Assembly (NCBI GenBank): GCA_029210175.1
Contig: JARGPL010000001.1
Location: forward strand, 62,001 to 126,000
Direction: 5' to 3'
DNA length: 64,000 bases
Source: Minwuia sp.
Lineage (GTDB): Bacteria; Pseudomonadota; Alphaproteobacteria; Minwuiales; Minwuiaceae
The position numbers were made by a program, and so were the translations under genes. Positions 1 through 64,000 of this stretch are shown piece after piece. A model generated the notes under the pieces. It was not told the DNA's origin. It did no database searches and worked only from the letters and a program-made list of their open reading frames with translations. Position 1 is the first letter of the stretch. Each line of letters starts with the position of its first letter.

Positions 1-1
1 T

Positions 2-607
2 TCGGTTGCCCTCAGCCTGCTGCGCCCGGATGCGGTTTCGGCGCTGGGACTGCTGGCCGCCCCCTGGGACTTCCATGCCGATCTCAGCCCGCAGGCGGAA
101 TCCTTCGCGGCGTCCCTGCCCATGTGGCAGCCGGTGCTGGAAGCCTTCGGCGAGATGCCGGTGGATCTTATCCAGGCCTTCTTCGCGGCCCTGGACCCCA
201 ACCTGGCCCAGCGGAAGTTTGCCCGTTTTGCGGCGATGGACCCCGACAGTGACCGTGCCCACCAGTTCGTCGCGCTGGAGGACTGGCTGAATGCTGGTCC
301 GGCCCTGCCCCCCAGGGTGGCGCATGACTGCCTGGTGGGCTGGTACAATGAAAACCGGCCCGGCAAGGGCACCTGGCGGATCGGCAGTACAGCGATACAC
401 CCGGCAGACCTGAAGATCCCGGTATTCGCGGCCATTCCGGCGCAGGACAGGATCGTGCCACCGGCATCCGCTCGCGGTGCCATTCGCGATGTTCCGGGCG
501 CGACGGTCATCGAACCTGCTGCCGGGCACATCGGCATGGTCGTTGGGTCCCGCGCGAGGCGCACGCTCTGGCAGCGGCTGGGCGACTGGCTGCGGACGGT
601 GAGCTGA
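2..607 (+). CDS. PhaC-like (PHA synthase family) alpha/beta hydrolase, C-terminal part
   Basis: The start lies outside the window; 201 residues are visible. The segment reads like the C-terminal half of a polyhydroxyalkanoate synthase-family alpha/beta hydrolase: a 'GLLAAPWDFHA' stretch after the missing nucleophile elbow, an Asp in 'IPAQDRIVPP' and a His in 'AAGHIGMVVG', which fit the Asp and His of the catalytic triad. PHA synthases polymerise 3-hydroxyacyl-CoA on storage granules. Location 196 nt upstream of phaA-phaB supports a PHA role. The nucleophile is not visible, so a PhaC-like depolymerase or uncharacterised homologue cannot be excluded. Confidence 0.75.
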   Translation, partial: SVALSLLRPDAVSALGLLAAPWDFHADLSPQAESFAASLPMWQPVLEAFGEMPVDLIQAFFAALDPNLAQRKFARFAAMDPDSDRAHQFVALEDWLNAGPALPPRVAHDCLVGWYNENRPGKGTWRIGSTAIHPADLKIPVFAAIPAQDRIVPPASARGAIRDVPGATVIEPAAGHIGMVVGSRARRTLWQRLGDWLRTVS

Positions 608-691
608 TGCCGGGACCGGAAACCCTGCTGCGGCGCAGCATCGGAGTGTGTACACTTGTCGCGACATACCGACACATTATGCCGTCGACAA

Positions 692-720
692 TTGCCGGAA
701 CCATGGGAAACCGGCATTCT
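692..720 (+). promoter_or_regulatory. Candidate sigma-70-type promoter of phaAB
   Basis: TTGCCG (692-697), a 17-nt spacer and CATTCT (715-720) make a moderate match to -35/-10 boxes in the gap before phaA. The repeated operator-like motif begins 5 nt downstream, about where transcription would start. This is a prediction from consensus and position only. Confidence 0.4.
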
Positions 721-724
721 TTTC

Positions 725-756
725 GCAATGCAGCAATTAATGTTGCAATGCAGCAA
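725..756 (+). promoter_or_regulatory. Direct repeat operator candidate (GCAATGCAGCAA twice)
   Basis: GCAATGCAGCAA occurs at 725-736 and again at 745-756, exactly 20 bp apart (two helical turns), just downstream of the candidate -10 box of phaA. TGC-rich sites in PHA gene promoters of alphaproteobacteria are known targets of the repressor PhaR, which releases DNA when it binds PHA. A near-identical motif lies in the promoter near 13.2 kb. PhaR binding is an inference; no phaR gene is visible here. Confidence 0.5.
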
Positions 757-803
757 ATCGCGCATGACGCGCTGTGAGAGAAACCATCGAGGAGGGATTC
801 CGA

Positions 804-1979
804 ATGTCCGATATCGTTATTGCATCCGCCGCCCGCACGCCTGTGGGCTCATTCAACGGGGCCTTCGCTTCCGTCCCCGCGCATGATCTCGGCACGGTCG
901 CCATCAAGGGCGCGCTGGAGCGGGCCGGTGTCGATGCAGCGGACGTTTCCGAAGTCATCATGGGCCAGATCCTGACCGCAGGTCAGGGCCAGAACCCGGC
1001 CCGGCAGGCCGCGATCAACGCCGGTGTGCCGCAGGAGAGCCCGGCCTGGGGCGTGAACATGCTCTGCGGCTCCGGTCTGCGCACCGTGGCTCTGGGTTTC
1101 CAGGCCATTCGCAATGGTGACAGCACCATCGTCGTCTCCGGTGGCCAGGAAAGCATGTCCATGGCCCCGCACGCGCAGCACCTGCGCGCCGGTGCCCGGA
1201 TGGGTGACATGTCATTCATCGACACGATGATCCGCGACGGTCTTTGGGATGCCTTCAACGGCTATCACATGGGCAACACCGCAGAAAACGTGGCCCAGCA
1301 GTGGCAGATCACCCGCGAGCAGCAGGACACGTTCGCGCTGGCATCGCAGAACAAGGCAGAGGCCGCGCAGAAGGCTGGCAAGTTCAAGGACGAGATCGTT
1401 CCGGTCACCATCAAGACCCGCAAGGGCGAGACCGTGGTGACGGATGACGAATATATCCGGCACGGCGCGACCATGGACAGCATGACCAAGCTGCGCCCGG
1501 CGTTCTCCAAGGACGGCTCGGTCACGGCTGGCAACGCATCGGGCATCAATGATGGTGCCGGTGCCGTTGTGCTGATGACCGGTGAAGAGGCGCGCAAGCG
1601 GGGCATCACGCCTCTGGGCCGCATCGTTTCCTGGGCCCAGGCTGGTGTCGACCCCGCCATCATGGGTATTGGCCCGGTTCCCGCGTCCCGCAAGGCGCTG
1701 GAGAAGGCTGGCTGGACCGTTGATGACCTCGACCTGATCGAAGCCAACGAGGCGTTTGCCGCACAGGCCTGCGCCGTGGGCAAGGATCTGGGCTTCGACC
1801 CGGAGAAGCTGAACGTCAATGGCGGCGCGATTGCCATCGGCCATCCGATCGGCGCATCCGGCGCGCGCGTCCTGAACACCCTGCTGTTCGAGATGCAGAA
1901 GCGGGACGCCAAGAAGGGTCTCGCGACACTCTGCATCGGTGGCGGCATGGGTATCGCCATGTGCATCGAACGCGACTGA
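804..1979 (+). CDS. phaA: Acetyl-CoA acetyltransferase (beta-ketothiolase)
   Basis: 391-residue cytoplasmic thiolase that condenses two acetyl-CoA into acetoacetyl-CoA, the first step of poly-3-hydroxybutyrate synthesis (reversible in degradation). The acylated Cys is residue 88 in 'NMLCGSGLR'; the C-terminal '[16 protein letters not shown]' His and '[10 protein letters not shown]' Cys complete the active site. Length is normal for biosynthetic thiolases. ATG at 804 is preferred over the in-frame ATG at 774 because GGAGGG lies about 7 nt before it and homologues begin with the '[13 protein letters not shown]' pattern. phaB follows 109 nt downstream, probably in the same transcript. Confidence 0.95.
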
Positions 1980-2088
1980 TCAACGGTTGCAGGCCGCGCC
2001 TCCGACCCGGACAGCAAAAGGACGGGCGGGGGCGCGGTCAGACTGACACTCTCCCCCCAACAAAAAAGAAACACAGGAGCCCAATCAC

Positions 2089-2811
2089 ATGGCACGAGTT
2101 GCACTCGTCACTGGTGGCACGCGCGGTATCGGCGCGGCCATTTCCACCACCCTGCGCGACGCAGGCATCAAGGTCGCCGCAAACTATGCAGGCAATGACA
2201 AGGCCGCCGAGGCCTTCACGGCGGAGACCGGTATTCCCGCGTTCAAGTTCGACGTTTCCGACTTCGATGCCGTGCATGCCGCCGCCGCGAAGATCACTGA
2301 AGAAGTCGGCCCGATCGATATTGTGGTCAACAATGCCGGCATCACCCGTGACGGCACCCTGGCGCGCATGTCGAAGGAAGACTGGCAGGCCGTTGTCGAC
2401 ACCAACCTGGGGGGGTGCTTCAACCTGGCGAAAGCGACATTCAACGGCATGAAGGAGCGTAACTTCGGCCGGATCGTCAACATCGGTTCCATCAACGGCC
2501 AGGCTGGTCAGTATGGCCAGGTCAACTATGCGGCTGCCAAGTCGGGCATCCACGGCTTCACCAAGGCCCTGGCGCAGGAAGGCGCGCGCTTCAACATCAC
2601 CGTGAACGCCATCGCGCCGGGCTATATCGACACCGACATGGTCGCTGCCGTTCCTGCGAACGTGCTGGAGAAGATCGTGGCGAAGATCCCCATTGGCCGT
2701 CTCGGCCATGCCGACGAGATCGCGCGCGGCGTGCTGTTCCTGGTGTCTGATGACGCCACGTTCGTGACCGGTTCCACCATGTCGATCAATGGTGGCCAGC
2801 ACATGTACTGA
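2089..2811 (+). CDS. phaB: Acetoacetyl-CoA reductase
   Basis: 240-residue short-chain dehydrogenase that reduces acetoacetyl-CoA to (R)-3-hydroxybutyryl-CoA with NADPH, the second step of PHB synthesis. The cofactor motif TGGTRGIG is at residues 8-15, 'NNAGITRD' at 81-88, and the catalytic residues Asn106, Ser134, Tyr147 and Lys151 are in the usual positions. AGGAG lies about 10 nt before the ATG. It is followed by a strong terminator, so phaA-phaB form a compact unit. FabG paralogues look similar; the thiolase neighbour makes PhaB the better call. Confidence 0.95.
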   Translation: MARVALVTGGTRGIGAAISTTLRDAGIKVAANYAGNDKAAEAFTAETGIPAFKFDVSDFDAVHAAAAKITEEVGPIDIVVNNAGITRDGTLARMSKEDWQAVVDTNLGGCFNLAKATFNGMKERNFGRIVNIGSINGQAGQYGQVNYAAAKSGIHGFTKALAQEGARFNITVNAIAPGYIDTDMVAAVPANVLEKIVAKIPIGRLGHADEIARGVLFLVSDDATFVTGSTMSINGGQHMY

Positions 2812-2844
2812 CCATCACCCGACGGTCAGTATCCGACAGATCAG

Positions 2845-2878
2845 CGGGGCGGTGCCAGATCAGGCATCGCCCCGTTTT
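2845..2878 (+). terminator. Rho-independent terminator after phaB
   Basis: A 12-bp stem (2845-2856 pairing with 2863-2874, one G-U pair) with a 6-nt loop is followed by TTTT at 2875-2878, 34 nt after the phaB stop codon. Confidence 0.85.
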
Positions 2879-2921
2879 CGTTCGGGACCGGTCAGGCGAT
2901 GGGGTCAAGCCGTGGATTGGT

Positions 2922-5000
2922 CTAGGGGCCGCTGTGCGTCGCCGTGATCCCCAGAAGATCAATGATCTGCGCTGGCGGCTGGCGCTGCAGTCCCATCAAT
3001 TCGAACACCGGCAGGGGCTTTACCAGGCCGGTCTGGATCAGCAGGCTTCCGCCATGCGTGATGAACGCCGCAAGCTGCTGGCCAATGGCGCGGGCGGCAT
3101 CGGTGCCCATGCTGGCGCCGGTCTGTTCCGCCATGGCGCCGAACTGTGCGCCAACAGTGTCGGCTGTCGCACCTGGACGCTGTGCCGCCTGGCCTTGCAG
3201 GAAGAGCCTGCGCAGGCCGAGGTCGCCAACCACCAGCTCCGCCCTGACAAGTTGCGACGTCAGCAGAACGGTGCGGAGCTGTTCCGGGGACTTCTGTCGG
3301 ACTTGCTCGTAGTCGATTTCCGCGAGATTGACCGTTGCGTTCACATCGGCCAGGTCCTCGCCCGCCAGCCGAACCGTGGCGCGGCCGGTACTGTCGGTCA
3401 GGGACGCCTGGATCGACAGGCCCATGTCGATGCTGAGGTCCTCAATGCCGTTTGCCTTCAACATCTGCAGGATTGTCGCGGCATCCGGGACCGCCTCCAG
3501 TGATCCCCTGACAGGTGCCCTGATGCCTTCCATCCGCACCGCAACATCCACGGTACCGGCGCGCGTGGTTGTCATCCGGTCAATGGCGAAAAGGCCGATA
3601 TCCAACGGCGGCTCGTCGACTGCCGTGACCCGCATTCCCTTCATGATGAAGGTGCCCAGATCCACATCCGGCAGCAATTCACCGATGGGTCGGGCCTCCG
3701 CCCAGGCAGCGGCTGTTGCCAGGCTGTCGGCAGTGATGGGGCGACCGAAGACCATCCGTGCCCAGTCCGGCAGATCTGCAAAATCACCGATTGTGCCACT
3801 GTATTCAGCGATCGTGACGTCCGGGCCGCTCGCATCCGTGACGTGATACCCCAGGATCTCGAAGCGCCCACCCCGCAAGCCCCGGGCGTCATGTATGTCG
3901 AGCTGGTCCATCACGAATGCCGAAATTCCACCGACCTTCGTTTCCATCGTGCGGATCGACGCCCGTTCGAAACCCGTGTCCAGGGTCCTTGCACGCTCAA
4001 GGGCCGTCAACATGGTCTCGGCGGCGCTGGCCATCTGCACTGGCTCGACATCGTCGTCGGCCAGCACGTCGGAAAGGGACGCCCAGGCGTCAAGAGTGAA
4101 AGGGTCATAGCGCATGTTGACCAGTTCGTAGCTTTTCAGCGCGACGGTTATCGGGCCGGAAATCTGGCCAGTCGGTTCCGCCTCCAGGGTCAGGTCAAGC
4201 GCCAGGCGGATGTCGCGTACCTGCAGGTTCGCAATCGTGCCCGCAGCATTGCCCTTGCCGCGTTTCCAGCCCGCAAGCCCGATGTGTTCGGTGCGGACCT
4301 GTGCCGTGCGCGACCCTTCCGTGCCGGATATCATCTCGGTACCTGTCAGGGCCACGCCGTCGATGCCGACGGCCGCCATGCCATCCGGCCCTGCACCGGA
4401 AAGCGAAACCGCAGCAATGGTGCCGGTCACCGTGACGCCGCCTGCCATGTCCGGTGGAATGCGCGCGCTCAGGTCTTCCTGGCGCATTTCGTCGAACGCC
4501 AGGGCGATGACACCGCCTGTCAGCAGGTCCATTGTCAGGTCGCGGATGCCGTCGATGCGGCCAGCAGCACCATTGCCGGCCGGTCCGCTGCCGGTCGACC
4601 CGCTACCGCTCTGGCCCCGGACGGTGAAGCTGTCCCAGGCAACCTGCCGGATCAGTGGTGCCGCCGAGGCAGTGCCGGTCTCGCGGGCGGCGTCCAGTGC
4701 GTCAAGGTCATAGCCGTCTATGACGATGCCTTCGACATTGATGATCGCTGGCAGTGGCTGGCCCATCGGATTGGGCAGGTAGATCGGCAGTTGCAACTGC
4801 GACAGCTCCAGCCGGTCATTCCAGTAATCCAGTGACAGCCCCGCATACATGCCCTGCGACGGCTCGGGCAGCTTGGCGATATGCGCATCAAGCACTTGCC
4901 CGACCTTGTATTCGGCGTAGGCCGGCAGACCGAACCGCAGGCCAAGCGCCCCGGCAGCAGCAACGACGAAGGCACTCGCGATGATGACATTGCGGTTCAT
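2922..5000 (-). CDS. Uncharacterised exported or membrane-anchored 692-residue protein
   Basis: Not recognised. The N-terminus has a positive residue followed by a hydrophobic stretch (about residues 5-28), so it is probably a signal peptide or membrane anchor with the rest in the periplasm. The body is Asp/Thr/Ala/Gly-rich with alternating hydrophobic residues, suggesting mostly beta structure, and contains a low-complexity Gly/Ser patch near residues 130-147. No catalytic motif or zinc/heme site is evident. It is transcribed alone, towards phaB, and upstream of it on the same strand are two OmpA-family genes. A surface or AsmA/DUF945-like periplasmic protein is a guess only. Confidence 0.75.
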   Translation of the reverse strand: MNRNVIIASAFVVAAAGALGLRFGLPAYAEYKVGQVLDAHIAKLPEPSQGMYAGLSLDYWNDRLELSQLQLPIYLPNPMGQPLPAIINVEGIVIDGYDLDALDAARETGTASAAPLIRQVAWDSFTVRGQSGSGSTGSGPAGNGAAGRIDGIRDLTMDLLTGGVIALAFDEMRQEDLSARIPPDMAGGVTVTGTIAAVSLSGAGPDGMAAVGIDGVALTGTEMISGTEGSRTAQVRTEHIGLAGWKRGKGNAAGTIANLQVRDIRLALDLTLEAEPTGQISGPITVALKSYELVNMRYDPFTLDAWASLSDVLADDDVEPVQMASAAETMLTALERARTLDTGFERASIRTMETKVGGISAFVMDQLDIHDARGLRGGRFEILGYHVTDASGPDVTIAEYSGTIGDFADLPDWARMVFGRPITADSLATAAAWAEARPIGELLPDVDLGTFIMKGMRVTAVDEPPLDIGLFAIDRMTTTRAGTVDVAVRMEGIRAPVRGSLEAVPDAATILQMLKANGIEDLSIDMGLSIQASLTDSTGRATVRLAGEDLADVNATVNLAEIDYEQVRQKSPEQLRTVLLTSQLVRAELVVGDLGLRRLFLQGQAAQRPGATADTVGAQFGAMAEQTGASMGTDAARAIGQQLAAFITHGGSLLIQTGLVKPLPVFELMGLQRQPPAQIIDLLGITATHSGP

Positions 5001-5113
5001 GTGATCCGGCTCCTGGCGGGAATGGGTGACAGGTCATGCGATCATGCCGTGCAGCGCCTTCCTCACCGGGTTCTATAGTGCATTCCCCTGCCACGGGGAA
5101 CCAGCGGTCCATG

Positions 5114-5148
5114 AAAAAGGGGCGCCCACCGTTTCCGGTGAGCGCCCC
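5114..5148 (-). terminator. Rho-independent terminator of the first OmpA-family gene
   Basis: On the minus strand a 12-bp stem (5137-5148 with 5119-5130) encloses a 6-nt loop and is followed by five T residues (A at 5114-5118 on the plus strand). It lies about 85 nt past the stop codon of the lipoprotein gene. Confidence 0.85.
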
Positions 5149-5171
5149 GATTTTCGTACCGTCCGGCCTGA

Positions 5172-5216
5172 CCTGCAGGAACCTGAGTCCCTGCAGGAAC
5201 CTGAGTCCCTGCAGGA
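5172..5216. repeat. 18-bp tandem repeat, about 2.5 copies
   Basis: CCTGCAGGAACCTGAGTC is repeated exactly at 5172-5189 and 5190-5207, followed by a half copy at 5208-5216. It sits in the 3' untranslated segment between the lipoprotein stop codon and its terminator. Each unit contains the palindrome CCTGCAGG. Confidence 0.8.
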
Positions 5217-5232
5217 TCAGGCTGTCATGGGC

Positions 5233-6093
5233 TTACTGCCCGCTGACGACCAGTTCGGCACGGCGGTTCTTGGCATTCTTGACGCCATCGCCGGTCTTCA
5301 CGGCCGGCTGGCTTTCGCCCACACCACGTGCGGTGATCGCGGATGCCGCAACACCGTTGGAGACCAGGAACTCAACCACCTGACGGGCACGCTTGTTGGA
5401 CAGGGCCAGATTGTACTGGTCCGAACCCTTCGTATCCGTGTGCGCGGTGACGGAGATCTTGCCAGCCTTGCGTTTGCCCAGCAGACCGATGACGCTCTGC
5501 AGACGACCCTTGGACAGGTTCGTCAGATTGGCCTGGTCGAAGCGGAAGTAGATCGTCTGACTCACATCAGCCATCTTCGGCGCGGCCTTCGGTGCGGGCG
5601 TCGGTGCCGGAGCGGGCTTCATCTTCGCCATGGCGACTTCGAAGCCGTCGCGGCAACGGAAGATGTGCAGCAGCTGCCAGCCTTCTTCCTGCTCCTGAAT
5701 CCAGCAATCCCACTGCGTCTGGGCCTGAGCCAGGTCGGCAGGCTGGGAATCGGCATAGCCTTCAGCATACTTCTGCATCAGGCGGACACGTGCCTCGCTC
5801 AGCTCCGAGACCTTGCCGGCGTCGAGGTCGCGAGAGGCGACCGTGTCCGGCAGGACCTGGAAACCAGCTGCGGCGTCGGCAGACTTGGCGCGGTAATGCG
5901 CGGCGTCTGCAGTGTCACCGTCTTCAGCTTCGTCGGCTGCAAGCGCCGCATAGCGCGGTGCCAGCTGTGCATTCAATGCCGGGTAATTGGTCGCAACCTT
6001 GCCGGCGTTCGGATCTGACGGTGCATCAGACGCGCACGCGGCCAGGATCAGGGCAGCCAGACCGACTCCCCCCAGTTTCAGCAATGCATTCAT
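5233..6093 (-). CDS. OmpA-family outer-membrane lipoprotein
   Basis: 286 residues. A lipobox 'LAAC' with Cys near residue 20 predicts lipid attachment. The C-terminal ~110 residues are an OmpA/MotB peptidoglycan-binding domain ('YFRFDQANLT', 'VTAHTDTKGSDQYNLALSNKRA', 'NRRAELVV'), including the Asp and Arg that bind diaminopimelate. The middle part (about 35-165) is a helical domain with a conserved 'DCWIQEQEEGWQLLH...CR' patch also found in the neighbouring OmpA protein, followed by a Pro/Ala-rich linker. It probably tethers the outer membrane to peptidoglycan. Has its own terminator. Confidence 0.9.
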   Translation of the reverse strand: MNALLKLGGVGLAALILAACASDAPSDPNAGKVATNYPALNAQLAPRYAALAADEAEDGDTADAAHYRAKSADAAAGFQVLPDTVASRDLDAGKVSELSEARVRLMQKYAEGYADSQPADLAQAQTQWDCWIQEQEEGWQLLHIFRCRDGFEVAMAKMKPAPAPTPAPKAAPKMADVSQTIYFRFDQANLTNLSKGRLQSVIGLLGKRKAGKISVTAHTDTKGSDQYNLALSNKRARQVVEFLVSNGVAASAITARGVGESQPAVKTGDGVKNAKNRRAELVVSGQ

Positions 6094-6296
6094 GCGTTGC
6101 CCCCTTTCCGTTTTTATCCCTCAAGCGATCGCGGTGCTGCACATCGCAGCAACCGGAGACCGCATTCGTCAGACAGACCTGCGACAGGCGCGGGTTCAGC
6201 TCTGATGAATTGATAATAGCACATTACATACCAGCCGAAGGTCCGGTTACAACAGGCTTTCGTCGGGTTCTATTGCCGCAAAGGCGACAAAAATGG

Positions 6297-6328
6297 AAAA
6301 AGGGCACCCGGATTTCTCCGGATGCCCC
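6297..6328 (-). terminator. Rho-independent terminator of the second OmpA-family gene
   Basis: On the minus strand a 10-bp stem (6318-6327 with 6302-6311, one G-U pair) and 6-nt loop are followed by five T residues (6297-6301). It is 33 nt downstream of the stop codon. Confidence 0.85.
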
Positions 6329-6360
6329 ATTCCAGTCACAAATTGTGACGGATCAGATTG

Positions 6361-7245
6361 TTACTGACTGGACACGACGATCACGACGCGACGGTTCAGC
6401 GGCTCGCGCACGCCATCCTGCGTCGGGACTTCGGGTGCCAGTTCACCCAGGGCGGCATCGTCGATCCGGCCACTGGTCACGCCACGCGTGGACAGTGCAT
6501 TCGCAACAGCGTCCGCACGACGCTTGGACAGGGCGCGGTTGTATTCAGTGGAACCGGCACGATCCGTATGTCCAGCGAGATCCACACGGGCGTTGTTCCG
6601 GCGCTTGAACTCGGCAATGGCCTGCTGCAGCGTCGGCTGTGCTTCCTGCTTCAGCGCGGCACTGTCAAAATCGAAATAGACGGTGAAGGTGATGTTCTGG
6701 ATCGGCTTGGCGGCGGCTTTCACGACAGGCTTCGCGGCCACGACCTGTGTCGGCTTGTTGATCGTCGCCAGCGCGGTTTCCAGCTGCGTGCGGCAGTTCT
6801 GCACGTGCAGCAACTGGTAGCCTTCTTCGGCTTCCTGCAGGTAGCAGTCATAGGCTGCCTGGGCATCGGCCATCACGAGAGGATGCTTTGACGGCGCATC
6901 GCTGCCGAGGGCCTTCATCAGCCGCTGATGGGCGGACGCCGCATATGCGCGGTGGGAAGCGTCCTCGATGACCCTGCTGTTCGGCAGGTCGGGCATGACG
7001 ATGAAACCCTTGTTCGCCATTGCCGCCTTGGCCGAGAAATGCGCGTCGTCGGCGGCATCAAGTTCCAGGCGCTCTTCCGTCGCCATGGCCTCATAGTGCG
7101 TGCCAAGGGAGTTCGAGAAATCCTTGTGGACGGACATGGCGGGCTTCGCGGCATGTGCTGCTGCAAGCGCTCCCGACATCCCGAGTCCGATGGTGAAGGC
7201 AGCAGCGACGGCGCCGCCCGCAAGTTTGAGGGTCATGCTTGTCAT
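6361..7245 (-). CDS. OmpA-family protein with Sec signal peptide
   Basis: 294 residues from the ATG at 7245, chosen because AAGGA lies about 9 nt upstream and a signal peptide ('GGAVAAAFTIGLGMSGALAAA') then starts at once; the in-frame start at 7293 lacks this. There is no lipobox, unlike the downstream paralogue. The C-terminal OmpA domain ('FDFDSAALKQEA', 'GHTDRAGSTEYNRALSKRRA') should bind peptidoglycan. The middle domain carries 'YDCYLQEAEEGYQLLHVQNCR', matching the paralogue, so the pair arose by duplication. The gene has its own terminator. Confidence 0.9.
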   Translation of the reverse strand: MTSMTLKLAGGAVAAAFTIGLGMSGALAAAHAAKPAMSVHKDFSNSLGTHYEAMATEERLELDAADDAHFSAKAAMANKGFIVMPDLPNSRVIEDASHRAYAASAHQRLMKALGSDAPSKHPLVMADAQAAYDCYLQEAEEGYQLLHVQNCRTQLETALATINKPTQVVAAKPVVKAAAKPIQNITFTVYFDFDSAALKQEAQPTLQQAIAEFKRRNNARVDLAGHTDRAGSTEYNRALSKRRADAVANALSTRGVTSGRIDDAALGELAPEVPTQDGVREPLNRRVVIVVSSQ

Positions 7246-7574
7246 GATCGATTCCTTTTCTTTGAAAGGTGTGGTCCCATTCGAACGCGCCATGTCGGGA
7301 ATCGTTCCCGTGCGCGCTGACGGACTGTCGTGTCCGGCATGATTGCCATATCGATCCGTGAGGGTGTCACGTCAGTGGCCGGGATGTGGCCAATGTGTGT
7401 CACGCGTTGCTGCGGCGCCACAAACGTTGCGGATCTCTCGCAACGACAGAAGACACACTGTCCCCGGCGCATTCGCTGTCATTCAGGTGGCCATGTTCCC
7501 GGTGGATTACATCCCGGGTGTGTCAGTTTGGCCTGATTGGCGTCTGATGCCGGAGCGGCGCTCAGGCGCGGAAA
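7246..7574. other. Intergenic region with two short inverted repeats
   Basis: This 329-nt gap lies upstream of the OmpA-family gene (minus strand) and after the end of the demethylation operon. CGGGAA/TTCCCG (7296-7301/7305-7310, 3-nt spacer) and CGTTGCG/CGCAACG (7425-7431/7439-7445, 7-nt spacer) are perfect inverted repeats that could be regulator sites for the OmpA gene. I see no gene in it and no clear terminator for the operon ending at 7575. Confidence 0.4.
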
Positions 7575-10007
7575 TCAGGCCCGCATGCGTGCTCCCGAGG
7601 GGTCGAACAGGGGATCGATGCAGAGCGTGGCCTTCTGGCGTGTGCCGATGATCTCCACTTCGAAAGGCATATCGGCGGACGCGGCGAATTCTGCCGGCAC
7701 ATATCCCTGTGCCACCGACGCCCCGGAATGATGGGCAAACCCGCCAGAGGTGACCCAGCCCTGAACCTTGCCATCGATCCAGATCGGTTCATCGCCAATC
7801 ACATCGGCATCGGCGGCATCCACTCTCAGGGTGATCAGTTTCAGCTTCGGGCCGGCGTCGCGTTCGCGCAGCGCTGCATCCCGACCAATGAAGTCGTTCT
7901 TTGCCGTTGAAACAAAACGGTCAAGCCCGGCGGCATAGGGGCCATAGATCGGGCGGTATTCCCGCGCCCAGGTGCCGAAGCTCTTCTCCAGCCGCAGGCC
8001 GTTCAACGCCCGCGCCCCGAACAGGGTCAACCCGTGTTCCGCACCGGCTTCCCGCAGCATCCGGTAAAGGGTCAGCAGATAGTCGTTCGTCACCCATATC
8101 TCGAAGCCGAGATCGCCGGTGAAGGTGATGCGCCCGACCTTGGCCGGGACCAGACCCAGATCCATCTCCCGGAAATCCATGAAGCGGAAGCTTCCCGGCG
8201 AGACATCCGCGTCCGTCACCCTGGCCAGCACGTCGCGGGCACGCGGCCCCGCCAGGGAAAGCCCGGTCAGCCCCAGACCCAGTGGGCGCACGCTGACCCG
8301 GCCGTCGGTGGGCAACTGCGACTGGAAATAGCGCATGTGATAGTTCTCTGCCACACCGGACCCGAAGACATAGAACCGGTCCTCCGCCGCCTTCGCCACC
8401 GTGAAGTCACCGATCAACCCGCCCCGGGCGTTCAGCATGGGCGACAGGACAATGCGGCCCTGCCCTGGCAGCCGGTTGGCCAGCAGGCGGCTCAGCCAGA
8501 CATCCGCACCCGGTCCCGTGACCTCATACTTGGCGAAGTTCGAGACTTCGATCAGGCCGACGTTCCGGCGCACCGCCGCGCACTCGGCGGCGACCTGTTC
8601 ATGTGCGTTGGAGCGCTTGAAGGTCACCGTTTCTGACGGCTTCTCCCCCGGCTTCTGGAACCAGAGTGCGTGTTCAAGGCCATATGACGCGCCGAACACG
8701 GCATTCTCCGCCTTCAGAGGGTCATGCAGCGCGGTCGTGCGCGCCGGGCGCGCCGCCGTCAGTTCCTCATTGGGGAAGGTGATGGAGAAGCGGCGGGAGT
8801 AATTCTCCCGCACCCGCGCATTGGTGTAGGCCATGTTGGCGTAGGCGCCGAAGCGGCTGACATCCATGCCCCAGACATCGAAGCCGGGGTCGCCGTCGAT
8901 CATCCAGTTGGCCAGTGCCAGGCCGACACCGCCGCCCTGGCTGAACCCGGCCATCACGGCGCAGGCGCACCAGTAATTCGGCAGCCCGCGCACCGGACCG
9001 ACCAGCGGATTGCCATCCGGGGCGAAGGTGAAGGGGCCATTGATGATCTGCTTGATCCCGGCATTGCCGTACGCTGGAAAATGCTCGAAACCGAGTTCCA
9101 GCGACGGGGCGATACGGTCGATGTCGGGCTGCAGCAGTTCGTGCCCGAAGTCCCAGGACGTGGTCTTCGGACTCCAGGGACGGCAGGCCTTCTCGTAGGT
9201 GCCCATCAGCATGCCCTTGCCCTCCTGACGGGTATAGATCTCCCCGCCGAAATCGATGGCATGCATCATTTCCTTGCCGGTGGCTTCATTGAACGCCACG
9301 ACTTCCGGCATCTCCTCGGTCAGCAGGTACATGTGCTCCATGGCCAGCACCGGCAATTCCAGCCCGACCATACGGCCGACCTCGCGCGCCCAGAGGCCGC
9401 CGGCGTTGACCACATGCTCGGCGACGATGGTGCCCTGTTCGGTCACCACGTCCCAACTGTCGTCGGGGCGCTGGTTCAGTTCGACGACGCGGTTGTGGCG
9501 ATAGATCTCGGCGCCGTTCAGGCGGGCGGACCGCGCATAGGCCTGGGTGACGCCGGACGGATCGACATGCCCTTCCACCGCGTCATACATCGCGCCGACG
9601 AAGTGCTTCTCCTCCAGCAGCGGAAACAGTTCCTTCGCCTCCCGCACCGAAATCAGCTCGGACTCCATGCCGAGGTAGCGGCCGCGCGCATGCGCCATCT
9701 TCAGCCACTGCATGCGTTCTTCCGTGTCGGCGAGCATGACACCGCCGGTCAGATGCACGCCACAGGACTGGCCCGACTTCTCCTCGATCTCCTTGTAGAG
9801 CTCGATGGTATAGGCCTGCAGCTTGGCGACATTGGGATCGCCGTTCAGGGTGTGCATGCCGCCAGCCGCATGCCAGGTCGAACCGGATGTCAGCTCGGAG
9901 CGCTCGATCAGCACGACATCGGTCCAGCCCCCCCGCGTCAGGTGGTAGAGCACGCTGGCACCGACAACACCGCCACCGATCACCGCGACCTTCACATTCG
10001 ACTTCAT
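7575..10007 (-). CDS. Dimethylglycine/sarcosine dehydrogenase-like FAD oxidoreductase with GcvT domain
   Basis: 810 residues from the ATG at 10007 (AGGGGA upstream; the longer in-frame start lacks a ribosome site). An N-terminal DAO-type FAD domain ('VAVIGGGVVGASVLYHL', residues 7-23) includes 'SGSTWHAAGG', where His46 matches the His that carries covalent FAD in dimethylglycine dehydrogenase. The C-terminal half (about 430-800) is a GcvT-type tetrahydrofolate-binding domain. Such enzymes oxidise N-methyl groups and pass the carbon to tetrahydrofolate as methylene-THF. It is the last gene of an operon with a DddP-like and an MttB-family gene, 31 nt downstream of the former. The exact substrate is unknown. 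Confidence 0.88.
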   Translation of the reverse strand: MKSNVKVAVIGGGVVGASVLYHLTRGGWTDVVLIERSELTSGSTWHAAGGMHTLNGDPNVAKLQAYTIELYKEIEEKSGQSCGVHLTGGVMLADTEERMQWLKMAHARGRYLGMESELISVREAKELFPLLEEKHFVGAMYDAVEGHVDPSGVTQAYARSARLNGAEIYRHNRVVELNQRPDDSWDVVTEQGTIVAEHVVNAGGLWAREVGRMVGLELPVLAMEHMYLLTEEMPEVVAFNEATGKEMMHAIDFGGEIYTRQEGKGMLMGTYEKACRPWSPKTTSWDFGHELLQPDIDRIAPSLELGFEHFPAYGNAGIKQIINGPFTFAPDGNPLVGPVRGLPNYWCACAVMAGFSQGGGVGLALANWMIDGDPGFDVWGMDVSRFGAYANMAYTNARVRENYSRRFSITFPNEELTAARPARTTALHDPLKAENAVFGASYGLEHALWFQKPGEKPSETVTFKRSNAHEQVAAECAAVRRNVGLIEVSNFAKYEVTGPGADVWLSRLLANRLPGQGRIVLSPMLNARGGLIGDFTVAKAAEDRFYVFGSGVAENYHMRYFQSQLPTDGRVSVRPLGLGLTGLSLAGPRARDVLARVTDADVSPGSFRFMDFREMDLGLVPAKVGRITFTGDLGFEIWVTNDYLLTLYRMLREAGAEHGLTLFGARALNGLRLEKSFGTWAREYRPIYGPYAAGLDRFVSTAKNDFIGRDAALRERDAGPKLKLITLRVDAADADVIGDEPIWIDGKVQGWVTSGGFAHHSGASVAQGYVPAEFAASADMPFEVEIIGTRQKATLCIDPLFDPSGARMRA

Positions 10008-10038
10008 CCTGAAATTCCCCTGATCCTGGACCCGGCTG

Positions 10039-11235
10039 TCAAAGCCAGTCTTCTTCATATTCAAAGGTGGACAAGCGCCTGGCCCCGGTTTCCGTCACCA
10101 GTACCTGCTCCTCCAGCTTCACGCATTCGCGACCGCCCTCACGTCCGATCAGGCTCTCGATGCACAGCGTCATCCCTGCTTCGATCACGCCCTCATATCC
10201 CCCGGTTGCGAAGTCCTGATCGTAGACGATCGCGGGATACTCATCACACAGGCCGACACCGTGGGCGACGACGCAATAGCGGTTGGATACGCAGTCGGCA
10301 GGCAGTTCGGAGCCAATGGCGCTGAATTCCCGGAACGTCAGCCCTGGCTTTACCCGCGCGATGTTGGCTTCGATCTGTGCAAACGCGGTGGCATAGAGCC
10401 AGCGCTGTTCGTTGCTGGGGCGCACGTCACCGCAGATCCAGGATCGGGAAATGTCGGCGCAATAGCCGTTTGGCCCCACGAGATCGGTATCGAAGGACAC
10501 CATGTCCCCGGCCTCGATCACCCGGTTGCCGCACTCCTGAAACCAGGGATTGGTGCGCGGTCCGGATGTGAGCAAACGGGTCTCGATCCATTCACCCCCG
10601 AATTCGATGTTGGCCTGATGCAGCCGCGACCAGAGGGCCGTTTCCGTGATTCCGGGTTCCAGTACCGCCCGCATGCGGCGCATGCCTTCTTCACAGGCAT
10701 CAATGGATTCCTGCATCGCCGACAGTTCGACGTCGTTCTTGATCGCGCGGGCCAGTTCCATGACCGACTGGCCGTGGCAGATCTCGATGCCCCGCTTGCA
10801 GAGTTCGTGGACACCCAGCGGTTCCAGCGTGTCGACGGCGATCCGCCGGTTGCCGCCACCATGCATGGTGACAAGGTCCTCGATTTCCGCACCCCACTTC
10901 CTGGCGCGGGTCTGGGCCTCGGGTCCCGCGCCGAAAAAGAAGAACGCGGTCGCCGGTCGGGTCTCGGTGATTGCCTCATTGTCTGCTGACAGATGCGCGC
11001 AACCGGCAAAGTCGAACAGGACAACCGGCCCGTCGGTGGCAATGAAGCAGTATCGCGCGGTGTTGTGCAGGGTCCAGACCTGCATGTTGGTGCTGTCTGT
11101 GGCATAGCGGATGTTCACCGGGTCGGTCAGCAGGGCGCCTGCCACATCCACCTTGCGCAATTGTGCGCGCACCCGGTCCAGTCGCCATTGACGCAGGGCA
11201 ACACGATCGACGGCGCTGTGGTGAAAAACCGACAT
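10039..11235 (-). CDS. DddP-like M24-family protein (possible DMSP lyase or betaine hydrolase)
   Basis: 398 residues with the 'pita-bread' M24 fold: metal ligands Asp249, Asp251, Asp261, His325, Glu360 and Glu375. Distinctive stretches ('NIRYATDSTNMQ', 'GGEWIETRLLTSGPRTNPWF', 'HGVGLCDEYP') match, from memory, the DMSP lyase DddP rather than generic Xaa-Pro peptidases. All six ligands, plus Tyr320 and Asp331, have the spacing I recall for Ruegeria DddP (constant offset of 46). The protein lacks the ~45-residue N-terminal extension of classical DddP. It lies 14 nt after an MttB-family gene, which argues for a quaternary amine or DMSP-like substrate; DMSP cleavage itself is unproven. Confidence 0.8.
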   Translation of the reverse strand: MSVFHHSAVDRVALRQWRLDRVRAQLRKVDVAGALLTDPVNIRYATDSTNMQVWTLHNTARYCFIATDGPVVLFDFAGCAHLSADNEAITETRPATAFFFFGAGPEAQTRARKWGAEIEDLVTMHGGGNRRIAVDTLEPLGVHELCKRGIEICHGQSVMELARAIKNDVELSAMQESIDACEEGMRRMRAVLEPGITETALWSRLHQANIEFGGEWIETRLLTSGPRTNPWFQECGNRVIEAGDMVSFDTDLVGPNGYCADISRSWICGDVRPSNEQRWLYATAFAQIEANIARVKPGLTFREFSAIGSELPADCVSNRYCVVAHGVGLCDEYPAIVYDQDFATGGYEGVIEAGMTLCIESLIGREGGRECVKLEEQVLVTETGARRLSTFEYEEDWL

Positions 11236-11249
11236 GACGCTTCCTCCGC

Positions 11250-12833
11250 TCAGAAGTCTGTTGGTGCGCCGCCTTCTTGCGTGCGGCGATCAACAAATGC
11301 CTGCAGTTCCTCCGCAACTGCCGGATCGATCGGCGGCGTTTCGTAGGAACCGAGGATCTGCTGATACATTTCGTGGGTCTTGTCGTAGGCGGTGGGGCTG
11401 CCCGCTTCCTGCCAGCTCTCGTAGTTCCGCCAGTCGGAAACCATCGGCGGATAGAACGCGGTTCGATAGCGTTCCTGGGTATGCTCACAGCCAAAGAAAT
11501 GCCCACCGGGCCCGACCTCCCGGATGGCGTCCAGTGCCAGGGAGTCGCGATTGACCTCCACCGGGGTGAGAAACCGGGAGACCATCTGAAGGATGTCGGC
11601 GTCCATCACGAACTTCTCGAAGGATGTGTGCAGCCCGCCCTCCATCCAGCCCAGTCCGTGTTTCAGCATGTTGACCCCGCCCATCACCGCGCCCCACAGC
11701 GAGAACACGGTTTCATAGGCGGCCTGGGCATCCAGGGTGTTGGCCGCATTCACGTTGGATGAGCGATAGGGCAGGCGATAGCGTCGTGCCAGCTGCCCGC
11801 CGATCAGGGCCGTGCGCATGGCCTCGGGCGTGCCGAATGCCGGTGCCCCGGATTTCATGTCGACGTTGGACGTGAAGCCGCCATAGACGAATGGCGCGCC
11901 GGCATTGACAGTCTGTGAAATCACCAGCCCGGCCAGCGCCTCCGCATTCTGCTGCACCAGTGCGCCCGCAAGCGTTACCGGTGCCATGGCCCCGGCAAGC
12001 GTGAACGGGGTGACGCAGACCGCCTGATTGCGGCGCGCCAGCTGGATCACGCCTTCCAGCATCGGCGTGTCGAAGCGCAGCGGTGAGGAGGTGTTGATGA
12101 TGGATATCAGCGACGGTTCGCGGTCCAGCGTCGCATTGTCGACGCCGCGCCCGATCCGCGTCATCTCGATGCCATCCATGATCCGTTCGTGCCCCAGGCT
12201 GTAGGCGTGAATGGCCTTGTCGGAGAGGGTGAGCATGTCCTGCAGCGCCACCAGGTGCCGCACCGAGGCGTGGATGTCGGCGGGTTCCACCGTGTAGCCG
12301 CCCCACATGTGAACGGCATTGAGGGTCTGGCCGAGCTTCAGGAAGTTGCGGTAATCCGTTGTGTTGCCGGGGCGGCGGCCCCCCGCCCGATCGGCACAGT
12401 TCGGCGCACTGGCGGCAGCGCAATAGACGATATGGTCGCCGCCGAAGATGACATTGTGAGCCGGGTTTCGGGCATGCAGGGTGAACTGTGACGGGGCCTT
12501 GCCGATGACGCTGTCCACCAGCTGGCGGTCGAAACGCACCCGGTCACTGTCCGCGTCCACATCGGCACCCGCTTCGCGCAGCAGGTCCTTCGCTTCCTCG
12601 TGCAGGAAGTCCATGCCGATTTCCTGCAACACATCCAGGGACGCATTGTGGATCTGTTCGAGCTGGTCGTCGGATATGGCGCGCAGGGGCGGATAGATCA
12701 TGCGGGGCTGTTGAAAGGGCTGCTGTTCCAGCACCGGGGTCGCATCACCGCCACCGCCACCGCCACCGCCACCGCCACCGCGCCGTCCGCGCCGACGGCG
12801 GCCATCGCTTCGCTTTCCGTCCGCTTCCGCCAT
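11250..12833 (-). CDS. MttB-family (non-pyrrolysine) trimethylamine methyltransferase-like protein
   Basis: 527 residues. The body (from about residue 45) is an MttB-superfamily TIM barrel; members transfer a methyl group from a quaternary amine (trimethylamine, glycine betaine, proline betaine) to a corrinoid protein. No in-frame TAG occurs, so it is of the non-pyrrolysine (MtgB-like) type. No corrinoid protein gene is visible beside it. The N-terminus is odd: a basic 'RRRRGRRG' segment runs into eleven glycines encoded by a 6-bp repeat. The start codon has only a weak GGGG ribosome site. First gene of the operon with the DddP-like and FAD/GcvT proteins. Confidence 0.85.
   Translation of the reverse strand: MAEADGKRSDGRRRRGRRGGGGGGGGGGGDATPVLEQQPFQQPRMIYPPLRAISDDQLEQIHNASLDVLQEIGMDFLHEEAKDLLREAGADVDADSDRVRFDRQLVDSVIGKAPSQFTLHARNPAHNVIFGGDHIVYCAAASAPNCADRAGGRRPGNTTDYRNFLKLGQTLNAVHMWGGYTVEPADIHASVRHLVALQDMLTLSDKAIHAYSLGHERIMDGIEMTRIGRGVDNATLDREPSLISIINTSSPLRFDTPMLEGVIQLARRNQAVCVTPFTLAGAMAPVTLAGALVQQNAEALAGLVISQTVNAGAPFVYGGFTSNVDMKSGAPAFGTPEAMRTALIGGQLARRYRLPYRSSNVNAANTLDAQAAYETVFSLWGAVMGGVNMLKHGLGWMEGGLHTSFEKFVMDADILQMVSRFLTPVEVNRDSLALDAIREVGPGGHFFGCEHTQERYRTAFYPPMVSDWRNYESWQEAGSPTAYDKTHEMYQQILGSYETPPIDPAVAEELQAFVDRRTQEGGAPTDF
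12746..12781. repeat. Hexanucleotide repeat CACCGC x6 coding for poly-Gly
   Basis: Six perfect copies of CACCGC (plus strand) lie inside the 5' end of the MttB-family gene and encode glycines near residues 18-30. Slippage by one unit would add or remove two glycines without a frameshift. Confidence 0.9.
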
Positions 12834-12989
12834 CGCGCAACCCCGCTGAAACCCGGTGCCAGACCAGAGGGCCGACCGGTTTCGCGAAGTGTGTCACAGG
12901 TCCCGGGAGCGCCAAGAGAACCAATTCCGGCGGTTCATGTCCCAAAAACGGCAGACAGTGATCGATCATTCCAAAGGCTGAGGCGGGGT

Positions 12990-13085
12990 GAAAAGAAAAG
13001 GGCGACCCGGGGAGGAGTGGGTCGCCCTTTCCGTACATCGAGCCGGGCGCTATTTGGGGAGGAGACGCAACCCGGTGGCTCGAAT
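12990..13085 (-). ncRNA. Candidate two-hairpin small RNA with anti-Shine-Dalgarno loops (cuckoo-type)
   Basis: On the minus strand, hairpin 1 (13039-13047 with 13071-13082, 3-nt bulge) is followed 11 nt later by hairpin 2, a perfect 12-bp stem (13019-13030 with 12997-13008). The T-tract TTTTCTTTT follows. Both loops contain the same 9-mer CTCCTCCCC (plus-strand positions 13056-13064 and 13009-13017), complementary to Shine-Dalgarno sequences. Alphaproteobacterial 'cuckoo' RNAs such as CcsR of Rhodobacter share this architecture. A strong promoter on the same strand lies about 120 nt upstream, so the RNA may be processed from a longer transcript or act as leader of the MttB operon. Not a match to any riboswitch I know. 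Confidence 0.65.
12997..13030 (-). terminator. Rho-independent terminator in the MttB operon leader
   Basis: A perfect 12-bp stem (13019-13030 with 12997-13008) and 10-nt loop are followed on the minus strand by TTTTCTTTT (12991-12999). It lies 164 nt upstream of the MttB-family start codon, so it either ends the small RNA or attenuates the operon. Confidence 0.8.
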
Positions 13086-13181
13086 CTTCAATGTCCGTAT
13101 ACATCAATCGACCGTTGCTGTGGAGCAACATCTGAACAAGAGTTCAGCACTGCCTCAAATCGGGCACCGGGAAACGAATGA

Positions 13182-13211
13182 TGCAGCGCAGCACATGTTT
13201 GCTGCACTGCA
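13182..13211. promoter_or_regulatory. Palindromic operator candidate at the minus-strand transcription start
   Basis: TGCAGCGCAGCA (13182-13193) and TGCTGCACTGCA (13200-13211) form an inverted repeat with 12-bp arms, one mismatch and a 6-nt spacer. On the minus strand it begins 4 nt after the -10 box, so a bound repressor would block transcription. TTGCTGCACTGC (13199-13210) differs at one base from the reverse complement of the repeat in the phaA promoter. Confidence 0.6.
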
Positions 13212-13214
13212 GCG

Positions 13215-13243
13215 AATATCATCCTCGTGACACTGAATGTCAA
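13215..13243 (-). promoter_or_regulatory. Strong sigma-70-type promoter facing the sRNA and MttB operon
   Basis: On the minus strand TTGACA (13243-13238), a 17-nt spacer and GATATT (13220-13215) give a perfect -35 and a good -10. Transcription would start near 13208, inside the palindrome, and run through the hairpin RNA towards the MttB-family gene. Confidence 0.65.
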
Positions 13244-13303
13244 GGGTGGCTTTCCATGGCCGTGACGCTTATTGCGGGCGATACGGAACGGAGGGAAGAG
13301 AAC

Positions 13304-14257
13304 ATGACAGCGGTCACGATCAGCGATATCGAAGCGGCGGCAGAACGCATCCGTGGCGCAGTGCGGCGGACACCGATGCTTCGGGTTGCGCCCGCCGTGG
13401 GCCTCGCCCTGCCTTGCGACCTGGTGCTGAAGCTCGAGAATCTGCAGTTGGCGGGGTCTTTCAAGGCGCGCGGCGCCGCGAACACGGCCCTCTTGCTGAC
13501 ACGGGAACAGCTGGCCAAGGGCGTGATCACGGCGTCTGGCGGCAATCATGGCCTGGGCGTTGCTGCGGCTGCGAAGGCCGCTGGCGTTCCGGCCAGCATC
13601 CATGTGCCGGTTTCTGCGGCACCGGCGAAGATTGCCGCGATGCGGCGTTTTGGCGCGGAGGTCATCGTCGAGGGTGATGTCTGGGATGATGCGAATCAAC
13701 TGGCGCTTGCGCGGGTGGAGGCGGAGGGAAAGGTCTACGTGCATCCCTTTGCACAGCCAAGCGTCATTGCCGGTCAGGGAACTGTTGGCCTCGAAATCCT
13801 CGACGACATGCCGGATGTGGAGACGGTGGTGCTGGCCATCGGCGGTGGTGGCCTGATCTCCGGCGTGGCGACCGCGCTGAAGGCGCGTCGCCCCGACATC
13901 CGCATCATTGGTGTGGAGCCGGAAGGTGCCCCGACGCTGCGGCGCTCCGTCGACGCCGGCGAACTGGTGACGCTGGAGAAGATCAGCACCAAGGCACCGA
14001 CCCTTGCGCCGCGCCGGTCGGCCCAGATCAATCTCGATATCATCCGCCAGACGGTCGACGACATCGTGCTGGTCAGCGACCCGGAGATGTATGACGCAGC
14101 AGCCTGGCTCTGGAACGAACTGGGTATCGGCACCGAACTGGCGGCTGCCGCCGGCATGGCGGCGCTGTTCTACGAACGCTTTCCCGTGCGGGCTGACGAA
14201 ACGGTCTGCGTCGTCATCTGTGGCGCGGGCGTGGACGGCTTTGGCCCGACGGGCTGA
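13304..14257 (+). CDS. Threonine/serine dehydratase-like PLP enzyme
   Basis: 317 residues, fold-type II PLP enzyme. Lys54 in 'AGSFKARGA' is the Schiff-base residue, 'SGGNHGLG' binds substrate carboxylate and 'GGGGLISG' the cofactor phosphate. Members deaminate serine, threonine or 3-hydroxyaspartate to 2-oxo acids; there is no C-terminal ACT domain, so it is of the catabolic, non-allosteric type. ATG at 13304 is preferred because GGAGGG lies about 9 nt upstream; the ORF is open back to 13178 but that part overlaps the promoter region. Divergent from the MttB operon, where it could drain serine made from glycine. Substrate not fixed by sequence. Confidence 0.85.
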   Translation: MTAVTISDIEAAAERIRGAVRRTPMLRVAPAVGLALPCDLVLKLENLQLAGSFKARGAANTALLLTREQLAKGVITASGGNHGLGVAAAAKAAGVPASIHVPVSAAPAKIAAMRRFGAEVIVEGDVWDDANQLALARVEAEGKVYVHPFAQPSVIAGQGTVGLEILDDMPDVETVVLAIGGGGLISGVATALKARRPDIRIIGVEPEGAPTLRRSVDAGELVTLEKISTKAPTLAPRRSAQINLDIIRQTVDDIVLVSDPEMYDAAAWLWNELGIGTELAAAAGMAALFYERFPVRADETVCVVICGAGVDGFGPTG

Positions 14258-14334
14258 CGCTGAATCCGGGCAGGTCGCGAACTTGTCACCGCGTCGGCGT
14301 GGCAAGCCTGATCACTCTGGGTTATCTGAGAGGC

Positions 14335-15147
14335 ATGGATCAGTTTCTGCTGGATAATGAAGTGGCGCTCCGCCTGGGGGTCTTTGGCGGGATGCTGTTG
14401 ATCATGGTGATCGCGGAACGTCTGGCACCGTGCCGCGTACTCGGCCAGTCGCGGCCGGTACGCTGGTTTCGCAACCTTTCCGTCGTCGTGCTCAACACCA
14501 TCGCGCTGCGGCTGGGGTTCTTCTTCATGCCGACGCTGGCCGTGGGGTTTGCGTTCCTGATGGCGGATCGGGGCGTCGGTCTCTTCAACCTGATCGATCT
14601 GCCGCTGTGGGTCGAGGTGCTGGCGGCGATCCTGCTGCTGGATCTGGCCATCTGGGCGCAGCATGTGGCGTTCCACAAGGTGCCGCTGTTCTGGCGGCTG
14701 CACCGGGTTCATCATGCCGACATGGATATCGATGTGACCACCGGGCTGCGATTCCATCCGGTGGAGATCATCCTGTCGATGCTCTTCAAGTTCGCGATCA
14801 TTGCCTTGCTTGGTCCGGCGGCGGTGGCCGTGCTGGTCTTCGAAGTGGTGCTGAACGGTGCCGCCATGTTCAACCATGCGAATCTGCGGCTGCCGCTCTG
14901 GCTGGATCGCATCGCCCGCACCATCATTGTCACGCCGGACTATCACCGGGTGCATCACTCGACGGTCGTTGGTGAAACCAATTCCAACTATGGCTTCAAT
15001 CTGACGTTCTGGGACCGTATCTTCGGTACCTGCGTGCCGCAGCCGGCTGCGGGACATGACGGCATGGACATCGGCCTGGCAGACTATCGCGCCGGGGCCC
15101 GTCAAGGGCTTGGCTGGATGCTTTTACTGCCGTTCCGTCGTGACTGA
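14335..15147 (+). CDS. Sterol desaturase/fatty acid hydroxylase family membrane protein
   Basis: About 270 residues, integral membrane di-iron protein. Several hydrophobic helices surround three histidine clusters, 'WAQHVAFH', 'LHRVHHAD' and 'YHRVHHS', the signature of the fatty acid hydroxylase superfamily, which hydroxylates or desaturates lipids. The true substrate is unknown. I prefer the ATG at 14335 because the conserved-looking part begins there; a GTG at 14299 would add 12 residues, and neither has a well-spaced ribosome site. Two glycosyltransferase genes follow closely, so a role in modifying a lipid or hopanoid-type compound is possible. Confidence 0.85.
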   Translation: MDQFLLDNEVALRLGVFGGMLLIMVIAERLAPCRVLGQSRPVRWFRNLSVVVLNTIALRLGFFFMPTLAVGFAFLMADRGVGLFNLIDLPLWVEVLAAILLLDLAIWAQHVAFHKVPLFWRLHRVHHADMDIDVTTGLRFHPVEIILSMLFKFAIIALLGPAAVAVLVFEVVLNGAAMFNHANLRLPLWLDRIARTIIVTPDYHRVHHSTVVGETNSNYGFNLTFWDRIFGTCVPQPAAGHDGMDIGLADYRAGARQGLGWMLLLPFRRD

Positions 15148-15156
15148 TCCGGACGG

Positions 15157-15831
15157 ATGACCGATCTCAGCATCATCATTCCCTGTCTGAACGCTGCCGG
15201 GACACTGGGGCCGGTGCTGGACGCGGTGGAAGGTGCACCAACTGTCGAGATCATCATCGTCGATGGCGGCTCCGGCGACGGTACTGCTGATGTCGCGGAA
15301 GGCCGTGGTGCAACGGTTCTGGCCAGCGCACAGGGGCGCGGCCAGCAGATGCGGGCCGGTGCCGTGGCGGCGCGGGGACCCTGGCTGCTGTTCCTGCATG
15401 CGGACACGCGGCTTGACCCTGGCTGGCGGTTGGCAGCCATCAGCTTCATGGCGGATCCGGACAATCTGGGAAGGGCCGCTGCCTACCGCCTGCTGCTGGA
15501 CAGTGATCACCCTGCTGCCCGCCGCGTGGAGCGGCTCGTGGCCTGGCGGTGTCGCCTGTTCGGTCTGCCCTGGGGGGATCAGGGCCTGCTGATCCACCGG
15601 GATTTCCTGGCGATGCTCGGCGGCTATCCGGACCAGCCGCTGATGGAGGATGTGGCACTGGTGCGCCGGATCGGGCGCAGGCGTCTGACCCTGCTGGATG
15701 CCGCGGCCACGACCTCCGCCGTGCGCTACGACCGGGACGGCTGGCTGCGCCGTCCGCTGCGTAATCTCACGCTCCTGATATTGTATTTCGCCGGCGTGCC
15801 GCCGCGCCTGCTGGCCCGGATGTACGGATGA
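15157..15831 (+). CDS. Family 2 glycosyltransferase, TIGR04283-type (arsenosugar/selenodomain-associated)
   Basis: 224 residues. GT-A fold: 'LSIIIPCLNAAGTLGPVL' start, 'IIIVDGGSGDGT', 'LFLHADTRLDPGW' (DxD-type HAD) and 'WGDQGLLIHRDF'. This matches the TIGR04283 family, which occurs with a second nucleotidyl/glycosyltransferase and radical-SAM proteins and has been tied to arsenosugar-type biosynthesis. The next gene is that partner and overlaps it by 4 nt (ATGA), so the two are translationally coupled. No ArsS-like radical SAM or ArsM methyltransferase is visible here. Confidence 0.88.
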   Translation: MTDLSIIIPCLNAAGTLGPVLDAVEGAPTVEIIIVDGGSGDGTADVAEGRGATVLASAQGRGQQMRAGAVAARGPWLLFLHADTRLDPGWRLAAISFMADPDNLGRAAAYRLLLDSDHPAARRVERLVAWRCRLFGLPWGDQGLLIHRDFLAMLGGYPDQPLMEDVALVRRIGRRRLTLLDAAATTSAVRYDRDGWLRRPLRNLTLLILYFAGVPPRLLARMYG

Positions 15832-16421
15832 AGCCGCCGGTCATCATCATCTTCTGCAAGGCCCCGCGGTTGGGTGCAGTCAAGACGCGGCTGGCGCGGG
15901 ACATTGGCGAGGCGCAGGCGCTGCGTTTCTATCGTGCGACCCTGGACGCCACCATCCGGCACGCACGGGCCATCGGCGTTGCGGACATCGTGCTCTGCGT
16001 GACACCCGACCACGATGCGGCTTCTGCCGACTGGCCCCGGGATCTTGCCCGCATTGGCCAGGGTGAGGGCGACCTGGGCGTCCGCATGGCCCGTGCACTG
16101 GCAGGCTTCAGGGATCGTCACCGTATTCTGATAGGTGGCGATATCCCTGACATGCGCCCGACAGACCTGCGCCACGCGATGCGTTTGCTGCACCGCCACG
16201 ACGCGATATTCGCCCCGGCAGAGGATGGCGGGTTCTGGCTGGTGGGGCTGGCGCAGGGGCGACAGCCCCCCGGCTTCCTGCAATCCGTCAGTTGGTCGAC
16301 ACCCGAAACCCTGGCCGGATCCCTGGCGACCCTGCCCGACGCATGGCGGGTCGGCCTCGCCCGCCGCTTGAATGACGTGGACGATGTGGAGGACTATCGC
16401 GGTGTCATGAATCGGCGGTGA
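15828..16421 (+). CDS. DUF2064/TIGR04282-type glycosyl- or nucleotidyltransferase
   Basis: 197 residues. 'IIFCKAPRLGAVKTRLA' at the N-terminus, 'LIGGDIPDMRPTDLRHA' and 'FAPAEDGGFWLVGL' in the middle are hallmarks of the DUF2064/TIGR04282 family, GT-A-like proteins paired with TIGR04283. The pair probably builds or transfers a sugar nucleotide in an unknown glycolipid or arsenosugar-like route. Its start overlaps the preceding stop (ATGA). The downstream molybdenum hydroxylase starts 25 nt after its stop. Confidence 0.88.
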   Translation: MKPPVIIIFCKAPRLGAVKTRLARDIGEAQALRFYRATLDATIRHARAIGVADIVLCVTPDHDAASADWPRDLARIGQGEGDLGVRMARALAGFRDRHRILIGGDIPDMRPTDLRHAMRLLHRHDAIFAPAEDGGFWLVGLAQGRQPPGFLQSVSWSTPETLAGSLATLPDAWRVGLARRLNDVDDVEDYRGVMNRR

Positions 16422-16446
16422 ACTGCCGGACGGGGAGGTTTACGTG

Positions 16447-18756
16447 ATGCGCTATGGCATTGGTCAGTCGGCAGTCCGGGTGGAGGATCAGCGGTTCCTG
16501 ACCGGGAACGGTCGTTATCTGGACGACATCACACCGGCGGGATGCCTGCATGCGGTCATGGTTCGGTCGCCGTCGGCCCACGCCCGCATTCGCAAGATCG
16601 ATGTGACGGCTGCGCGGGACCTGCCGGGTGTTGTCGCGGTCTATACGGATCAGGACTGGCAGGCCGCCGGACTGGGGCCGGTGCCGACGCGGGCTGCGAT
16701 CACCAACCTGGATGGTTCGCCGGTCTGCATTCCGGCGCGTTGGCCGCTGGCGCGTGGTCGGGTCCGGCACGTGGGGGACGGCATTGCCTTTGTCGTTGCC
16801 AGCAGCCGGGCGATTGCCGACGACGCGGCCCAGCTGGTGACGTACGAAATGGACGAACTGCCTGCCGTGATTGATTCGGTCGCCGCCCTCTCGGCGGATG
16901 CCCCTGCCGCAGTGCATGACGAGGCCCCGGACAATCGCAGCTTCACCTGGCAGAAGGGCGACCCGGCCCAGGCGGAGGCCGCGTTGGCCAAGGCTGCGCA
17001 CGTGGCGGAGGTGCGTCTGCACAACAATCGCATCGTCATCAACCCGATGGAAACGCGCGGCGTGCTGTGCATCTACGATGCGGAGCAGGATTTCTTCACG
17101 GTTTCCGGCTCCATCCAGAACGTGTTCATGTATCGCCAGATGCTGGCGGAGAAGGTGTTCGATGTCCCCCTGGAGCGGATGCGGGTGGTGGCCTACGACG
17201 TGGGCGGCGGCTTCGGTGGCAAGAACCAGGTGCAGCCTGAGCATCTGCTGACCGTATTCGCCGCACGGGAACTGAAGTGTCCCGTGAAGTGGGTGGCGGA
17301 CAGGTCGGAAGGATTTCTGACTGACGGGCAGGGCCGTGACCAGCAGACGCGGGTGCGTCTGGCGCTGGACAAGGACCACCGCTTCACCGCGCTGCATGTG
17401 GAGACGACGGTGGATCTCGGCGCCTACGTTTCCACCAACGGGACCGGGGTGCCAACAGGGGCGACGACGTCCGTGATGGGCGGTCCCTATGACATTCCTG
17501 CGGTCTACAACATCGTCCATGGCGCTTTCACCAATACCGTGCCGACGGATGCCTATCGCGGTGCCGGTCGGCCCGAAGCCTGTTTTCTGCTGGAACGGGT
17601 GGTGGATGTCGCGGCGGCGGAGCTGGGTGTCGATCCGATGGCGCTGCGCCGACAGAATTTCATTGCGCCAGCCAGCCTGCCCTACAAGGCGTCGCTGGGT
17701 CATACCATCGATTCCGGGGATTTCGCGGCCCTGCTCGACCGGGCGCTGGCCCAGGGGGATGTGGATGGTTTCGCCGCCCGTGCGCAGGAATCCCGGGCGC
17801 GCGGCAAGCTTCGCGGACTGGGTGTGGCGAGTTATCTGGAGGCGACGCTGGGTGTGCCTACCGAATATGCCCGGCTGGAATTCGACGCCTCCGGTGCCGT
17901 GACGCTCGCCGTCGGAACCCAGTCGAACGGCCAGAGTCATGAGACGACCTTCGCGCAGATCGTGTCGGAGAAGCTGCGGATTGACTTCGATCAGATCCGG
18001 TTTCGCCAGTCCGATACCGACCAGACGCCGATCGGGCATGGCCACGGGGGCTCCCGCTCCCTGCAACTGGCGGGCAGTGCGATCCTCAACGCTGCGGACA
18101 AGCTGGTGGAAAAGGCAAAGGTCCATGCTGCCGAATTGCTGGAGGCGGCAGCGGAAGATATCGACTTCGACAATGGCACGTTCCGGGTCGTGGGCACGGA
18201 CCGGCGGGTCAACTGGCCCGACATTGCCGCGGCAGCGCTTTCGACGGCACGTCCGGCGGCAGAGCGCGGCCTGTCGGATGAGGATACCTACACGAAGGAT
18301 GGCACTGCCTATCCCAATGGCTGCCACATTGCGGAGATCGAGATCGATCCGGCGACGGGGATGCTCACTGTGGAGCGCTATACCGCCCTGGATGACTTCG
18401 GCCGCATCGTCAATCCGATGGTCGTGACCGGGCAGGTGATGGGCGGTATCATGCAGGGTGTCGGACAGGCCGTCCTGGAACACACGGTCTATGACCCTGT
18501 TTCAGGGCAGCTCCTCAGTGGCTCCTTCATGGACTACTGCATGCCCCGGGCGTCCGACTTGCCGGACACCGACATTGCGTTCTTCGAGGACGCGCCGACC
18601 CGGACGTCCCCCATCGGCGCCAAGGGCTGTGGAGAGGCGGGGACCATCGCCGGGCCACCCGCCATTGCCAGCGCCATCTGCAACGCCCTTGGTGTGACGC
18701 ACGTGGACATGCCCTACACACCGGAAAAGGTCTGGCAGCTGATCCAGAAGGGCTGA
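16447..18756 (+). CDS. Molybdenum hydroxylase large subunit (CoxL/xanthine dehydrogenase family), orphan
   Basis: 769 residues. A CoxL-type molybdopterin-cytosine-dinucleotide subunit: 'VGGGFGGKNQVQPEH', an 'AYRGAGRPEA' loop typical of form II CoxL-like proteins (not the Cys loop of true CO dehydrogenase), and 'KGCGEAGTIAGPPAI' with the catalytic Glu near the C-terminus. Members hydroxylate aldehydes, N-heterocycles or other carbons. ATG 16447 follows GGGGAGG by about 8 nt. Neither the 2Fe-2S small subunit nor the FAD medium subunit is adjacent, so partners must be elsewhere. The gene ends 16 nt from the convergent folD. Confidence 0.9.
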   Translation: MRYGIGQSAVRVEDQRFLTGNGRYLDDITPAGCLHAVMVRSPSAHARIRKIDVTAARDLPGVVAVYTDQDWQAAGLGPVPTRAAITNLDGSPVCIPARWPLARGRVRHVGDGIAFVVASSRAIADDAAQLVTYEMDELPAVIDSVAALSADAPAAVHDEAPDNRSFTWQKGDPAQAEAALAKAAHVAEVRLHNNRIVINPMETRGVLCIYDAEQDFFTVSGSIQNVFMYRQMLAEKVFDVPLERMRVVAYDVGGGFGGKNQVQPEHLLTVFAARELKCPVKWVADRSEGFLTDGQGRDQQTRVRLALDKDHRFTALHVETTVDLGAYVSTNGTGVPTGATTSVMGGPYDIPAVYNIVHGAFTNTVPTDAYRGAGRPEACFLLERVVDVAAAELGVDPMALRRQNFIAPASLPYKASLGHTIDSGDFAALLDRALAQGDVDGFAARAQESRARGKLRGLGVASYLEATLGVPTEYARLEFDASGAVTLAVGTQSNGQSHETTFAQIVSEKLRIDFDQIRFRQSDTDQTPIGHGHGGSRSLQLAGSAILNAADKLVEKAKVHAAELLEAAAEDIDFDNGTFRVVGTDRRVNWPDIAAAALSTARPAAERGLSDEDTYTKDGTAYPNGCHIAEIEIDPATGMLTVERYTALDDFGRIVNPMVVTGQVMGGIMQGVGQAVLEHTVYDPVSGQLLSGSFMDYCMPRASDLPDTDIAFFEDAPTRTSPIGAKGCGEAGTIAGPPAIASAICNALGVTHVDMPYTPEKVWQLIQKG

Positions 18757-18772
18757 TCCGGCAGGGCCGAGG

Positions 18773-19666
18773 TCAGACGGCCGGTTCGTCGATCCCGGCG
18801 GCGCGGCAGGCGGCGGTGATGGTGTTGGCCAGCAGGCAGGCGATTGTCATCGGGCCGACACCGCCGGGAACGGGCGTGATGCCACCCGCATGGCCGACAG
18901 CCGCAGCGAAGTCCACATCACCCACCAGCCGTGTCTTGCCATCTTCCTTTGGCACCCGGTTGATGCCGACATCGATCACCGTGGCACCGGGGCTGATCCA
19001 GTCGCCCTGCACGAAATGCGGGCGCCCCACGGCAGCGACGATGATGTCGGCACTGCGGCACAGTTCCGGCAGGTTGCGGGTCCGGCTGTGGGCGATGGTC
19101 ACCGTGCAATTGGCCTGCAGCAGCAACATCGCCATCGGCTTGCCCACGATATTGGACCGGCCGACCACGACGGCGTGCAGGCCGGACAGATCGCCCAGCC
19201 GGTCCTGCAGCATCATCAGGCAGCCGCGCGGGGTGCAGGGCACCAGGGCGGGCAGGCCAACCTGCAGCCGCCCGGTATTGATGACGTGGAAACCGTCGAC
19301 ATCCTTCGCCGGGTCGATACGGTCCAGCACAGCGGTTTCGTCGATCTGATCGGGCAGGGGCAGTTGCACCAGAATGCCGTGAATGCCGTTATCGGCGTTC
19401 AGCCGATCGACCACGGCCAGAACCTCGTCCTGGGTGGCACTTGCGTCCAGGCGAATTTCGTCGGATCGCATGCCCACTTCGTTGGTCTGCTTCGCCTTGT
19501 TGCGCACATAGACCTGGCTGGCCGGATCCTCCCCCACCAGAACCACCGCCAGACCCGGCTTCAGGCCATGATCCCGCAGCAGGACCTCGGTCTGTGCCTG
19601 AACGGTTGCCCTGACCCGGGCGGCGAATTCCTTGCCGTCAATGCGGTTGTCCTGTAGCGTCGTCAT
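18773..19666 (-). CDS. folD: Bifunctional methylene-THF dehydrogenase/methenyl-THF cyclohydrolase
   Basis: 297 residues, cytoplasmic. Interconverts 5,10-methylene-, methenyl- and 10-formyl-tetrahydrofolate with NADP. '[11 protein letters not shown]' carries the catalytic Lys, '[13 protein letters not shown]' and '[11 protein letters not shown]' are family signatures, '[17 protein letters not shown]' is the NADP site and '[16 protein letters not shown]' the C-terminal motif. Normal length. It would process the C1 units produced by the upstream GcvT-type enzyme. Ends close to the convergent molybdenum hydroxylase gene; the DUF167 gene is upstream on the same strand. Confidence 0.97.
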
Positions 19667-19681
19667 GTCGGATCCGTTCCC

Positions 19682-19978
19682 TCAAGTGGTGAGTGCCTGC
19701 AGCAGGCGATGCCGCAGGTCGGCTTCATTGCCTGCAATCTGAACATCCTTGGCCCGGCTTGTTGCCCCGCGCACGACTTCGATGTCCCTTGGTGCGACGC
19801 CCAGGGTATCGGCGAGCAGTCTGACCACCGCCATGTTGGCCTTGCCCTTTTCGGGCGGCGCGGCGACGCGGATGCGCAGCCGTTGCGATCCGTCAGGTTC
19901 CGTCCGCCAGCCCGTCAGCTGCGACCGGCTGGCCCCCGGGGACACATGCAGACGCAGGTTCAGCACGGCCAGTGGCAC
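19682..19978 (-). CDS. DUF167 family protein (YggU-like)
   Basis: 98 residues starting at a GTG. 'HVSPGASRSQLTGW', 'LRIRVAAPPEKGKANMAVVRLLA' and 'VEVVRGATSRAKDVQI' are the conserved DUF167 patterns. Function unknown; the family is small, cytoplasmic and almost always near yggT, as here. The start codon directly follows the yggT-like stop codon (TGA then GTG), so the two are co-translated. Confidence 0.9.
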   Translation of the reverse strand: MPLAVLNLRLHVSPGASRSQLTGWRTEPDGSQRLRIRVAAPPEKGKANMAVVRLLADTLGVAPRDIEVVRGATSRAKDVQIAGNEADLRHRLLQALTT

Positions 19979-20281
19979 TCAGGTCATGTAACCGGCGCAG
20001 AAACCCATGATGTCGCAGATGATGAACGTGCGCGCGACCATCAGCAGGATGATCAGCGCAATGGGCGACAGGTCGATGCCACCCAGATCCGGAATCAGCC
20101 GCCGGATCGGGGCCAGCGCCGGTTCGGTGATGCGATAGAGGAACGTGCCGATGGTGCGGGCGATATTGTTGTGCGGGTTCAGAACATTGAACGCGACCAG
20201 CCAGCTCATGATCGCGGATGCGATCAGACAGAAGATGTAGAAATCGACCACGAAGTCGATCAGTTGTGCGATGGCTGCCAT
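19979..20281 (-). CDS. YggT family membrane protein
   Basis: 100 residues with two hydrophobic segments (about 5-30 and 65-95) and the conserved 'EPALAPIRRLIPDLGGIDLSPI' stretch of the YggT family. Related proteins assist membrane-protein or osmotic functions, and in plants a YggT relative helps attach cytochrome heme; the bacterial role is not settled. Upstream of DUF167 on the same strand. Confidence 0.9.
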   Translation of the reverse strand: MAAIAQLIDFVVDFYIFCLIASAIMSWLVAFNVLNPHNNIARTIGTFLYRITEPALAPIRRLIPDLGGIDLSPIALIILLMVARTFIICDIMGFCAGYMT

Positions 20282-20367
20282 GCCGACGGTTCCTGCATTC
20301 TGGTGAGAGCCTGAGCGGCACGTTTAACGCAGATTTGGGCCCAAGGGAATTCCCGAACCGGAGCCAT

Positions 20368-20492
20368 GATCGTTCCATTGTCAGTTTGCATCATCAGCCC
20401 GCCTCCCCACCGGGCCATCTACTGGATAATCCTGAATGGGTAGCCGGGTGGGGGAGTGGGCTGGTGCGATTCCATCATTCGATGGACTGATC
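20368..20492. repeat. 125-bp dispersed palindromic element, copy 1 (inverted orientation)
   Basis: Bounded by GATC at both ends (20368-20371, 20489-20492). The core arms are about 30 nt each, around 20395-20424 and 20440-20469, and are imperfect (about eight mismatches). The loop CTGGATAATCCTGAA is, except for one base, the reverse complement of the loop in copy 3 at 55.7 kb. The flanks also match copy 3 when reversed. So this is a copy of the same element inserted in the other direction. Confidence 0.75.
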
Positions 20493-20516
20493 CTGGTGCC
20501 GCTGCGTGTCGCAGAC

Positions 20517-20562
20517 AAAAAAATGGCGGGTACCAGCAGAGGGGGGGGGCTGGTACCCGCCA
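20517..20562 (-). terminator. Strong Rho-independent terminator
   Basis: Perfect 14-bp stem (20549-20562 with 20524-20537), 11-nt loop and seven T residues (A at 20517-20523 on the plus strand). It ends the transcript of the small secreted protein and the candidate RNA. Confidence 0.9.
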
Positions 20563-20600
20563 GTCAGGGAAACCGGTCGGGAGGGGTGGGGACCGGTCTC
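20517..20600 (-). ncRNA. Second candidate two-hairpin small RNA with C-rich loops
   Basis: On the minus strand, hairpin 1 (7-bp stem, 20591-20597 with 20572-20578) exposes a loop CCCACCCCTCCC. Hairpin 2 (perfect 14-bp stem, 20549-20562 with 20524-20537) exposes CCCCCCCCTCT and is followed by seven T residues. The layout copies that of the RNA candidate at 13.0 kb: a hairpin, a short linker, then a terminator hairpin, both with pyrimidine-rich anti-Shine-Dalgarno-like loops. It starts 67 nt after the stop codon of a small secreted protein gene, matching cuckoo RNAs that are processed from 3' ends of small mRNAs. The 14-bp terminator makes a real transcript end likely; the regulatory role is inference. 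Confidence 0.6.
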
Positions 20601-20666
20601 AGGGATTGGAGGGAAGTGCAGCATCCGTCAGGGGTGGAGGGACGGAGGCGCGGTATTTCTGTCGGG

Positions 20667-20894
20667 TCAGTATGTGCCGTTCGCGACCGCGCGGCGGTAT
20701 GTGGTGAACTCACCCGTGTAATCCTGGTACAGGGTCATCGCGCCACGGGGCACGCTAACCTGCTGCTGCGACGTCACGCTGTCCTGTGACGCGTCGTGCT
20801 TGCCCGGCATGGCCGAACTGACGCCGAGACTCGCCAGCAGGGCAATGGCAACGATCCAGACCCCCAGGTGCTGTCGAACAATGCGGCTCATCAT
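20667..20894 (-). CDS. Small secreted protein of unknown function
   Basis: 75 residues from the ATG at 20894 (GGGAAAG just upstream; the next codon is also ATG). A basic start followed by 'VWIVAIALLASLGVSSA' is a typical Sec signal peptide, leaving a mature peptide of about 50 residues, Gln/Ser/Thr-rich with 'MTLYQDYTGEFTTYRR'. Not recognised. Its 3' region carries a candidate small RNA and a strong terminator, which supports real transcription. Divergent from nudC. Confidence 0.65.
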   Translation of the reverse strand: MMSRIVRQHLGVWIVAIALLASLGVSSAMPGKHDASQDSVTSQQQVSVPRGAMTLYQDYTGEFTTYRRAVANGTY

Positions 20895-21243
20895 GGTCTT
20901 TCCCAATCTTGGCTTTCGTCTCCGCCAGGCGCCGCGCCCGAAGGTGGCTGTTCCGTGGCGGCGGGTCCGTCATGGACCCTGGGGCTGTGTCCAGCGTGGT
21001 TACCTTCTCCGTAACCCTGCTGCTGATGACACCTAGATGGGATACCCGGATAGCAAATCAACATATATCGACCCGATATAGGTCATTTTTTTCCGATTTG
21101 TCCGCCCTGAAGGGCCGTTCGTCGTGTGCCCGCATTTGCCGTTTGCCGGAAATGGGCTAGAACGAATGCATTCAAAAGGCATCCGCGCCTGCTTCTCGAC
21201 CAGGTGTCGCGAACGTGATGCCGAGGGGGGGAATCTGCTGCCA
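20895..21243. promoter_or_regulatory. Divergent promoter region with two perfect inverted repeats
   Basis: This 349-nt gap separates the small secreted protein (minus) from nudC (plus). GGTTAC/GTAACC (20998-21003/21011-21016, 7-nt spacer) and TATATCG/CGATATA (21064-21070/21074-21080, 3-nt spacer) are perfect inverted repeats, typical of dimeric regulator sites. The stretch around 21040-21095 is unusually AT-rich for this genome, as expected for a promoter. No gene is seen in it. Confidence 0.45.
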
Positions 21244-22176
21244 ATGACCATGACCTATGATGATCCGATCACTTTCGCCGGCGCGCCACTCGACCGTGCC
21301 TCCGAACACCGCAAGAACGGCGACTGGCTTGCCGGGCAGATGATGGATCGCAACAGCCGCTTCATGCCGGTGTCCCGGCTGCGGGCCTTCATCGACATCA
21401 GCGCCGAGCCGGAAATCGCCTGGTGTTCTCCGCTGGAAGTGCTGGATCTGATCGAGGAACATCGGCCCCTGCTGCTCGGCGTTCGCGACGGGATCGCCCA
21501 TTTCGCGATCGAGGCGGATCCCCGCCGTGCACCGCGCGATGCTGTCTGGCCCGACAAGGGCAAGTTCATCGATGTCCGCTCCATCGCCCCGGCGCTGGCA
21601 GAAGGTCAGGCATCCATCCTTGCCCAGGCCCGGTCAATGCTGGACTGGCATCAGCGCCATCAGTTCTGTGCGGTCTGTGGTGCCCCGTCGGAAATGCGCG
21701 AAGCCGGTTACATGCGCGCCTGCAGCAGCGATGACTGCAAGGCGCAGCATTTCCCGCGCACCGATCCGGTGACGATCATGCTGGTCTTTGATGGTGACCG
21801 GTGTCTGCTGGGGCGTCAGCCGCGGTTCCCCGCCGGGTCCTATTCAGCGCTGGCCGGGTTCATGGAACCGGGTGAATCCATCGAAGAATGCGTCCGTCGG
21901 GAGATCTGGGAGGAAGCGGGTCTGGAAATCGGAGACGTGCGCTATGTGGCCTCGCAACCCTGGCCGTTCCCCTCCAGCCTGATGATCGGCTGCTTCGCGG
22001 AGGCGAAGACGACCGAGATCACGGTCGATCTGGAGGAACTGGAAGATGCAAAGTGGTTCAGCCGTGAAGAGGTTGCCACCATGATCGAACGCGCTGGGGC
22101 CAGCGAAGGACTGCGCATGCCGCCAGCCCTTTCCCTTGCCCATCAACTCGCCCGTCGCTGGCTTGCTGGCGTCTGA
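21244..22176 (+). CDS. nudC: NAD(+) diphosphatase (NADH pyrophosphatase)
   Basis: 310 residues. A zinc ribbon (Cys142, Cys145, Cys160, Cys165) precedes the Nudix domain: 'GFMEPGESIEECVRREIWEEAG' pattern at 205-226, followed by the NudC signature 'SQPWPFPSS' at 237-245. Such enzymes hydrolyse NAD(H) and can remove NAD caps from RNA. ATG at 21244 is preferred since a G-rich ribosome site lies about 11 nt upstream and upstream codons are not protein-like; ATG 21250 is an alternative. Divergent from the small secreted protein gene. Confidence 0.92.
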   Translation: MTMTYDDPITFAGAPLDRASEHRKNGDWLAGQMMDRNSRFMPVSRLRAFIDISAEPEIAWCSPLEVLDLIEEHRPLLLGVRDGIAHFAIEADPRRAPRDAVWPDKGKFIDVRSIAPALAEGQASILAQARSMLDWHQRHQFCAVCGAPSEMREAGYMRACSSDDCKAQHFPRTDPVTIMLVFDGDRCLLGRQPRFPAGSYSALAGFMEPGESIEECVRREIWEEAGLEIGDVRYVASQPWPFPSSLMIGCFAEAKTTEITVDLEELEDAKWFSREEVATMIERAGASEGLRMPPALSLAHQLARRWLAGV

Positions 22177-22364
22177 GGCGAAGCACCTGTCGCCACCCGC
22201 ACCCCGGAAAAGCGTCGACGCCGGGTCCTCGCCCGGCGTGACAGTGGGGGGTAATGCGCGCACTCTCCACCACCGCCCCAACCTGTCATGCCGGACAAGC
22301 GCAGCGCCGATCCGGTACCCAAGCTCTGCGGACCTTGCCTGTTCACCCGAGCGTGGGCCGGGTA
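22177..22364. repeat. Convergent intergenic spacer with short palindromes
   Basis: Between nudC and the acyl-CoA dehydrogenase gene. ACGCCGGG/CCCGGCGT (22218-22225/22232-22239, 6-nt loop) is a perfect hairpin, and CCGGA/TCCGG (22291-22295/22311-22315) follows a 'TGTCATGCCGGA' string like a palindromic repeat common in alphaproteobacterial intergenic DNA. The first hairpin has no T-run, so termination is uncertain. Confidence 0.45.
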
Positions 22365-23603
22365 TCAGTCACGGAATTTCCTGAACAGGTCGTGCGCCAC
22401 CTTGCGGATCTGGATTTCTTCCGTGCCTTCGGTGATGCGATAGCGCCGGTGATGGCGATAGATGTGCTCGAACGGCTTGTAGCGGGTATAGCCCATGCCA
22501 CCATGCACCTGCATCGCCCTGTCCGCCGCCTCGCAGACAAAGCGGTTGGCGCGATAGTTGGCCATGGCGACCCAGTGGGTCACTTCCATGTGGTGGGCCT
22601 GATCCAGATGCCAGGCACTCTTGTAGACCAGATTGCGCAGCATCTCGGCTTCGGTGTTCAGTTCCGCCAGCGGCCACTGGATCGCCTGGTTGGCGCTGAG
22701 TGGCTTGCCCCAGGTGACCCTGTTGTTGGCCCATTTGACTGCTTCGTCGACGCAATACTGCCCCGCCCCCAGACTGGATGCCGCCTGCCGGATCCGGTTT
22801 TCATGGAAGAACGCCTGCGCGCATTCCAGTCCGCGGCCTTCCTTGTGCAAGATGGCATCGTCGGGCACCCAGACATCGCGGAAATGCACCTCCGCATGGT
22901 CCGACGGCATGTTGAACGTCCAGTGCATGTAGGCAATGTCCACGCCCGGTGTTTCGACCGGCACGATGAAGGCCGTGATGCCGGACGGGCGGCCCACATC
23001 GCCTGACGTGCGGGCGAAGACCACATCATGGGACGCATTCGACATGCCGGAATTCCACCGCTTGGTGCCGTTGATCAGCCAGCCGCCGTCCTTCTGCACC
23101 GCCGTGGTTTCCATGTAGGTCGCGTCGGAGCCGTGGTTGGGCTCCGTCACGCCGAAGGCGACGCGTTTCCGGCCGGTGATCATGTCTTCGATGAATTCGG
23201 CCTTCTGCGCGTCGTTGGCGACGGCGTGAAAGATCATCGCGACGGGGAAGTTGCCGACGATGGAGCTTTCGTTCTGCAGGTCGTTGTGCAGACCCAGTCC
23301 CCGGTGCGCCAGATGCTCCCGAATGATTGCCATGCCGAGGTTTGACCCGTCGGAGCCGCCGATATCGGTCGGCAGCGCCCAGCGCAGATGACCGGCCTTG
23401 TCGGCGCGCCGCTTCATCTCGGCCAGCAGTTCTTCCCATTCTTCCTTCGGGCGTCCGCCGTTGTCCCAGTCGGTACGCTCATATTCGCGCCGATGGTCGA
23501 AGAACTTGATGTTCTCCTCCTCCAGCGGCTTGATCTCCTTCTCGATGAAGGCATCCAGCACGCCGATATAGTCGCTGATCTCGCGTGGTATCGTGAAGTC
23601 CAT
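22365..23603 (-). CDS. Acyl-CoA dehydrogenase
   Basis: 412 residues, FAD-dependent, cytoplasmic; introduces the trans-2 double bond in acyl-CoA. 'AFGVTEPNHGSDATYMETTA' is the FAD/substrate signature, 'QVHGGMGYTRYKPFEHIYRHHRRYRITEGTEEI' region the C-terminal FAD contact. Start at 23603 because GGGAGGG sits just upstream; the ORF reads further but without a ribosome site. Substrate chain unknown. A quinone-oxidoreductase-like gene lies upstream on the same strand, 63 nt away. Confidence 0.92.
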   Translation of the reverse strand: MDFTIPREISDYIGVLDAFIEKEIKPLEEENIKFFDHRREYERTDWDNGGRPKEEWEELLAEMKRRADKAGHLRWALPTDIGGSDGSNLGMAIIREHLAHRGLGLHNDLQNESSIVGNFPVAMIFHAVANDAQKAEFIEDMITGRKRVAFGVTEPNHGSDATYMETTAVQKDGGWLINGTKRWNSGMSNASHDVVFARTSGDVGRPSGITAFIVPVETPGVDIAYMHWTFNMPSDHAEVHFRDVWVPDDAILHKEGRGLECAQAFFHENRIRQAASSLGAGQYCVDEAVKWANNRVTWGKPLSANQAIQWPLAELNTEAEMLRNLVYKSAWHLDQAHHMEVTHWVAMANYRANRFVCEAADRAMQVHGGMGYTRYKPFEHIYRHHRRYRITEGTEEIQIRKVAHDLFRKFRD

Positions 23604-23666
23604 GGTTGACCCTCCCCCGGGGTGTGATTTCTTGCGAATGCCGCGACAGCTGCCGACAGCCCGCAC

Positions 23667-24647
23667 TCAATCCATTCGAATGACCAGCTTGCCCACGGCC
23701 CGCCGGTCACGCATGGCGCGGAAGGCGTCGATGCCATTCTCCAGGTCATAGGTGCCGCCGATATGCGGACGCAATGCACCAGCGGACCAGAGGTCCATCA
23801 TGGCCGCGATGTTGGCCTTGCAGCGATCGGGGAACCTGCGCGAAAAGCCCTGGTAGGCGACACCGATCAGTTCGATCTGCTTGATCAGGATATGGTTCGC
23901 AGGCAGTTGCGCGATGTCACCGGCGGCAAAGCCGATGACCAGCATGCGCCCGCCCCAGTTGATGGACCGGATCGCCTGATGGCTGTAGGCACCTCCGACG
24001 GAATCGAAGATCACGTCTGCGCCCTTGCCGTCCGTCAGCGCCTTGATCTGGTGGCGGAGTTCGTCCCCTTCGGCATAGTTCACCAGATCGTCGGCCCCGC
24101 GCGCCTTGCAGGCCGCCAGTTTCTCGTCCGAGCTTGCGGCGGCAATGACGCGTGCGCCCCAGGCCTTGCCCGCCTCGACGGTCGCGAGACCTGTGCCGCC
24201 GGACGCACCGAGCACCAGCAGCGTTTCCCCCGACTGCAACCGGCCCCGATCCTTCAGCGCATGGTGGATGGTGCCGTAGGTCAGGCAGAAGGCAGCGGCG
24301 GTTTCGAAATCCATGGCATCGGGCAGGGGGAACAGCCAGTCCACCGGTGCCACCACATGTTCCGCGAAGCAGCCGATCCAGGGATGCACTGCGACCCGCT
24401 GCCCGATCTGCACGCCCGCGACGCCATCGCCCAGTTTCTCCACGACCCCGGCAGCTTCCATGCCGGGCGCGAAAGGCGGCTCCCCGCTGTACTGATACTT
24501 GCCCTGCGGCATCAGCAGGTCCGGGAAGTTCAGGGACGCCGCGTGAACACGGACCCGTACCTCCCCCGCGCCGGGTTCCGGCATCGGCAGATCGCCGACC
24601 ACCAGATCATCGACCGCCCCGATCCTTTCACAGATGATCGCCCGCAC
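23667..24647 (-). CDS. Zinc-independent NADPH:quinone oxidoreductase-type dehydrogenase
   Basis: 326 residues of the medium-chain dehydrogenase family. An N-terminal GroES-like fold ('GEVRVRVHAASLNFPDLL') and a Rossmann domain ('LLVLGASGGTGLATVEAGKAWGARVIAAAS') are clear; zinc-ligand cysteines are absent, as in quinone oxidoreductases and enoyl reductases. The GTG at 24647 has GGAGG about 7 nt upstream and gives the usual family length, so the 44 extra upstream codons are rejected. Probably co-transcribed with the acyl-CoA dehydrogenase; a role in reducing an enoyl-CoA or quinone is inferred. Confidence 0.88.
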   Translation of the reverse strand: MRAIICERIGAVDDLVVGDLPMPEPGAGEVRVRVHAASLNFPDLLMPQGKYQYSGEPPFAPGMEAAGVVEKLGDGVAGVQIGQRVAVHPWIGCFAEHVVAPVDWLFPLPDAMDFETAAAFCLTYGTIHHALKDRGRLQSGETLLVLGASGGTGLATVEAGKAWGARVIAAASSDEKLAACKARGADDLVNYAEGDELRHQIKALTDGKGADVIFDSVGGAYSHQAIRSINWGGRMLVIGFAAGDIAQLPANHILIKQIELIGVAYQGFSRRFPDRCKANIAAMMDLWSAGALRPHIGGTYDLENGIDAFRAMRDRRAVGKLVIRMD

Positions 24648-24808
24648 CGCGTCCTCCCCGACTGTTGCGTCGCACTTGAAGCGGCCATGAAACCACAGCG
24701 GTTTTCGAAAGGGAAACGCAGCGTTTCCCTGTCCCGGCCTTGCCGACATCCCGCCGAACGCGCATCTCTTGACCAGCACAGACCAAACGTCGAACCGGAG
24801 ATTCAGCC

Positions 24809-25447
24809 ATGGCCCTCAGCCGCATTGACCATCTCGCCTTCATCACGCCGGACCTGACCGCCACGACCCGTTTCTACCGCGACCTGCTGGGGATGGAGCT
24901 TTCGCTGGGCATCGGCCATGACGGGTTTCGCCACTATTTCTTCAGGTCTGGCCTGAACTACATCGCTTTCTTCGCCTACGAAGGCGCTTCCAGCATGACG
25001 CGAAAGTTCCACGGCACCCGCACATCAGACCCTGTCGGCTTCGACCATGTCGCCTTCACGGTGGACACGCGAGAGGAGTTCTTTGCCTGGAAGGACAAGC
25101 TGGATGCCGCAGGCGTGGAGGTTACCGGCCCCATCGATCATGGCGCATTCTGGTCGCTGTATTTCTTCGATCCCAACAACATTCCGCTGGAGATCGCCTG
25201 GAACCTGATCGAGGTGGCAAAGGCCCCCGCCGTTGTCGATGACGAGATACCGGCGATCGTTCACGAAGGGGCAGAGGCGCAGCCGGGTCACTGGCCCGAG
25301 GTCACGCAGCGCACCGCCCTGGCCGACATGGTGCCTGCCAAGCCTGGTAATGCCTTCGCCCTGCGCAAGGAACTGCTGGCCAGCGGTCAGGGTCGATTGA
25401 CGGACGGCGCCCGTGAAGCACTGGCGGCAATTGGTGAAGACGTCTGA
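24809..25447 (+). CDS. VOC (glyoxalase/extradiol dioxygenase) family protein
   Basis: 212 residues. The first ~130 residues are one vicinal-oxygen-chelate module: 'RIDHLAFITPDLTATTRFYRDLLGM' with metal-ligand His8, 'VGFDHVAFTV' and 'YFFDPNNIPLEIAW' with a Glu ligand. The C-terminal 70 residues are an unassigned tail. Such proteins are metal-dependent lyases, isomerases or dioxygenases; the substrate cannot be read from the sequence. It diverges from the oxidoreductase gene upstream and converges on the AidB-type gene. Confidence 0.85.
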   Translation: MALSRIDHLAFITPDLTATTRFYRDLLGMELSLGIGHDGFRHYFFRSGLNYIAFFAYEGASSMTRKFHGTRTSDPVGFDHVAFTVDTREEFFAWKDKLDAAGVEVTGPIDHGAFWSLYFFDPNNIPLEIAWNLIEVAKAPAVVDDEIPAIVHEGAEAQPGHWPEVTQRTALADMVPAKPGNAFALRKELLASGQGRLTDGAREALAAIGEDV

Positions 25448-25469
25448 AGGCTCAGGGCTGTTTCAGCGT

Positions 25470-27143
25470 TCAACCTGCCGCAACCGGTGTCGCCCGGTCG
25501 ATCAGGGGTTGCAGGTCGAGGCCGGGTTCCAGAGTGCCGAAGGTGTGACCCCAGCCGCCGTCCAGACGGCTGGCGAGAAAGGCTTCGGCGACTGCCGTTG
25601 GCCCTGCCGCCGTCAGCAGGCTGGCCTGCAGTGTCAGGGCCATGTGCTCCACCACCGCGCGGGCGCGGAACTCGATATCGTCGAGGCGGCCAAGTTCACT
25701 CTCCATGTGGTCGATGGCGCGATCCAGCCGTGTATCCCGGCCCCTGGCCGTGCCGATTTCCGCCATGAAGGCCGCGACCGATTCCGGTTCCCGCTGCATG
25801 GCCCGCAGCACGTCCAGGCAGATGACGTTGCCTGACCCCTCCCAGATGCCGTTCAGCGGTGACTCCCGGTACAGGCGCGGCAGGATCGATTCTTCCACAT
25901 ATCCGGCGCCGCCCAGACATTCCATGGCTTCACCGACCACGACACCAACCCGCTTGCAGGTCCAGTACTTGCCGACAGCGACGGCGAGGCGGGAGAAGGC
26001 AGCCGCCTGCGGATCGGTGGCGGCTTCATCGAAGGCGCGGGCGAGGCGCATGGACAGCACGGTCGCCGCTTCCTGTTCCAGCGACAGGTCCGCCAGCACG
26101 TTGCGCATCAATGGCTGCTGCGACAGCTTGCGCTGGAACGCCATGCGGTTCTCCACATGGTGCCCGGCCTGGATCACCGCCTGGCGCATCAGCGATGTCG
26201 ATCCGGTCGCACAGTCCAGCCGTGTGTGGGTCACCATGTTGATGATGGTGCGAACGCCACGGCCCTCTTCGCCGATCATCATGGCCTCGGCGGCGTGATA
26301 TTCGATCTCGCTGGACGCATTCGACTTGTTGCCCAGCTTGTCCTTCAGGCGCTGCAGGTGGATGCCGTTGCGGGCGCCGTCCTGGCGCCAGCGCGGCACC
26401 AGAAAGCAGGAAACGCCGCCCTGTTCGGTATAGGCGAGGGTCAGGAAGGCATCGCACATGGGGGCGGAACAGAACCACTTGTGGCCGGTCAGGTCATAGA
26501 TCTCCCCCGGACCCTGCCGCCCCCGTGCAACGGCTCGGGTGGTGTTGGCGCGAATGTCCGAACCGCCCTGCTTTTCCGTCATTGCCATGCCGATGGTCAG
26601 GCCGGTCTTCGATGTGGCGGGGATGGATCGACTGTCATAGTCGCGGCTGACACTGCCCTGCAGCCAGAACTGCATCGCTTCGGGCTGCATCTCCAGCGCC
26701 GGTCTGGCGGCGTAGGTCATGGTCAGCGGGCAGCAGACGCCGGATTCCACCTGATACATCATGTAATGCATGGCGGTGTGGATGACGTGGCCGCCGGTCT
26801 CTCCCTCCCAGGGAATTGCGTGCTGCCCATGTTTCATGCCCAGGGCCATCAGCGCGTGATAGCTGGGGTGAAACTCCGCCTCATCCATGCGCCGTCCGAA
26901 CCTGTCATGGGTTTTCAGCACCGGGGGACAGGCATTGGCCAGTCGCCCGTGTTCGATGTTTTCCGCCCGCCCCAGTTCACTGCCATAGGCATCGACTTCC
27001 GCGCGCATGCCGTCACCGCCCTCTCGCGACAGCGCCTCCATCAGGGCGGAGTCCGTGCGGAACAGGTTGTAGTCTTCCAGCGGCGGCGGCTGGTTGAACA
27101 CCTCATGGGTTGCCAGATCGGCCTGCGGGTTCAGGTCGGCCAT
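25470..27143 (-). CDS. AidB-type acyl-CoA dehydrogenase family protein
   Basis: 557 residues, longer than normal acyl-CoA dehydrogenases and close to AidB. 'MAMTEKQGGSDIRANTT', 'GHKWFCSAPMCDAFLTLAY', 'RLKDKLGNKSNASSEIEY' and 'ECLGGAGYVEESILPRLYRE' are typical of the AidB branch. AidB is induced by DNA alkylation, binds FAD and DNA, and is thought to protect promoters or destroy alkylating agents; its true reaction is unsettled. ATG 27143 has GGGAGGA just upstream. The reading frame stays open much further upstream, but that part is antisense to the divergent M20 gene. Confidence 0.9.
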   Translation of the reverse strand: MADLNPQADLATHEVFNQPPPLEDYNLFRTDSALMEALSREGGDGMRAEVDAYGSELGRAENIEHGRLANACPPVLKTHDRFGRRMDEAEFHPSYHALMALGMKHGQHAIPWEGETGGHVIHTAMHYMMYQVESGVCCPLTMTYAARPALEMQPEAMQFWLQGSVSRDYDSRSIPATSKTGLTIGMAMTEKQGGSDIRANTTRAVARGRQGPGEIYDLTGHKWFCSAPMCDAFLTLAYTEQGGVSCFLVPRWRQDGARNGIHLQRLKDKLGNKSNASSEIEYHAAEAMMIGEEGRGVRTIINMVTHTRLDCATGSTSLMRQAVIQAGHHVENRMAFQRKLSQQPLMRNVLADLSLEQEAATVLSMRLARAFDEAATDPQAAAFSRLAVAVGKYWTCKRVGVVVGEAMECLGGAGYVEESILPRLYRESPLNGIWEGSGNVICLDVLRAMQREPESVAAFMAEIGTARGRDTRLDRAIDHMESELGRLDDIEFRARAVVEHMALTLQASLLTAAGPTAVAEAFLASRLDGGWGHTFGTLEPGLDLQPLIDRATPVAAG

Positions 27144-27233
27144 CGAGATTCCTCCCTTGTCGCGGCATGCATATGGGCGCGAGTATGCGGTCAGGCAGTG
27201 CCGGATGGCAATCTGATGGGGAGACGGCTTTTG

Positions 27234-28514
27234 ATGGTTGAACAGGAACTCGCGGCACGGATCGTGGCGGAGGTGGATCGTGGCTTCGATGCACAGGTTG
27301 CCTTCACCCGGGATCTCGTGCGCTACCCGTCGCAGCGTGGTCAGGAACATACGGCACAGGACTTCCTGCATGACGCATTCGCGGAGCGCGGCCTGAAGAT
27401 GGACCGCTGGACCATCGATGTGGCGGATATCGAGAACCATCCGGGATTTTCGCCGGTCAACGTGTCGTACGACAATGCGGTCAACGTCGTCGGCACGCAT
27501 CGTCCGCGCGATGAAACAGGGCGGTCGCTGATCCTGAACGGCCATGTGGACGTGGTGCCGGTCGGGCCGATGGACATGTGGACCACGCCGCCATACGAGC
27601 CGCGGATCGAAGGCGACTGGCTCTATGGCCGTGGCTCCGGCGACATGAAGGCGGGGATCGCCGCCAATCTCTATGCACTCGACGCCCTGAAGCGGGCGGG
27701 GGTGCAGCCCGCCGCGACGCTGTACATGCAGTCGGTGACGGAGGAGGAATGCACCGGCAACGGCGCGCTCGCCTGCCTGACAAGGGGCTATCACGCGGAT
27801 GCGGTGCTGATCACGGAGCCGACGCACGACTGCCTGGTGCGCGCCAACGTCGGTGTGCTCTGGTTTCAGGTGGAGGTGCGGGGCCGCCCCGCCCACGTCT
27901 ATGAATCCACGGTCGGATCCAGCGCCATCATTGCCGCCTACAGCCTGATCAATGCCCTGCAGGGTCTCGAAACGGAGATGAATGCGGAAAAGGGCGACCA
28001 CAGGTACTTCGAGGACCACGGGAAGCCCATCACGATCAATGTGGGCAAGATCGCTGGCGGTGACTGGGCATCGTCTGTTCCTGCCTGGTGTCGCTTCGAT
28101 GTGCGCGCCGGCATCTATCCCGGCACCTCGGTGGAGGAAGCCAAGCAGCGGGTGGAACAGGCCCTGCGCGCTGTCTGCATCGACGATCCGTTCCTGTCGA
28201 ACCATCCGCCGAGCGTTACCTACAATGGCTTCACGGCGGAGGGCTATACGCTGGAACCGGGGTCGGATGCGGAGGCCTGCCTGGCCGCCGCCCATCAGAA
28301 GGTGCGTGACGTTGCCCTGACGGACGCGACCATGCCCGCCTACCTGGATGCACGGGTCGCCGTCCTCTATGACGACACACCGGCGCTTGTCTACGGGCCT
28401 GTGTCGGAACATATCCATGGCTTCGATGAACGTGTCAGTCTGAGCTCGACGCGGGAGGTGACGCGCACGGTGGCCCTGTTCATGGCCGACTGGTGCGGTG
28501 TCGAGACCGTCTGA
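27234..28514 (+). CDS. M20-family (ArgE/DapE-type) deacylase
   Basis: 426 residues, zinc-dependent, cytoplasmic. 'NGHVDVVP' (His104, Asp106), 'YGRGSGDMKAG' (Asp137) and 'SVTEEECTGNG' (Glu170/171) are the metal-binding and catalytic motifs of the ArgE/DapE family; a dimerisation domain lies between about 200 and 320. It removes acyl groups from N-acyl amino acids. ATG 27234 has GGGGAG about 10 nt upstream; ATG 27216 in frame is the alternative. Divergent from the AidB-type gene, and followed 37 nt later by an oxidoreductase. Confidence 0.88.
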   Translation: MVEQELAARIVAEVDRGFDAQVAFTRDLVRYPSQRGQEHTAQDFLHDAFAERGLKMDRWTIDVADIENHPGFSPVNVSYDNAVNVVGTHRPRDETGRSLILNGHVDVVPVGPMDMWTTPPYEPRIEGDWLYGRGSGDMKAGIAANLYALDALKRAGVQPAATLYMQSVTEEECTGNGALACLTRGYHADAVLITEPTHDCLVRANVGVLWFQVEVRGRPAHVYESTVGSSAIIAAYSLINALQGLETEMNAEKGDHRYFEDHGKPITINVGKIAGGDWASSVPAWCRFDVRAGIYPGTSVEEAKQRVEQALRAVCIDDPFLSNHPPSVTYNGFTAEGYTLEPGSDAEACLAAAHQKVRDVALTDATMPAYLDARVAVLYDDTPALVYGPVSEHIHGFDERVSLSSTREVTRTVALFMADWCGVETV

Positions 28515-28551
28515 TCAGCCCGAAAATACTGGAAAACTGGGGAGCGAATTG

Positions 28552-29562
28552 ATGAAGGCAGCAGTGCTGACGACGCCGGGGATTGCCAATCTCGTGGTGC
28601 AGGACTTACCCGAGCCCGAACCCGGCCCGGGTGAGGTCAAGGTGCGCATCCGCGCCAGCTCCATCAACTACCGTGATCTGGTCACGGTTGAAGGTGGATA
28701 CGGCAAGAAGCAGAAGCAGGAAGGCCTGATTCCCATGTCGGACGGCGCCGGGGAGGTCGTGTCCGTGGGTGATGGCGTGACGGCGTTCGGCGTGGGTGAC
28801 CGGGTGACGCCGATGTTCTTCACGGACTGGCTGGGCGGCGAACCGAACGGCCCTGCCATGGCCCGCGCCCTTGGGGGGTCAGCGCAGGGCTGTGCAGCCG
28901 AATTCGCCTGCTTCCCGGCACACGGGTTGGTGCACACGCCGGACTATCTGACCGACGCCGAAGCCGCGAGTACGGTCTGTGCGGGCCTGACCGCCTGGCA
29001 GGCAGTTGTCGAACAGGGGCGCATCCGTCCCGGCGACTGGGTGCTGACCCAGGGCACCGGCGGGGTGTCGGTCTTCGCGCTGCAGTTCGCCAAGGCCATG
29101 GGCGCACGGGTCATTGCCACCACCTCGTCGGATGCCAAGGCAGAGCGTCTGCGGGAACTGGGCGCGGATCATGTGCTGAACTATCGCGACATCCCGGACT
29201 GGGGCAAGGCGGCGAAGAGCCTGACCGGTGGGGCCGGTGTCGATCTGGTGGTGGAGGTCGGCGGTGCCGGGACCCTGAACCAGTCGCTGCGCGCCATCCA
29301 GATCGGCGGCACGATTGCCATGATCGGCATCCTCGCCGGGCAGACCAGCGAGATCAACATGGGCTTCGTGCTGATGACCAACAGCCGCATCCAGGGGATC
29401 ACGGTGGGCAGCCGGGAAATGCATCAGGCCATGTATCGGGCCATGGAAGCGCATGAGATCAAGCCTGTCATCTCCGACACCTTCTCCCTCGACGAGATCT
29501 GCGAGGCCATGGCCTTCCAGCAATCCGGCCGCCATTTCGGCAAGGTCGCGCTGACGTTCTGA
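28552..29562 (+). CDS. NAD(P)-dependent medium-chain alcohol dehydrogenase/quinone oxidoreductase
   Basis: 336 residues. GroES-like N-terminus ('GEVKVRIRASSINYRDLVTVEGGY') and Rossmann domain ('VLTQGTGGVSVFALQFAKAMGARVIATTSS'). The catalytic-zinc cysteine is replaced (INYRD), so it belongs to the zinc-independent branch, often annotated as NADPH:quinone or 2-alkenal reductase. ATG 28552 follows GGGGAG. Ends before a bidirectional terminator. Substrate unknown. Confidence 0.88.
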   Translation: MKAAVLTTPGIANLVVQDLPEPEPGPGEVKVRIRASSINYRDLVTVEGGYGKKQKQEGLIPMSDGAGEVVSVGDGVTAFGVGDRVTPMFFTDWLGGEPNGPAMARALGGSAQGCAAEFACFPAHGLVHTPDYLTDAEAASTVCAGLTAWQAVVEQGRIRPGDWVLTQGTGGVSVFALQFAKAMGARVIATTSSDAKAERLRELGADHVLNYRDIPDWGKAAKSLTGGAGVDLVVEVGGAGTLNQSLRAIQIGGTIAMIGILAGQTSEINMGFVLMTNSRIQGITVGSREMHQAMYRAMEAHEIKPVISDTFSLDEICEAMAFQQSGRHFGKVALTF

Positions 29563-29615
29563 GATCCCGGGCGACGGTCCGACCGGCATTTCGCCTGTCA
29601 TGCCGTCAGCACGAA

Positions 29616-29649
29616 AAAGGGCCACGCTCCGTCTGGAACGTGGCCCTTT
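29616..29649. terminator. Bidirectional Rho-independent terminator
   Basis: AAAGGGCCACG (29616-29626) pairs perfectly with CGTGGCCCTTT (29639-29649) over a 12-nt loop, with A- and T-runs outside. It separates the oxidoreductase gene from the convergent acyl-CoA dehydrogenase gene. Confidence 0.8.
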
Positions 29650-29716
29650 CTCATTGTCCCCTGTCGATGGCTGCCTGGCCGGGAGGCGAACCCCCCGGCC
29701 CCGCAGCTTCGTCAGG

Positions 29717-30928
29717 TCAGTTCCAGCGGCGGATTTCCAGCCGTGCAAGCTGATCGCGATGCACCTCGTCCGGGCCGTCGGCCAGACGCAGGGTCCGCTG
29801 ATGCGCGTACATGTTGGCGGTTCCGAAATCGGTGGTGACACCGCCGGCACCGTGGGCCTGAATGGCCCAATCGGTGACCCTGCAGGCCATGTTCGGCACG
29901 GAAACCTTGATGCCCGCAATTTCCTTGCGCGCTTCCTTGTTGCCGACCGTGTCCATCTTCCACGCGGTGTAGAGAACATGCAGGCGGCACTGATCGATCA
30001 TGATCCGCGCCTCAGCGATCCGCTCGCGCCAGACGGACTGCTCGATGACCGGCTTGCCGAAGGCCACGCGGGACTTCAGGCGCTTGATGGTCAGTTCGAG
30101 CGCGCGTTCGGACACCCCGATGGAGCGCATGCAGTGATGGATACGTCCCGGGCCGAGCCGCCCCTGGGCGATCTCGAAGCCGCGGCCTTCACCCAGCAGG
30201 ATGTCGTTCACGGGTACGCGCACATTGTCGAACTCAACCTCCCCATGGCCGTGCGGGGCATCATCGTAGCCAAACACCGGCAGCATCCGCTTCACGGTCA
30301 CGCCCTTGGCGTCACGCGGCACCAGGATCATGGACTGCTGCTTGTGGCGGTCGGGGTTGTCGGGGTCGGTCTTGCCCATCAGGATCAGCACCTTGCAGCG
30401 CGGATCACCGATTCCGGAGGTCCACCACTTGCGACCGTTGATCACGTACTCGTCGCCATCCCGCTCGATACGGCAGGCGATGTTGGTGGCATCCGACGAT
30501 GCGACCTCGGGCTCTGTCATGGCGAAGGCGGAGCGGATCTTGCCATCCAGCAGCGGCTTCAGCCACTTCTCCTGATGTTCCTTCGTGCCGTAACGGGCCA
30601 GCACTTCCATGTTGCCGGTGTCCGGCGCGGAGCAGTTGAAGATCTCGGAGGCATAACGCGAACGCCCCATGATCTCGCACAGCGGCGCATAGTCCAGATT
30701 GGACATGGAGAAACCATAGGGATTCTCCGGCAGGAACAGGTTCCACAGGCCCTGGGCCTTGGCGATTTCCTTCAGTTCCTCGGACTTCTGGATCGGCTGC
30801 CAGCGGTCACCCTCTGCCAGCTGATCATCCATCAGCTGTTCGTTGGGCATGATGTGCTCGTCCATGAACGCCTGGATGCGTTCGGCGAGATCGCGCGACA
30901 GATCAGACTGTTCGAACATTGCGACCAT
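29717..30928 (-). CDS. Acyl-CoA dehydrogenase (ACAD10/11-like)
   Basis: 403 residues. '[18 protein letters not shown]' and '[19 protein letters not shown]' are the FAD/substrate motifs and '[38 protein letters not shown]' the C-terminal part. The pattern resembles the ACAD10/ACAD11 branch, which handles branched or 4-hydroxy acyl-CoA in other organisms. GGGGGAG lies just before the ATG at 30928. It stands alone, ending at the bidirectional terminator. Confidence 0.92.
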
Positions 30929-31087
30929 TGTTTGTCTCCCCCTTGTACAAGTTTGTCTCTCTCAGTTACTGCGCGGAGCATAAACAGCCTTCCCCGGCTT
31001 GTCAGGGGCAGATCGACCAAACCGGTTGCGCCTGGTCTGCATGGTTCGGATTTCAGGCGGCGGCCTGTCTGTGACCGTGTCCGCGCG

Positions 31088-32005
31088 TCAGTCCCGGCGT
31101 CGGTGGCGCAGTTCCGACACCAGTACACCGGTGGCCATCAGGGCGAGGGCGATCAGGGAATAGATGCCCGGCTGTTCGCCAAAGAACAACGCTGCCCAGC
31201 CAATGGCGGCGATAACGGCCAGATAGTTGAACTGGGCAAAGAAGGTCGGGCCATAGCGCCGCACGATCTCCGCGAACAGGATGATGAAGACGCCGTTCAC
31301 GGCGGCCGAGCCCAGGGTTGGCAGCAGCAGATCACCCTCGACCGGCAGATAGGTCTGATCGAACAGCAGCATCAGCGGCAGCAGGGACAGCGCCGCACCC
31401 AGCAGGAACCCGGCACCCATCACCATGGATGTCGTCTCCGGCGGGCGCAGCAGCGCCGCAGCCACGTTCGCGATCGCCAGGAAAACCGGCACGATCAGCG
31501 CCAGCAGGAACCATGTCACCGCGCCTTCACCCGGCATGGCGCTGTCTGGTGCCAGCACCACGGCGACACCGGCGAAGCCCAGCAGGATGCCGGCAATGCC
31601 GAATATCGACAGGCGGTCGATGCGGGTGAGGATGCTGGCGAGATAGGTGAAGGTCGGCGAAAGCGCGAGCACCAGCGAGACGATGGCTGTCGGCAGGTTG
31701 GGGCCGACAAAGGTCAGCAATGCCATGGGCAATCCGAAGCCGAACGCGCCCACCACCAGATAGGCCCGGAAATAGGCCCAGCCGAAATGCACCCGCTGAC
31801 CGCGCAGGTTGGCCAGGATGAACAGCACGACCCCGGCAATCGCTGTCTGCCAGAACGCGTGGCCGAAGAACGTGGCCCCGGCCCGCGCCGCCAGGTCATT
31901 GAATGGAAATACCAGGCCATAGATCAGGGCCGCGGCAATCAGCATGGCTATGGGCAGGACCGCCAGTGTCTTCACCACCGGGGTCGCCTCCTGCTTCTCG
32001 CTCAT
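31088..32005 (-). CDS. EamA/DMT-family inner-membrane transporter
   Basis: 305 residues with about ten hydrophobic helices in two EamA repeats ('LILANLRG...AYLVVGAFGFGLPMALLTF' and 'TLGSAAVNGVFIILFAEIVRRYGPTFFAQF...IAAIGWAALFFGEQPGIYSLIALALMATGV'). Drug/metabolite transporters of this type usually export amino acids or metabolites. GGGAGGG precedes the ATG. Divergent from the HyuA-like gene; substrate unknown. Confidence 0.9.
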   Translation of the reverse strand: MSEKQEATPVVKTLAVLPIAMLIAAALIYGLVFPFNDLAARAGATFFGHAFWQTAIAGVVLFILANLRGQRVHFGWAYFRAYLVVGAFGFGLPMALLTFVGPNLPTAIVSLVLALSPTFTYLASILTRIDRLSIFGIAGILLGFAGVAVVLAPDSAMPGEGAVTWFLLALIVPVFLAIANVAAALLRPPETTSMVMGAGFLLGAALSLLPLMLLFDQTYLPVEGDLLLPTLGSAAVNGVFIILFAEIVRRYGPTFFAQFNYLAVIAAIGWAALFFGEQPGIYSLIALALMATGVLVSELRHRRRD

Positions 32006-32202
32006 CTTGCTGTCCCTCCCACCTTGTTATGCACGACAGTGTGACACCTGTTCGCGGCCAGGCCTGTGCGCGCGGCGCACCTTTTGCTGCATCCGGGCGT
32101 ATGGCCCCGGTTGCCACCTTGCCAGACGCCGCGCCCGATGCTCGGGTCTGCTGGGGTTGAACCGCAACAGATGCTGATGCGGGATTTGGGAGAGGCTTTG
32201 CG

Positions 32203-34278
32203 ATGCGATTTGCTGTCGATACCGGGGGAACCTTCACCGATCTGCTGGTGGAAGATGATGATGGCACCTTGCGGATGTTCAAGGCATCCACGACCCCGGA
32301 TGATCCCATTCGGGGCGTCATCGACAGCCTGCAGGTCGCTGCGGATGGCATGAACCGGCCTCTTGCCGATCTGCTGGCACAGGGAAGCCTGTTCATCCAC
32401 GGCACCACACGCGCCATCAATGCGATCATCACCGGCAACACCGCGAAGACGGCATTTCTGACCACACAGGGTCATCCCGACATTCTGGTACTGCGTGAAG
32501 GGGGGCGGTCCGACGTCTTCAATTTCACGGTGCCGTATCCGGAACCCTATGTGCCCCGGTCCCTGACCTGGGAAGTGAATGAGCGGATCAATACCGACGC
32601 CGAGGTCCTGCAGCCGCTGGACGAGGCCGAGATCGTCGACATCATCGAACAGATGAAGGCGCAGGATGTGGAGGCAGTCGCCGTCTGCCTGCTCTGGTCC
32701 ATCGTCAACGGGACGCATGAAAAGCGGATCGGCGAACTGCTGAAAGAGCACATGCCCGGCGTGCCCTATACGCTTTCGCATCGCCTGAACCCGTCGCTGC
32801 GCGAGTATCGCCGTGCATCGTCCACTGCCATCGATGCGTCGCTGAAGCCGCTGATGGGCGCCTACATGCGCAACCTGTCGCAACGGCTGAAGGAATCGGG
32901 CTTTGGTGGCCGTGTCCTGATCGTCACCTCCGGTGCCGGGGTCATCGATGCAGCCGACGCAGCTGAAACACCCGTGCATCTGATCAATTCTGGCCCGTCC
33001 ATGGCCCCTGTTGCGGGGCGCCATTTCACGGACGTCGATGCCAAGGCTGAAACAGCCATCGTCGCCGATACCGGCGGCACGACCTACGATCTCAGCCTGG
33101 TGCGCAAGGGACGCATTCCCTGGACCCGCGAAACCTGGATCGGTGGTGAGTATCGCGGCCACATGACCGGGTTCCCCTCGGTCGATGTGCGCTCCATCGG
33201 GGCCGGTGGTGGATCGATCGCGTGGGTCGATGACGGCGGCTTGCTGCATGTGGGGCCGCAGTCGGCGTCTGCAGTGCCCGGCCCAGCGGCCTATGGCCAT
33301 GGCGGCACGGAACCGACCCTGACGGACGCCTGCGTGGCGCTGGGCTATGTCGATCCGGATTTCTTTCTCGGCGGCACCATGAAGCTGGATGCTGCGGCGG
33401 CACGCAAGGCCATCGAAACGCGCCTCTGTGACCGGCTGAACCTGTCGGTGGAGGACGCGGCGCTGGCGATTGTCCGCATCGCGACAGAAAACATGGTGCA
33501 GGCCATCATGGACATCACCATCAACCAGGGCATCGACCCTGCCAAGGCAGTGCTGATCGGTGGCGGCGGTGCGGCCGGGCTCAATTCGGAGCGCATCGGC
33601 GCCCGTCTCGGTTGTCCGATGGTGCTGATCCCGGACGTGGGTGCTGCCCTGTCCGCAGGTGGCGCACTCATGTCCGACCTGATGTCGGATTCCCGTGCCA
33701 CCCTGTTCACCACGTCAGCGGACTTCGACCGCGATGGTGTCAATGCCGTGCTCGCTGACCTGAAGGCCAAGTGCGAGGCCTTTGCCTCTGGCCCGGGTGC
33801 CGGTGCCGTGAAGACGGAGATCACCTTCATGGCTGAAGCCCGCTACCCGCATCAGGTCTGGGAGATCGAGGTGCCTCTCCGCGCCGACACCTTCGCCGGT
33901 GACGCGGACGTGCGCCAGCTGGTGTCCGATTTCCATGACGCGCATGAGGAGATCTTCGCGATCAAGGACGCGGAATCGGAGATCGAGGTCATTGGCTGGT
34001 CCGCACGGGTCAGCTGTCAATTGCGCGAAGGCACCATCGCCAGTCTGGCCGATGCAGCCAGCGGCACGGGCGAACAACCGTCGCGACAGGCCTGGTTCGG
34101 GGGCACAGGCTGGGCCGAGACGGCCATCCGCAGCTTCGACAGCCTCAGCGTTGATGAGGCTGTGGCCGGGCCGGTCATCGTCGAAAGCTCCTTCACCACC
34201 GTGGTCGTCGGACCCGGTGCGCGCGTCACCCGGCGCCCGTCCGGCAGCCTGGCCATCGTGCCGGGTGGTCAGGACTGA
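32203..34278 (+). CDS. Hydantoinase/oxoprolinase family protein (HyuA-type), without HyuB
   Basis: 691 residues. The actin-like ATPase signatures are clear: 'AVDTGGTFTDLLVE' at the N-terminus, 'VADTGGTTYDLSLVRKG' in the middle and 'SIGAGGGSIAWVDDGG'. HyuA forms the ATP-using subunit of hydantoinases, 5-oxoprolinase and acetone carboxylase, normally followed by hyuB. No HyuB-like gene is adjacent; the next gene, convergent, is gshB. Opening of 5-oxoproline would connect to glutathione turnover, but this is inference. GGGAGAG precedes the ATG. Confidence 0.9.
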   Translation: MRFAVDTGGTFTDLLVEDDDGTLRMFKASTTPDDPIRGVIDSLQVAADGMNRPLADLLAQGSLFIHGTTRAINAIITGNTAKTAFLTTQGHPDILVLREGGRSDVFNFTVPYPEPYVPRSLTWEVNERINTDAEVLQPLDEAEIVDIIEQMKAQDVEAVAVCLLWSIVNGTHEKRIGELLKEHMPGVPYTLSHRLNPSLREYRRASSTAIDASLKPLMGAYMRNLSQRLKESGFGGRVLIVTSGAGVIDAADAAETPVHLINSGPSMAPVAGRHFTDVDAKAETAIVADTGGTTYDLSLVRKGRIPWTRETWIGGEYRGHMTGFPSVDVRSIGAGGGSIAWVDDGGLLHVGPQSASAVPGPAAYGHGGTEPTLTDACVALGYVDPDFFLGGTMKLDAAAARKAIETRLCDRLNLSVEDAALAIVRIATENMVQAIMDITINQGIDPAKAVLIGGGGAAGLNSERIGARLGCPMVLIPDVGAALSAGGALMSDLMSDSRATLFTTSADFDRDGVNAVLADLKAKCEAFASGPGAGAVKTEITFMAEARYPHQVWEIEVPLRADTFAGDADVRQLVSDFHDAHEEIFAIKDAESEIEVIGWSARVSCQLREGTIASLADAASGTGEQPSRQAWFGGTGWAETAIRSFDSLSVDEAVAGPVIVESSFTTVVVGPGARVTRRPSGSLAIVPGGQD

Positions 34279-34321
34279 CGGCGCACCGGGCTGGTGATGC
34301 AACCAGACAGCGGAGCGATCT

Positions 34322-35260
34322 CTAGCGCTTCGCCTCGATGGCGTCCCAGATCAGGCCGGACAGGTTGGAACCGTCGAAGCGGTCAATCTCCTGAATGCCG
34401 GTGGGGCTGGTGACGTTGATCTCCGTCATCCAGTCGCCGATCACGTCGATGCCGACGAAGATCATGCCCCGTGCCTTCAGCTCCGGGCCGATGCGGTCAC
34501 AGATTTCCCGCTCCCGCGCGGTCAGCGATGACCGGACGGCCTGACCGCCGACATGCATGTTCGACCGGCTTTCGCCCTCCGCCGGCACCCGGTTGATCGC
34601 GCCGACGGGTTCGCCGCCGACCAGGATGATGCGCTTGTCGCCGGTGCGGACTTCCGGCAGGAACTTCTGCGCGATGATCGGTTCGCGGTACATCACGGCA
34701 TAGGTTTCCAGCAGCGAACTCAGATTGTCGTCGCCGGGACGCAGGTGAAACACCCCCGCGCCGCCATTGCCGTAGAGCGGCTTGATGATGATGTCCTGAT
34801 GCTGGGCCTGAAAGGCGCGGATCATGTCACCGTTGCTGGTGATCAGGGTCGGCGGCATCAGGTCGGTGAAGTTGGTGACGAACAGCTTCTCCGGCGCGTT
34901 GCGGACCTCCATCGGGTCGTTGACGACCAGTGTCTTCGGATGGATGCGTTCCAGCAGATAGGTGGTGGTCAGATACCCCATGTCATAGGGGGGGTCCTGT
35001 CGCAACAGCACGACATCGACATCTGCCAGATCGACGACGCGGTCCTCGCCATCGCTGAAGTGGTTGCCGACCTCTCGCCGCACGATGACATCACGCAGGC
35101 GGGCCATGACGGTGCCGTTCTGCCAGGCCAGTTCATCGGGGCGGTACCATGACAGACTGTGGCCGCGTGCCTGCGCTTCCAGCATCAGGGCGAAGGTGGA
35201 ATCCCCATTGATGTCGATCCCGGCAATCGGGTCCATCTGGACGGCGACCTTGAGTGTCAT
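34322..35260 (-). CDS. gshB: Glutathione synthase
   Basis: 312 residues, ATP-grasp ligase joining gamma-glutamylcysteine and glycine. '[25 protein letters not shown]' N-terminus, '[17 protein letters not shown]' ATP-binding loop and '[14 protein letters not shown]' metal/ATP region are typical of gram-negative GshB. ATG 35260 has GGGGAAAG upstream; the ATG four codons earlier overlaps that ribosome site. Ends 43 nt from the convergent HyuA-like gene. Confidence 0.97.
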
Positions 35261-35328
35261 GTCTTTCCCCATCTGTTTCTGGCCCGGCGGCTGCGATCAC
35301 GCGATGATAGGGCGGTTCGGACCCTGGG

Positions 35329-35376
35329 CAAAAAACAAATCAGGCCGACGCGCAACATGGCTGCGCCCCGGCCTGA
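35329..35376 (-). terminator. Rho-independent terminator of the bifunctional beta-oxidation gene
   Basis: TCAGGCCG (35340-35347) pairs with CGGCCTGA (35369-35376); inner G/C-rich bases extend the hairpin, and an A-rich stretch (35330-35339) gives a T-rich tail on the minus strand. It is 22 nt after the stop codon. Confidence 0.7.
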
Positions 35377-35398
35377 CCGTTGGTTCGGTTGCGCTGGA

Positions 35399-37498
35399 TC
35401 AGCGCTGGAAGTCGGCAAAGCTCTTGCCTTCCGCCACCAGCTTCTCGATCAGCGGTGCGGGCTTCCAGTCGTCCTCACCGGACTGCTCGTAGTAATGCTT
35501 GATCCGCGCCAGCACCTTGTCGAGACCGACGTGATCAGCGTAGTGCATCGGGCCGCCGCGATGTTTCGGGAAGCCGTATCCGTAGAGGTAGGTGATGTCG
35601 ATATCGACGGAGCGGATGGCGATGCCTTCCTCCAGAATCTTCGCGCCTTCATTGACCAGCGCGTAGATGCAGCGCTCCAGGATCTCGTCATCGGACACCT
35701 TCCGGCGCTTGATCCCGGCTTCTGCCGAATTCTTCTCGATCAGCTCCTTCACCACGGGGTCGGGCTGCGGCACACGGCTGCCTTCTTCGTAGCGATACCA
35801 GCCTGCGCTGGTCTTCTGCCCGTGACGACCGAGTTCCACCACCTTGTCGGCGAGGGAGGAATAGCGACGACCCTGCGGCCAGGTCTTCAGCTGATGCTGC
35901 CGCACACGGTAGCCCACATCCAGACCGGCCAGATCACCCATGGCGAACGGCCCCATGGCGAGACCGAAGTCATAGAGCACGCGATCCACATCTTCCGGCT
36001 GCGCGCCTTCTTCCACCAGGAAACTGGCCTGGCGGCCATAGGGATGCAGCATGCGGTTGCCGATGAAGCCATGGCAGTTGCCGGCCAGCACGGCGATCTT
36101 GCCGATACGCTTGCCCAGGTCCATGACGGTCTGGATCGTGTTGGCGCTGGAATCCTTGCCGCGCACGTTCTCCAGCAGGCGCATGACATTGGCCGGGCTG
36201 AAGAAATGCGTACCGATGACATCTTCCGGACGCTTCGTGGCCGACGCGATCTCGTCAATGTCCAGGGTGGAGGTGTTGGAGGCCAGGATGGCGCCGGGCT
36301 TCATCACCTGATCGAGCTTGCCGAAGACCTGCTTCTTGATCTCCATGTCCTCGAACACCGCTTCGATCACAATGTCTGCCTGGCCGATGTCGTCATACGA
36401 CGTGGTTGGCGTCAGCATGGCCATCCGCTTCTCGACTTCCTCCATCGTGAAGCGGCCGCGCTTGGCACTGTTCTCGTAGTTGCCGCGGATGATGCCTATA
36501 CCACGGTCCAGCGCCGCCTGCTCCAGTTCCAGAATGGTCACCGGAATGCCGGCGTTCAGGAAATTCATGGCGATGCCACCACCCATGGTGCCACAGCCGA
36601 GGATGGCGCAGGTCTTGATGTCGCGCGTCGGCGTCCCCTTGGGAATGTCGGGAATCTTGCCGACTTCGCGCTCGCCGAAGAAGGCGTGGATCTGCGCCGC
36701 CCGCTGCGGGCTCTGCATCAGTTCGGCAAACAGTTCACCTTCGCGTTTCAGCCCGGCCTCGAAGCTGTCGGACGTCACCGCGGCCTCAACGGCGGCGATG
36801 CAGTTCTGCGGCGCCAGCACGCCACGGGCCTTCTTCGCCAGCGTTGCGCGGAACGTGTCGAAGATAGCGGCATCGGCCTCGTCCAGCTTGCCACGGCTGC
36901 GCGAAATCACCTTCAGCGGGGCGCCATCGGCCACCAGCTTCTCGGCGAAGGCACAGGCACCGGGGATCAGGTCATCGACGATCGCGTCGACGATCCCGGC
37001 TTTCTCGGCCATCGCGGCGGGCACCATGTCACCGGACGTGATCATCTTCAGGGCGGTTTCGACCCCGGCCACACGCGGCAGGCGCTGGGTGCCACCGGCA
37101 CCAGGCAGCAGGCCCAGCTTCACTTCCGGCAGACCAACGAAGCCCTTCGGCACGGCAACGCGGTAATGCGCGGCGAAGGCGGTTTCCAGTCCACCACCCA
37201 GGGCAGTGCCATGGATCGCGGCCACGACCGGCTTGGTGGCGTTCTCGTAGTCGGCGATGACCTCGTTCAGGCCGGGACCGGACATCGGCTTGCCGAATTC
37301 GCGAATGTCGGCACCGGCGATGAAGGTTCGCCCGTCACCGGCCAGCACGACGGCGGAAATGCTGTCATCGGCCAGCGCCTCGGCCAGCCGGTCACGCAGG
37401 CCCTGCCGCACAGCCTGGCTGAGCGCATTGACCGGTGGGTTCTGTACCAGGATGACGCCTACCGCGCCGTGTTTTTCCAGCACCACAGGTGATGACAT
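35399..37498 (-). CDS. Bifunctional enoyl-CoA hydratase/3-hydroxyacyl-CoA dehydrogenase (FadB/FadJ-like)
   Basis: 699 residues. An enoyl-CoA hydratase/isomerase domain (about 1-190, 'FIAGADIREF', 'HGTALGGGLETA', 'GLPEVKLGLLPGAGGTQRLPR') is fused to a 3-hydroxyacyl-CoA dehydrogenase ('AILGCGTMGGGIAMNFLNAG' NAD site near 298, then two C-terminal HCDH domains with 'THFFSPANVMRLLE'). It hydrates enoyl-CoA and oxidises the 3-hydroxy product in beta-oxidation. GGGGAGGA precedes ATG 37498. The partner thiolase is not adjacent; PhaA or another thiolase could finish the cycle. Confidence 0.95.
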   Translation of the reverse strand: MSSPVVLEKHGAVGVILVQNPPVNALSQAVRQGLRDRLAEALADDSISAVVLAGDGRTFIAGADIREFGKPMSGPGLNEVIADYENATKPVVAAIHGTALGGGLETAFAAHYRVAVPKGFVGLPEVKLGLLPGAGGTQRLPRVAGVETALKMITSGDMVPAAMAEKAGIVDAIVDDLIPGACAFAEKLVADGAPLKVISRSRGKLDEADAAIFDTFRATLAKKARGVLAPQNCIAAVEAAVTSDSFEAGLKREGELFAELMQSPQRAAQIHAFFGEREVGKIPDIPKGTPTRDIKTCAILGCGTMGGGIAMNFLNAGIPVTILELEQAALDRGIGIIRGNYENSAKRGRFTMEEVEKRMAMLTPTTSYDDIGQADIVIEAVFEDMEIKKQVFGKLDQVMKPGAILASNTSTLDIDEIASATKRPEDVIGTHFFSPANVMRLLENVRGKDSSANTIQTVMDLGKRIGKIAVLAGNCHGFIGNRMLHPYGRQASFLVEEGAQPEDVDRVLYDFGLAMGPFAMGDLAGLDVGYRVRQHQLKTWPQGRRYSSLADKVVELGRHGQKTSAGWYRYEEGSRVPQPDPVVKELIEKNSAEAGIKRRKVSDDEILERCIYALVNEGAKILEEGIAIRSVDIDITYLYGYGFPKHRGGPMHYADHVGLDKVLARIKHYYEQSGEDDWKPAPLIEKLVAEGKSFADFQR

Positions 37499-37590
37499 GT
37501 TCGTTTCCTCCCCAATCGGAAAAATCATTGCCTGATGAGTTAGCCCAGCCGGGCCGGGTGGTCAAAGCCTGATAGCGCCCGAACGCCACA

Positions 37591-38739
37591 TCAGAATCGC
37601 AGATGCTGGCCGTCGAATCTGTGGTTGAGTATCAGTGCGGTGATCGTCGCGCCGACCGAAAGGGCGGCCATGGCGAAGTACGCATCGCCGCCGAAGTCGC
37701 CATAGAGCCAGCCGGCGAGCAGGGCACCAAGGCCCATGAAGATGCCCATGCCAAAGGCGGCGAACAGCCCCTGTGCGCTGGCGGAAAGCTCTGGCGGGGC
37801 CGCGCGCTGGATGAAGTGCATGGCACCCAGGTGGGTGGCACCGAAGGTCAGGCCATGCAGCACCTGCAGGACCGCGAGGGCCAGGAACCCGTCCACGAAC
37901 CCCAGCGCGGTCCAGCGCAGGATCCCGGCTGCACAGCCGGCGATGATCAGCAGCATGGGACCGAACCGGGCGATGATCTGGCGGGCATAGGCGAACAGGA
38001 TGATTTCCGCGATCACGCCCTCTGCCCAAAGCAGGCCGATCTGCACGTCGGACAGGCCATTCGCCTGCCAGTCCAGAGTGCCGAAACCGTAGAGGATGGC
38101 GTGTGCCGCCGCATTCAGGCCGACAGCCAGCAGGAAAAGGCGATAGATCGGATGCGCCAGCAGCCGCCGTGTCCCGCCGCGCAGGGTCGTGGGTTGCGGA
38201 AAGCGGATATCGGGCACGAACAATGCCACAAGCGTGGTCAGGGCCAGGCCGCCGACAACCAGCCAGTGAACGACGTCCGGTTCACCGCCTTCCAGCAACC
38301 AGCCAGCGCCATAGACGGCGGCAATGAAGCTGACCGACCCCCAGAGGCGCATGCGGCCATAGTCCAGGTCCTTCTGCGCCGCGGCGGTCATGGTCAGATT
38401 GTCACCCAGCGGCAGCACCGGGGCATAGATCGCCTGCGCCAGGATGGTGAAGCCGAGGAACATCCAGAACCCGTCGGCGAAATGAAACAGCCCATAGGCA
38501 ACAGTTGTTCCGGCCAGCAACAGCACCAGCGGTCGCCGCCGCTGACCCATCTGATCGGCCCAGCGGGTACCGATCGGACTGGTCAGCGGCTTGATCCAGA
38601 ACCCGGCGGCCAGAACGATACCGATCTCGTCCGCTGAAAGGCCGCGCGCGCTGAGCCACGCGGGCCACCAGGGCATCAGCACCCCGGCCACCGCGAATAT
38701 GGCGGCATAGAAGAGCGAAAGACGGACAGCCCAGTTCAC
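37591..38739 (-). CDS. MFS transporter (HcaT-like, 3-phenylpropionate permease family)
   Basis: 382 residues with about twelve hydrophobic helices. The start 'LSLFYAAIFAVAGVLMPWWPAWL' and the 'GTRWADQMGQRRRPLVLL' loop fit the small MFS_1-like/HcaT branch, which takes up aromatic acids or nucleosides. The GTG at 38739 has AGAGGGG upstream and puts the first helix at the N-terminus; the 58 upstream codons are Arg/Ser-rich and not protein-like. It lies 52 nt downstream of the metallopeptidase gene. Confidence 0.88.
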   Translation of the reverse strand: MNWAVRLSLFYAAIFAVAGVLMPWWPAWLSARGLSADEIGIVLAAGFWIKPLTSPIGTRWADQMGQRRRPLVLLLAGTTVAYGLFHFADGFWMFLGFTILAQAIYAPVLPLGDNLTMTAAAQKDLDYGRMRLWGSVSFIAAVYGAGWLLEGGEPDVVHWLVVGGLALTTLVALFVPDIRFPQPTTLRGGTRRLLAHPIYRLFLLAVGLNAAAHAILYGFGTLDWQANGLSDVQIGLLWAEGVIAEIILFAYARQIIARFGPMLLIIAGCAAGILRWTALGFVDGFLALAVLQVLHGLTFGATHLGAMHFIQRAAPPELSASAQGLFAAFGMGIFMGLGALLAGWLYGDFGGDAYFAMAALSVGATITALILNHRFDGQHLRF

Positions 38740-38791
38740 GGCGTTCGACCCCTCTGCCGGACCTGTTCCCGTGATCCTGTGTTCCGCCGTG

Positions 38792-39868
38792 TCAGAGCGG
38801 CTGACCCCGCACGACGCGGTGCACGAACCGCAATTTCTCGATGACCGGCGCGGCGAGCGCGAACGGGTAGGCGTCTTCCTGCCCCATGGACCGGTTGAGG
38901 CTGTTGAGGGCAACCGTCAGCGGCATCCATTGCGACATCAGACGGTCGAAATCATCTTCCTGATAGGGCGCGCGCGCCAGTTCCGATTCCAGCAGTTCGG
39001 AATCCACCTTGCGGGGGCTGGTCCGGACGCCGAAGTTCCAGGCGGTGTCCAGCGTGTCCATCATCAGCAGGTAATGGCTCCAGCTCTCGGCCCAGTCCTC
39101 CCACGGGTGGCTGGCAGCGTAGGAACTGATGTGGTGATCGCGCCAGTCGGGGCGCGGGCCATTGGTGTAGTGGGCTTCCAGCGCCTCACCGTAATCCTGC
39201 CGCTCATCCCCGAACAGCTGCCGGCAACTGTCCAGCCAGGCGGTTGGCGCGATCAGCCGGTCCCAGTAGAAATGACCGGATTCGTGGCGAAAGTGACCCA
39301 GGATGGTGCGATAGGGTTCGTCCATCTGTTCACGCATGCGGATGCGCGCGGCCGGATCAGCCTCGGCAATGTTGATGGTGATCAGCCCCGCGTCATGCCC
39401 GGTCAGCACCCGTCCGCGTTCACTGAAGCTCGGGTCCGGGTCGGCCAGGAAATCGAAGGCCAGGCCATCTTCACGTTCCGCCTTCGAACTGACGTCGAGG
39501 CGCAATCGCAGGCAGGAATGGACAAGCCTGCGCTTCTCCGCCTCCAGCCGGTGCCAGAGCGCCCGATGCCCCGGCACATCAAGGTCGGGGATGGTGTGGT
39601 TCAGGCGGCACGAGAGGCAGTATCCGTCGTGGTCGATGTCGCCGTCCTGGATCATCCAGTTGCAGCCATTGTCCTGCGCATGATGGCTGCACTTCAAATA
39701 TCGCGTGCTGATGCCGTCCTTGCTGACCAGCGTCGCGCTGCCATCGGCGTCGAGCGCCACCATCATCGACGTATCAGGCACGAACCCCTGCGCCGCGCCG
39801 CAGGACATGCAGGCCGTGTTCTCGAAATAGATCGGATTGGTGCAACTGCCACAGGTGAAGATCTTCAC
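38792..39868 (-). CDS. Putative zinc-binding metallopeptidase with N-terminal zinc ribbons
   Basis: 358 residues. Cys6, Cys9, Cys20 and Cys23 form one zinc ribbon, and Cys60, Cys69, Cys84 and Cys87 look like a second. HESGH at residues 195-199 is an HExxH-type metal site, with downstream 'PWEDWAESWSHY' likely giving a further Glu ligand. This is the pattern of the COG4307/'putative zinc-binding metallopeptidase' family. No signal peptide, so probably cytoplasmic. Substrates unknown. It may be co-transcribed with the MFS gene. Confidence 0.88.
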   Translation of the reverse strand: MKIFTCGSCTNPIYFENTACMSCGAAQGFVPDTSMMVALDADGSATLVSKDGISTRYLKCSHHAQDNGCNWMIQDGDIDHDGYCLSCRLNHTIPDLDVPGHRALWHRLEAEKRRLVHSCLRLRLDVSSKAEREDGLAFDFLADPDPSFSERGRVLTGHDAGLITINIAEADPAARIRMREQMDEPYRTILGHFRHESGHFYWDRLIAPTAWLDSCRQLFGDERQDYGEALEAHYTNGPRPDWRDHHISSYAASHPWEDWAESWSHYLLMMDTLDTAWNFGVRTSPRKVDSELLESELARAPYQEDDFDRLMSQWMPLTVALNSLNRSMGQEDAYPFALAAPVIEKLRFVHRVVRGQPL

Positions 39869-39962
39869 GCGCTTGTTCCGTTCTGAAAGGGATGTGTGTC
39901 ACGCCGTCCCCGGCCCGAATGATGCCCGCCGGGCGGTCTCGGACCGGGACGGTGTGATCCTG

Positions 39963-41114
39963 TCAGTTTCGGCCCATCATGTCGCGCGCAATGATCTGCT
40001 TCATGATCTCCGCACTGCCACCCGCGATGCGGGACATGCGGCTGTCGGCCCAGGCGCGGGCGATCGGGTATTCCCACATGTACCCGGCCCCGCCATGCAG
40101 TTGCAGGCATTCATCCAGCACGCGGCACTGCATGTCGGTGGCGTTCATCTTGGCCATCGCGGCGTCGATCTCGCTCAACTCGCCCTTCAGGTGCTGTTCC
40201 AGGCACCTGTCGACGAAGACCCGCAGCATGGACGCGTGCGACTGCAGTTCCGCCAGCTTGAACTGGGTGTTCTGGAACTGGGAGATGGTGCGTCCGAAAG
40301 CCTGGCGATCCTTGGTGTACGTGACGGTCCAGTCGATTGCCGTCTGTACGGTTTCGGCGCCCTTCACGGCCTGGATCAGGCGCTCCTGCGGCAACTGGCT
40401 GACCAGCTGGATGAAGCCCTTGCCTTCATCGGGACCGATCAGGTTGCTGACGGGCACCCGCACATCGCTGAAGAACAGCTCCGACGTGTCCTGCGCATGC
40501 ATGCCGATCTTTTCCAGATTGCGCCCGCGTTCGAACCCTGCCCGGTCGCCCTCCACCAGGATCAGGCTGATCCCGCGCCAGCCCTCGTTCGGGTCCGTCT
40601 TGCAGGCGACAATGACCAGGTCGGCCATCTGACCGTTGGAGATGTAGATCTTCGAGCCATTGATGACGTACTCGTCGCCTTCGCGCTTGGCATTGGTGCG
40701 GATTCCCTGCAGGTCGGACCCGGCACCGGGTTCGGTCATGGCGATGGCGCCGATGACCTCGCCTGTGGTCATGCGGGGCAGCCACTTCTTCTGCTGCTCG
40801 GGGGAGCCGTAGTGGCGCAGGTAAGGGGCGATGATGTCGGAATGCAGCGGGAAGTTGGGTCCCGTCGCACCGATCTTGGCCATTTCCTCCAGCACGATGG
40901 ACGAATACAGGAAGTCCGCACCGACGCCGCCCATCTCCTCGGGGATGTCGCAGCACAGCAGACCAGCCTCGCCAGCCTTCAGCCAGACTTCGCGGGAGAC
41001 CTGGCCGTCCTTTTCCCACTGGCGGTGATGCGGCGCCACTTCCGTTTCCATGAAACGGCGGCAGGAATCGCGAAAGATCTCGTGGTCTTCGGAATAAACG
41101 GTACGTGGAATCAT
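39963..41114 (-). CDS. Acyl-CoA dehydrogenase
   Basis: 383 residues. 'GAIAMTEPGAGSDLQGIRTNA', 'VINGSKIYISNG' and 'QLHGGAGYMWEYPIARAWADSRMSRIAGGSAEI' region are classical signatures of long-chain/isovaleryl-type acyl-CoA dehydrogenases. It sits 3 nt downstream of the enoyl-CoA hydratase gene, so the two make a desaturation-hydration pair in one operon. Chain specificity cannot be read. Confidence 0.94.
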   Translation of the reverse strand: MIPRTVYSEDHEIFRDSCRRFMETEVAPHHRQWEKDGQVSREVWLKAGEAGLLCCDIPEEMGGVGADFLYSSIVLEEMAKIGATGPNFPLHSDIIAPYLRHYGSPEQQKKWLPRMTTGEVIGAIAMTEPGAGSDLQGIRTNAKREGDEYVINGSKIYISNGQMADLVIVACKTDPNEGWRGISLILVEGDRAGFERGRNLEKIGMHAQDTSELFFSDVRVPVSNLIGPDEGKGFIQLVSQLPQERLIQAVKGAETVQTAIDWTVTYTKDRQAFGRTISQFQNTQFKLAELQSHASMLRVFVDRCLEQHLKGELSEIDAAMAKMNATDMQCRVLDECLQLHGGAGYMWEYPIARAWADSRMSRIAGGSAEIMKQIIARDMMGRN

Positions 41115-41117
41115 GGT

Positions 41118-41912
41118 TCAGACCCCCTTGAATGTCGGTGTGCGCTTTTCAACGAAGGCCTTGGTGGCTTCCTTGTGGTCCTGCGTCTCGCCGGACAGCG
41201 TGTGATGCATCGCTTCCATGTCGAAGCAGCGGGCGAGGGATTCGGTCATCGCGGCGTTCATGTTCCGCTTCATGTACGACAGCGCGATCTTCGGCCCGTT
41301 GGCGATCTTGTGTGCCAGTGCCATGGTCTCCGCCTCCAGCTCCGCGTCCGCAACCACGCGGTTGACGATGCCCAGGCCATGCGCCTGTTCGGCGTTCAGC
41401 TCGTCGGCGGTGTAATAGAGTTCCCGCGCCTTGGCCGTGCCGACCAGATGGGTCAGGAAATAGCTGCCGCCAAAATCGCCCGAGTAACCGACGTTGCCGA
41501 AGGCAGTGGTGAATTTCAGCGTGTCGGAGGCCACCCGCATGTCGCAGGACAGCGCGATCGACATGCCGGCACCGGCCACGGGGCCACGCACCATGGCGAT
41601 GGTCGGCTTGGCCATTTCGTGCAGCAGGCGCGACACTTCCATGCCGCCACGCAGCTTGAGCACCTTGGCTTCCAGCGTGTTGTCGGCAAATTCCCGGCCC
41701 TCGGCCATCGACTTCACATCGCCCCCGGCGCAGAAGCCACGGCCCGCACCGGTGATGACGACACAGCCGATGCTGCGGTCATTGGCGAGGCGGTGGCAGT
41801 TCTCCACCAGGGCTTCCAGCATCTCGCCGCTCAGGGCGTTCAGCCGTTCGGGCCGGTTCATTGTCAGAACGGCAACACCGTCCTTCTCTTCCACCATCAG
41901 GTGATCGGTCAT
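41118..41912 (-). CDS. Enoyl-CoA hydratase/isomerase family protein
   Basis: 264 residues, crotonase fold. 'GAGRGFCAGGDVKSM' and 'GPVAGAGMSIALSCDMRVAS' form the oxyanion hole. At the position usually holding the first catalytic Glu, 'FGNVGYSGDFGGSYFL' shows no Glu, while 'GDFGG' may supply an Asp; so an isomerase or other crotonase activity is possible. ATG 41912 has GGGGAGGA upstream. Upstream on the chromosome is the core palindromic repeat. Confidence 0.9.
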   Translation of the reverse strand: MTDHLMVEEKDGVAVLTMNRPERLNALSGEMLEALVENCHRLANDRSIGCVVITGAGRGFCAGGDVKSMAEGREFADNTLEAKVLKLRGGMEVSRLLHEMAKPTIAMVRGPVAGAGMSIALSCDMRVASDTLKFTTAFGNVGYSGDFGGSYFLTHLVGTAKARELYYTADELNAEQAHGLGIVNRVVADAELEAETMALAHKIANGPKIALSYMKRNMNAAMTESLARCFDMEAMHHTLSGETQDHKEATKAFVEKRTPTFKGV

Positions 41913-41948
41913 GGCATGTTTCCTCCCCGGAAATACATTGTCTGTGGG

Positions 41949-42030
41949 CCGTTCCACCCCTCTCCCCCACCCGGCCACCCATTTCAGGATACTCGGGTGG
42001 GTGGCCGGGTGGGGGACAGGGGTGGAACGG
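41949..42030. repeat. Dispersed palindromic element, core-only copy 2
   Basis: Left arm 41949-41981 and right arm 41998-42030 are 33 nt each and complementary at 32 positions, around a 16-nt loop beginning TTTCAGGAT. The inner half of the arms and part of the loop match the 125-bp copies at 20.4 and 55.7 kb, but the outer arms differ and the GATC-bounded flanks are missing. It lies between the VOC gene and the enoyl-CoA hydratase gene. Confidence 0.85.
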
Positions 42031-42049
42031 TCAGCCCATGAGGACTCTC

Positions 42050-42823
42050 TCAGATCAGGTTACAGCGCACCTGCATCAGCGTGAAGCCGTCGGCGTCGTG
42101 GGGCAGGCCGTGTGCTTTCGCACGGCTGAGCGCCTTTGCCTTGTCGGTCATGCGGAAATCGATCTGGGAGATGCCGGGCAGCATGTCGCCCGCAGTCTGG
42201 CGAAACCGGATGATGCCACCGTCTTCGCAGGGCATGTCGAACCCGCCATCGACGGCCATGACCGGCGCATCCAGCAGTGATGACCAGTTTGCGGCCTGCC
42301 GCGCCGGGTCCGGGTTCACCAGTTCCATGGCCACCATGGCCTCTGTAACACCGGCACGCACATGGCTCAGCCAGTCCGGGCCGCCCCAGCGCCAGTAGCT
42401 CCATTCCTCCGACGGGTCAGGGGACTCGGTGAAGGAATCGACGGACAGGATCACCCCACCCAGATCGACGGGGTGGAAATGGGTCGCGACCGCACCGTCC
42501 TCGTTGTTCTCCCAGACCGCGCGAATGCCGAGTTTCTCTGCCCGGGCGCGCGCGCCGCTGCCATCCGCCACATGCAGCAGCACCATGTAGCCCGCGTCGC
42601 CGCCGCGCCGGGCCATGAAACGCCCCGCTGCCGTGTCGGTCTGGCCCTTTTCCGGCGCCACGATCTCCAGGAAGTTGTCGTCCACCGGCACCACGCAATT
42701 GTGCAGCCCGAAGTGTCCGACACCGGGGTCGCGAAAGCCCACCTCCAGGCCCAGCACATCCAGCAGGATCTCTTCCGACGGTTCCAGGTGCTCCGCCGCG
42801 AACGCGATCTGGCGCAGTTTCAT
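42050..42823 (-). CDS. Glyoxalase-like VOC family protein
   Basis: 257 residues. 'LRQIAFAAEHLEPSEEILLDVLGLEVGFRDPGV' opens a vicinal-oxygen-chelate module, and 'VPVDDNFLEIVAP' resembles the glyoxalase_3 (PF13468-like) group. The second half repeats the fold more weakly. Metal ligands are not all evident. Function unknown. The palindromic element follows its stop codon. Confidence 0.8.
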   Translation of the reverse strand: MKLRQIAFAAEHLEPSEEILLDVLGLEVGFRDPGVGHFGLHNCVVPVDDNFLEIVAPEKGQTDTAAGRFMARRGGDAGYMVLLHVADGSGARARAEKLGIRAVWENNEDGAVATHFHPVDLGGVILSVDSFTESPDPSEEWSYWRWGGPDWLSHVRAGVTEAMVAMELVNPDPARQAANWSSLLDAPVMAVDGGFDMPCEDGGIIRFRQTAGDMLPGISQIDFRMTDKAKALSRAKAHGLPHDADGFTLMQVRCNLI

Positions 42824-42880
42824 CTTGATCTCTCCCCTTGGTCATTCGGCCCCTTTTCTTGCACGGGATGCGCCGAAATG

Positions 42881-42916
42881 GAAACGGCGCCGATGGTTGC
42901 CCACCGACGCCGTTTC
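42881..42916 (-). terminator. Possible terminator after the IorB-like gene
   Basis: GAAACGGCG (42881-42889) pairs with CGCCGTTTC (42908-42916), with a smaller inner hairpin possible. The T-tract on the minus strand is poor, so confidence is low. Confidence 0.4.
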
Positions 42917-42957
42917 GTTTCAGACCCCCGGCAGGGGGCTGATGTTCCGTTCCGCCG

Positions 42958-45255
42958 TCAGGCCATGGCGGCCTTGACCGCGGCTGCCGTGATCGGCAGG
43001 TCGCGGACGCGGGCACCGGAGGCGGCGAAGATGGCGTTGGCAATGGTGGGCGCGACAACGGTCACGCCCGGTTCACCACACCCCACCGGATAGTGCCCCG
43101 GCGACAGCACCGTCACGTCGATGTCGGGCATGTCTTCCATGCGCAGCGGCGTGTAGGTGTCATAGTTGTCCTGCTGGATCGCACCATTCTTCATGTTCGC
43201 GAATTCCTTGGTTGCCAGGCTGAGACCCCAGAGGGCACCGCCTTCGACCTGGGCGCGGACACCATCGGGGTTCACGGCCGTACCGACGTCGATGACCAGG
43301 GTCATCTTCTCGACCTTGAACTCACCGGTCTTCGGGTTGACGTGGACCTGCGTCGCACAGGCGGTCCAGGTGGGCGTTGCCCGTTCCTGAGCCGAGACGC
43401 TGGCAATGCCGATGCCGGTATTGGCAGGCATCTTCTTGCCATAGCCCCCCTTGTCTGCAGCCATCTGCAGCACGTTGGCCAGGCGGCTTGCGCCACCGAC
43501 CGCCATGGGTGCCGATCCGGCGTTCTTGCCCTGCGAATCCAGCATGGCGAGACGCATCTTCAGGGGGTCGACCCCCATCTTGTGCGCCATCTCGTCCAGG
43601 AAGCATTCCACCGCCCAGAAGGTCCAGCCCGGTGCCACGGAGCGCAGCTGACCAGACGGCGTCGCCGACTGTGCCAGTTCCGACTTGATGGTCCGAACGG
43701 TCTGGTTGGGGATGGAGTACCAATGGTCCGAGCCGTTGATCGAGAACGGATCAACCTTGCCCTGCTTGTCCACCGAGTCTGCCAGGAAGGCGGGGGTCTG
43801 TCGTGCTGTCGCCCAGGCGGAAACCACCTGCTGCTCCAGTCCGACCAGCCTGCCGTCCGCGCCACCACCGGTCAGTTTCTGGTGGGTGAGCGTGCGGGTG
43901 AAGTCCATCACCGTATCGGCTTCACGGCTGTAGATCAGCTTGACCGGCTTGCCCGCTTCCTTGGCGGTCAGGGCCGCGACCAGGATGTAGTCCGATTCCA
44001 GACGCCGTCCGAAACCGCCGCCCAGATGGTACTGGTGCACCACGACCTGGCTCGGGTCGATCTGCAGTGCTGCCGGAACCAGGCCAACCGCAAGGGTCTG
44101 GAACTGGTTGCCGGTATGGATGTGATAGACGTCGTCCTTCACCTCCACGACCGCGTTCATCGGCTCCAGCGGGGCATGAATGTTCAGCTGCGTCGTGTAC
44201 ACAGCCTCATGCCTGGTCTTGGCACCCTTGATGGCCTTGGCCGAGTCGCCGTCCTTGACGAACAGCTGCGCCCCCGCGCCGGATTTCTGCAGTTTCTTCG
44301 CGTCTGCAAGAATGTCCGCGCTGGAGACCTTGGCATTCACACCCAGGTCGTAGTCGACTTTCAGCGCGTCGCGCGCCTTGATCGCCTGCGGATAGGAATC
44401 CGCCAGGACCGAGATCCAGCCTGTCGTGGTGCCGGTGACATCATTGATCACCACGTGACCCTGATAGCCTGCGACCTTCTTCGCCGCCGAGTCATCGACC
44501 GATTTCACCTTGGCGCCATAGCGTACCGGCGGCACCTTCGGCGTGGCGTAGACCATGCCCTCGACAAACACGTCGAGACCGAAGGTCGCCGAGCCATTTG
44601 TCTTTGCCGGAATATCCAGCGCAGGCATCGGCTTGCCGACATAGCGGCGGCTTGCCGGGTCCTTGAGCGTGATGCCCTTCAGCTCGTCTTCGGAGAAGGC
44701 GCGTGCCGTGGCACCGGCCTTGACCAGATCGCCGTAGGAAATCTTCCGGCCGGACTTGGCATGATGGACCATGCCCTGTTCCGCGCGCAGTTCGGACAGG
44801 GCGACGCCCCAATGCTTCACCGCGGCTTCCATCAGCGCGATGCGGCCAGCCGCACCGGCACGCGACATCTGATCGAAGGTCCAGTTGACCGACCAGGAAC
44901 CACCGGTCACGAACAGGCCGTATTCGGGTGCGGTCGAGACATAGGCGATGGATACATCATCCCACGGCACTTCCAGCTCTTCAGCCAGCGCCTGTGACAG
45001 CGGGGTGCCGACGTGCTGGCCCATTTCCGCCTTGGTGATGTTGACGATGACCTTGCCGGCCTCGTCCATGGTGAACCAGATGTTGGGTGCGAAACTGCCA
45101 GCGGCTTTCGCCTCTGCCAGACCACCGACGGCGGGCAGCAGCCCGTAGCCCATGGTCAGGGTGCCAACGGCGAGGGTGCCGACCAGGAAGCCACGGCGTG
45201 TAACGTCTACTGCGCCCTTGCTCTCGGTCCGGCCGATCTTTTCAATTTTTGTCAT
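42958..45255 (-). CDS. IorB-like molybdenum-binding oxidoreductase subunit, Tat-exported
   Basis: 765 residues. A twin-arginine signal 'TRRGFLVGTLAVG' (Arg20-Arg21) predicts periplasmic export. Molybdopterin-binding features 'LGGGFGRRLESDY' and C-terminal 'GCGEPGVTVVAPTIANAI' with catalytic Glu fit the isoquinoline 1-oxidoreductase beta-subunit family, which hydroxylates N-heterocycles or oxidises aldehydes and passes electrons to cytochrome c. GAGGAGG precedes ATG 45255. The 2Fe-2S subunit gene is 11 nt upstream. No FAD subunit is expected for this branch. Substrate unknown. Confidence 0.92.
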   Translation of the reverse strand: MTKIEKIGRTESKGAVDVTRRGFLVGTLAVGTLTMGYGLLPAVGGLAEAKAAGSFAPNIWFTMDEAGKVIVNITKAEMGQHVGTPLSQALAEELEVPWDDVSIAYVSTAPEYGLFVTGGSWSVNWTFDQMSRAGAAGRIALMEAAVKHWGVALSELRAEQGMVHHAKSGRKISYGDLVKAGATARAFSEDELKGITLKDPASRRYVGKPMPALDIPAKTNGSATFGLDVFVEGMVYATPKVPPVRYGAKVKSVDDSAAKKVAGYQGHVVINDVTGTTTGWISVLADSYPQAIKARDALKVDYDLGVNAKVSSADILADAKKLQKSGAGAQLFVKDGDSAKAIKGAKTRHEAVYTTQLNIHAPLEPMNAVVEVKDDVYHIHTGNQFQTLAVGLVPAALQIDPSQVVVHQYHLGGGFGRRLESDYILVAALTAKEAGKPVKLIYSREADTVMDFTRTLTHQKLTGGGADGRLVGLEQQVVSAWATARQTPAFLADSVDKQGKVDPFSINGSDHWYSIPNQTVRTIKSELAQSATPSGQLRSVAPGWTFWAVECFLDEMAHKMGVDPLKMRLAMLDSQGKNAGSAPMAVGGASRLANVLQMAADKGGYGKKMPANTGIGIASVSAQERATPTWTACATQVHVNPKTGEFKVEKMTLVIDVGTAVNPDGVRAQVEGGALWGLSLATKEFANMKNGAIQQDNYDTYTPLRMEDMPDIDVTVLSPGHYPVGCGEPGVTVVAPTIANAIFAASGARVRDLPITAAAVKAAMA

Positions 45256-45266
45256 GATCTGCCTCC

Positions 45267-45722
45267 TCAGCCTTTCTGCATGTCTGTGGCTGCGCGTGCG
45301 ACGGCAGCCTTGATGCGCTTGTAGGCCATGCACCGACAGAGGTTGCCCGTCATGGCGCCGACAATGTCGTCACCGGACGGATTCGGATTGTCCTTCAGGA
45401 AGGCAGCCGCCTGCATGATCTGGCCGGACTGGCAGTAACCGCACTGCGGTACCTGCTCGGCCACCCAGGCCTTCTGGACAGGATGGTCCCCGCCGAGACC
45501 TTCGATGGTGGTGATATCGGTGCCTTCTGCGGCATCCACCGGCGTGATGCAGGTGCGGGTTGCCACACCATCGATGTGTACCGTGCAGGCGCCGCAAAGC
45601 CCCTTGCCACAGCCAAATTTCGTGCCTGTCATCCGCAGGTGTTCGCGGATGACCCACAACAGTGGCGTATCCGCCGGGACATCGACCGTCTTGGTCGCCC
45701 CATTGATCTTGAGGGTCGCCAT
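45267..45722 (-). CDS. IorA-like 2Fe-2S subunit
   Basis: 151 residues with two 2Fe-2S sites: a plant-ferredoxin type '[16 protein letters not shown]' with a further Cys at 'TRTC', and a helical site '[10 protein letters not shown]...LCRC'. It carries electrons from the molybdenum subunit encoded next. There is no signal peptide, so it is probably exported as a complex with the Tat-signal partner. GGGAGG precedes ATG 45722. Divergent from soxX, with a shared 161-nt promoter gap. Confidence 0.94.
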
Positions 45723-45883
45723 GTATCCTCCCAATGTGTTTCAACACCATCTTGTGTGGCGCTTTTGGTCTTCTGATACCGGTGGAGGAATGCTTGACGG
45801 CACCACGACGGACACCGTTCAATTCCCTCCCGATACTGAAATACTGAGCGGAGTGCGGCATTCTGTCAAACCTTGTTCCCCCA

Positions 45884-46342
45884 TTGGCTCTGGCGCTGAT
45901 CCTTTGTTTCATGGGGTTCAAGGCACCTGAAGCAGACGCATGCACAGGCCCCGTTGCGACCTATCACATCGCAGATGATGGTATTCCCGCACCGCTCTGC
46001 GGTTTGACCGGGGATGCCGGGCGGGGGCGGGAGATTGTCGCCGGACGACAGGGCAATTGCCTCGCCTGCCACGCCGCCCCGATCCCGGAACAGGCGTTTC
46101 ACGGCGATATCGGACCGCCCCTGCATGGTATCGGGGGGCGACGGAGTGCTGCGGCGCTGCGTCTGCAACTCGTCAATGCGGCCCACTTCAATGAAGAAAC
46201 CGTGATGCCTCCGTTTCACCGCATCGAGGGGCTGACAGGGGTCCGCAAGGACCGTCTCGGTCAACCGCTTTTGACAGCGGCACAGGTGGAGGACGTGATA
46301 GCGTACCTGACAATATTGACCGGCCCGCCGCCACAGGACTGA
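45884..46342 (+). CDS. soxX: SoxX-type c-type cytochrome
   Basis: About 152 residues. One heme site Cys59-Leu-Ala-Cys62-His63 with a downstream 'TVMPPFHR' Met as likely axial ligand; 'GDIGPPLHGIGGRRSAAALRLQLVNA' and 'LTAAQVEDVIAYLTIL' match SoxX. In the Sox system SoxAX oxidatively couples thiosulfate to SoxY in the periplasm. A hydrophobic N-terminus acts as export signal. The start is uncertain: no ATG or GTG is in place, and TTG at 45884 is used by default. No soxA lies beside it. Confidence 0.85.
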   Translation: MALALILCFMGFKAPEADACTGPVATYHIADDGIPAPLCGLTGDAGRGREIVAGRQGNCLACHAAPIPEQAFHGDIGPPLHGIGGRRSAAALRLQLVNAAHFNEETVMPPFHRIEGLTGVRKDRLGQPLLTAAQVEDVIAYLTILTGPPPQD

Positions 46343-46351
46343 GGGCCAGAA

Positions 46352-46885
46352 GTGAAAACCGGGACGGAAATGACATCCAGGATCAACAGAACATCTGTTT
46401 CACGCCGCGCATTGCTTGGCGGCGCGACGGCACTCCTGGGGTTGGCTGCCGTTCCGGCATGGGCAGAGGGTATCCGCAACCGGGTGTCGATGTTTCGCCG
46501 CACCTTTCCGGTACAGCCGGATGTCGCCGATGCCGAACATCTGGTCGGAATCGTGCTGCGTGGCCGCGAACCGGTGCCGGACCTGATCGACCTGAAACTG
46601 CCGCTGCTGGCGGAAAACGGAGACTCGATTCCCCTGTCCTTCGACGTGCGCTGCAGCTTCGAAGGCAATGACTACCCGAAGACTGTTCACATCTTCGTCC
46701 TCGGCAACCCGTTCCCGGAGGTGGCGCGCTATCACTATGGTCCCTGGAACGGCAGTGCCCTGACGGAGATGCGGTTTCGCATGCGCCAGACATCGGACGT
46801 GGTTCTGGTCGCAGAGCTGGCGGATGGCCGCGTCGCGACCGCCCGGCAGAATGTCGAGGTCCTGCTCGGCGCGTGCGGCGGCTGA
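46352..46885 (+). CDS. soxY: Thiosulfate oxidation carrier protein SoxY
   Basis: 177 residues from the GTG (GAGGG 7 nt upstream); ATG 46370 is an alternative. A Tat signal 'SRRALLGGATALLGLAAVPAWA' leads to the periplasm. The C-terminus ends 'GACGG', a variant of the SoxY GGCGG tail whose Cys carries the sulfur substrate. SoxY works bound to SoxZ, encoded next, and downstream of SoxX, 9 nt upstream. Confidence 0.92.
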   Translation: MKTGTEMTSRINRTSVSRRALLGGATALLGLAAVPAWAEGIRNRVSMFRRTFPVQPDVADAEHLVGIVLRGREPVPDLIDLKLPLLAENGDSIPLSFDVRCSFEGNDYPKTVHIFVLGNPFPEVARYHYGPWNGSALTEMRFRMRQTSDVVLVAELADGRVATARQNVEVLLGACGG

Positions 46886-46889
46886 CCGG

Positions 46890-47225
46890 ATGGCCTCACC
46901 CGAAAGACGCATCCGTGTCCCGAAGACCGTCACGCGGGGGGAGGTGTTCGAAGTCCGCACCCTTGCCCGGCACGTCATGGAATCCGGCGTGCGCTTCTCG
47001 ACCGACAATATCGTCGTGATCCCGCGCCACATCCTGCAGGAAGTGCAGGGGTTCTATAACGGCCGACAGGTCTTTCGCGCTGATTGGTTCAGTTCCGTCG
47101 CCACGAACCCCTATCTCAGTTTCCGCGTGAAGGCGGTGGAGAGCGGCGAGATAAAGGTCATCTGGATCTCCGACTACAATGTCCGCACCTCGGCCACCGC
47201 GATGATCGAGGTGGTCGAAGCCTGA
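46890..47225 (+). CDS. soxZ: Thiosulfate oxidation carrier complex protein SoxZ
   Basis: 111 residues. 'VTRGEVFEVRTLARHVMESGVR', 'IPRHILQEVQGFYNGRQVFRADWFSSVATNPYLSF' and 'GEIKVIWISDYN' are the SoxZ immunoglobulin-like fold. It partners SoxY, which is Tat-exported and carries it along; SoxZ has no signal peptide, as usual. ATG 46890 lies 4 nt after the soxY stop codon. No soxA, soxB or soxCD follows. Confidence 0.93.
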   Translation: MASPERRIRVPKTVTRGEVFEVRTLARHVMESGVRFSTDNIVVIPRHILQEVQGFYNGRQVFRADWFSSVATNPYLSFRVKAVESGEIKVIWISDYNVRTSATAMIEVVEA

Positions 47226-47268
47226 GCGGGCCAACGCAGCCGCCCTCGTCCGATGGTCGGCTTCCGGT

Positions 47269-47679
47269 CTATTTCGCCTGCAGCACCAGCTGTGTCTGCG
47301 TAACGATGGCTGCGGTGCGACCGTCTTCGCGGCGGATGGTTGTCTGCCAGACCATGGTGGTCTTGCCACGATGCAGCGGCACCGATGTCGCCAGGGCGTT
47401 CTGCCCGACGGGCACCGCTGCGATGAAGTTGGTCTTGCTTTCCAGGGTCGTGGTCGTGGTGCCCGGGCGCAGGTTCACAACCGTACCGACGGCCCCCACG
47501 TTGTCGGCCAGCGCCATGACCGCGCCGCCATGCAGGATGTCGGGGAAGGTGCAAAGTTCCGGACGCACCAGCAATTCAGCCTCGATCAGTTCCGGTTCCA
47601 CCTTCGTGAACTCGATACCGAGTGTCCTGGCCATCGGCGTCATCCGCCCCTGGATCATGGCCAGCAGGTCTTCGCTCAT
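47269..47679 (-). CDS. PaaI-type hotdog-fold thioesterase
   Basis: 136 residues. 'FPDILHGGAVMALADNVGAVGTVVN' holds the HGG motif and the helix of acyl-CoA thioesterases of the PaaI/YbgC type; 'LESKTNFIAAVPVG' follows. It hydrolyses an aryl- or acyl-CoA. Its start overlaps the stop of the RNA methyltransferase by 4 nt (ATGA). Substrate unknown. Confidence 0.88.
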   Translation of the reverse strand: MSEDLLAMIQGRMTPMARTLGIEFTKVEPELIEAELLVRPELCTFPDILHGGAVMALADNVGAVGTVVNLRPGTTTTTLESKTNFIAAVPVGQNALATSVPLHRGKTTMVWQTTIRREDGRTAAIVTQTQLVLQAK

Positions 47680-48263
47680 CCGTCATTCTCCCCCAATTTC
47701 TCGATCGCATCATCTGCTTCCAGCCGTGGCGCGCCCTTGCGTCCCTTGCGGGAAAACCGGCCCCCGTGCGTGTGATCCTGCTTCGGCGGCGGCATCCCGA
47801 CCGACGTCGTCGCCCGCTCCCCGAAGCCGCCATGCACCAGGCTCCGATCGTACATCAGGATCGCCCCGGCAGTTGCAACGTTGAGACTGAACCCGGTGGG
47901 AATGCGCACGACGTGGTCGCAGCGGTCAATGATCTCCGGGGTAAGTGACCCCTTCTCCGGCCCCATCAGGTAGGCCGCGGCCAACGGATGATGGAACCGG
48001 GGCAGGTCAATGGCCTCGTCGGTCAGTTCGACACCCACCAGCGCGCATCCGCGCGGCAGGCTGAGCGCGTCGAAGCTGTCATATTCATACCAGGGGACCG
48101 CGCGGGACGACCTGGACGTGTCGGATGCGAGCTTGCTGGCGCTGAACTCCGCCGCGATGGTGTAGACGAAGCTGGCACCGAAGGCATGCGCCGTGCGGAA
48201 CAGGTTGCCCGCGTTCTTGAACTTGGAGAACTGCAAGACTCCGATTCCGAAATATCCCCGCAT
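47676..48263 (-). CDS. TrmH-family RNA methyltransferase (SPOUT)
   Basis: 195 residues. SPOUT/TrmH pattern: 'NAGNLFRTAHAFGASFVYTI', 'YLMGPEKGSLTPEIIDRCDHVVRIPTG' and 'SLNVATAGAILMYDR' form the knotted SAM site. Such enzymes 2'-O-methylate tRNA or rRNA. The C-terminal 35 residues are basic and may bind RNA. GGAGAG precedes ATG 48263. Divergent from the MarR-controlled operon. Confidence 0.9.
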   Translation of the reverse strand: MRGYFGIGVLQFSKFKNAGNLFRTAHAFGASFVYTIAAEFSASKLASDTSRSSRAVPWYEYDSFDALSLPRGCALVGVELTDEAIDLPRFHHPLAAAYLMGPEKGSLTPEIIDRCDHVVRIPTGFSLNVATAGAILMYDRSLVHGGFGERATTSVGMPPPKQDHTHGGRFSRKGRKGAPRLEADDAIEKLGENDG

Positions 48264-48332
48264 TGCCGCTCTCTCCACCCGATGAATCACAGCGGACCTT
48301 ATAGAGCACAAACCCGACCGGTTCGATCTCCC

Positions 48333-48361
48333 TTGAGCCTTCGCCGCTCCTGATTTACTTT
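48333..48361 (+). promoter_or_regulatory. Candidate promoter of the MarR operon
   Basis: TTGAGC (48333-48338), 17-nt spacer and TACTTT (48356-48361). The -10 box lies inside the 20-bp palindrome, so a bound repressor would exclude RNA polymerase. Confidence 0.5.
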
Positions 48362-48374
48362 AAGCTTAAAGTAA
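48355..48374. promoter_or_regulatory. Perfect 20-bp palindromic operator, probably for the MarR regulator
   Basis: TTACTTTAAGCTTAAAGTAA reads the same on both strands with no spacer. It overlaps the candidate -10 box 24 nt before the first gene of an operon whose second gene is a MarR repressor. MarR dimers bind such compact palindromes, and AAGCTT-centred sites occur with aromatic-acid regulators. Confidence 0.75.
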
Positions 48375-48397
48375 TTTCCGATGGTCGATGGGAGCGG

Positions 48398-49195
48398 ATG
48401 ATGACGCAGGATGACAAGGCTCTGGCAGGCCAGCACGTGGTGGTGACAGGCGCGGCACAGGGGATCGGCCTGGCCATCGCTGACGCATTCCTGGCGGCCG
48501 GGGCCAATGTGACCATAGTCGGTCGCGATCAGCAGAAGCTCGCCACCGCCGGCGCATCCCTGCAGGCCGATCATGGCACGGCCAGGGTGCATGAGGCGCT
48601 GGCCGACCTGACCGACGCGGACCAGATTGCTGCGGCCTTCGCGGCTGCGGTGACCGAACTCGGCCCGGTCGCGGTGCTCGTCAACAATGCCGGGGCATCC
48701 GGTTCCGTGCCCTTCGCAAAGATGGATCAGGCGCATTTCGGCGCGATGCTGGATGCCAATGCCCTGTCGACGTTCCTCTGCTGCAAGGCCGTGATCGGCG
48801 ACATGCTGGCCGCAAAGAGCGGACGCATCATCAATGTCGCGTCCACTGCCGGGCTGAAGGGCTATGCCTATGTCGCAGGCTATTGCGCCGGCAAGCACGC
48901 GGTCGTGGGGCTGACCCGGTCGCTGGCGCTGGAGGTGGCGCGCAAGGGGATCACCGTGAACGCCATCTGCCCCGGATTCGTCGAGACCCCGATGACGGTG
49001 GAGAGCGTGCGCAACATCGTCGAGAAGACGGGGCGTACGGAGGAACAGGCCCGCGCCGATCTGGCGGCCATGAACCCGCAGAAGCGGCTGGTGCAGCCGG
49101 TGGAGATCGCGGCCATGGCGGTACAGCTCGCCCTGCCCACCGCAGGCGGGATCAATGGCCAGATGATTGCCATCGATGGTGGGGAGACCGCCTGA
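48398..49195 (+). CDS. SDR-family 3-hydroxyacyl-CoA-type dehydrogenase
   Basis: 265 residues. 'VTGAAQGIGLAIADAFLAAGANV' NAD(P) site, 'VLVNNAGASGSVPF', catalytic Ser in 'INVASTAGLKG' and 'YVAGYCAGKHAV' with Tyr-x3-Lys. Resembles BadH-like enzymes that oxidise 2-hydroxycyclohexanecarboxyl-CoA, which would suit an aryl/alicyclic pathway, but the family is broad. First gene of the MarR operon; the next start overlaps its stop (TGATG). Confidence 0.88.
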   Translation: MMTQDDKALAGQHVVVTGAAQGIGLAIADAFLAAGANVTIVGRDQQKLATAGASLQADHGTARVHEALADLTDADQIAAAFAAAVTELGPVAVLVNNAGASGSVPFAKMDQAHFGAMLDANALSTFLCCKAVIGDMLAAKSGRIINVASTAGLKGYAYVAGYCAGKHAVVGLTRSLALEVARKGITVNAICPGFVETPMTVESVRNIVEKTGRTEEQARADLAAMNPQKRLVQPVEIAAMAVQLALPTAGGINGQMIAIDGGETA

Positions 49196-49758
49196 TGCCA
49201 GATGGCCTGATGGCAGAAACCTCCAGCCCGGCCTCGGTTGAGGCCATTCCGTCGGGGCCGCATTCCGATGACGAGAAGCTGGCCGTGCGCCTCTGGTTGC
49301 GCATGCTTTCCTGCACGGCACAGATCGAACAGGACGTGCGGGGACGCCTGCGGGCGCAGTTCGCGACCACGTTGCCCAGGTTCGACGTCCTGGCGCAGCT
49401 TGATCGCGCACCGGACGGTCTGACGATGAGCGGGCTTTCGGCACGGCTGATGGTTTCGGCAGGCAATATCACGGGCCTGGTTGCAAGGCTGGCGGATGAG
49501 GGGTTGGTGGAACGGGCGCCCCACCCCGCCGATGGCCGCGCTCAGGTCGTCCGCATGACGCCCGCTGGCAAGCAAGCCTTTGACCGCATGACGCCGGCGC
49601 ACGCGGGCTGGATCGCGGAAATCTTCGAAGGCCTCAGCGAAACCGAGCAGCAGGCGCTGCATCAGGCGCTTGGCCATCTGAAGCGCCATCTCGACCGTGA
49701 TGGCGCGCGCGACGACCGTCCGGACAGGACCGCGAAACTGGCAGAGGGGACACGATGA
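49195..49758 (+). CDS. MarR-family transcriptional regulator
   Basis: 187 residues; a winged helix with 'LTMSGLSARLMVSAGNITGLVARLADEGLVERAPHPADGRAQVVRMTPAGKQAF' region (about 78-132) containing recognition helix and the DxR wing. MarR proteins usually repress their own operon and release DNA on binding an aromatic or acyl-CoA ligand. The palindrome at 48355-48374 is the likely site. Overlaps both neighbours by a few bases, so it is translated with the catabolic enzymes. ATG 49210 is a possible later start. Confidence 0.9.
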   Translation: MPDGLMAETSSPASVEAIPSGPHSDDEKLAVRLWLRMLSCTAQIEQDVRGRLRAQFATTLPRFDVLAQLDRAPDGLTMSGLSARLMVSAGNITGLVARLADEGLVERAPHPADGRAQVVRMTPAGKQAFDRMTPAHAGWIAEIFEGLSETEQQALHQALGHLKRHLDRDGARDDRPDRTAKLAEGTR

Positions 49759-51215
49759 TCATGAAGCTTCTCGAACCGCTGAACATCAACGGCATGGTGC
49801 TGCCCAACCGCATCGCCGTCCCCGCCATGGTCACCCGCCTGTCGGGGGAGGATGGCTACGTCAATGACGACATCATCGACCGCTATCGCCGCTACGCGGA
49901 GGGTGAGGTCGGCCTGATCGTCGTCGAGGCGATGGCGATCCATGGATCCAAGTCGGGGCCGCTGCTGCGGATTTCCGATGACAGTTTCATTCCCGGTCAC
50001 CGGCAGCTGGCCGATGCCGTACATGGTGCCTCCGATTCCAGGGTGGTGCCGCAGATCATCCATTTCATGAAGGTTGCACGCTCCGGCTGGCGACAGCGGA
50101 TCGAGGATCTGTCGCCGGAACAGATAGAATCGATCATTGCCGATTTCGGCCTGGCGGCAGTCAGGGCGCGTGAAGCCGGGTATGACGGCGTGGAGCTGCA
50201 TTCCGCCCATGCCTATACGCTGTCGTCGTTCCTCAGCCGCCGCAACAGCCGCAAGGATGCATTCTCCGGCAAGACGCTGGAGGGTCGGCTGCACATGTTC
50301 GGTCGCGTGATGGCCGAAGTCCGCCGACAGGTGGGCCACGATTTCCCGGTCGGTATCCGGTTCCTGGCGGAGGAGGCGATCAAGGACGGCTACACGATCG
50401 ACGAGGCCAAGCTGATCGCTTTGCGCATGGCACAGGCAGGGGTCGATTACATCTCCCTGTCCGTCGGCGGCAAGTTCGAGGATGCGCAGCCCCGTGACGG
50501 CCATCCGCTGTACCCCTACACCGGCTATTCGGGGGATCGCTGCATGCCCGGCAACTGGTATCCGCCCATGCCCCATGCGCATCTGGCCGGGGCCATCAAG
50601 CAGTTCATCAATGCCAAGGGGCACTCGGTGCCCGTCATCTCCGTCGGCAAGATCTCGGACCCGGACGATGCCGAACAGTTGCTGCAGGACGGCAGGGCCG
50701 ACATCATCGGCATGGCGCGCCAGCTGCTGGCCGACCCGGACTGGCCCGCAAAGGTGCGCCGGTCGCGCCAGGATGCGATTGTCCACTGCATCTATTGCAA
50801 TGTCTGCAAGCAGCTGGATGAGAACTTCAAGGAAGTGCATTGCTTCCTCTGGCCAAAAGGCGCGCGGCAGGCTCCGGCGGATGATCCGAACCGGCCCGTG
50901 CCGGTCTGGCCGGACGGCAGGGGGGACCTGGCGGCCACGGTGAAGGACGGCCAGATCCAGCTCGGCTGGCCGAAGGTGCCCGGCGTCATCGGCTACGACG
51001 TCTACCGGGCCACGGACGGCGATGTGGCGGAGGTCGTCGAAGCGGTGAAGTCGGCGAAGTATGCGGATCGCACCGTGCTGGGTGGCCTCCGTTACGACTA
51101 TTTCGTGAGACCTTTCGATGCCAGCGGCACGGCCGGACCGCCATCGCATCAGGTATCCGTGGAGATGCCGATGCCGGAGGGCCTTGCCACCATGCTGGAG
51201 GCTGCGGATGGCTGA
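49755..51215 (+). CDS. Old-yellow-enzyme-type NADH:flavin oxidoreductase with fibronectin-III-like tail
   Basis: 486 residues. The first ~370 form an FMN TIM barrel ('GYDGVELHSAHAYTLSSFLS', 'GIRFLAEE'). A 4Fe-4S site Cys345, Cys348, Cys351, Cys363 resembles 2,4-dienoyl-CoA reductase. In that enzyme an FAD/NADPH domain follows; here residues about 393-470 look like a fibronectin type III module ('GQIQLGWPKVPGVIGYDVYRA...YDYFVRPFDASG'). So the electron route must differ, or an external partner exists. It probably reduces an activated double bond in the pathway. Starts at an ATGA overlap with marR; the next gene overlaps its end by 8 nt. Confidence 0.88.
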   Translation: MIMKLLEPLNINGMVLPNRIAVPAMVTRLSGEDGYVNDDIIDRYRRYAEGEVGLIVVEAMAIHGSKSGPLLRISDDSFIPGHRQLADAVHGASDSRVVPQIIHFMKVARSGWRQRIEDLSPEQIESIIADFGLAAVRAREAGYDGVELHSAHAYTLSSFLSRRNSRKDAFSGKTLEGRLHMFGRVMAEVRRQVGHDFPVGIRFLAEEAIKDGYTIDEAKLIALRMAQAGVDYISLSVGGKFEDAQPRDGHPLYPYTGYSGDRCMPGNWYPPMPHAHLAGAIKQFINAKGHSVPVISVGKISDPDDAEQLLQDGRADIIGMARQLLADPDWPAKVRRSRQDAIVHCIYCNVCKQLDENFKEVHCFLWPKGARQAPADDPNRPVPVWPDGRGDLAATVKDGQIQLGWPKVPGVIGYDVYRATDGDVAEVVEAVKSAKYADRTVLGGLRYDYFVRPFDASGTAGPPSHQVSVEMPMPEGLATMLEAADG

Positions 51216-52878
51216 TCCGGCGCGCAGCGATCCGCGGGCACCCGGGGGCCGGAGCATCCATGAGGATGATTTTGCGGCCCGCATGCTGCCGCCCCGGGAC
51301 CAATGGCCCCAGATGCGGTTCGATACGCTGCCCGGACTCGCGGCGATCCCTGACCGGGTCAATTGCGGTGCTGCGTTGCTCGACAGCGGGGCGGAAAGAT
51401 TCGCCGACCGACCGGCCTGTCTCTACCGCGATCATGTCTGGACCTATGCCGAACTGAAGCGTCACGCCGACCAATTGGCGCATGTGCTGGTGGACGATCT
51501 GGGCGTGCGTCCCGGTAACCGTGTGCTTATCCGGGGGGCCAACACGCCGATGTTCGTCGCCTGCTGGTTCGCGGTGATGAAGGCCGGGGCCGTGGCCGTC
51601 GCCACCATGCCGCTGCTGCGCTGGCGGGAACTGGCCTACATGGTGGACCGGGCAGAGATCACGGTGGCGCTCTGCGACCGGCGGCTGGCCGACGAAATGG
51701 CGCGCGCGCACACCGAAAGCCATCACCTGAAACATGTGCGCCACTACGCTGGCGACATGTCAGGCCCGGATGAGCTGGAGGGGGCAGCGGCCGACAAGCC
51801 GGACCGTTTTGACGCCGTGGACACCGCCGCGGATGACGTCTGCCTGATTGCCTTCACATCCGGCACCACGGGCCAGCCGAAGGGCTGCATGCATTTCCAC
51901 CGCGATGTGCTGGCGATCAATGCAACGTTTGCCGACGAGGTCCTGAAGCCCGGGCCCGATGACATCTTCACCGGCAGCCCGCCCATCGCCTTCACCTTCG
52001 GGCTGGGGGCGCTGGTGACATTCCCCATGTCCGCCGGTGCGGCGACCCTGTTCAACGAACAGTTCACGCCGGAGACGACGCTGCAGGCGATACAGGATCA
52101 CGGCGTCACGACGCTGTTCACGGCGCCTACCGCCTATCGCGTGATGACCGGCCTGGCAGCGGAGTATGACCTGTCGAGCCTGCGCCAGTGCGTCAGCGCG
52201 GGGGAGACCCTGCCTGCGCCGGTCTGGCAGGGCTGACATGACGCGACCGGCATGCGCACCATCGATGGGCTGGGGTCGACCGAGATGCTGCATATCTTCG
52301 TGGCGGAGACACCTGCCAACATGCGGGCCGGCGCGACAGGACGTCCGATCCCGGGGTTCGAGGCAAAGGTCGTCGATGATGCGGGCCACGACTGCCCGAC
52401 GGGCACCGTGGGACACCTGGCCGTGCGTGGCCCGACGGGCGTCCGCTACCTCGACAACCCGGAACGTCAGGCGGCCTATGCGAAGGCGGGCTGGAACCAT
52501 ACCGGTGACAGCTACATGGTCGGTGAAGACGGATACTTCCGCTATGCCGCGCGTACCGACGACATGATCATTTCCGCCGGGTACAACATCTCGGGGCCGG
52601 AGGTGGAGGCGATCCTGCTGACCCACCCGGCGGTTTCGGAGTGCGCGGTCATCGGTGCGCCCGATCCGGACTGGGGGCAGATCGTGAAGGCATTTGTCGT
52701 GCTGCGTCATCCGGATGCCGCGACACCGGAAACCCGCAAGGCCCTGCAGGATCACGTGAAGGCGGAGATCGCGCCCTACAAGTATCCGCGCGCTGTTGAA
52801 TTCGTGGCCGAACTGCCCAAGACTCAGACCGGCAAGGTGCAGCGATTCCAGTTGCGCAAGGAAGAGGAAGCGAAGTGA
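51208..52878 (+). pseudogene. Aryl-CoA ligase (benzoate/2-aminobenzoate-CoA ligase type) with in-frame TGA
   Basis: 556 codons of an AMP-forming ligase, interrupted by TGA at 52234-52236 (codon 343). Frame is kept on both sides: before it 'LIAFTSGTTGQPKGCMHFH' (ATP loop) and 'SAGETLPAPVWQG', after it 'HDATGMRTIDGLGSTEMLHIF', 'GDSYMVGEDGYFRY' and 'KTQTGKVQRFQ' with the acyl-transfer Lys. Relatives have Trp at the stop, so one G-to-A change (TGG to TGA) explains it. The N-terminus ('LPPRDQWPQMRFDTLP') resembles 2-aminobenzoate-CoA ligases. All other motifs are intact, suggesting a recent mutation, a sequencing error or read-through. An ATG at 52252 could restart the C-terminal part. Confidence 0.85.
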
Positions 52879-53267
52879 TGGCAACACCGGTCAACATCAG
52901 CCAGGCACTGGCGGGCAAGGCGTTCTTCAGGGGACGCACGCCAGAGAATGATGATGAGGCAGAGGCGGCGTTTGCCCAGCTTGGCAGCATCAACAATGGC
53001 CAGATCTTCGCAGGCAGCTATCAGGGTTTCACCGCCTGGGAACGACACGGTGCGGGCGACGAACTGGTGCAGGTGATCGATGGCATGACGGAGATCACGA
53101 TCCTGACCGACGATGGCCCTGAAACACACAGGCTGACAGCCGGATCGTTCATTGTGGTGCCGCAGGGACTCTGGCATCGTTTCAACACGCCGGACGGGGT
53201 GACCGTGATGACCGCCACGCCGATGCCGACTGATCACAGCAACGCCGACGATCCGCGGGTCGGCTGA
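52878..53267 (+). CDS. Cupin-domain protein
   Basis: 129 residues. A single small beta-barrel cupin: 'GDELVQVIDGMTEITILTDDG' and 'AGSFIVVPQGLWHRFNTPDG' with a likely metal His. The first cupin motif has fewer His residues than typical dioxygenases, so a binding or isomerase role is possible. Its ATG overlaps the ligase stop codon (TGATG), so translation may suffer from the upstream TGA. Confidence 0.85.
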   Translation: MATPVNISQALAGKAFFRGRTPENDDEAEAAFAQLGSINNGQIFAGSYQGFTAWERHGAGDELVQVIDGMTEITILTDDGPETHRLTAGSFIVVPQGLWHRFNTPDGVTVMTATPMPTDHSNADDPRVG

Positions 53268-53300
53268 CCGCGCATTCGCATTCCTGGGGAGGAACCCGAG

Positions 53301-54212
53301 ATGACTGATATTCGCTATGACGGACGTGTCGCCATCGTGACTGGTGCCGGGGCCGGACTGGGCCGCAGCCATGCGCTGTTCCTGGGCAGCCGGGGGGCAA
53401 AGGTCGTGGTCAACGACCTGGGTGGCAGTGTCGATGGCACCGGCGGTTCCGGCAAGGCGGCCGACGATGTGGTGGCGGAAATCCGCGCGGCAGGTGGGGA
53501 GGCGGTCGCCAACCACGACGCGGTCGGCACCCCGGAAACCGGCAAGTCCATTGTCCAGACCGCGCTGGATACCTGGGGGCAGGTCGACATCCTGATCAAC
53601 AATGCCGGCATCCTGCGTGACAAGTCATTCGCCAAGGTCGATGCGCCGGACTTCCAGGCCGTCATCGATGTTCATCTGATGGGGGCTGTCTGGTGCACCC
53701 ATGCGGCATGGCCCGTGATGCAGGAACGCAATTATGGCCGCGTGGTGATGACCACCTCTGCAGCGGGCCTCTACGGCAATTTCGGGCAGGCCAACTATGG
53801 TGCCGCAAAGCTCGGCATGGTCGGCCTGATGAACGCGCTGAAACAGGAAGGGCGGAAGAGCAACATCAATGTCCATACGGTCGCGCCCATCGCCGGAACC
53901 CGCATGACCAAGGGCATTGTGCCAGATCAGGTCTTCGAGGCGCTGAAGCCCGAACTGATCACGCCGATCGTTGGCTGGTTCGTGGCCGAGGAGAACGAGG
54001 AGACCGGCCACATCATCGAATGCGGCGCAGGCTACTACAGCAAGGTGGAGATGGTGGAAGGTGCGGGACACCACTTCGGCCCGTCCGCCGCTGTCACCCC
54101 TGAAGACCTGAGAGCCAACTGGGACACGATCACCGACATGTCCGCAGCCCGCGCTTTCCCGTCAGCGCTGGAAGCCATTGGTGCCGTCTTCGAAGGCTTG
54201 CCCAAGGCGTGA
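53301..54212 (+). CDS. SDR-family 3-hydroxyacyl-CoA dehydrogenase (MFE-2-like)
   Basis: 303 residues. 'VAIVTGAGAGLGRSHALFLGSRGAKVVVNDLGG' NAD site, 'INNAGILRDKSF', 'YGAAKLG' Tyr-x3-Lys and the long C-terminus match the dehydrogenase part of peroxisomal multifunctional enzyme type 2, which oxidises (R)-3-hydroxyacyl-CoA. Suitable partner for the MaoC hydratases encoded just downstream. GGGGAGGA precedes the ATG. Last gene before a short gap and a minus-strand gene. Confidence 0.9.
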   Translation: MTDIRYDGRVAIVTGAGAGLGRSHALFLGSRGAKVVVNDLGGSVDGTGGSGKAADDVVAEIRAAGGEAVANHDAVGTPETGKSIVQTALDTWGQVDILINNAGILRDKSFAKVDAPDFQAVIDVHLMGAVWCTHAAWPVMQERNYGRVVMTTSAAGLYGNFGQANYGAAKLGMVGLMNALKQEGRKSNINVHTVAPIAGTRMTKGIVPDQVFEALKPELITPIVGWFVAEENEETGHIIECGAGYYSKVEMVEGAGHHFGPSAAVTPEDLRANWDTITDMSAARAFPSALEAIGAVFEGLPKA

Positions 54213-54289
54213 GCCTTTCGGACGAGGCGGCAGGGCCGGGCAGGCAGCAGGGCCGGGCAGGCAGCAGGTGGCGCTTCAGGTGCCGCGCC

Positions 54290-54634
54290 TCAACTCACCT
54301 TGGCGAACAGCTTGTGATGGCGGTTGAAGGTGTGGGGGCGGACCTGACCGGGCCAGCGGCCTGCCTCGACGGCTTCCGACCAGGCGGCGCTGGCCAGCAC
54401 ATCGGGTGAATCGATCTCGTACAGGGCGGTCCATGTCGGGGCTTCCATCGCGACATCCTTGATCTCGCCGCCCAGGCTCACCTGGAAATCCTGCGCCTTC
54501 ATGCGGGTGACCTTGCGGACCCCCGGCACTTTCAGCAGCAGGGGCACATGCTCGGTATCATAGACCTCGTTGAACAGGTCTTCCTTTTCCGGTGCCACGT
54601 CCATGCTCACCTGAAATATGTACCGACCACTCAT
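54290..54634 (-). CDS. Small dimeric alpha/beta-barrel protein (EthD/DUF4286-like)
   Basis: 114 residues. 'YIFQVSMDVAPEKEDLFNEVYDTEHVPLLLKVPGVRKVTRM' has the pattern of the ferredoxin-like dimeric barrel (EthD/DUF4286). Such small proteins assist degradation of cyclic compounds but function is unproved. ATG 54634 has AGGGGG upstream; the frame stays open upstream to 55090 but that is antisense to MaoC. Only gene on the minus strand in this block. Confidence 0.75.
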   Translation of the reverse strand: MSGRYIFQVSMDVAPEKEDLFNEVYDTEHVPLLLKVPGVRKVTRMKAQDFQVSLGGEIKDVAMEAPTWTALYEIDSPDVLASAAWSEAVEAGRWPGQVRPHTFNRHHKLFAKVS

Positions 54635-54721
54635 CGCCAGTCCCCCTGCGTTTGATTTTGTGCAAGTCTGACGGTCCCCGGTGGGTGGCGCAATGATGCA
54701 GTCAGATAGCGAAAGAGACCG

Positions 54722-55180
54722 ATGCGATATTGGGAAGACATGGTGGTGGGCGAGACCTTCGTCGCCGGACCGCACGAAGTGACGGAGGAAGCGGTGATCC
54801 GCTTCGCCAGCAAATATGACCCGCAGTATTTCCACTTGAGCGAGGAGGCGGCGAAGGATGGCCCGTTCGGCACCTTGACCGCATCCGGCTGGCATTCGGC
54901 ATCGATCTGCATGCGGCTGATGGTCGGCGGCCTGCTGGCCACGCTGAAGAGCGAAGGCGCACCGGGGGTGAAGCTGTGCCGCTGGCTGCGCCCCGTGACC
55001 CCGGGGATGCAGCTTTCGCTGCATACCGAGGTGCTGGACACCTATCTGCCGAAAAGCCGCAACGACATCGGGTTCTGCAGCGTGCGTCATTTCCTGCGTA
55101 ATGCCGACGGAACTGATGTGCTGCGCATGGAGAACGTGTTCATGATCGGTCGTCGTGGTGATGCAGGAGAGGGCGCATGA
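54722..55180 (+). CDS. MaoC-family (R)-enoyl-CoA hydratase-like protein 1
   Basis: 152 residues, single hotdog domain. 'EEAVIRFASKYDPQYFHLSEEAAKDGPFGTLTASGWHSASICMRL' carries the Asp and His of the MaoC hydratase motif (YDPQxFH). It adds water to trans-2-enoyl-CoA to give the (R)-hydroxy product. Overlaps the next MaoC gene by 4 nt (ATGA), so the two may form a heterodimer. Confidence 0.9.
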   Translation: MRYWEDMVVGETFVAGPHEVTEEAVIRFASKYDPQYFHLSEEAAKDGPFGTLTASGWHSASICMRLMVGGLLATLKSEGAPGVKLCRWLRPVTPGMQLSLHTEVLDTYLPKSRNDIGFCSVRHFLRNADGTDVLRMENVFMIGRRGDAGEGA

Positions 55181-55629
55181 GCCGCTGGTTCGACGATATC
55201 GAGATCGGGCAGGTGCTCGAAACCGACAGTTACACGCTGACGAAGGAAGAGATCATCGAGTTCGCGACGGAGTTCGATCCACAGCCATTCCACATGGATG
55301 AGGAGGCGGCGAAACATTCGGTGTTTCGCGGGCTGTGCGCTTCCGGCTGGCAGACCGCAGGCATCCTGATGCGGTTGCAGGTGCTGGCGCGCGGCGGTGA
55401 TGATGGCGGGTCCATGGGATCCCCCGGGTTCGACGACCTGCGCTGGCTGAAGCCGGTGCGCCCGGGCGATACCCTGCGGGTGCGCAGCACCTGTGTCGAG
55501 AAGACACCATCGCGGTCCCGCCCTGATCGCGGATCGGCAGTGTTCCATGCGGAGGTCCTCAACCAGAAGGATGAGGTGGTGATGGATGCGCGCCTGATCG
55601 GGATCATCAGAAAACGGCAGGCCGTATAG
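55177..55629 (+). CDS. MaoC-family (R)-enoyl-CoA hydratase-like protein 2
   Basis: 150 residues. 'EEIIEFATEFDPQPFHMDEEAAKHSVFRGLCASGWQTAGILMRL' repeats the hydratase motif with Asp and His (FDPQPFH). Paralogue of the preceding gene and coupled to it. The stop codon touches the GATC edge of the 125-bp palindromic element, which ends the unit. Confidence 0.9.
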   Translation: MSRWFDDIEIGQVLETDSYTLTKEEIIEFATEFDPQPFHMDEEAAKHSVFRGLCASGWQTAGILMRLQVLARGGDDGGSMGSPGFDDLRWLKPVRPGDTLRVRSTCVEKTPSRSRPDRGSAVFHAEVLNQKDEVVMDARLIGIIRKRQAV

Positions 55630-55753
55630 ATCTGTCCATCAAGTGATGGAATCGCGCCAGCCCGCTCCCCCACCCGGCCACCCATTCAGGATGATCCAGT
55701 GGGTGGCCGGGTGGGGGAGCGGGCTGGTGATGCACTCCAACAGTGGAACGATC
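55629..55753. repeat. 125-bp dispersed palindromic element, copy 3
   Basis: Bounded by GATC at 55629-55632 and 55750-55753. The core is a perfect inverted repeat of 28 bp (55657-55684 with 55700-55727) around a 15-nt loop TTCAGGATGATCCAG. Flanks include TCCATC/GATGGA, a second small hairpin. It matches copy 1 (20368-20492, same length) in reverse orientation. The element touches the end of the MaoC gene and lies 34 nt before the dienelactone hydrolase start. Confidence 0.9.
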
Positions 55754-55787
55754 CAGACGGCCTCGGGTCGAGAGAGGGATGAACATC

Positions 55788-56462
55788 ATGAGTGACTGGA
55801 TCAGGCTGACAGCCGGGGATGGACACGGTTTCGACGTCTATCGCGCCGAGCCAGAGGGCAAGCCGCGCGGCGCCGTCGTGGTCGTGCAGGAAATCTTTGG
55901 CGTCAATCCGCACATACGCAACGTGGCGGACGGCTATGCGGAGGCCGGATACCTGGCGCTGGCACCGGCCATCTATGACCGTGTGGAACCGGGGCTGGAA
56001 TGTGGCTACACACCCGACGACATCGCCAGGGGGCGTGACTGGCGCGCCGCGTGTGATCTGGACCAGGTAATGGCGGACCTTTCTGCCACCGTGGACGCTG
56101 CGTCCGCTGCGGGGAAGGTCGGCATGGTCGGATATTGCTGGGGCGGGTCACTGACCTTTGTCTCCGCCTGTCGCCTGGCACCGAAACTGAGCGCTGCCAG
56201 CGGCTATTACGGTGGCCAGATCATGCCGCACATCGACGAGAAACCGGGCGCGGCAACCATGTTGCACTTCGGGGAACTGGACAAATCCATCCCGCTGGAC
56301 GACGTGGAGCGCATTCGCGCCGCACAGCCGGATGTGCAGGTCTTCGTCTATGAGGGTGCCGGTCACGGATTCAACTGCGACCATCGCGCAGACCATCATC
56401 CGGCACATGCTGCCACCGCCCTGCAGCGGACCCTGGACCTGTTCGCTGAGCATCTCGGCTGA
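55788..56462 (+). CDS. Dienelactone hydrolase family protein
   Basis: 224 residues, alpha/beta hydrolase. The nucleophile Cys lies in 'GYCWGGSL', Asp in 'GELDKSIPLDDV' and His in 'YEGAGHGFNCDHR', which is the Cys-Asp-His triad of dienelactone hydrolase. It opens lactones formed in ring cleavage, which suits the aryl-CoA context upstream. ATG 55788 has GAGAGGG 9 nt before it; ATG 55779 is too close to that site. Separated from the MaoC genes by the palindromic element. Confidence 0.9.
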   Translation: MSDWIRLTAGDGHGFDVYRAEPEGKPRGAVVVVQEIFGVNPHIRNVADGYAEAGYLALAPAIYDRVEPGLECGYTPDDIARGRDWRAACDLDQVMADLSATVDAASAAGKVGMVGYCWGGSLTFVSACRLAPKLSAASGYYGGQIMPHIDEKPGAATMLHFGELDKSIPLDDVERIRAAQPDVQVFVYEGAGHGFNCDHRADHHPAHAATALQRTLDLFAEHLG

Positions 56463-56537
56463 GTTTCGGTTGCAAGCCCCTGTTGTGCGGCCTAACCATG
56501 GGGCACACGCACACGCACATTCCGGAGGACATGGCTG

Positions 56538-56762
56538 ATGAGCCGTCAGGATCTCTATCTCGTTTTCGGTGGCACGCTTGTCGATCCGCGCGACAATGTG
56601 CTGGCGGACCCTGAGAAGGTCGATGTCGCAGGCATCTTCCCCACCTACGACGGGGCCATGAAGGCCTGGCGGACAAAAAGCCAGGCCAACGTGGATGACG
56701 CCTATGTCCGCTATTTCATCGCGCCGCTGCATCGCCTGATGCATCCGGATAACAACAGCTGA
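56538..56762 (+). CDS. DUF4170 family small protein
   Basis: 74 residues. 'LYLVFGGTLVDPRDN...IFPTYDGAMKAWRTKSQANVDDAYVRYFIAPLHRLM' matches DUF4170, a small alphaproteobacterial family of unknown function. GGAGG lies 13 nt upstream. The macrodomain gene follows after 22 nt. Confidence 0.88.
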   Translation: MSRQDLYLVFGGTLVDPRDNVLADPEKVDVAGIFPTYDGAMKAWRTKSQANVDDAYVRYFIAPLHRLMHPDNNS

Positions 56763-56784
56763 CGGGCTGGAAAGGCGGCGGGAC

Positions 56785-57300
56785 ATGCGGCTGGAGGTGA
56801 TTGACCGCGATATCACCCGGTTGCATGTCGATGCCATCGTCAATGCCGCAAACGAGACCCTGCTGGGCGGGGGTGGCGTCGATGGCGCGATCCATGCCGC
56901 TGCTGGCCCCGAACTGCTGGATGCCTGCCGGGCGCTGGGCGGCTGTCCCACGGGGCAGGTGCGCCTGACACCGGGGTTCCGGCTGCCTGCCCGCAATATC
57001 CTGCACACCGTCGGGCCAGTCTGGCAGGGCGGCACGGCGGGGGAGCCGGAACTGCTCGGTCTCTGCTATCAGCGCTGCATGGACCTGGCTGTCGCCCGAC
57101 GTTTCAAGTCGCTCGCGTTTCCGGCAATCTCCACCGGTGTCTATGGCTATCCGATCCGCAAGGCGGCCCAGATTGCCGTCGGTACGGTGCTCGGTTTCCG
57201 GAAGGTGAAACATGCCCCGCCGCGCATCACGTTCTGCTGTTTCGGGCAGGAAGCGACGGACGTCTACAGCCTCACCCTGGCCGAGATGGGCTCGGCCTGA
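56785..57300 (+). CDS. Macrodomain protein (O-acetyl-ADP-ribose deacetylase, YmdB-like)
   Basis: 171 residues, one macro domain. 'VDAIVNAANETLLGGGGVDGAIHAAAG' and 'AISTGVYGYPI' are the ADP-ribose-binding loops of MacroD/YmdB enzymes, which remove acetyl from O-acetyl-ADP-ribose and reverse mono-ADP-ribosylation. Normal length. Follows DUF4170 in the same direction. Confidence 0.93.
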   Translation: MRLEVIDRDITRLHVDAIVNAANETLLGGGGVDGAIHAAAGPELLDACRALGGCPTGQVRLTPGFRLPARNILHTVGPVWQGGTAGEPELLGLCYQRCMDLAVARRFKSLAFPAISTGVYGYPIRKAAQIAVGTVLGFRKVKHAPPRITFCCFGQEATDVYSLTLAEMGSA

Positions 57301-57348
57301 CCACCAGTCCATGCGGGCGAGTGCGAATCCACCCGTGAATGGACTGCC

Positions 57349-58968
57349 CTAGCGCCTGACCTTGTAGCCGGCAGCCTCCCGATCCCAGGTCGTGTCGGTC
57401 AGGCCACGCTCGCGCAGCTTGTTCTTCTGGATCTTGGATGACGGGGTCTTCGGAATCTCGTCCACGAATTCGATGAACCGGGGCACCGCGAAATAGGGCA
57501 TGCGCGGGGTGCAGAAATCCAGCAGCGCCGCGGGTTCGGGTCTCGGCGCGTCCGGGTTCAGGACAATGCAGGCCAGCACCTCATCCTCGCCGCCCATTTC
57601 CGCCTTTACCGCAACGGCGGCTGCCTCAGCCACCGCCTCATGCTCCAGCAGCACAGCCTCCACCTCATAGGATGAAATGTTCTCGCCCCGGCGGCGGATC
57701 GTGTCCTTGATCCGGTCGATGTACCAGAGGAAACCCCGTTCATCGAAGCGGCCTGCATCACCGGTATGGAACCAGAAATTCCGCCAGGTCTCGACCGTCC
57801 GGTCGGGCATGCCGTTGTAGCCCTGCATGAAACAGAAGGGTTCCTTCGGGCGGACCAGGATCTCCCCGACCTCTCCGACCGGCAGTTCCTCATCAGTGTC
57901 CGGGTGCGCGATGATGACCTCGAAGAACTCGTCCCAGACCTTGCCGGAACAGCCCGCCTCGTTCGGTGCATCGAACGGGCGGAAGACCGGCAGGTTGCAT
58001 TCGGTCATGCCGAACAGTTCGGTGAACTTGTGCACGCCGAAACGGTTCTGCAGCGCCAGCATGGTGTCGTTGGTGACCGGCAGGGCGCAGAGGATACGCA
58101 GCTTGTTGTCCGCATCGTCGGGCCGTGCGGGCTGGCTGAGCACGAAGTCATTCATCGCGCCCAGCAGGTTGGTCGCCGTTATCTGATATTTGCGGACATC
58201 ATCTATCCATGTGCTGGCCTTGAAGGTCTTCATCAGGACAGCGCTGCCCCCTGCCAGCATGGTGCCGTAGGTCTGCATCAGGATGCCCTGGGCATGGAAC
58301 AGGGGCATGCAGATGTAATAGCGGTCATCCGGTTCCAGCCGCATGGCCAGATGCATGGACGTGCCGATCAGGTGCAGGTGGCCGTTGGGCATCAGCACGC
58401 CCTTGGACGGACCCGTGGTGCCGGACGTGAACATGATCATGCCGATATCGCTGTAGGTGACATCGGCATGGATCTCGTCATCGGGACCATGCAGCAGCGT
58501 GTCGAAGGACCGGATCTCTATGCGCCGGAAATCGGGGCGGTCGACGTCCGCGCCGTCGCTGGGCACATAGACCACGGCCAGGTCGGGTATCGTGTCCTCG
58601 ATCTCTGCCAGCCAGGGCAGGAATTCCGGCTCCACCACGGCGATCCGGGCACGGCAATTGGTCAGGACATGGGTCAGGAAACGGCCCTTGTAGGCCGTGT
58701 TGACTGCCACCGTGACCGCACCGATGCGGCTGAGACCGATCCAGGACCAGAGGTATTCCAGGCGGTTGTGCAGCATCAGCACGACGTGATCGCCAGCGCC
58801 GACGCCAGCCCCGCTGTAGGCATTGCCCATGCTGTTGGCGGCCCGGTGTGCTTCGCCATAGGTCAGGGCCGGTCCGTCCTCGAACTGGATGAAACGGCTG
58901 TCAGGGCGCTCGCGTGCCTGCCGTGCCAGGACCTGGCCGATCGTCCAGTCTGATTTGTCTGCCGCCAT
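57349..58968 (-). CDS. AMP-dependent acyl-CoA ligase (CaiC-like)
   Basis: 539 residues. 'IMFTSGTTGPSKGVLMPNG' ATP loop, 'FHTGDAGRFDERGFLWYIDRIKDTIRRRGENIS' hinge and 'KTPSSKIQKNKLRERGL' with the acyl-transfer Lys. The overall pattern resembles crotonobetaine/carnitine-CoA ligase CaiC, which would fit a betaine-using genome, but no caiA/caiB genes are near. Intact, unlike the ligase at 51.2 kb. Stands alone on the minus strand. Confidence 0.9.
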   Translation of the reverse strand: MAADKSDWTIGQVLARQARERPDSRFIQFEDGPALTYGEAHRAANSMGNAYSGAGVGAGDHVVLMLHNRLEYLWSWIGLSRIGAVTVAVNTAYKGRFLTHVLTNCRARIAVVEPEFLPWLAEIEDTIPDLAVVYVPSDGADVDRPDFRRIEIRSFDTLLHGPDDEIHADVTYSDIGMIMFTSGTTGPSKGVLMPNGHLHLIGTSMHLAMRLEPDDRYYICMPLFHAQGILMQTYGTMLAGGSAVLMKTFKASTWIDDVRKYQITATNLLGAMNDFVLSQPARPDDADNKLRILCALPVTNDTMLALQNRFGVHKFTELFGMTECNLPVFRPFDAPNEAGCSGKVWDEFFEVIIAHPDTDEELPVGEVGEILVRPKEPFCFMQGYNGMPDRTVETWRNFWFHTGDAGRFDERGFLWYIDRIKDTIRRRGENISSYEVEAVLLEHEAVAEAAAVAVKAEMGGEDEVLACIVLNPDAPRPEPAALLDFCTPRMPYFAVPRFIEFVDEIPKTPSSKIQKNKLRERGLTDTTWDREAAGYKVRR

Positions 58969-59025
58969 TGTCGCCTCCCCCTTGGCGTTTCCCCTGGGGC
59001 AACAGCCTACAATGGAGCGGGTAGG

Positions 59026-61554
59026 CTACTCCACCCTTAGTTCCGCAGCCGGTTTTCGACCCAGTGCCCGCCAGGCTCCGAACAGGCCCAGCAGCGTCGT
59101 CAGCATGATGGCGCCGACAATCACCGCCCCCAGACGCGCGGGCATGATGGTGAATTCCCCCTGCATGACGAAGGTGATGACGCCCCAGGCCGCCGCGGAC
59201 CCGGCAATTGCAGCGACGATGGCGGTCACCAAGCCCAGCACCGCGAACTCGGTCGCGTTGATCTTCAGGATCTGGCTGCGGGTCGCGCCGATGACCTTCA
59301 GCACCACGGATTCACGCACGCGCCGGCGATGCCCGGCAGCGATGGCACCGGCGAGCACCAGCAGCCCGGCGAACAGGGTCACCCCGGACGCCGCGCGGAT
59401 GGCGGTCGCCACCTGGCCCAGAATCTGGTCGAACATGACCATGGCTTCCTTGACGCGGATGGCGCTGACATTGGCGAACTGGTCTGTCACGGCGCGATAG
59501 AGCTGCTGTTCCGCCGCAGCGGTCGCGTGGGCGGTCGCCAGGTGGGTATGTGGCGCCCCGGCCAGGGTCGCGGGGTCGAAGACCAGCAGGTAATTGATCG
59601 CGAAGGTGCCCCAGTCGATCTTGCGCAGGCTGGCGATCCGGGCGGTGATGTCGCGCCCGAGCACGTTGATGGTCATGGTATCGCCGATGCCGACGCCCAG
59701 TCCCGCCGCCGCCTCATCCTCGAAGCTGATCAGCGGCTCACCCTGATAGTCGGCTGGCCACCATTCACCCGCCACGATGGGGCTGTTTTCCGGCGGCAGC
59801 TTGGCATAGGTGAGGCCCCGGTCGCCCCGCAGCACCCAGGCTTCGTTCGGGTCCACCCTGCTTTCGTCGGGGATCACGCCGTTCAGATGCGTGATCCGTC
59901 CGCGCAGGGTCGGTACGGTCTCGATCTGACTGACGCCTTCGATGCCGTTGGCGGTCTTCAGGAAGTCATCCAGCTGATGCGGCTGGATGTCGATGAAGAA
60001 GAACGCAGGCGCTTCCTCTGCCACGCGGCGATCGACCTGGCCCTTCACATTGCCCTCGATCAGCGCGATCGCTGCCAGCAGCGTGACGCCCAGCCCCAGC
60101 GAGATCATGACGGATACGGTGGGTGCACCGGGCCGGTGCAGGTTGGCAAGTGCCATGCGGAACGTGGAACTGCGCGGCCCCTTGAAACGGGCGGCGAGAC
60201 GCATGACGCCCAGGGCGGCAAGCCACAGCACGCTAAAGCAGACCACCGCACCGATGATGAACCACAGGGCAAAGTATGGCTGGTCGGAACTGATCAGCGT
60301 CAGCCCGGCCAGCCCGGCGAGGGACAGGACCGTGCCGATGATGAATGCCGCCGGGGGCAGTTCCGAACTGTCACCAAGCATCGACCGGAACAGGCTGGCG
60401 GCACTGGTGCGCCGGGCCGCCCCCAACGGCCAGAGCGCGAAGGCAAGCGTGATGAGAATGCCGTAGGCGGTCGCCAGCAGCAGAGGCAGCAGGTAGAACC
60501 CCGCATCCGGCGACACGGGCAGGACCTCGGCCAGCAGGCTGGCGATCAGGAACGGCACCATGCCGCCAACGATCAGGCCGGCGACAATGCCGACAGCGCC
60601 CAGGATCATGATCTGGATCATGAAGATGCGTGTGATGTCATTGCCGGTCGCGCCAAGGCATTTCAGTACGGCGATGGAACGGCGTTTGGTGTCGAGATGC
60701 GCCTTGACGGCATTGCCGACCCCGACGCCACCCACCAGAAGTGCGGTCAGGCCGACCAGGATAAGGAAAACCCGCAGGCGTTCGATGAAGCTTTCGACAC
60801 CTGGTGCGCCGCGGCGGCTGTCACGCACCCGCCAGCCCTCATCGGGGAAACGTTCCTGCAGCGTGGCGACGAACCCGGGCAGGTCTGCGCCCGGGGGCAG
60901 CTTCACCCGGTAGTGACGAAAGATCATGCTGCCCGGCTGGATCAGGCCGGTATCGGCCATGGCGTCAGACCTGATCATGATGCGCGGGCCGAGCAGCACT
61001 GCACCACTGGACACCCGGTCCGGCTCGACAGCAATGATGCCGCGCAATTCGACTTCCGCGTCACCGATGCGCAGCCGGTCGCCGACAGTCGCGCCGATCC
61101 GGTCCGCCAGTTCCGGTGCGGCGACCACACCAAAGCGTCCGTCGCGCATTTCCAGCGCGGATGTCAGGTCGCCTTCGCCTTGCAGTTCCATGACGCCGTA
61201 ATGCGGATAGACGTCGTCCACGGCCTTCAGTTCTGCCAGCGTCCGCGCATCGGAACTGGTCGCGCGCACGATGGTGCGCATGGTCAGGGTGGTGCCGACA
61301 GACTGGCTGTTGTCGCGCAGCCAGTCCTGCGCTTCCGCCGACGCTTCCCGATGGATCATGCGCAGATCGACATCGGCACCCAGCATGGTCTGGCCATTGG
61401 ACTGCAGCCCCGAAAGGATGGAGGCGGTGAGCGACCCGACCCCGGCGATGGCCGCGACGCCGAGACCGAGGGAGAAGAGGAAGATGCGAAAGCCCGCAAT
61501 GCCGCCGCGCAGATCGCGCCGTGCAATGCGGAATGCCGTCAGGATGGATTGCAT
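59026..61554 (-). CDS. FtsX-like ABC transporter permease (YbbP-type)
   Basis: 842 residues with N-terminal helix, a large periplasmic part and two blocks of FtsX helices ('[41 protein letters not shown]' and '[37 protein letters not shown]'). YbbP-like permeases pair with a LolD-type ATPase, here encoded 5 nt upstream. They are thought to extract lipids or act with a periplasmic esterase. The divergent SGNH esterase gene is the common partner. Confidence 0.93.
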
Positions 61555-61559
61555 GGGAT

Positions 61560-62256
<697 letters not shown>

Positions 62257-62258
<2 letters not shown>

Positions 62259-62970
62259 GTCAGTAATTTCTCCCAGGTTGCAGCTCCGGTATCCGGCGCA
62301 GTCCGGCGTGCATGACGCGCACCTTCGATATGGCTTTACGCAGCGCACGATCAACGGATTGTTGCTTTTCGTCACAATGGCACTCTTTGTGACGATTTTC
62401 TGGTCCGGTTCTGCCCTTGCCGCATCGAAACGCGTGGTGATGTTCGGTGATTCCATCACTGCGGGATATGGCTTGCCGCCGTCCGCGGCCTTGCCCCGCC
62501 TGCTGGCCGAGAGGCTCAATGCGGAAGGTTTGGACGTGATGGTGGAGAATGCCGGCGTTTCCGGTGACACCACGGCTGGCGGTCTGTCCCGGCTTGGCTG
62601 GGCGGTACAGGGCCAGCCGGATCTGGTGATCGTCGCGCTGGGGGGCAATGACGGCCTGCGTGGTATCGATCCGGCAGAGACGCGGCGCAACATGGCCGCG
62701 ATCATCGGGCAACTGCAGGACCGCGACATTCCGGTTCTGGTGGCGGGCATGCTCGCACCCCCCAATCTCGGGAAGGAATATGCGGCGCAGTTCAATCCGC
62801 TTTTCGGGCAGGTGGCGGATGCGGCGGATGTTGCGTTCTATCCGTTCCTGCTGGACGGCGTGGCGGCGGAACCGTCTCTCAACCAGGCAGATGGCATTCA
62901 TCCGAATGCGGAAGGTGCTGCCATCATTGCCGACCGCATGGCCGACCCGGTGCGTGCCCTGCTGCAATAG
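62257..62970 (+). CDS. SGNH arylesterase/lysophospholipase (TesA-like)
   Basis: Up to 237 residues. 'VVMFGDSITAGYGLP' holds the nucleophile Ser, 'GGNDGLRG' the oxyanion Asn and 'DGIHPNAEG' the Asp-His. A hydrophobic stretch ending 'SGSALAAS' is a signal peptide, so it is periplasmic. The start is unclear: ATG 62257 would overlap the divergent ABC gene by 2 nt; later GTG (62308) or ATG (62377) starts would give a shorter leader. Esterase and YbbAP transporter occur together in many bacteria. Confidence 0.88.
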
Positions 62971-63018
62971 GCAGCGCAATTTTCCACCCATCCCGAAGCT
63001 TCGATGCAGGACCAACCG

Positions 63019-63366
63019 ATGACCGTCACGATCTATCACAACCCGCGCTGTTCCAAATCACGTGAGACCCTGAAACTGCTGGAGGACCAGGGCATCAAAC
63101 CGACCGTGATCGAATATCTCAAAACACCGCCGACCGCGATGGAACTGGGCGATATTCTGGCCAAACTGGGGTATCAGCCGCGCCAGCTGATGCGCACCAA
63201 GGAAGCGGAATACAAAGCCGGCGGCCTGGACGAAGCCGGTCTGTCGGACGGCGAACTGATCGCTGCGATGGTCGGTACGCCAAAGCTGATCGAACGCCCC
63301 ATCGTACTGGCCAACGGCAAGGCCGCGGTTGGCCGTCCGCCGGAATCCGTGCTCGATATTCTCTGA
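63019..63366 (+). CDS. arsC: Arsenate reductase (glutaredoxin type)
   Basis: 115 residues. 'IYHNPRCSKSRETLKLL' has the catalytic Cys11 or so followed by the ArsC/Spx fold; 'RPIVLANGKAAVGRPPESVLDIL' is the C-terminal signature with Arg residues that bind arsenate. It reduces arsenate with glutathione/glutaredoxin; gshB supplies glutathione. ATG 63019 has AGGA upstream; ATG 63004 lacks it. No arsenite pump is next to it. Confidence 0.93.
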   Translation: MTVTIYHNPRCSKSRETLKLLEDQGIKPTVIEYLKTPPTAMELGDILAKLGYQPRQLMRTKEAEYKAGGLDEAGLSDGELIAAMVGTPKLIERPIVLANGKAAVGRPPESVLDIL

Positions 63367-63424
63367 CGCGGGTCAACCGTCGCGAAGACCTGACCGTGTC
63401 GCAATCGGACCCCAGGGTGACAGC

Positions 63425-63991
63425 ATGCGCCTGTTCATTGCCCTTGATCTGCCACAGGACGTTCGCAGCCGGCTTGCCATGGTGCAGGGCGGCCTGCCGG
63501 GCGCGCGCTGGGTCGCGCCGGAAAGCCTGCACCTGACCTTGCGTTTCATCGGTGATTCAACCCCCGATCAGGCCGAGGATCTGGTGGCGGGGCTCTCTCG
63601 TTTGCAGGTGCCCCCTTTTGATCTGTGTCTGCAGGGGCTTGGCGTGTTCGGTGATCGCAGACGCGCCCGGATGCTTTGGGTCGGGACATCCCCGACGCCG
63701 GGGTTGCGGCATCTGCAGGCGAAGGTGGAGCAGGTGGTACAGGTGGCCGGATTCGGGGCTGAACAGCGGAAGTTTCACCCGCATGTCACGATAGCCCGGC
63801 TGCGCGATGCACCGAAGGGGCGCCTGGAGAACTTCGTGGCTGACCATGGCGGGATCTGGCTGCATCCGTTTGCGGTGACCGGTTTCACCCTGTTTCGCAG
63901 CCATCTGGGGTCGGAGCGTGCACTATATGAACCGCTGGTGGATTTCGATCTTGATCAGGATGACGGGGACGCAGCCCCGGTGACGCCATAG
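63425..63991 (+). CDS. thpR: RNA 2',3'-cyclic phosphodiesterase
   Basis: 188 residues. Two HxT/S-type motifs, 'LHLTLRF' and 'HPHVTIARL', are the catalytic pairs of the 2H phosphoesterase (LigT/ThpR) family, which opens 2',3'-cyclic phosphates on RNA. ATG 63425 has AGGGTGA upstream and begins at 'MRLFIALDLP', the usual start. The stop is just before the window end. Confidence 0.93.
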   Translation: MRLFIALDLPQDVRSRLAMVQGGLPGARWVAPESLHLTLRFIGDSTPDQAEDLVAGLSRLQVPPFDLCLQGLGVFGDRRRARMLWVGTSPTPGLRHLQAKVEQVVQVAGFGAEQRKFHPHVTIARLRDAPKGRLENFVADHGGIWLHPFAVTGFTLFRSHLGSERALYEPLVDFDLDQDDGDAAPVTP

Positions 63992-64000
63992 CGCCGCAGC

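Follow-up and report, generated by a model that had tools for sequence, protein, structure and literature searches.

What is the two-hairpin element that lies on the minus strand between an mttB homologue and a divergent dehydratase-like gene: a small RNA in its own right, a leader of the mttB operon, or a terminator? We addressed this question in the window, the whole 64-kb stretch of DNA analysed here, in which the sequence-only reading had noticed a two-loop hairpin RNA. Our analysis confirmed this element at the level of sequence and fold: a minus-strand pair of hairpins, each exposing the same anti-Shine-Dalgarno (anti-SD) loop and followed by TTTTCTTTT, is present as described. The element and its neighbours are as follows.

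13083-13038, minus strand: hairpin 1, bulged, with a 16-nt anti-SD loop, GUCUCCUCCCCAAAUA
13032-12995, minus strand: hairpin 2, the terminator stem, with a 10-nt anti-SD loop, ACUCCUCCCC
13064-13056, minus strand: anti-SD motif CTCCTCCCC in loop 1, invariant in 7/7 genus genomes
13017-13009, minus strand: anti-SD motif CTCCTCCCC in loop 2, invariant in 7/7 genus genomes
12999-12991, minus strand: TTTTCTTTT, the end of the terminator stem and the U-tract
13114-13129, minus strand: small hairpin GTTGCTCCACAGCAAC of 5-6 bp, found in the five nearer genomes, without the anti-SD core
11250..12833, minus strand: mttB homologue, downstream of the RNA in 5/7 genomes, without a GGAGG ribosome-binding site
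13304..14257, plus strand: divergent dehydratase-like gene (PLP-dependent serine/threonine), beside the RNA in 7/7 genomes

The gene content of the MttB operon is also as earlier described, namely MTTB, an M24 peptidase and a DAO-GCV_T protein. The M24 peptidase (10039-11235) is similar to DddP, a DMSP lyase, with 411 bits against a cut-off of 600. The first 29-32 residues of the MttB homologue are unaligned to its relatives, and a GGTGGCGGT repeat at 12745-12790 codes for a glycine run near the N-terminus.

The 96-nt element has a minimum free energy of -45.2 kcal/mol with a z-score of -5.6, and equal stability was reached in none of 200 shuffles. Hairpin 2 had been described as a perfect 12-bp terminator hairpin; this holds for the inner 12 pairs, whereas the full stem comprises 14 pairs, one of them G-U. 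A terminator scan of 12800-13350 did not list hairpin 2, because its 10-nt loop is outside the loop limit of 3-8 in that scan, which instead gave one site at 13318-13303 and a dyad at 13211-13182 that also scores as a terminator-like stem. The exact motif CTCCTCCCC occurs twice in the window, each time inside a hairpin loop. Two such 9-mers per window turn up in 20 of 100 shuffles and are thus unremarkable; the striking feature is the placement of both copies in hairpin loops, not their number.

To examine conservation, the surrounding 361 bases were searched against 60 genomes, eight of which matched: the own genome, six others of the genus, and G054 with a short match. The latter (L009:528-562), from a distant genome, is a terminator hairpin that has CCTCCTCC in its loop and precedes an ftsA-like gene; we read it as unrelated. 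Comparison of the same gap in related genomes, proposed earlier as a check, revealed that both loops are kept: the exact two-loop pattern is present in all seven genus genomes and in neither of the two genomes from other genera of the family. Five genus genomes carry the same hairpin pair, and in the remaining two (G004 and G006) the stems are partly changed with CTCCTCCCC unchanged. An alignment of the own genome with G004 shows that the stretch between the promoter and the hairpins has diverged. Compensatory stem changes had also been suggested as a sign of conservation. One A-U to G-C double change was found in the hairpin 2 stem, in G004 and G006, without an excess over shuffles: one of 25 pairs is changed on both sides, which 99 of 500 shuffles reach (five distinct rows). 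Four stem pairs have one-sided changes, and two are broken in G004 and G006. Because so many shuffles match this weak covariation, the case rests on the invariant loops beside changed flanks. We consider it very probable that the element is a real, conserved, stand-alone small RNA.

The region upstream of the hairpins contains the following features.

13243-13215, minus strand: sigma-70-like promoter, TTGACA-17-GATATT, the only sigma-70-like site in 12800-13350
13211-13200, minus strand: PhaR-like box 1, TGCAGTGCAGCA, an exact match to TGCRNYGCASMA, overlying the predicted start site (~13208)
13182..13193, plus strand: PhaR-like box 2, TGCAGCGCAGCA, inverted relative to box 1 and matching TGCRNYGCASMA
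13208-12991, minus strand: predicted primary transcript of ~218 nt, derived from the promoter and the terminator

The promoter had been noted earlier near 13.24 kb and is present as sequence; shuffles of 12800-13350 give a mean of 0.2 sigma-70-like sites. TTGACA is found in all seven genus genomes on the RNA strand, 30-32 nt ahead of the PhaR-like box, with 8-10 of 12 promoter positions matched, and the -10 element is poor in G004 and G006. The fold of 13208-12988 has a z-score of -5.5, and the primary transcript is perhaps processed to ~95 nt.

The PhaR-like box at the promoter is additional to the earlier observation, as is the sibling RNA described below. PHB draws PhaR, a PHB-binding repressor, off its sites. 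The sequence TGCRNYGCASMA is presented in PMC6201568 as the PhaR consensus of Bradyrhizobium, obtained from footprints and promoter alignment. The following box counts are not a blind test, because the dyad was noticed before the consensus and the seven genomes are related: TGCRNYGCASMA has five exact matches at four sites in the window, two ahead of phaA (626-640 and 744-755) and two at the RNA promoter, and five matches were reached in none of 100 shuffles; it lies in the promoter, where a member of the PhaR regulon should have it, in 7/7 genus genomes, no more than 300 nt ahead of the RNA, and these 3.1-3.4-kb loci contain no match outside that interval; and it lies upstream in one of 59 pattern-selected, mostly Rhodobacterales two-loop loci, after exclusion of three of 62 loci with too short an upstream sequence. 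Box 2 is exact in three of the seven genomes (own, G004 and G006) and diverged in the other four. A stricter 14-mer PhaR box gave five matches in three genomes, two of which lie at the RNA promoter (G003 and G006), with no match at the own RNA promoter; the other three had no obvious PHB gene in their 3-kb loci.

A phaR gene with both PhaR domains (PF07879 and PF05233) is located ~1 kb left of the window (L339:363-1019), the abhydrolase gene next to it may be phaC, and the window opens with thiolase and SDR genes, which we read as phaA and phaB. These sequence features suggest that PhaR binds at the promoter, and control of the RNA by PhaR appears likely. A precedent is the small RNA MmgR of the ar8 family in S. 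meliloti, the gene of which is repressed by PhaR/AniA (PMC12542648, PMC8401924). MmgR differs from our RNA: PMC8401924 describes it as Hfq-dependent and 77 nt long, with a dyad between -35 and -10, and it belongs to a different family.

The sequence-only reading regarded the RNA as a new member of the cuckoo family. This family was reportedly first defined by a thermodynamic matcher of its authors. The two-loop anti-SD build with a terminator stood up to analysis, but family membership did not: a search of the window at Rfam gathering level gave no match, and the best Rfam match, ar14 (RF02344), scored 27.4 bits (E 0.0034 in 551 nt), below its gathering score of 58.8. In the whole genome, the RNA locus is the top of five ar14 matches at E<=10 (27.4 bits, E 0.006; next 17.5 bits), and 9 of 14 control genomes also yield ar14 matches at E<=10, none above the cut-off. 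Three further weak ar14 matches in the own genome (L012-L014) lack the two-loop form. None of the eight Rfam matches at E<=10 belongs to what we take to be an AbcR-type family. No DUF1127 neighbour was found at the RNA locus; the own genome has two DUF1127 matches, both on different contigs (C24 and C40), and these 3.1-kb loci have no anti-SD hairpins. The ar14 score and the absent DUF1127 neighbour speak against strict membership of ar14 or CIN1, and the RNA has two anti-SD hairpins, not three. Thus, it would act like cuckoo/ar14 RNAs, yet is no member by the features tested.

The RNA shares repeated hairpins, identical anti-SD loops and the common core CUCCUCCC with NfeR1/ar14. NfeR1 of S. 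meliloti is described in PMC10746234 as having three hairpins with CCUCCUCCC, as being controlled by LsrB and NtrC, and as silencing ntrB through anti-SD pairing, whereas our RNA has just two such hairpins, these with CUCCUCCCC, and a PhaR-like box at its promoter. CcsR, the CIN1/cuckoo RNA of Rhodobacter sphaeroides, likewise consists of tandem anti-SD hairpins, the last being the terminator, and model R1 also matches the CcsR-looking loci L031, L032, L028 and L029. In contrast to our RNA, with its sigma-70-like promoter and PhaR-like box, CcsR is placed by PMC10253847 on a common transcript with ccaF1, a DUF1127 gene, under an RpoHI/RpoHII promoter. AbcR1 and AbcR2 of S. meliloti have a CUCCUCCC anti-SD loop, through which they silence mRNAs for transport and metabolism; PMC8844928 describes them as tandem genes by lsrB with two different anti-SD motifs, whereas the neighbours here are the dehydratase gene and mttB.

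In a draw of 385 genomes of the class, 11 contained the two-loop pattern and two the reversed pattern; four of the 11 belong to the genus, six are from two other families (G258 being doubtful), and one is a low-complexity repeat. A GTDB scan with a related pattern, which may have omitted the genus itself, gave 62 stretches, 55 of which are Rhodobacterales as labelled and three of which look unrelated (L039, L047 and L067). A DUF1127-like motif lies within 2.5 kb in 17 of the 62, as identified by a regular expression in loci some of which are short. The locus L038 is labelled as an Exiguobacterium profundum MAG, but its two-loop RNA resembles those of Rhodobacter, and it is perhaps mislabelled or derived from a mixed assembly. 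Model R1 matched 11 of the 385 class genomes at E<=0.01, four of them from the genus. All nine R1 matches outside the genus were folded and judged by eye: eight are plain GC-rich terminators without anti-SD loops, and the ninth (G030, L156) is a cuckoo-type RNA. Our RNA suggests that, in an order represented by a single family among the genomes examined, the two-loop form exists without DUF1127.

Our analysis also revealed a probable sibling anti-SD RNA, judging from its sequence, in the second-best ar14 match of the own genome (17.5 bits, E 0.9), a pair of hairpins at L011:1508-1603 (G000:C8:22158-22253). Its loop 1 contains TCTCCTCCCCA, as in the main RNA, and its terminator loop contains ACCTCCCC without CTCCTCCC. 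Model R1 scored it at 37.3 bits (E 2.9e-5 over 467 kb); the class scan with R1 scored 10 candidates per genome, which may be why the sibling is absent from it. The sibling starts within the last codons of a DMGDH-like DAO/GCV_T gene with the same domains as the third gene of the MttB operon, and beyond the sibling lies a convergent MatE gene.

The loops are complementary to GGGGAGGAG. A search for GGGGAGGAG-N3-10-ATG gave 141 matches in the seven genomes and none for the reversed control; 110 distinct ORFs of at least 60 aa were retained as the target set, and the rest were dropped. Orthologous sites precede a FAD monooxygenase-like gene in five of the seven genomes, a TauD-like gene in five and a second TauD-like gene in four, the gene names being assigned by eye and the families supported by Pfam. 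At 27 of 103 sites the motif has T before and A after it, where ~19 would be expected from single columns. In the own genome, G003 and G006, GGGGAGGAG gave 11, 29 and 26 matches, respectively, the control AAGGAGGAG gave 1, 5 and 8 (reversed 4, 1 and 2), and the control GGGGAGGCC gave 14, 9 and 20 (reversed 1, 3 and 4). When 51 target ORFs (66 matches) were compared with 32 control ORFs (43 matches) by Pfam, TauD was found in five of the 51 target ORFs and was absent among the 25 of 36 control families shown. Catabolic genes abound in both sets, and the control set also contains housekeeping genes; the functional bias of the candidate targets relative to the control motif is weak and no proof. 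In a 400-kb sample of G003, the most frequent SD 7-mer is GGGGAGG (15 of 112 starts, by crude gene picking), and therefore wide pairing is possible. RNAduplex, used on short isolated strands and hence of ranking value only, gave -26.5 to -32.8 kcal/mol for loop 1 with four of the best-kept sites, -15.2 with the mttB start and -11.6 with phaA.

We favor the reading, with a probability of roughly 0.58, that the element is a PhaR-controlled, trans-acting, stand-alone anti-SD small RNA. Its transcription would start from the promoter at 13243-13215, run along the minus strand and stop at the terminator hairpin near 12991. PhaR on the start-site box would probably hold it down, and PHB would release it by drawing PhaR away. 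The two redundant CUCCUCCCC loops could then pair with mRNAs that have GGGGAGGAG as the ribosome-binding site and block their translation, peripheral catabolism and transport genes being among the predicted targets. Repression through the loops is proposed by analogy with related RNAs; we infer transcription, PhaR binding and its sign, and the targets.

The earlier suggestion of either a free RNA or an attenuating leader tied to MttB divides here. A leader, acting as an attenuator or 5' UTR of the mttB operon, would be consistent with the mttB start 156 nt past the U-tract in the own genome and with the presence of mttB downstream in five of the seven genomes. In G004 and G006, however, hairpins, promoter and box are all retained, but the gene that lies ~36 nt after the RNA, in place of mttB, is convergent and of the SCP2 family. 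Since this gene replaces mttB in 2/7 genomes, we judge a free small RNA far more probable than attenuation of mttB, and the attenuator was set aside; the lack of GGAGG at the mttB start also speaks against it, and we regard a leader of either kind as improbable. We hold it to be just as implausible that the element is a mere strong terminator with a chance loop, ending another minus-strand transcript. The plain terminators that make up eight of the nine folded outside matches and the shuffle frequency of CTCCTCCCC in 64 kb would suit such a terminator, but the loops are invariant although flanks and some stem bases changed, hairpin 1 is no terminator and yet retains the same loop, and the genome contains a second RNA of the same form.

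A cuckoo/ar14/CcsR-type RNA without a tie to PhaR deserves more weight than these, although we still consider it unlikely. Situated between divergent genes, the box could instead serve the dehydratase gene, which adjoins it in 7/7 genomes, or it could be no PhaR site at all. The rank of ar14 as the best Rfam match and of the RNA locus as the best ar14 match genome-wide is consistent with this explanation, as are the predominance of Rhodobacterales among the GTDB matches and the DUF1127-like motif near some of them. Promoter placement argues for the PhaR-controlled RNA instead: the TTGACA promoter keeps its distance from the box on the RNA strand in all seven genomes, whereas the best promoter matches on the dehydratase strand reach just 7-8 of 12 and share a common place only within subgroups.

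Among the anti-SD RNAs of alphaproteobacteria, NfeR1 has been linked to nitrogen control and CcsR to stress. The promoter of our RNA carries a PhaR-like box, and therefore the RNA may tie carbon storage to nutrient use. We found no report of such an RNA in the open-licence PMC literature; what appears to be new here is the match to a PhaR box over the promoter of a putative anti-SD RNA in all seven genus genomes. More speculatively, two sibling anti-SD RNAs might couple storage and C1/betaine breakdown to how catabolic genes are translated: one would be controlled directly by PhaR and the other released from the end of the mRNA (3') for a demethylating oxidase, and both would act by way of loops matching the SD form most common in the genus. 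If the RNA is indeed controlled by PhaR, storage status would set which catabolic mRNAs are translated.
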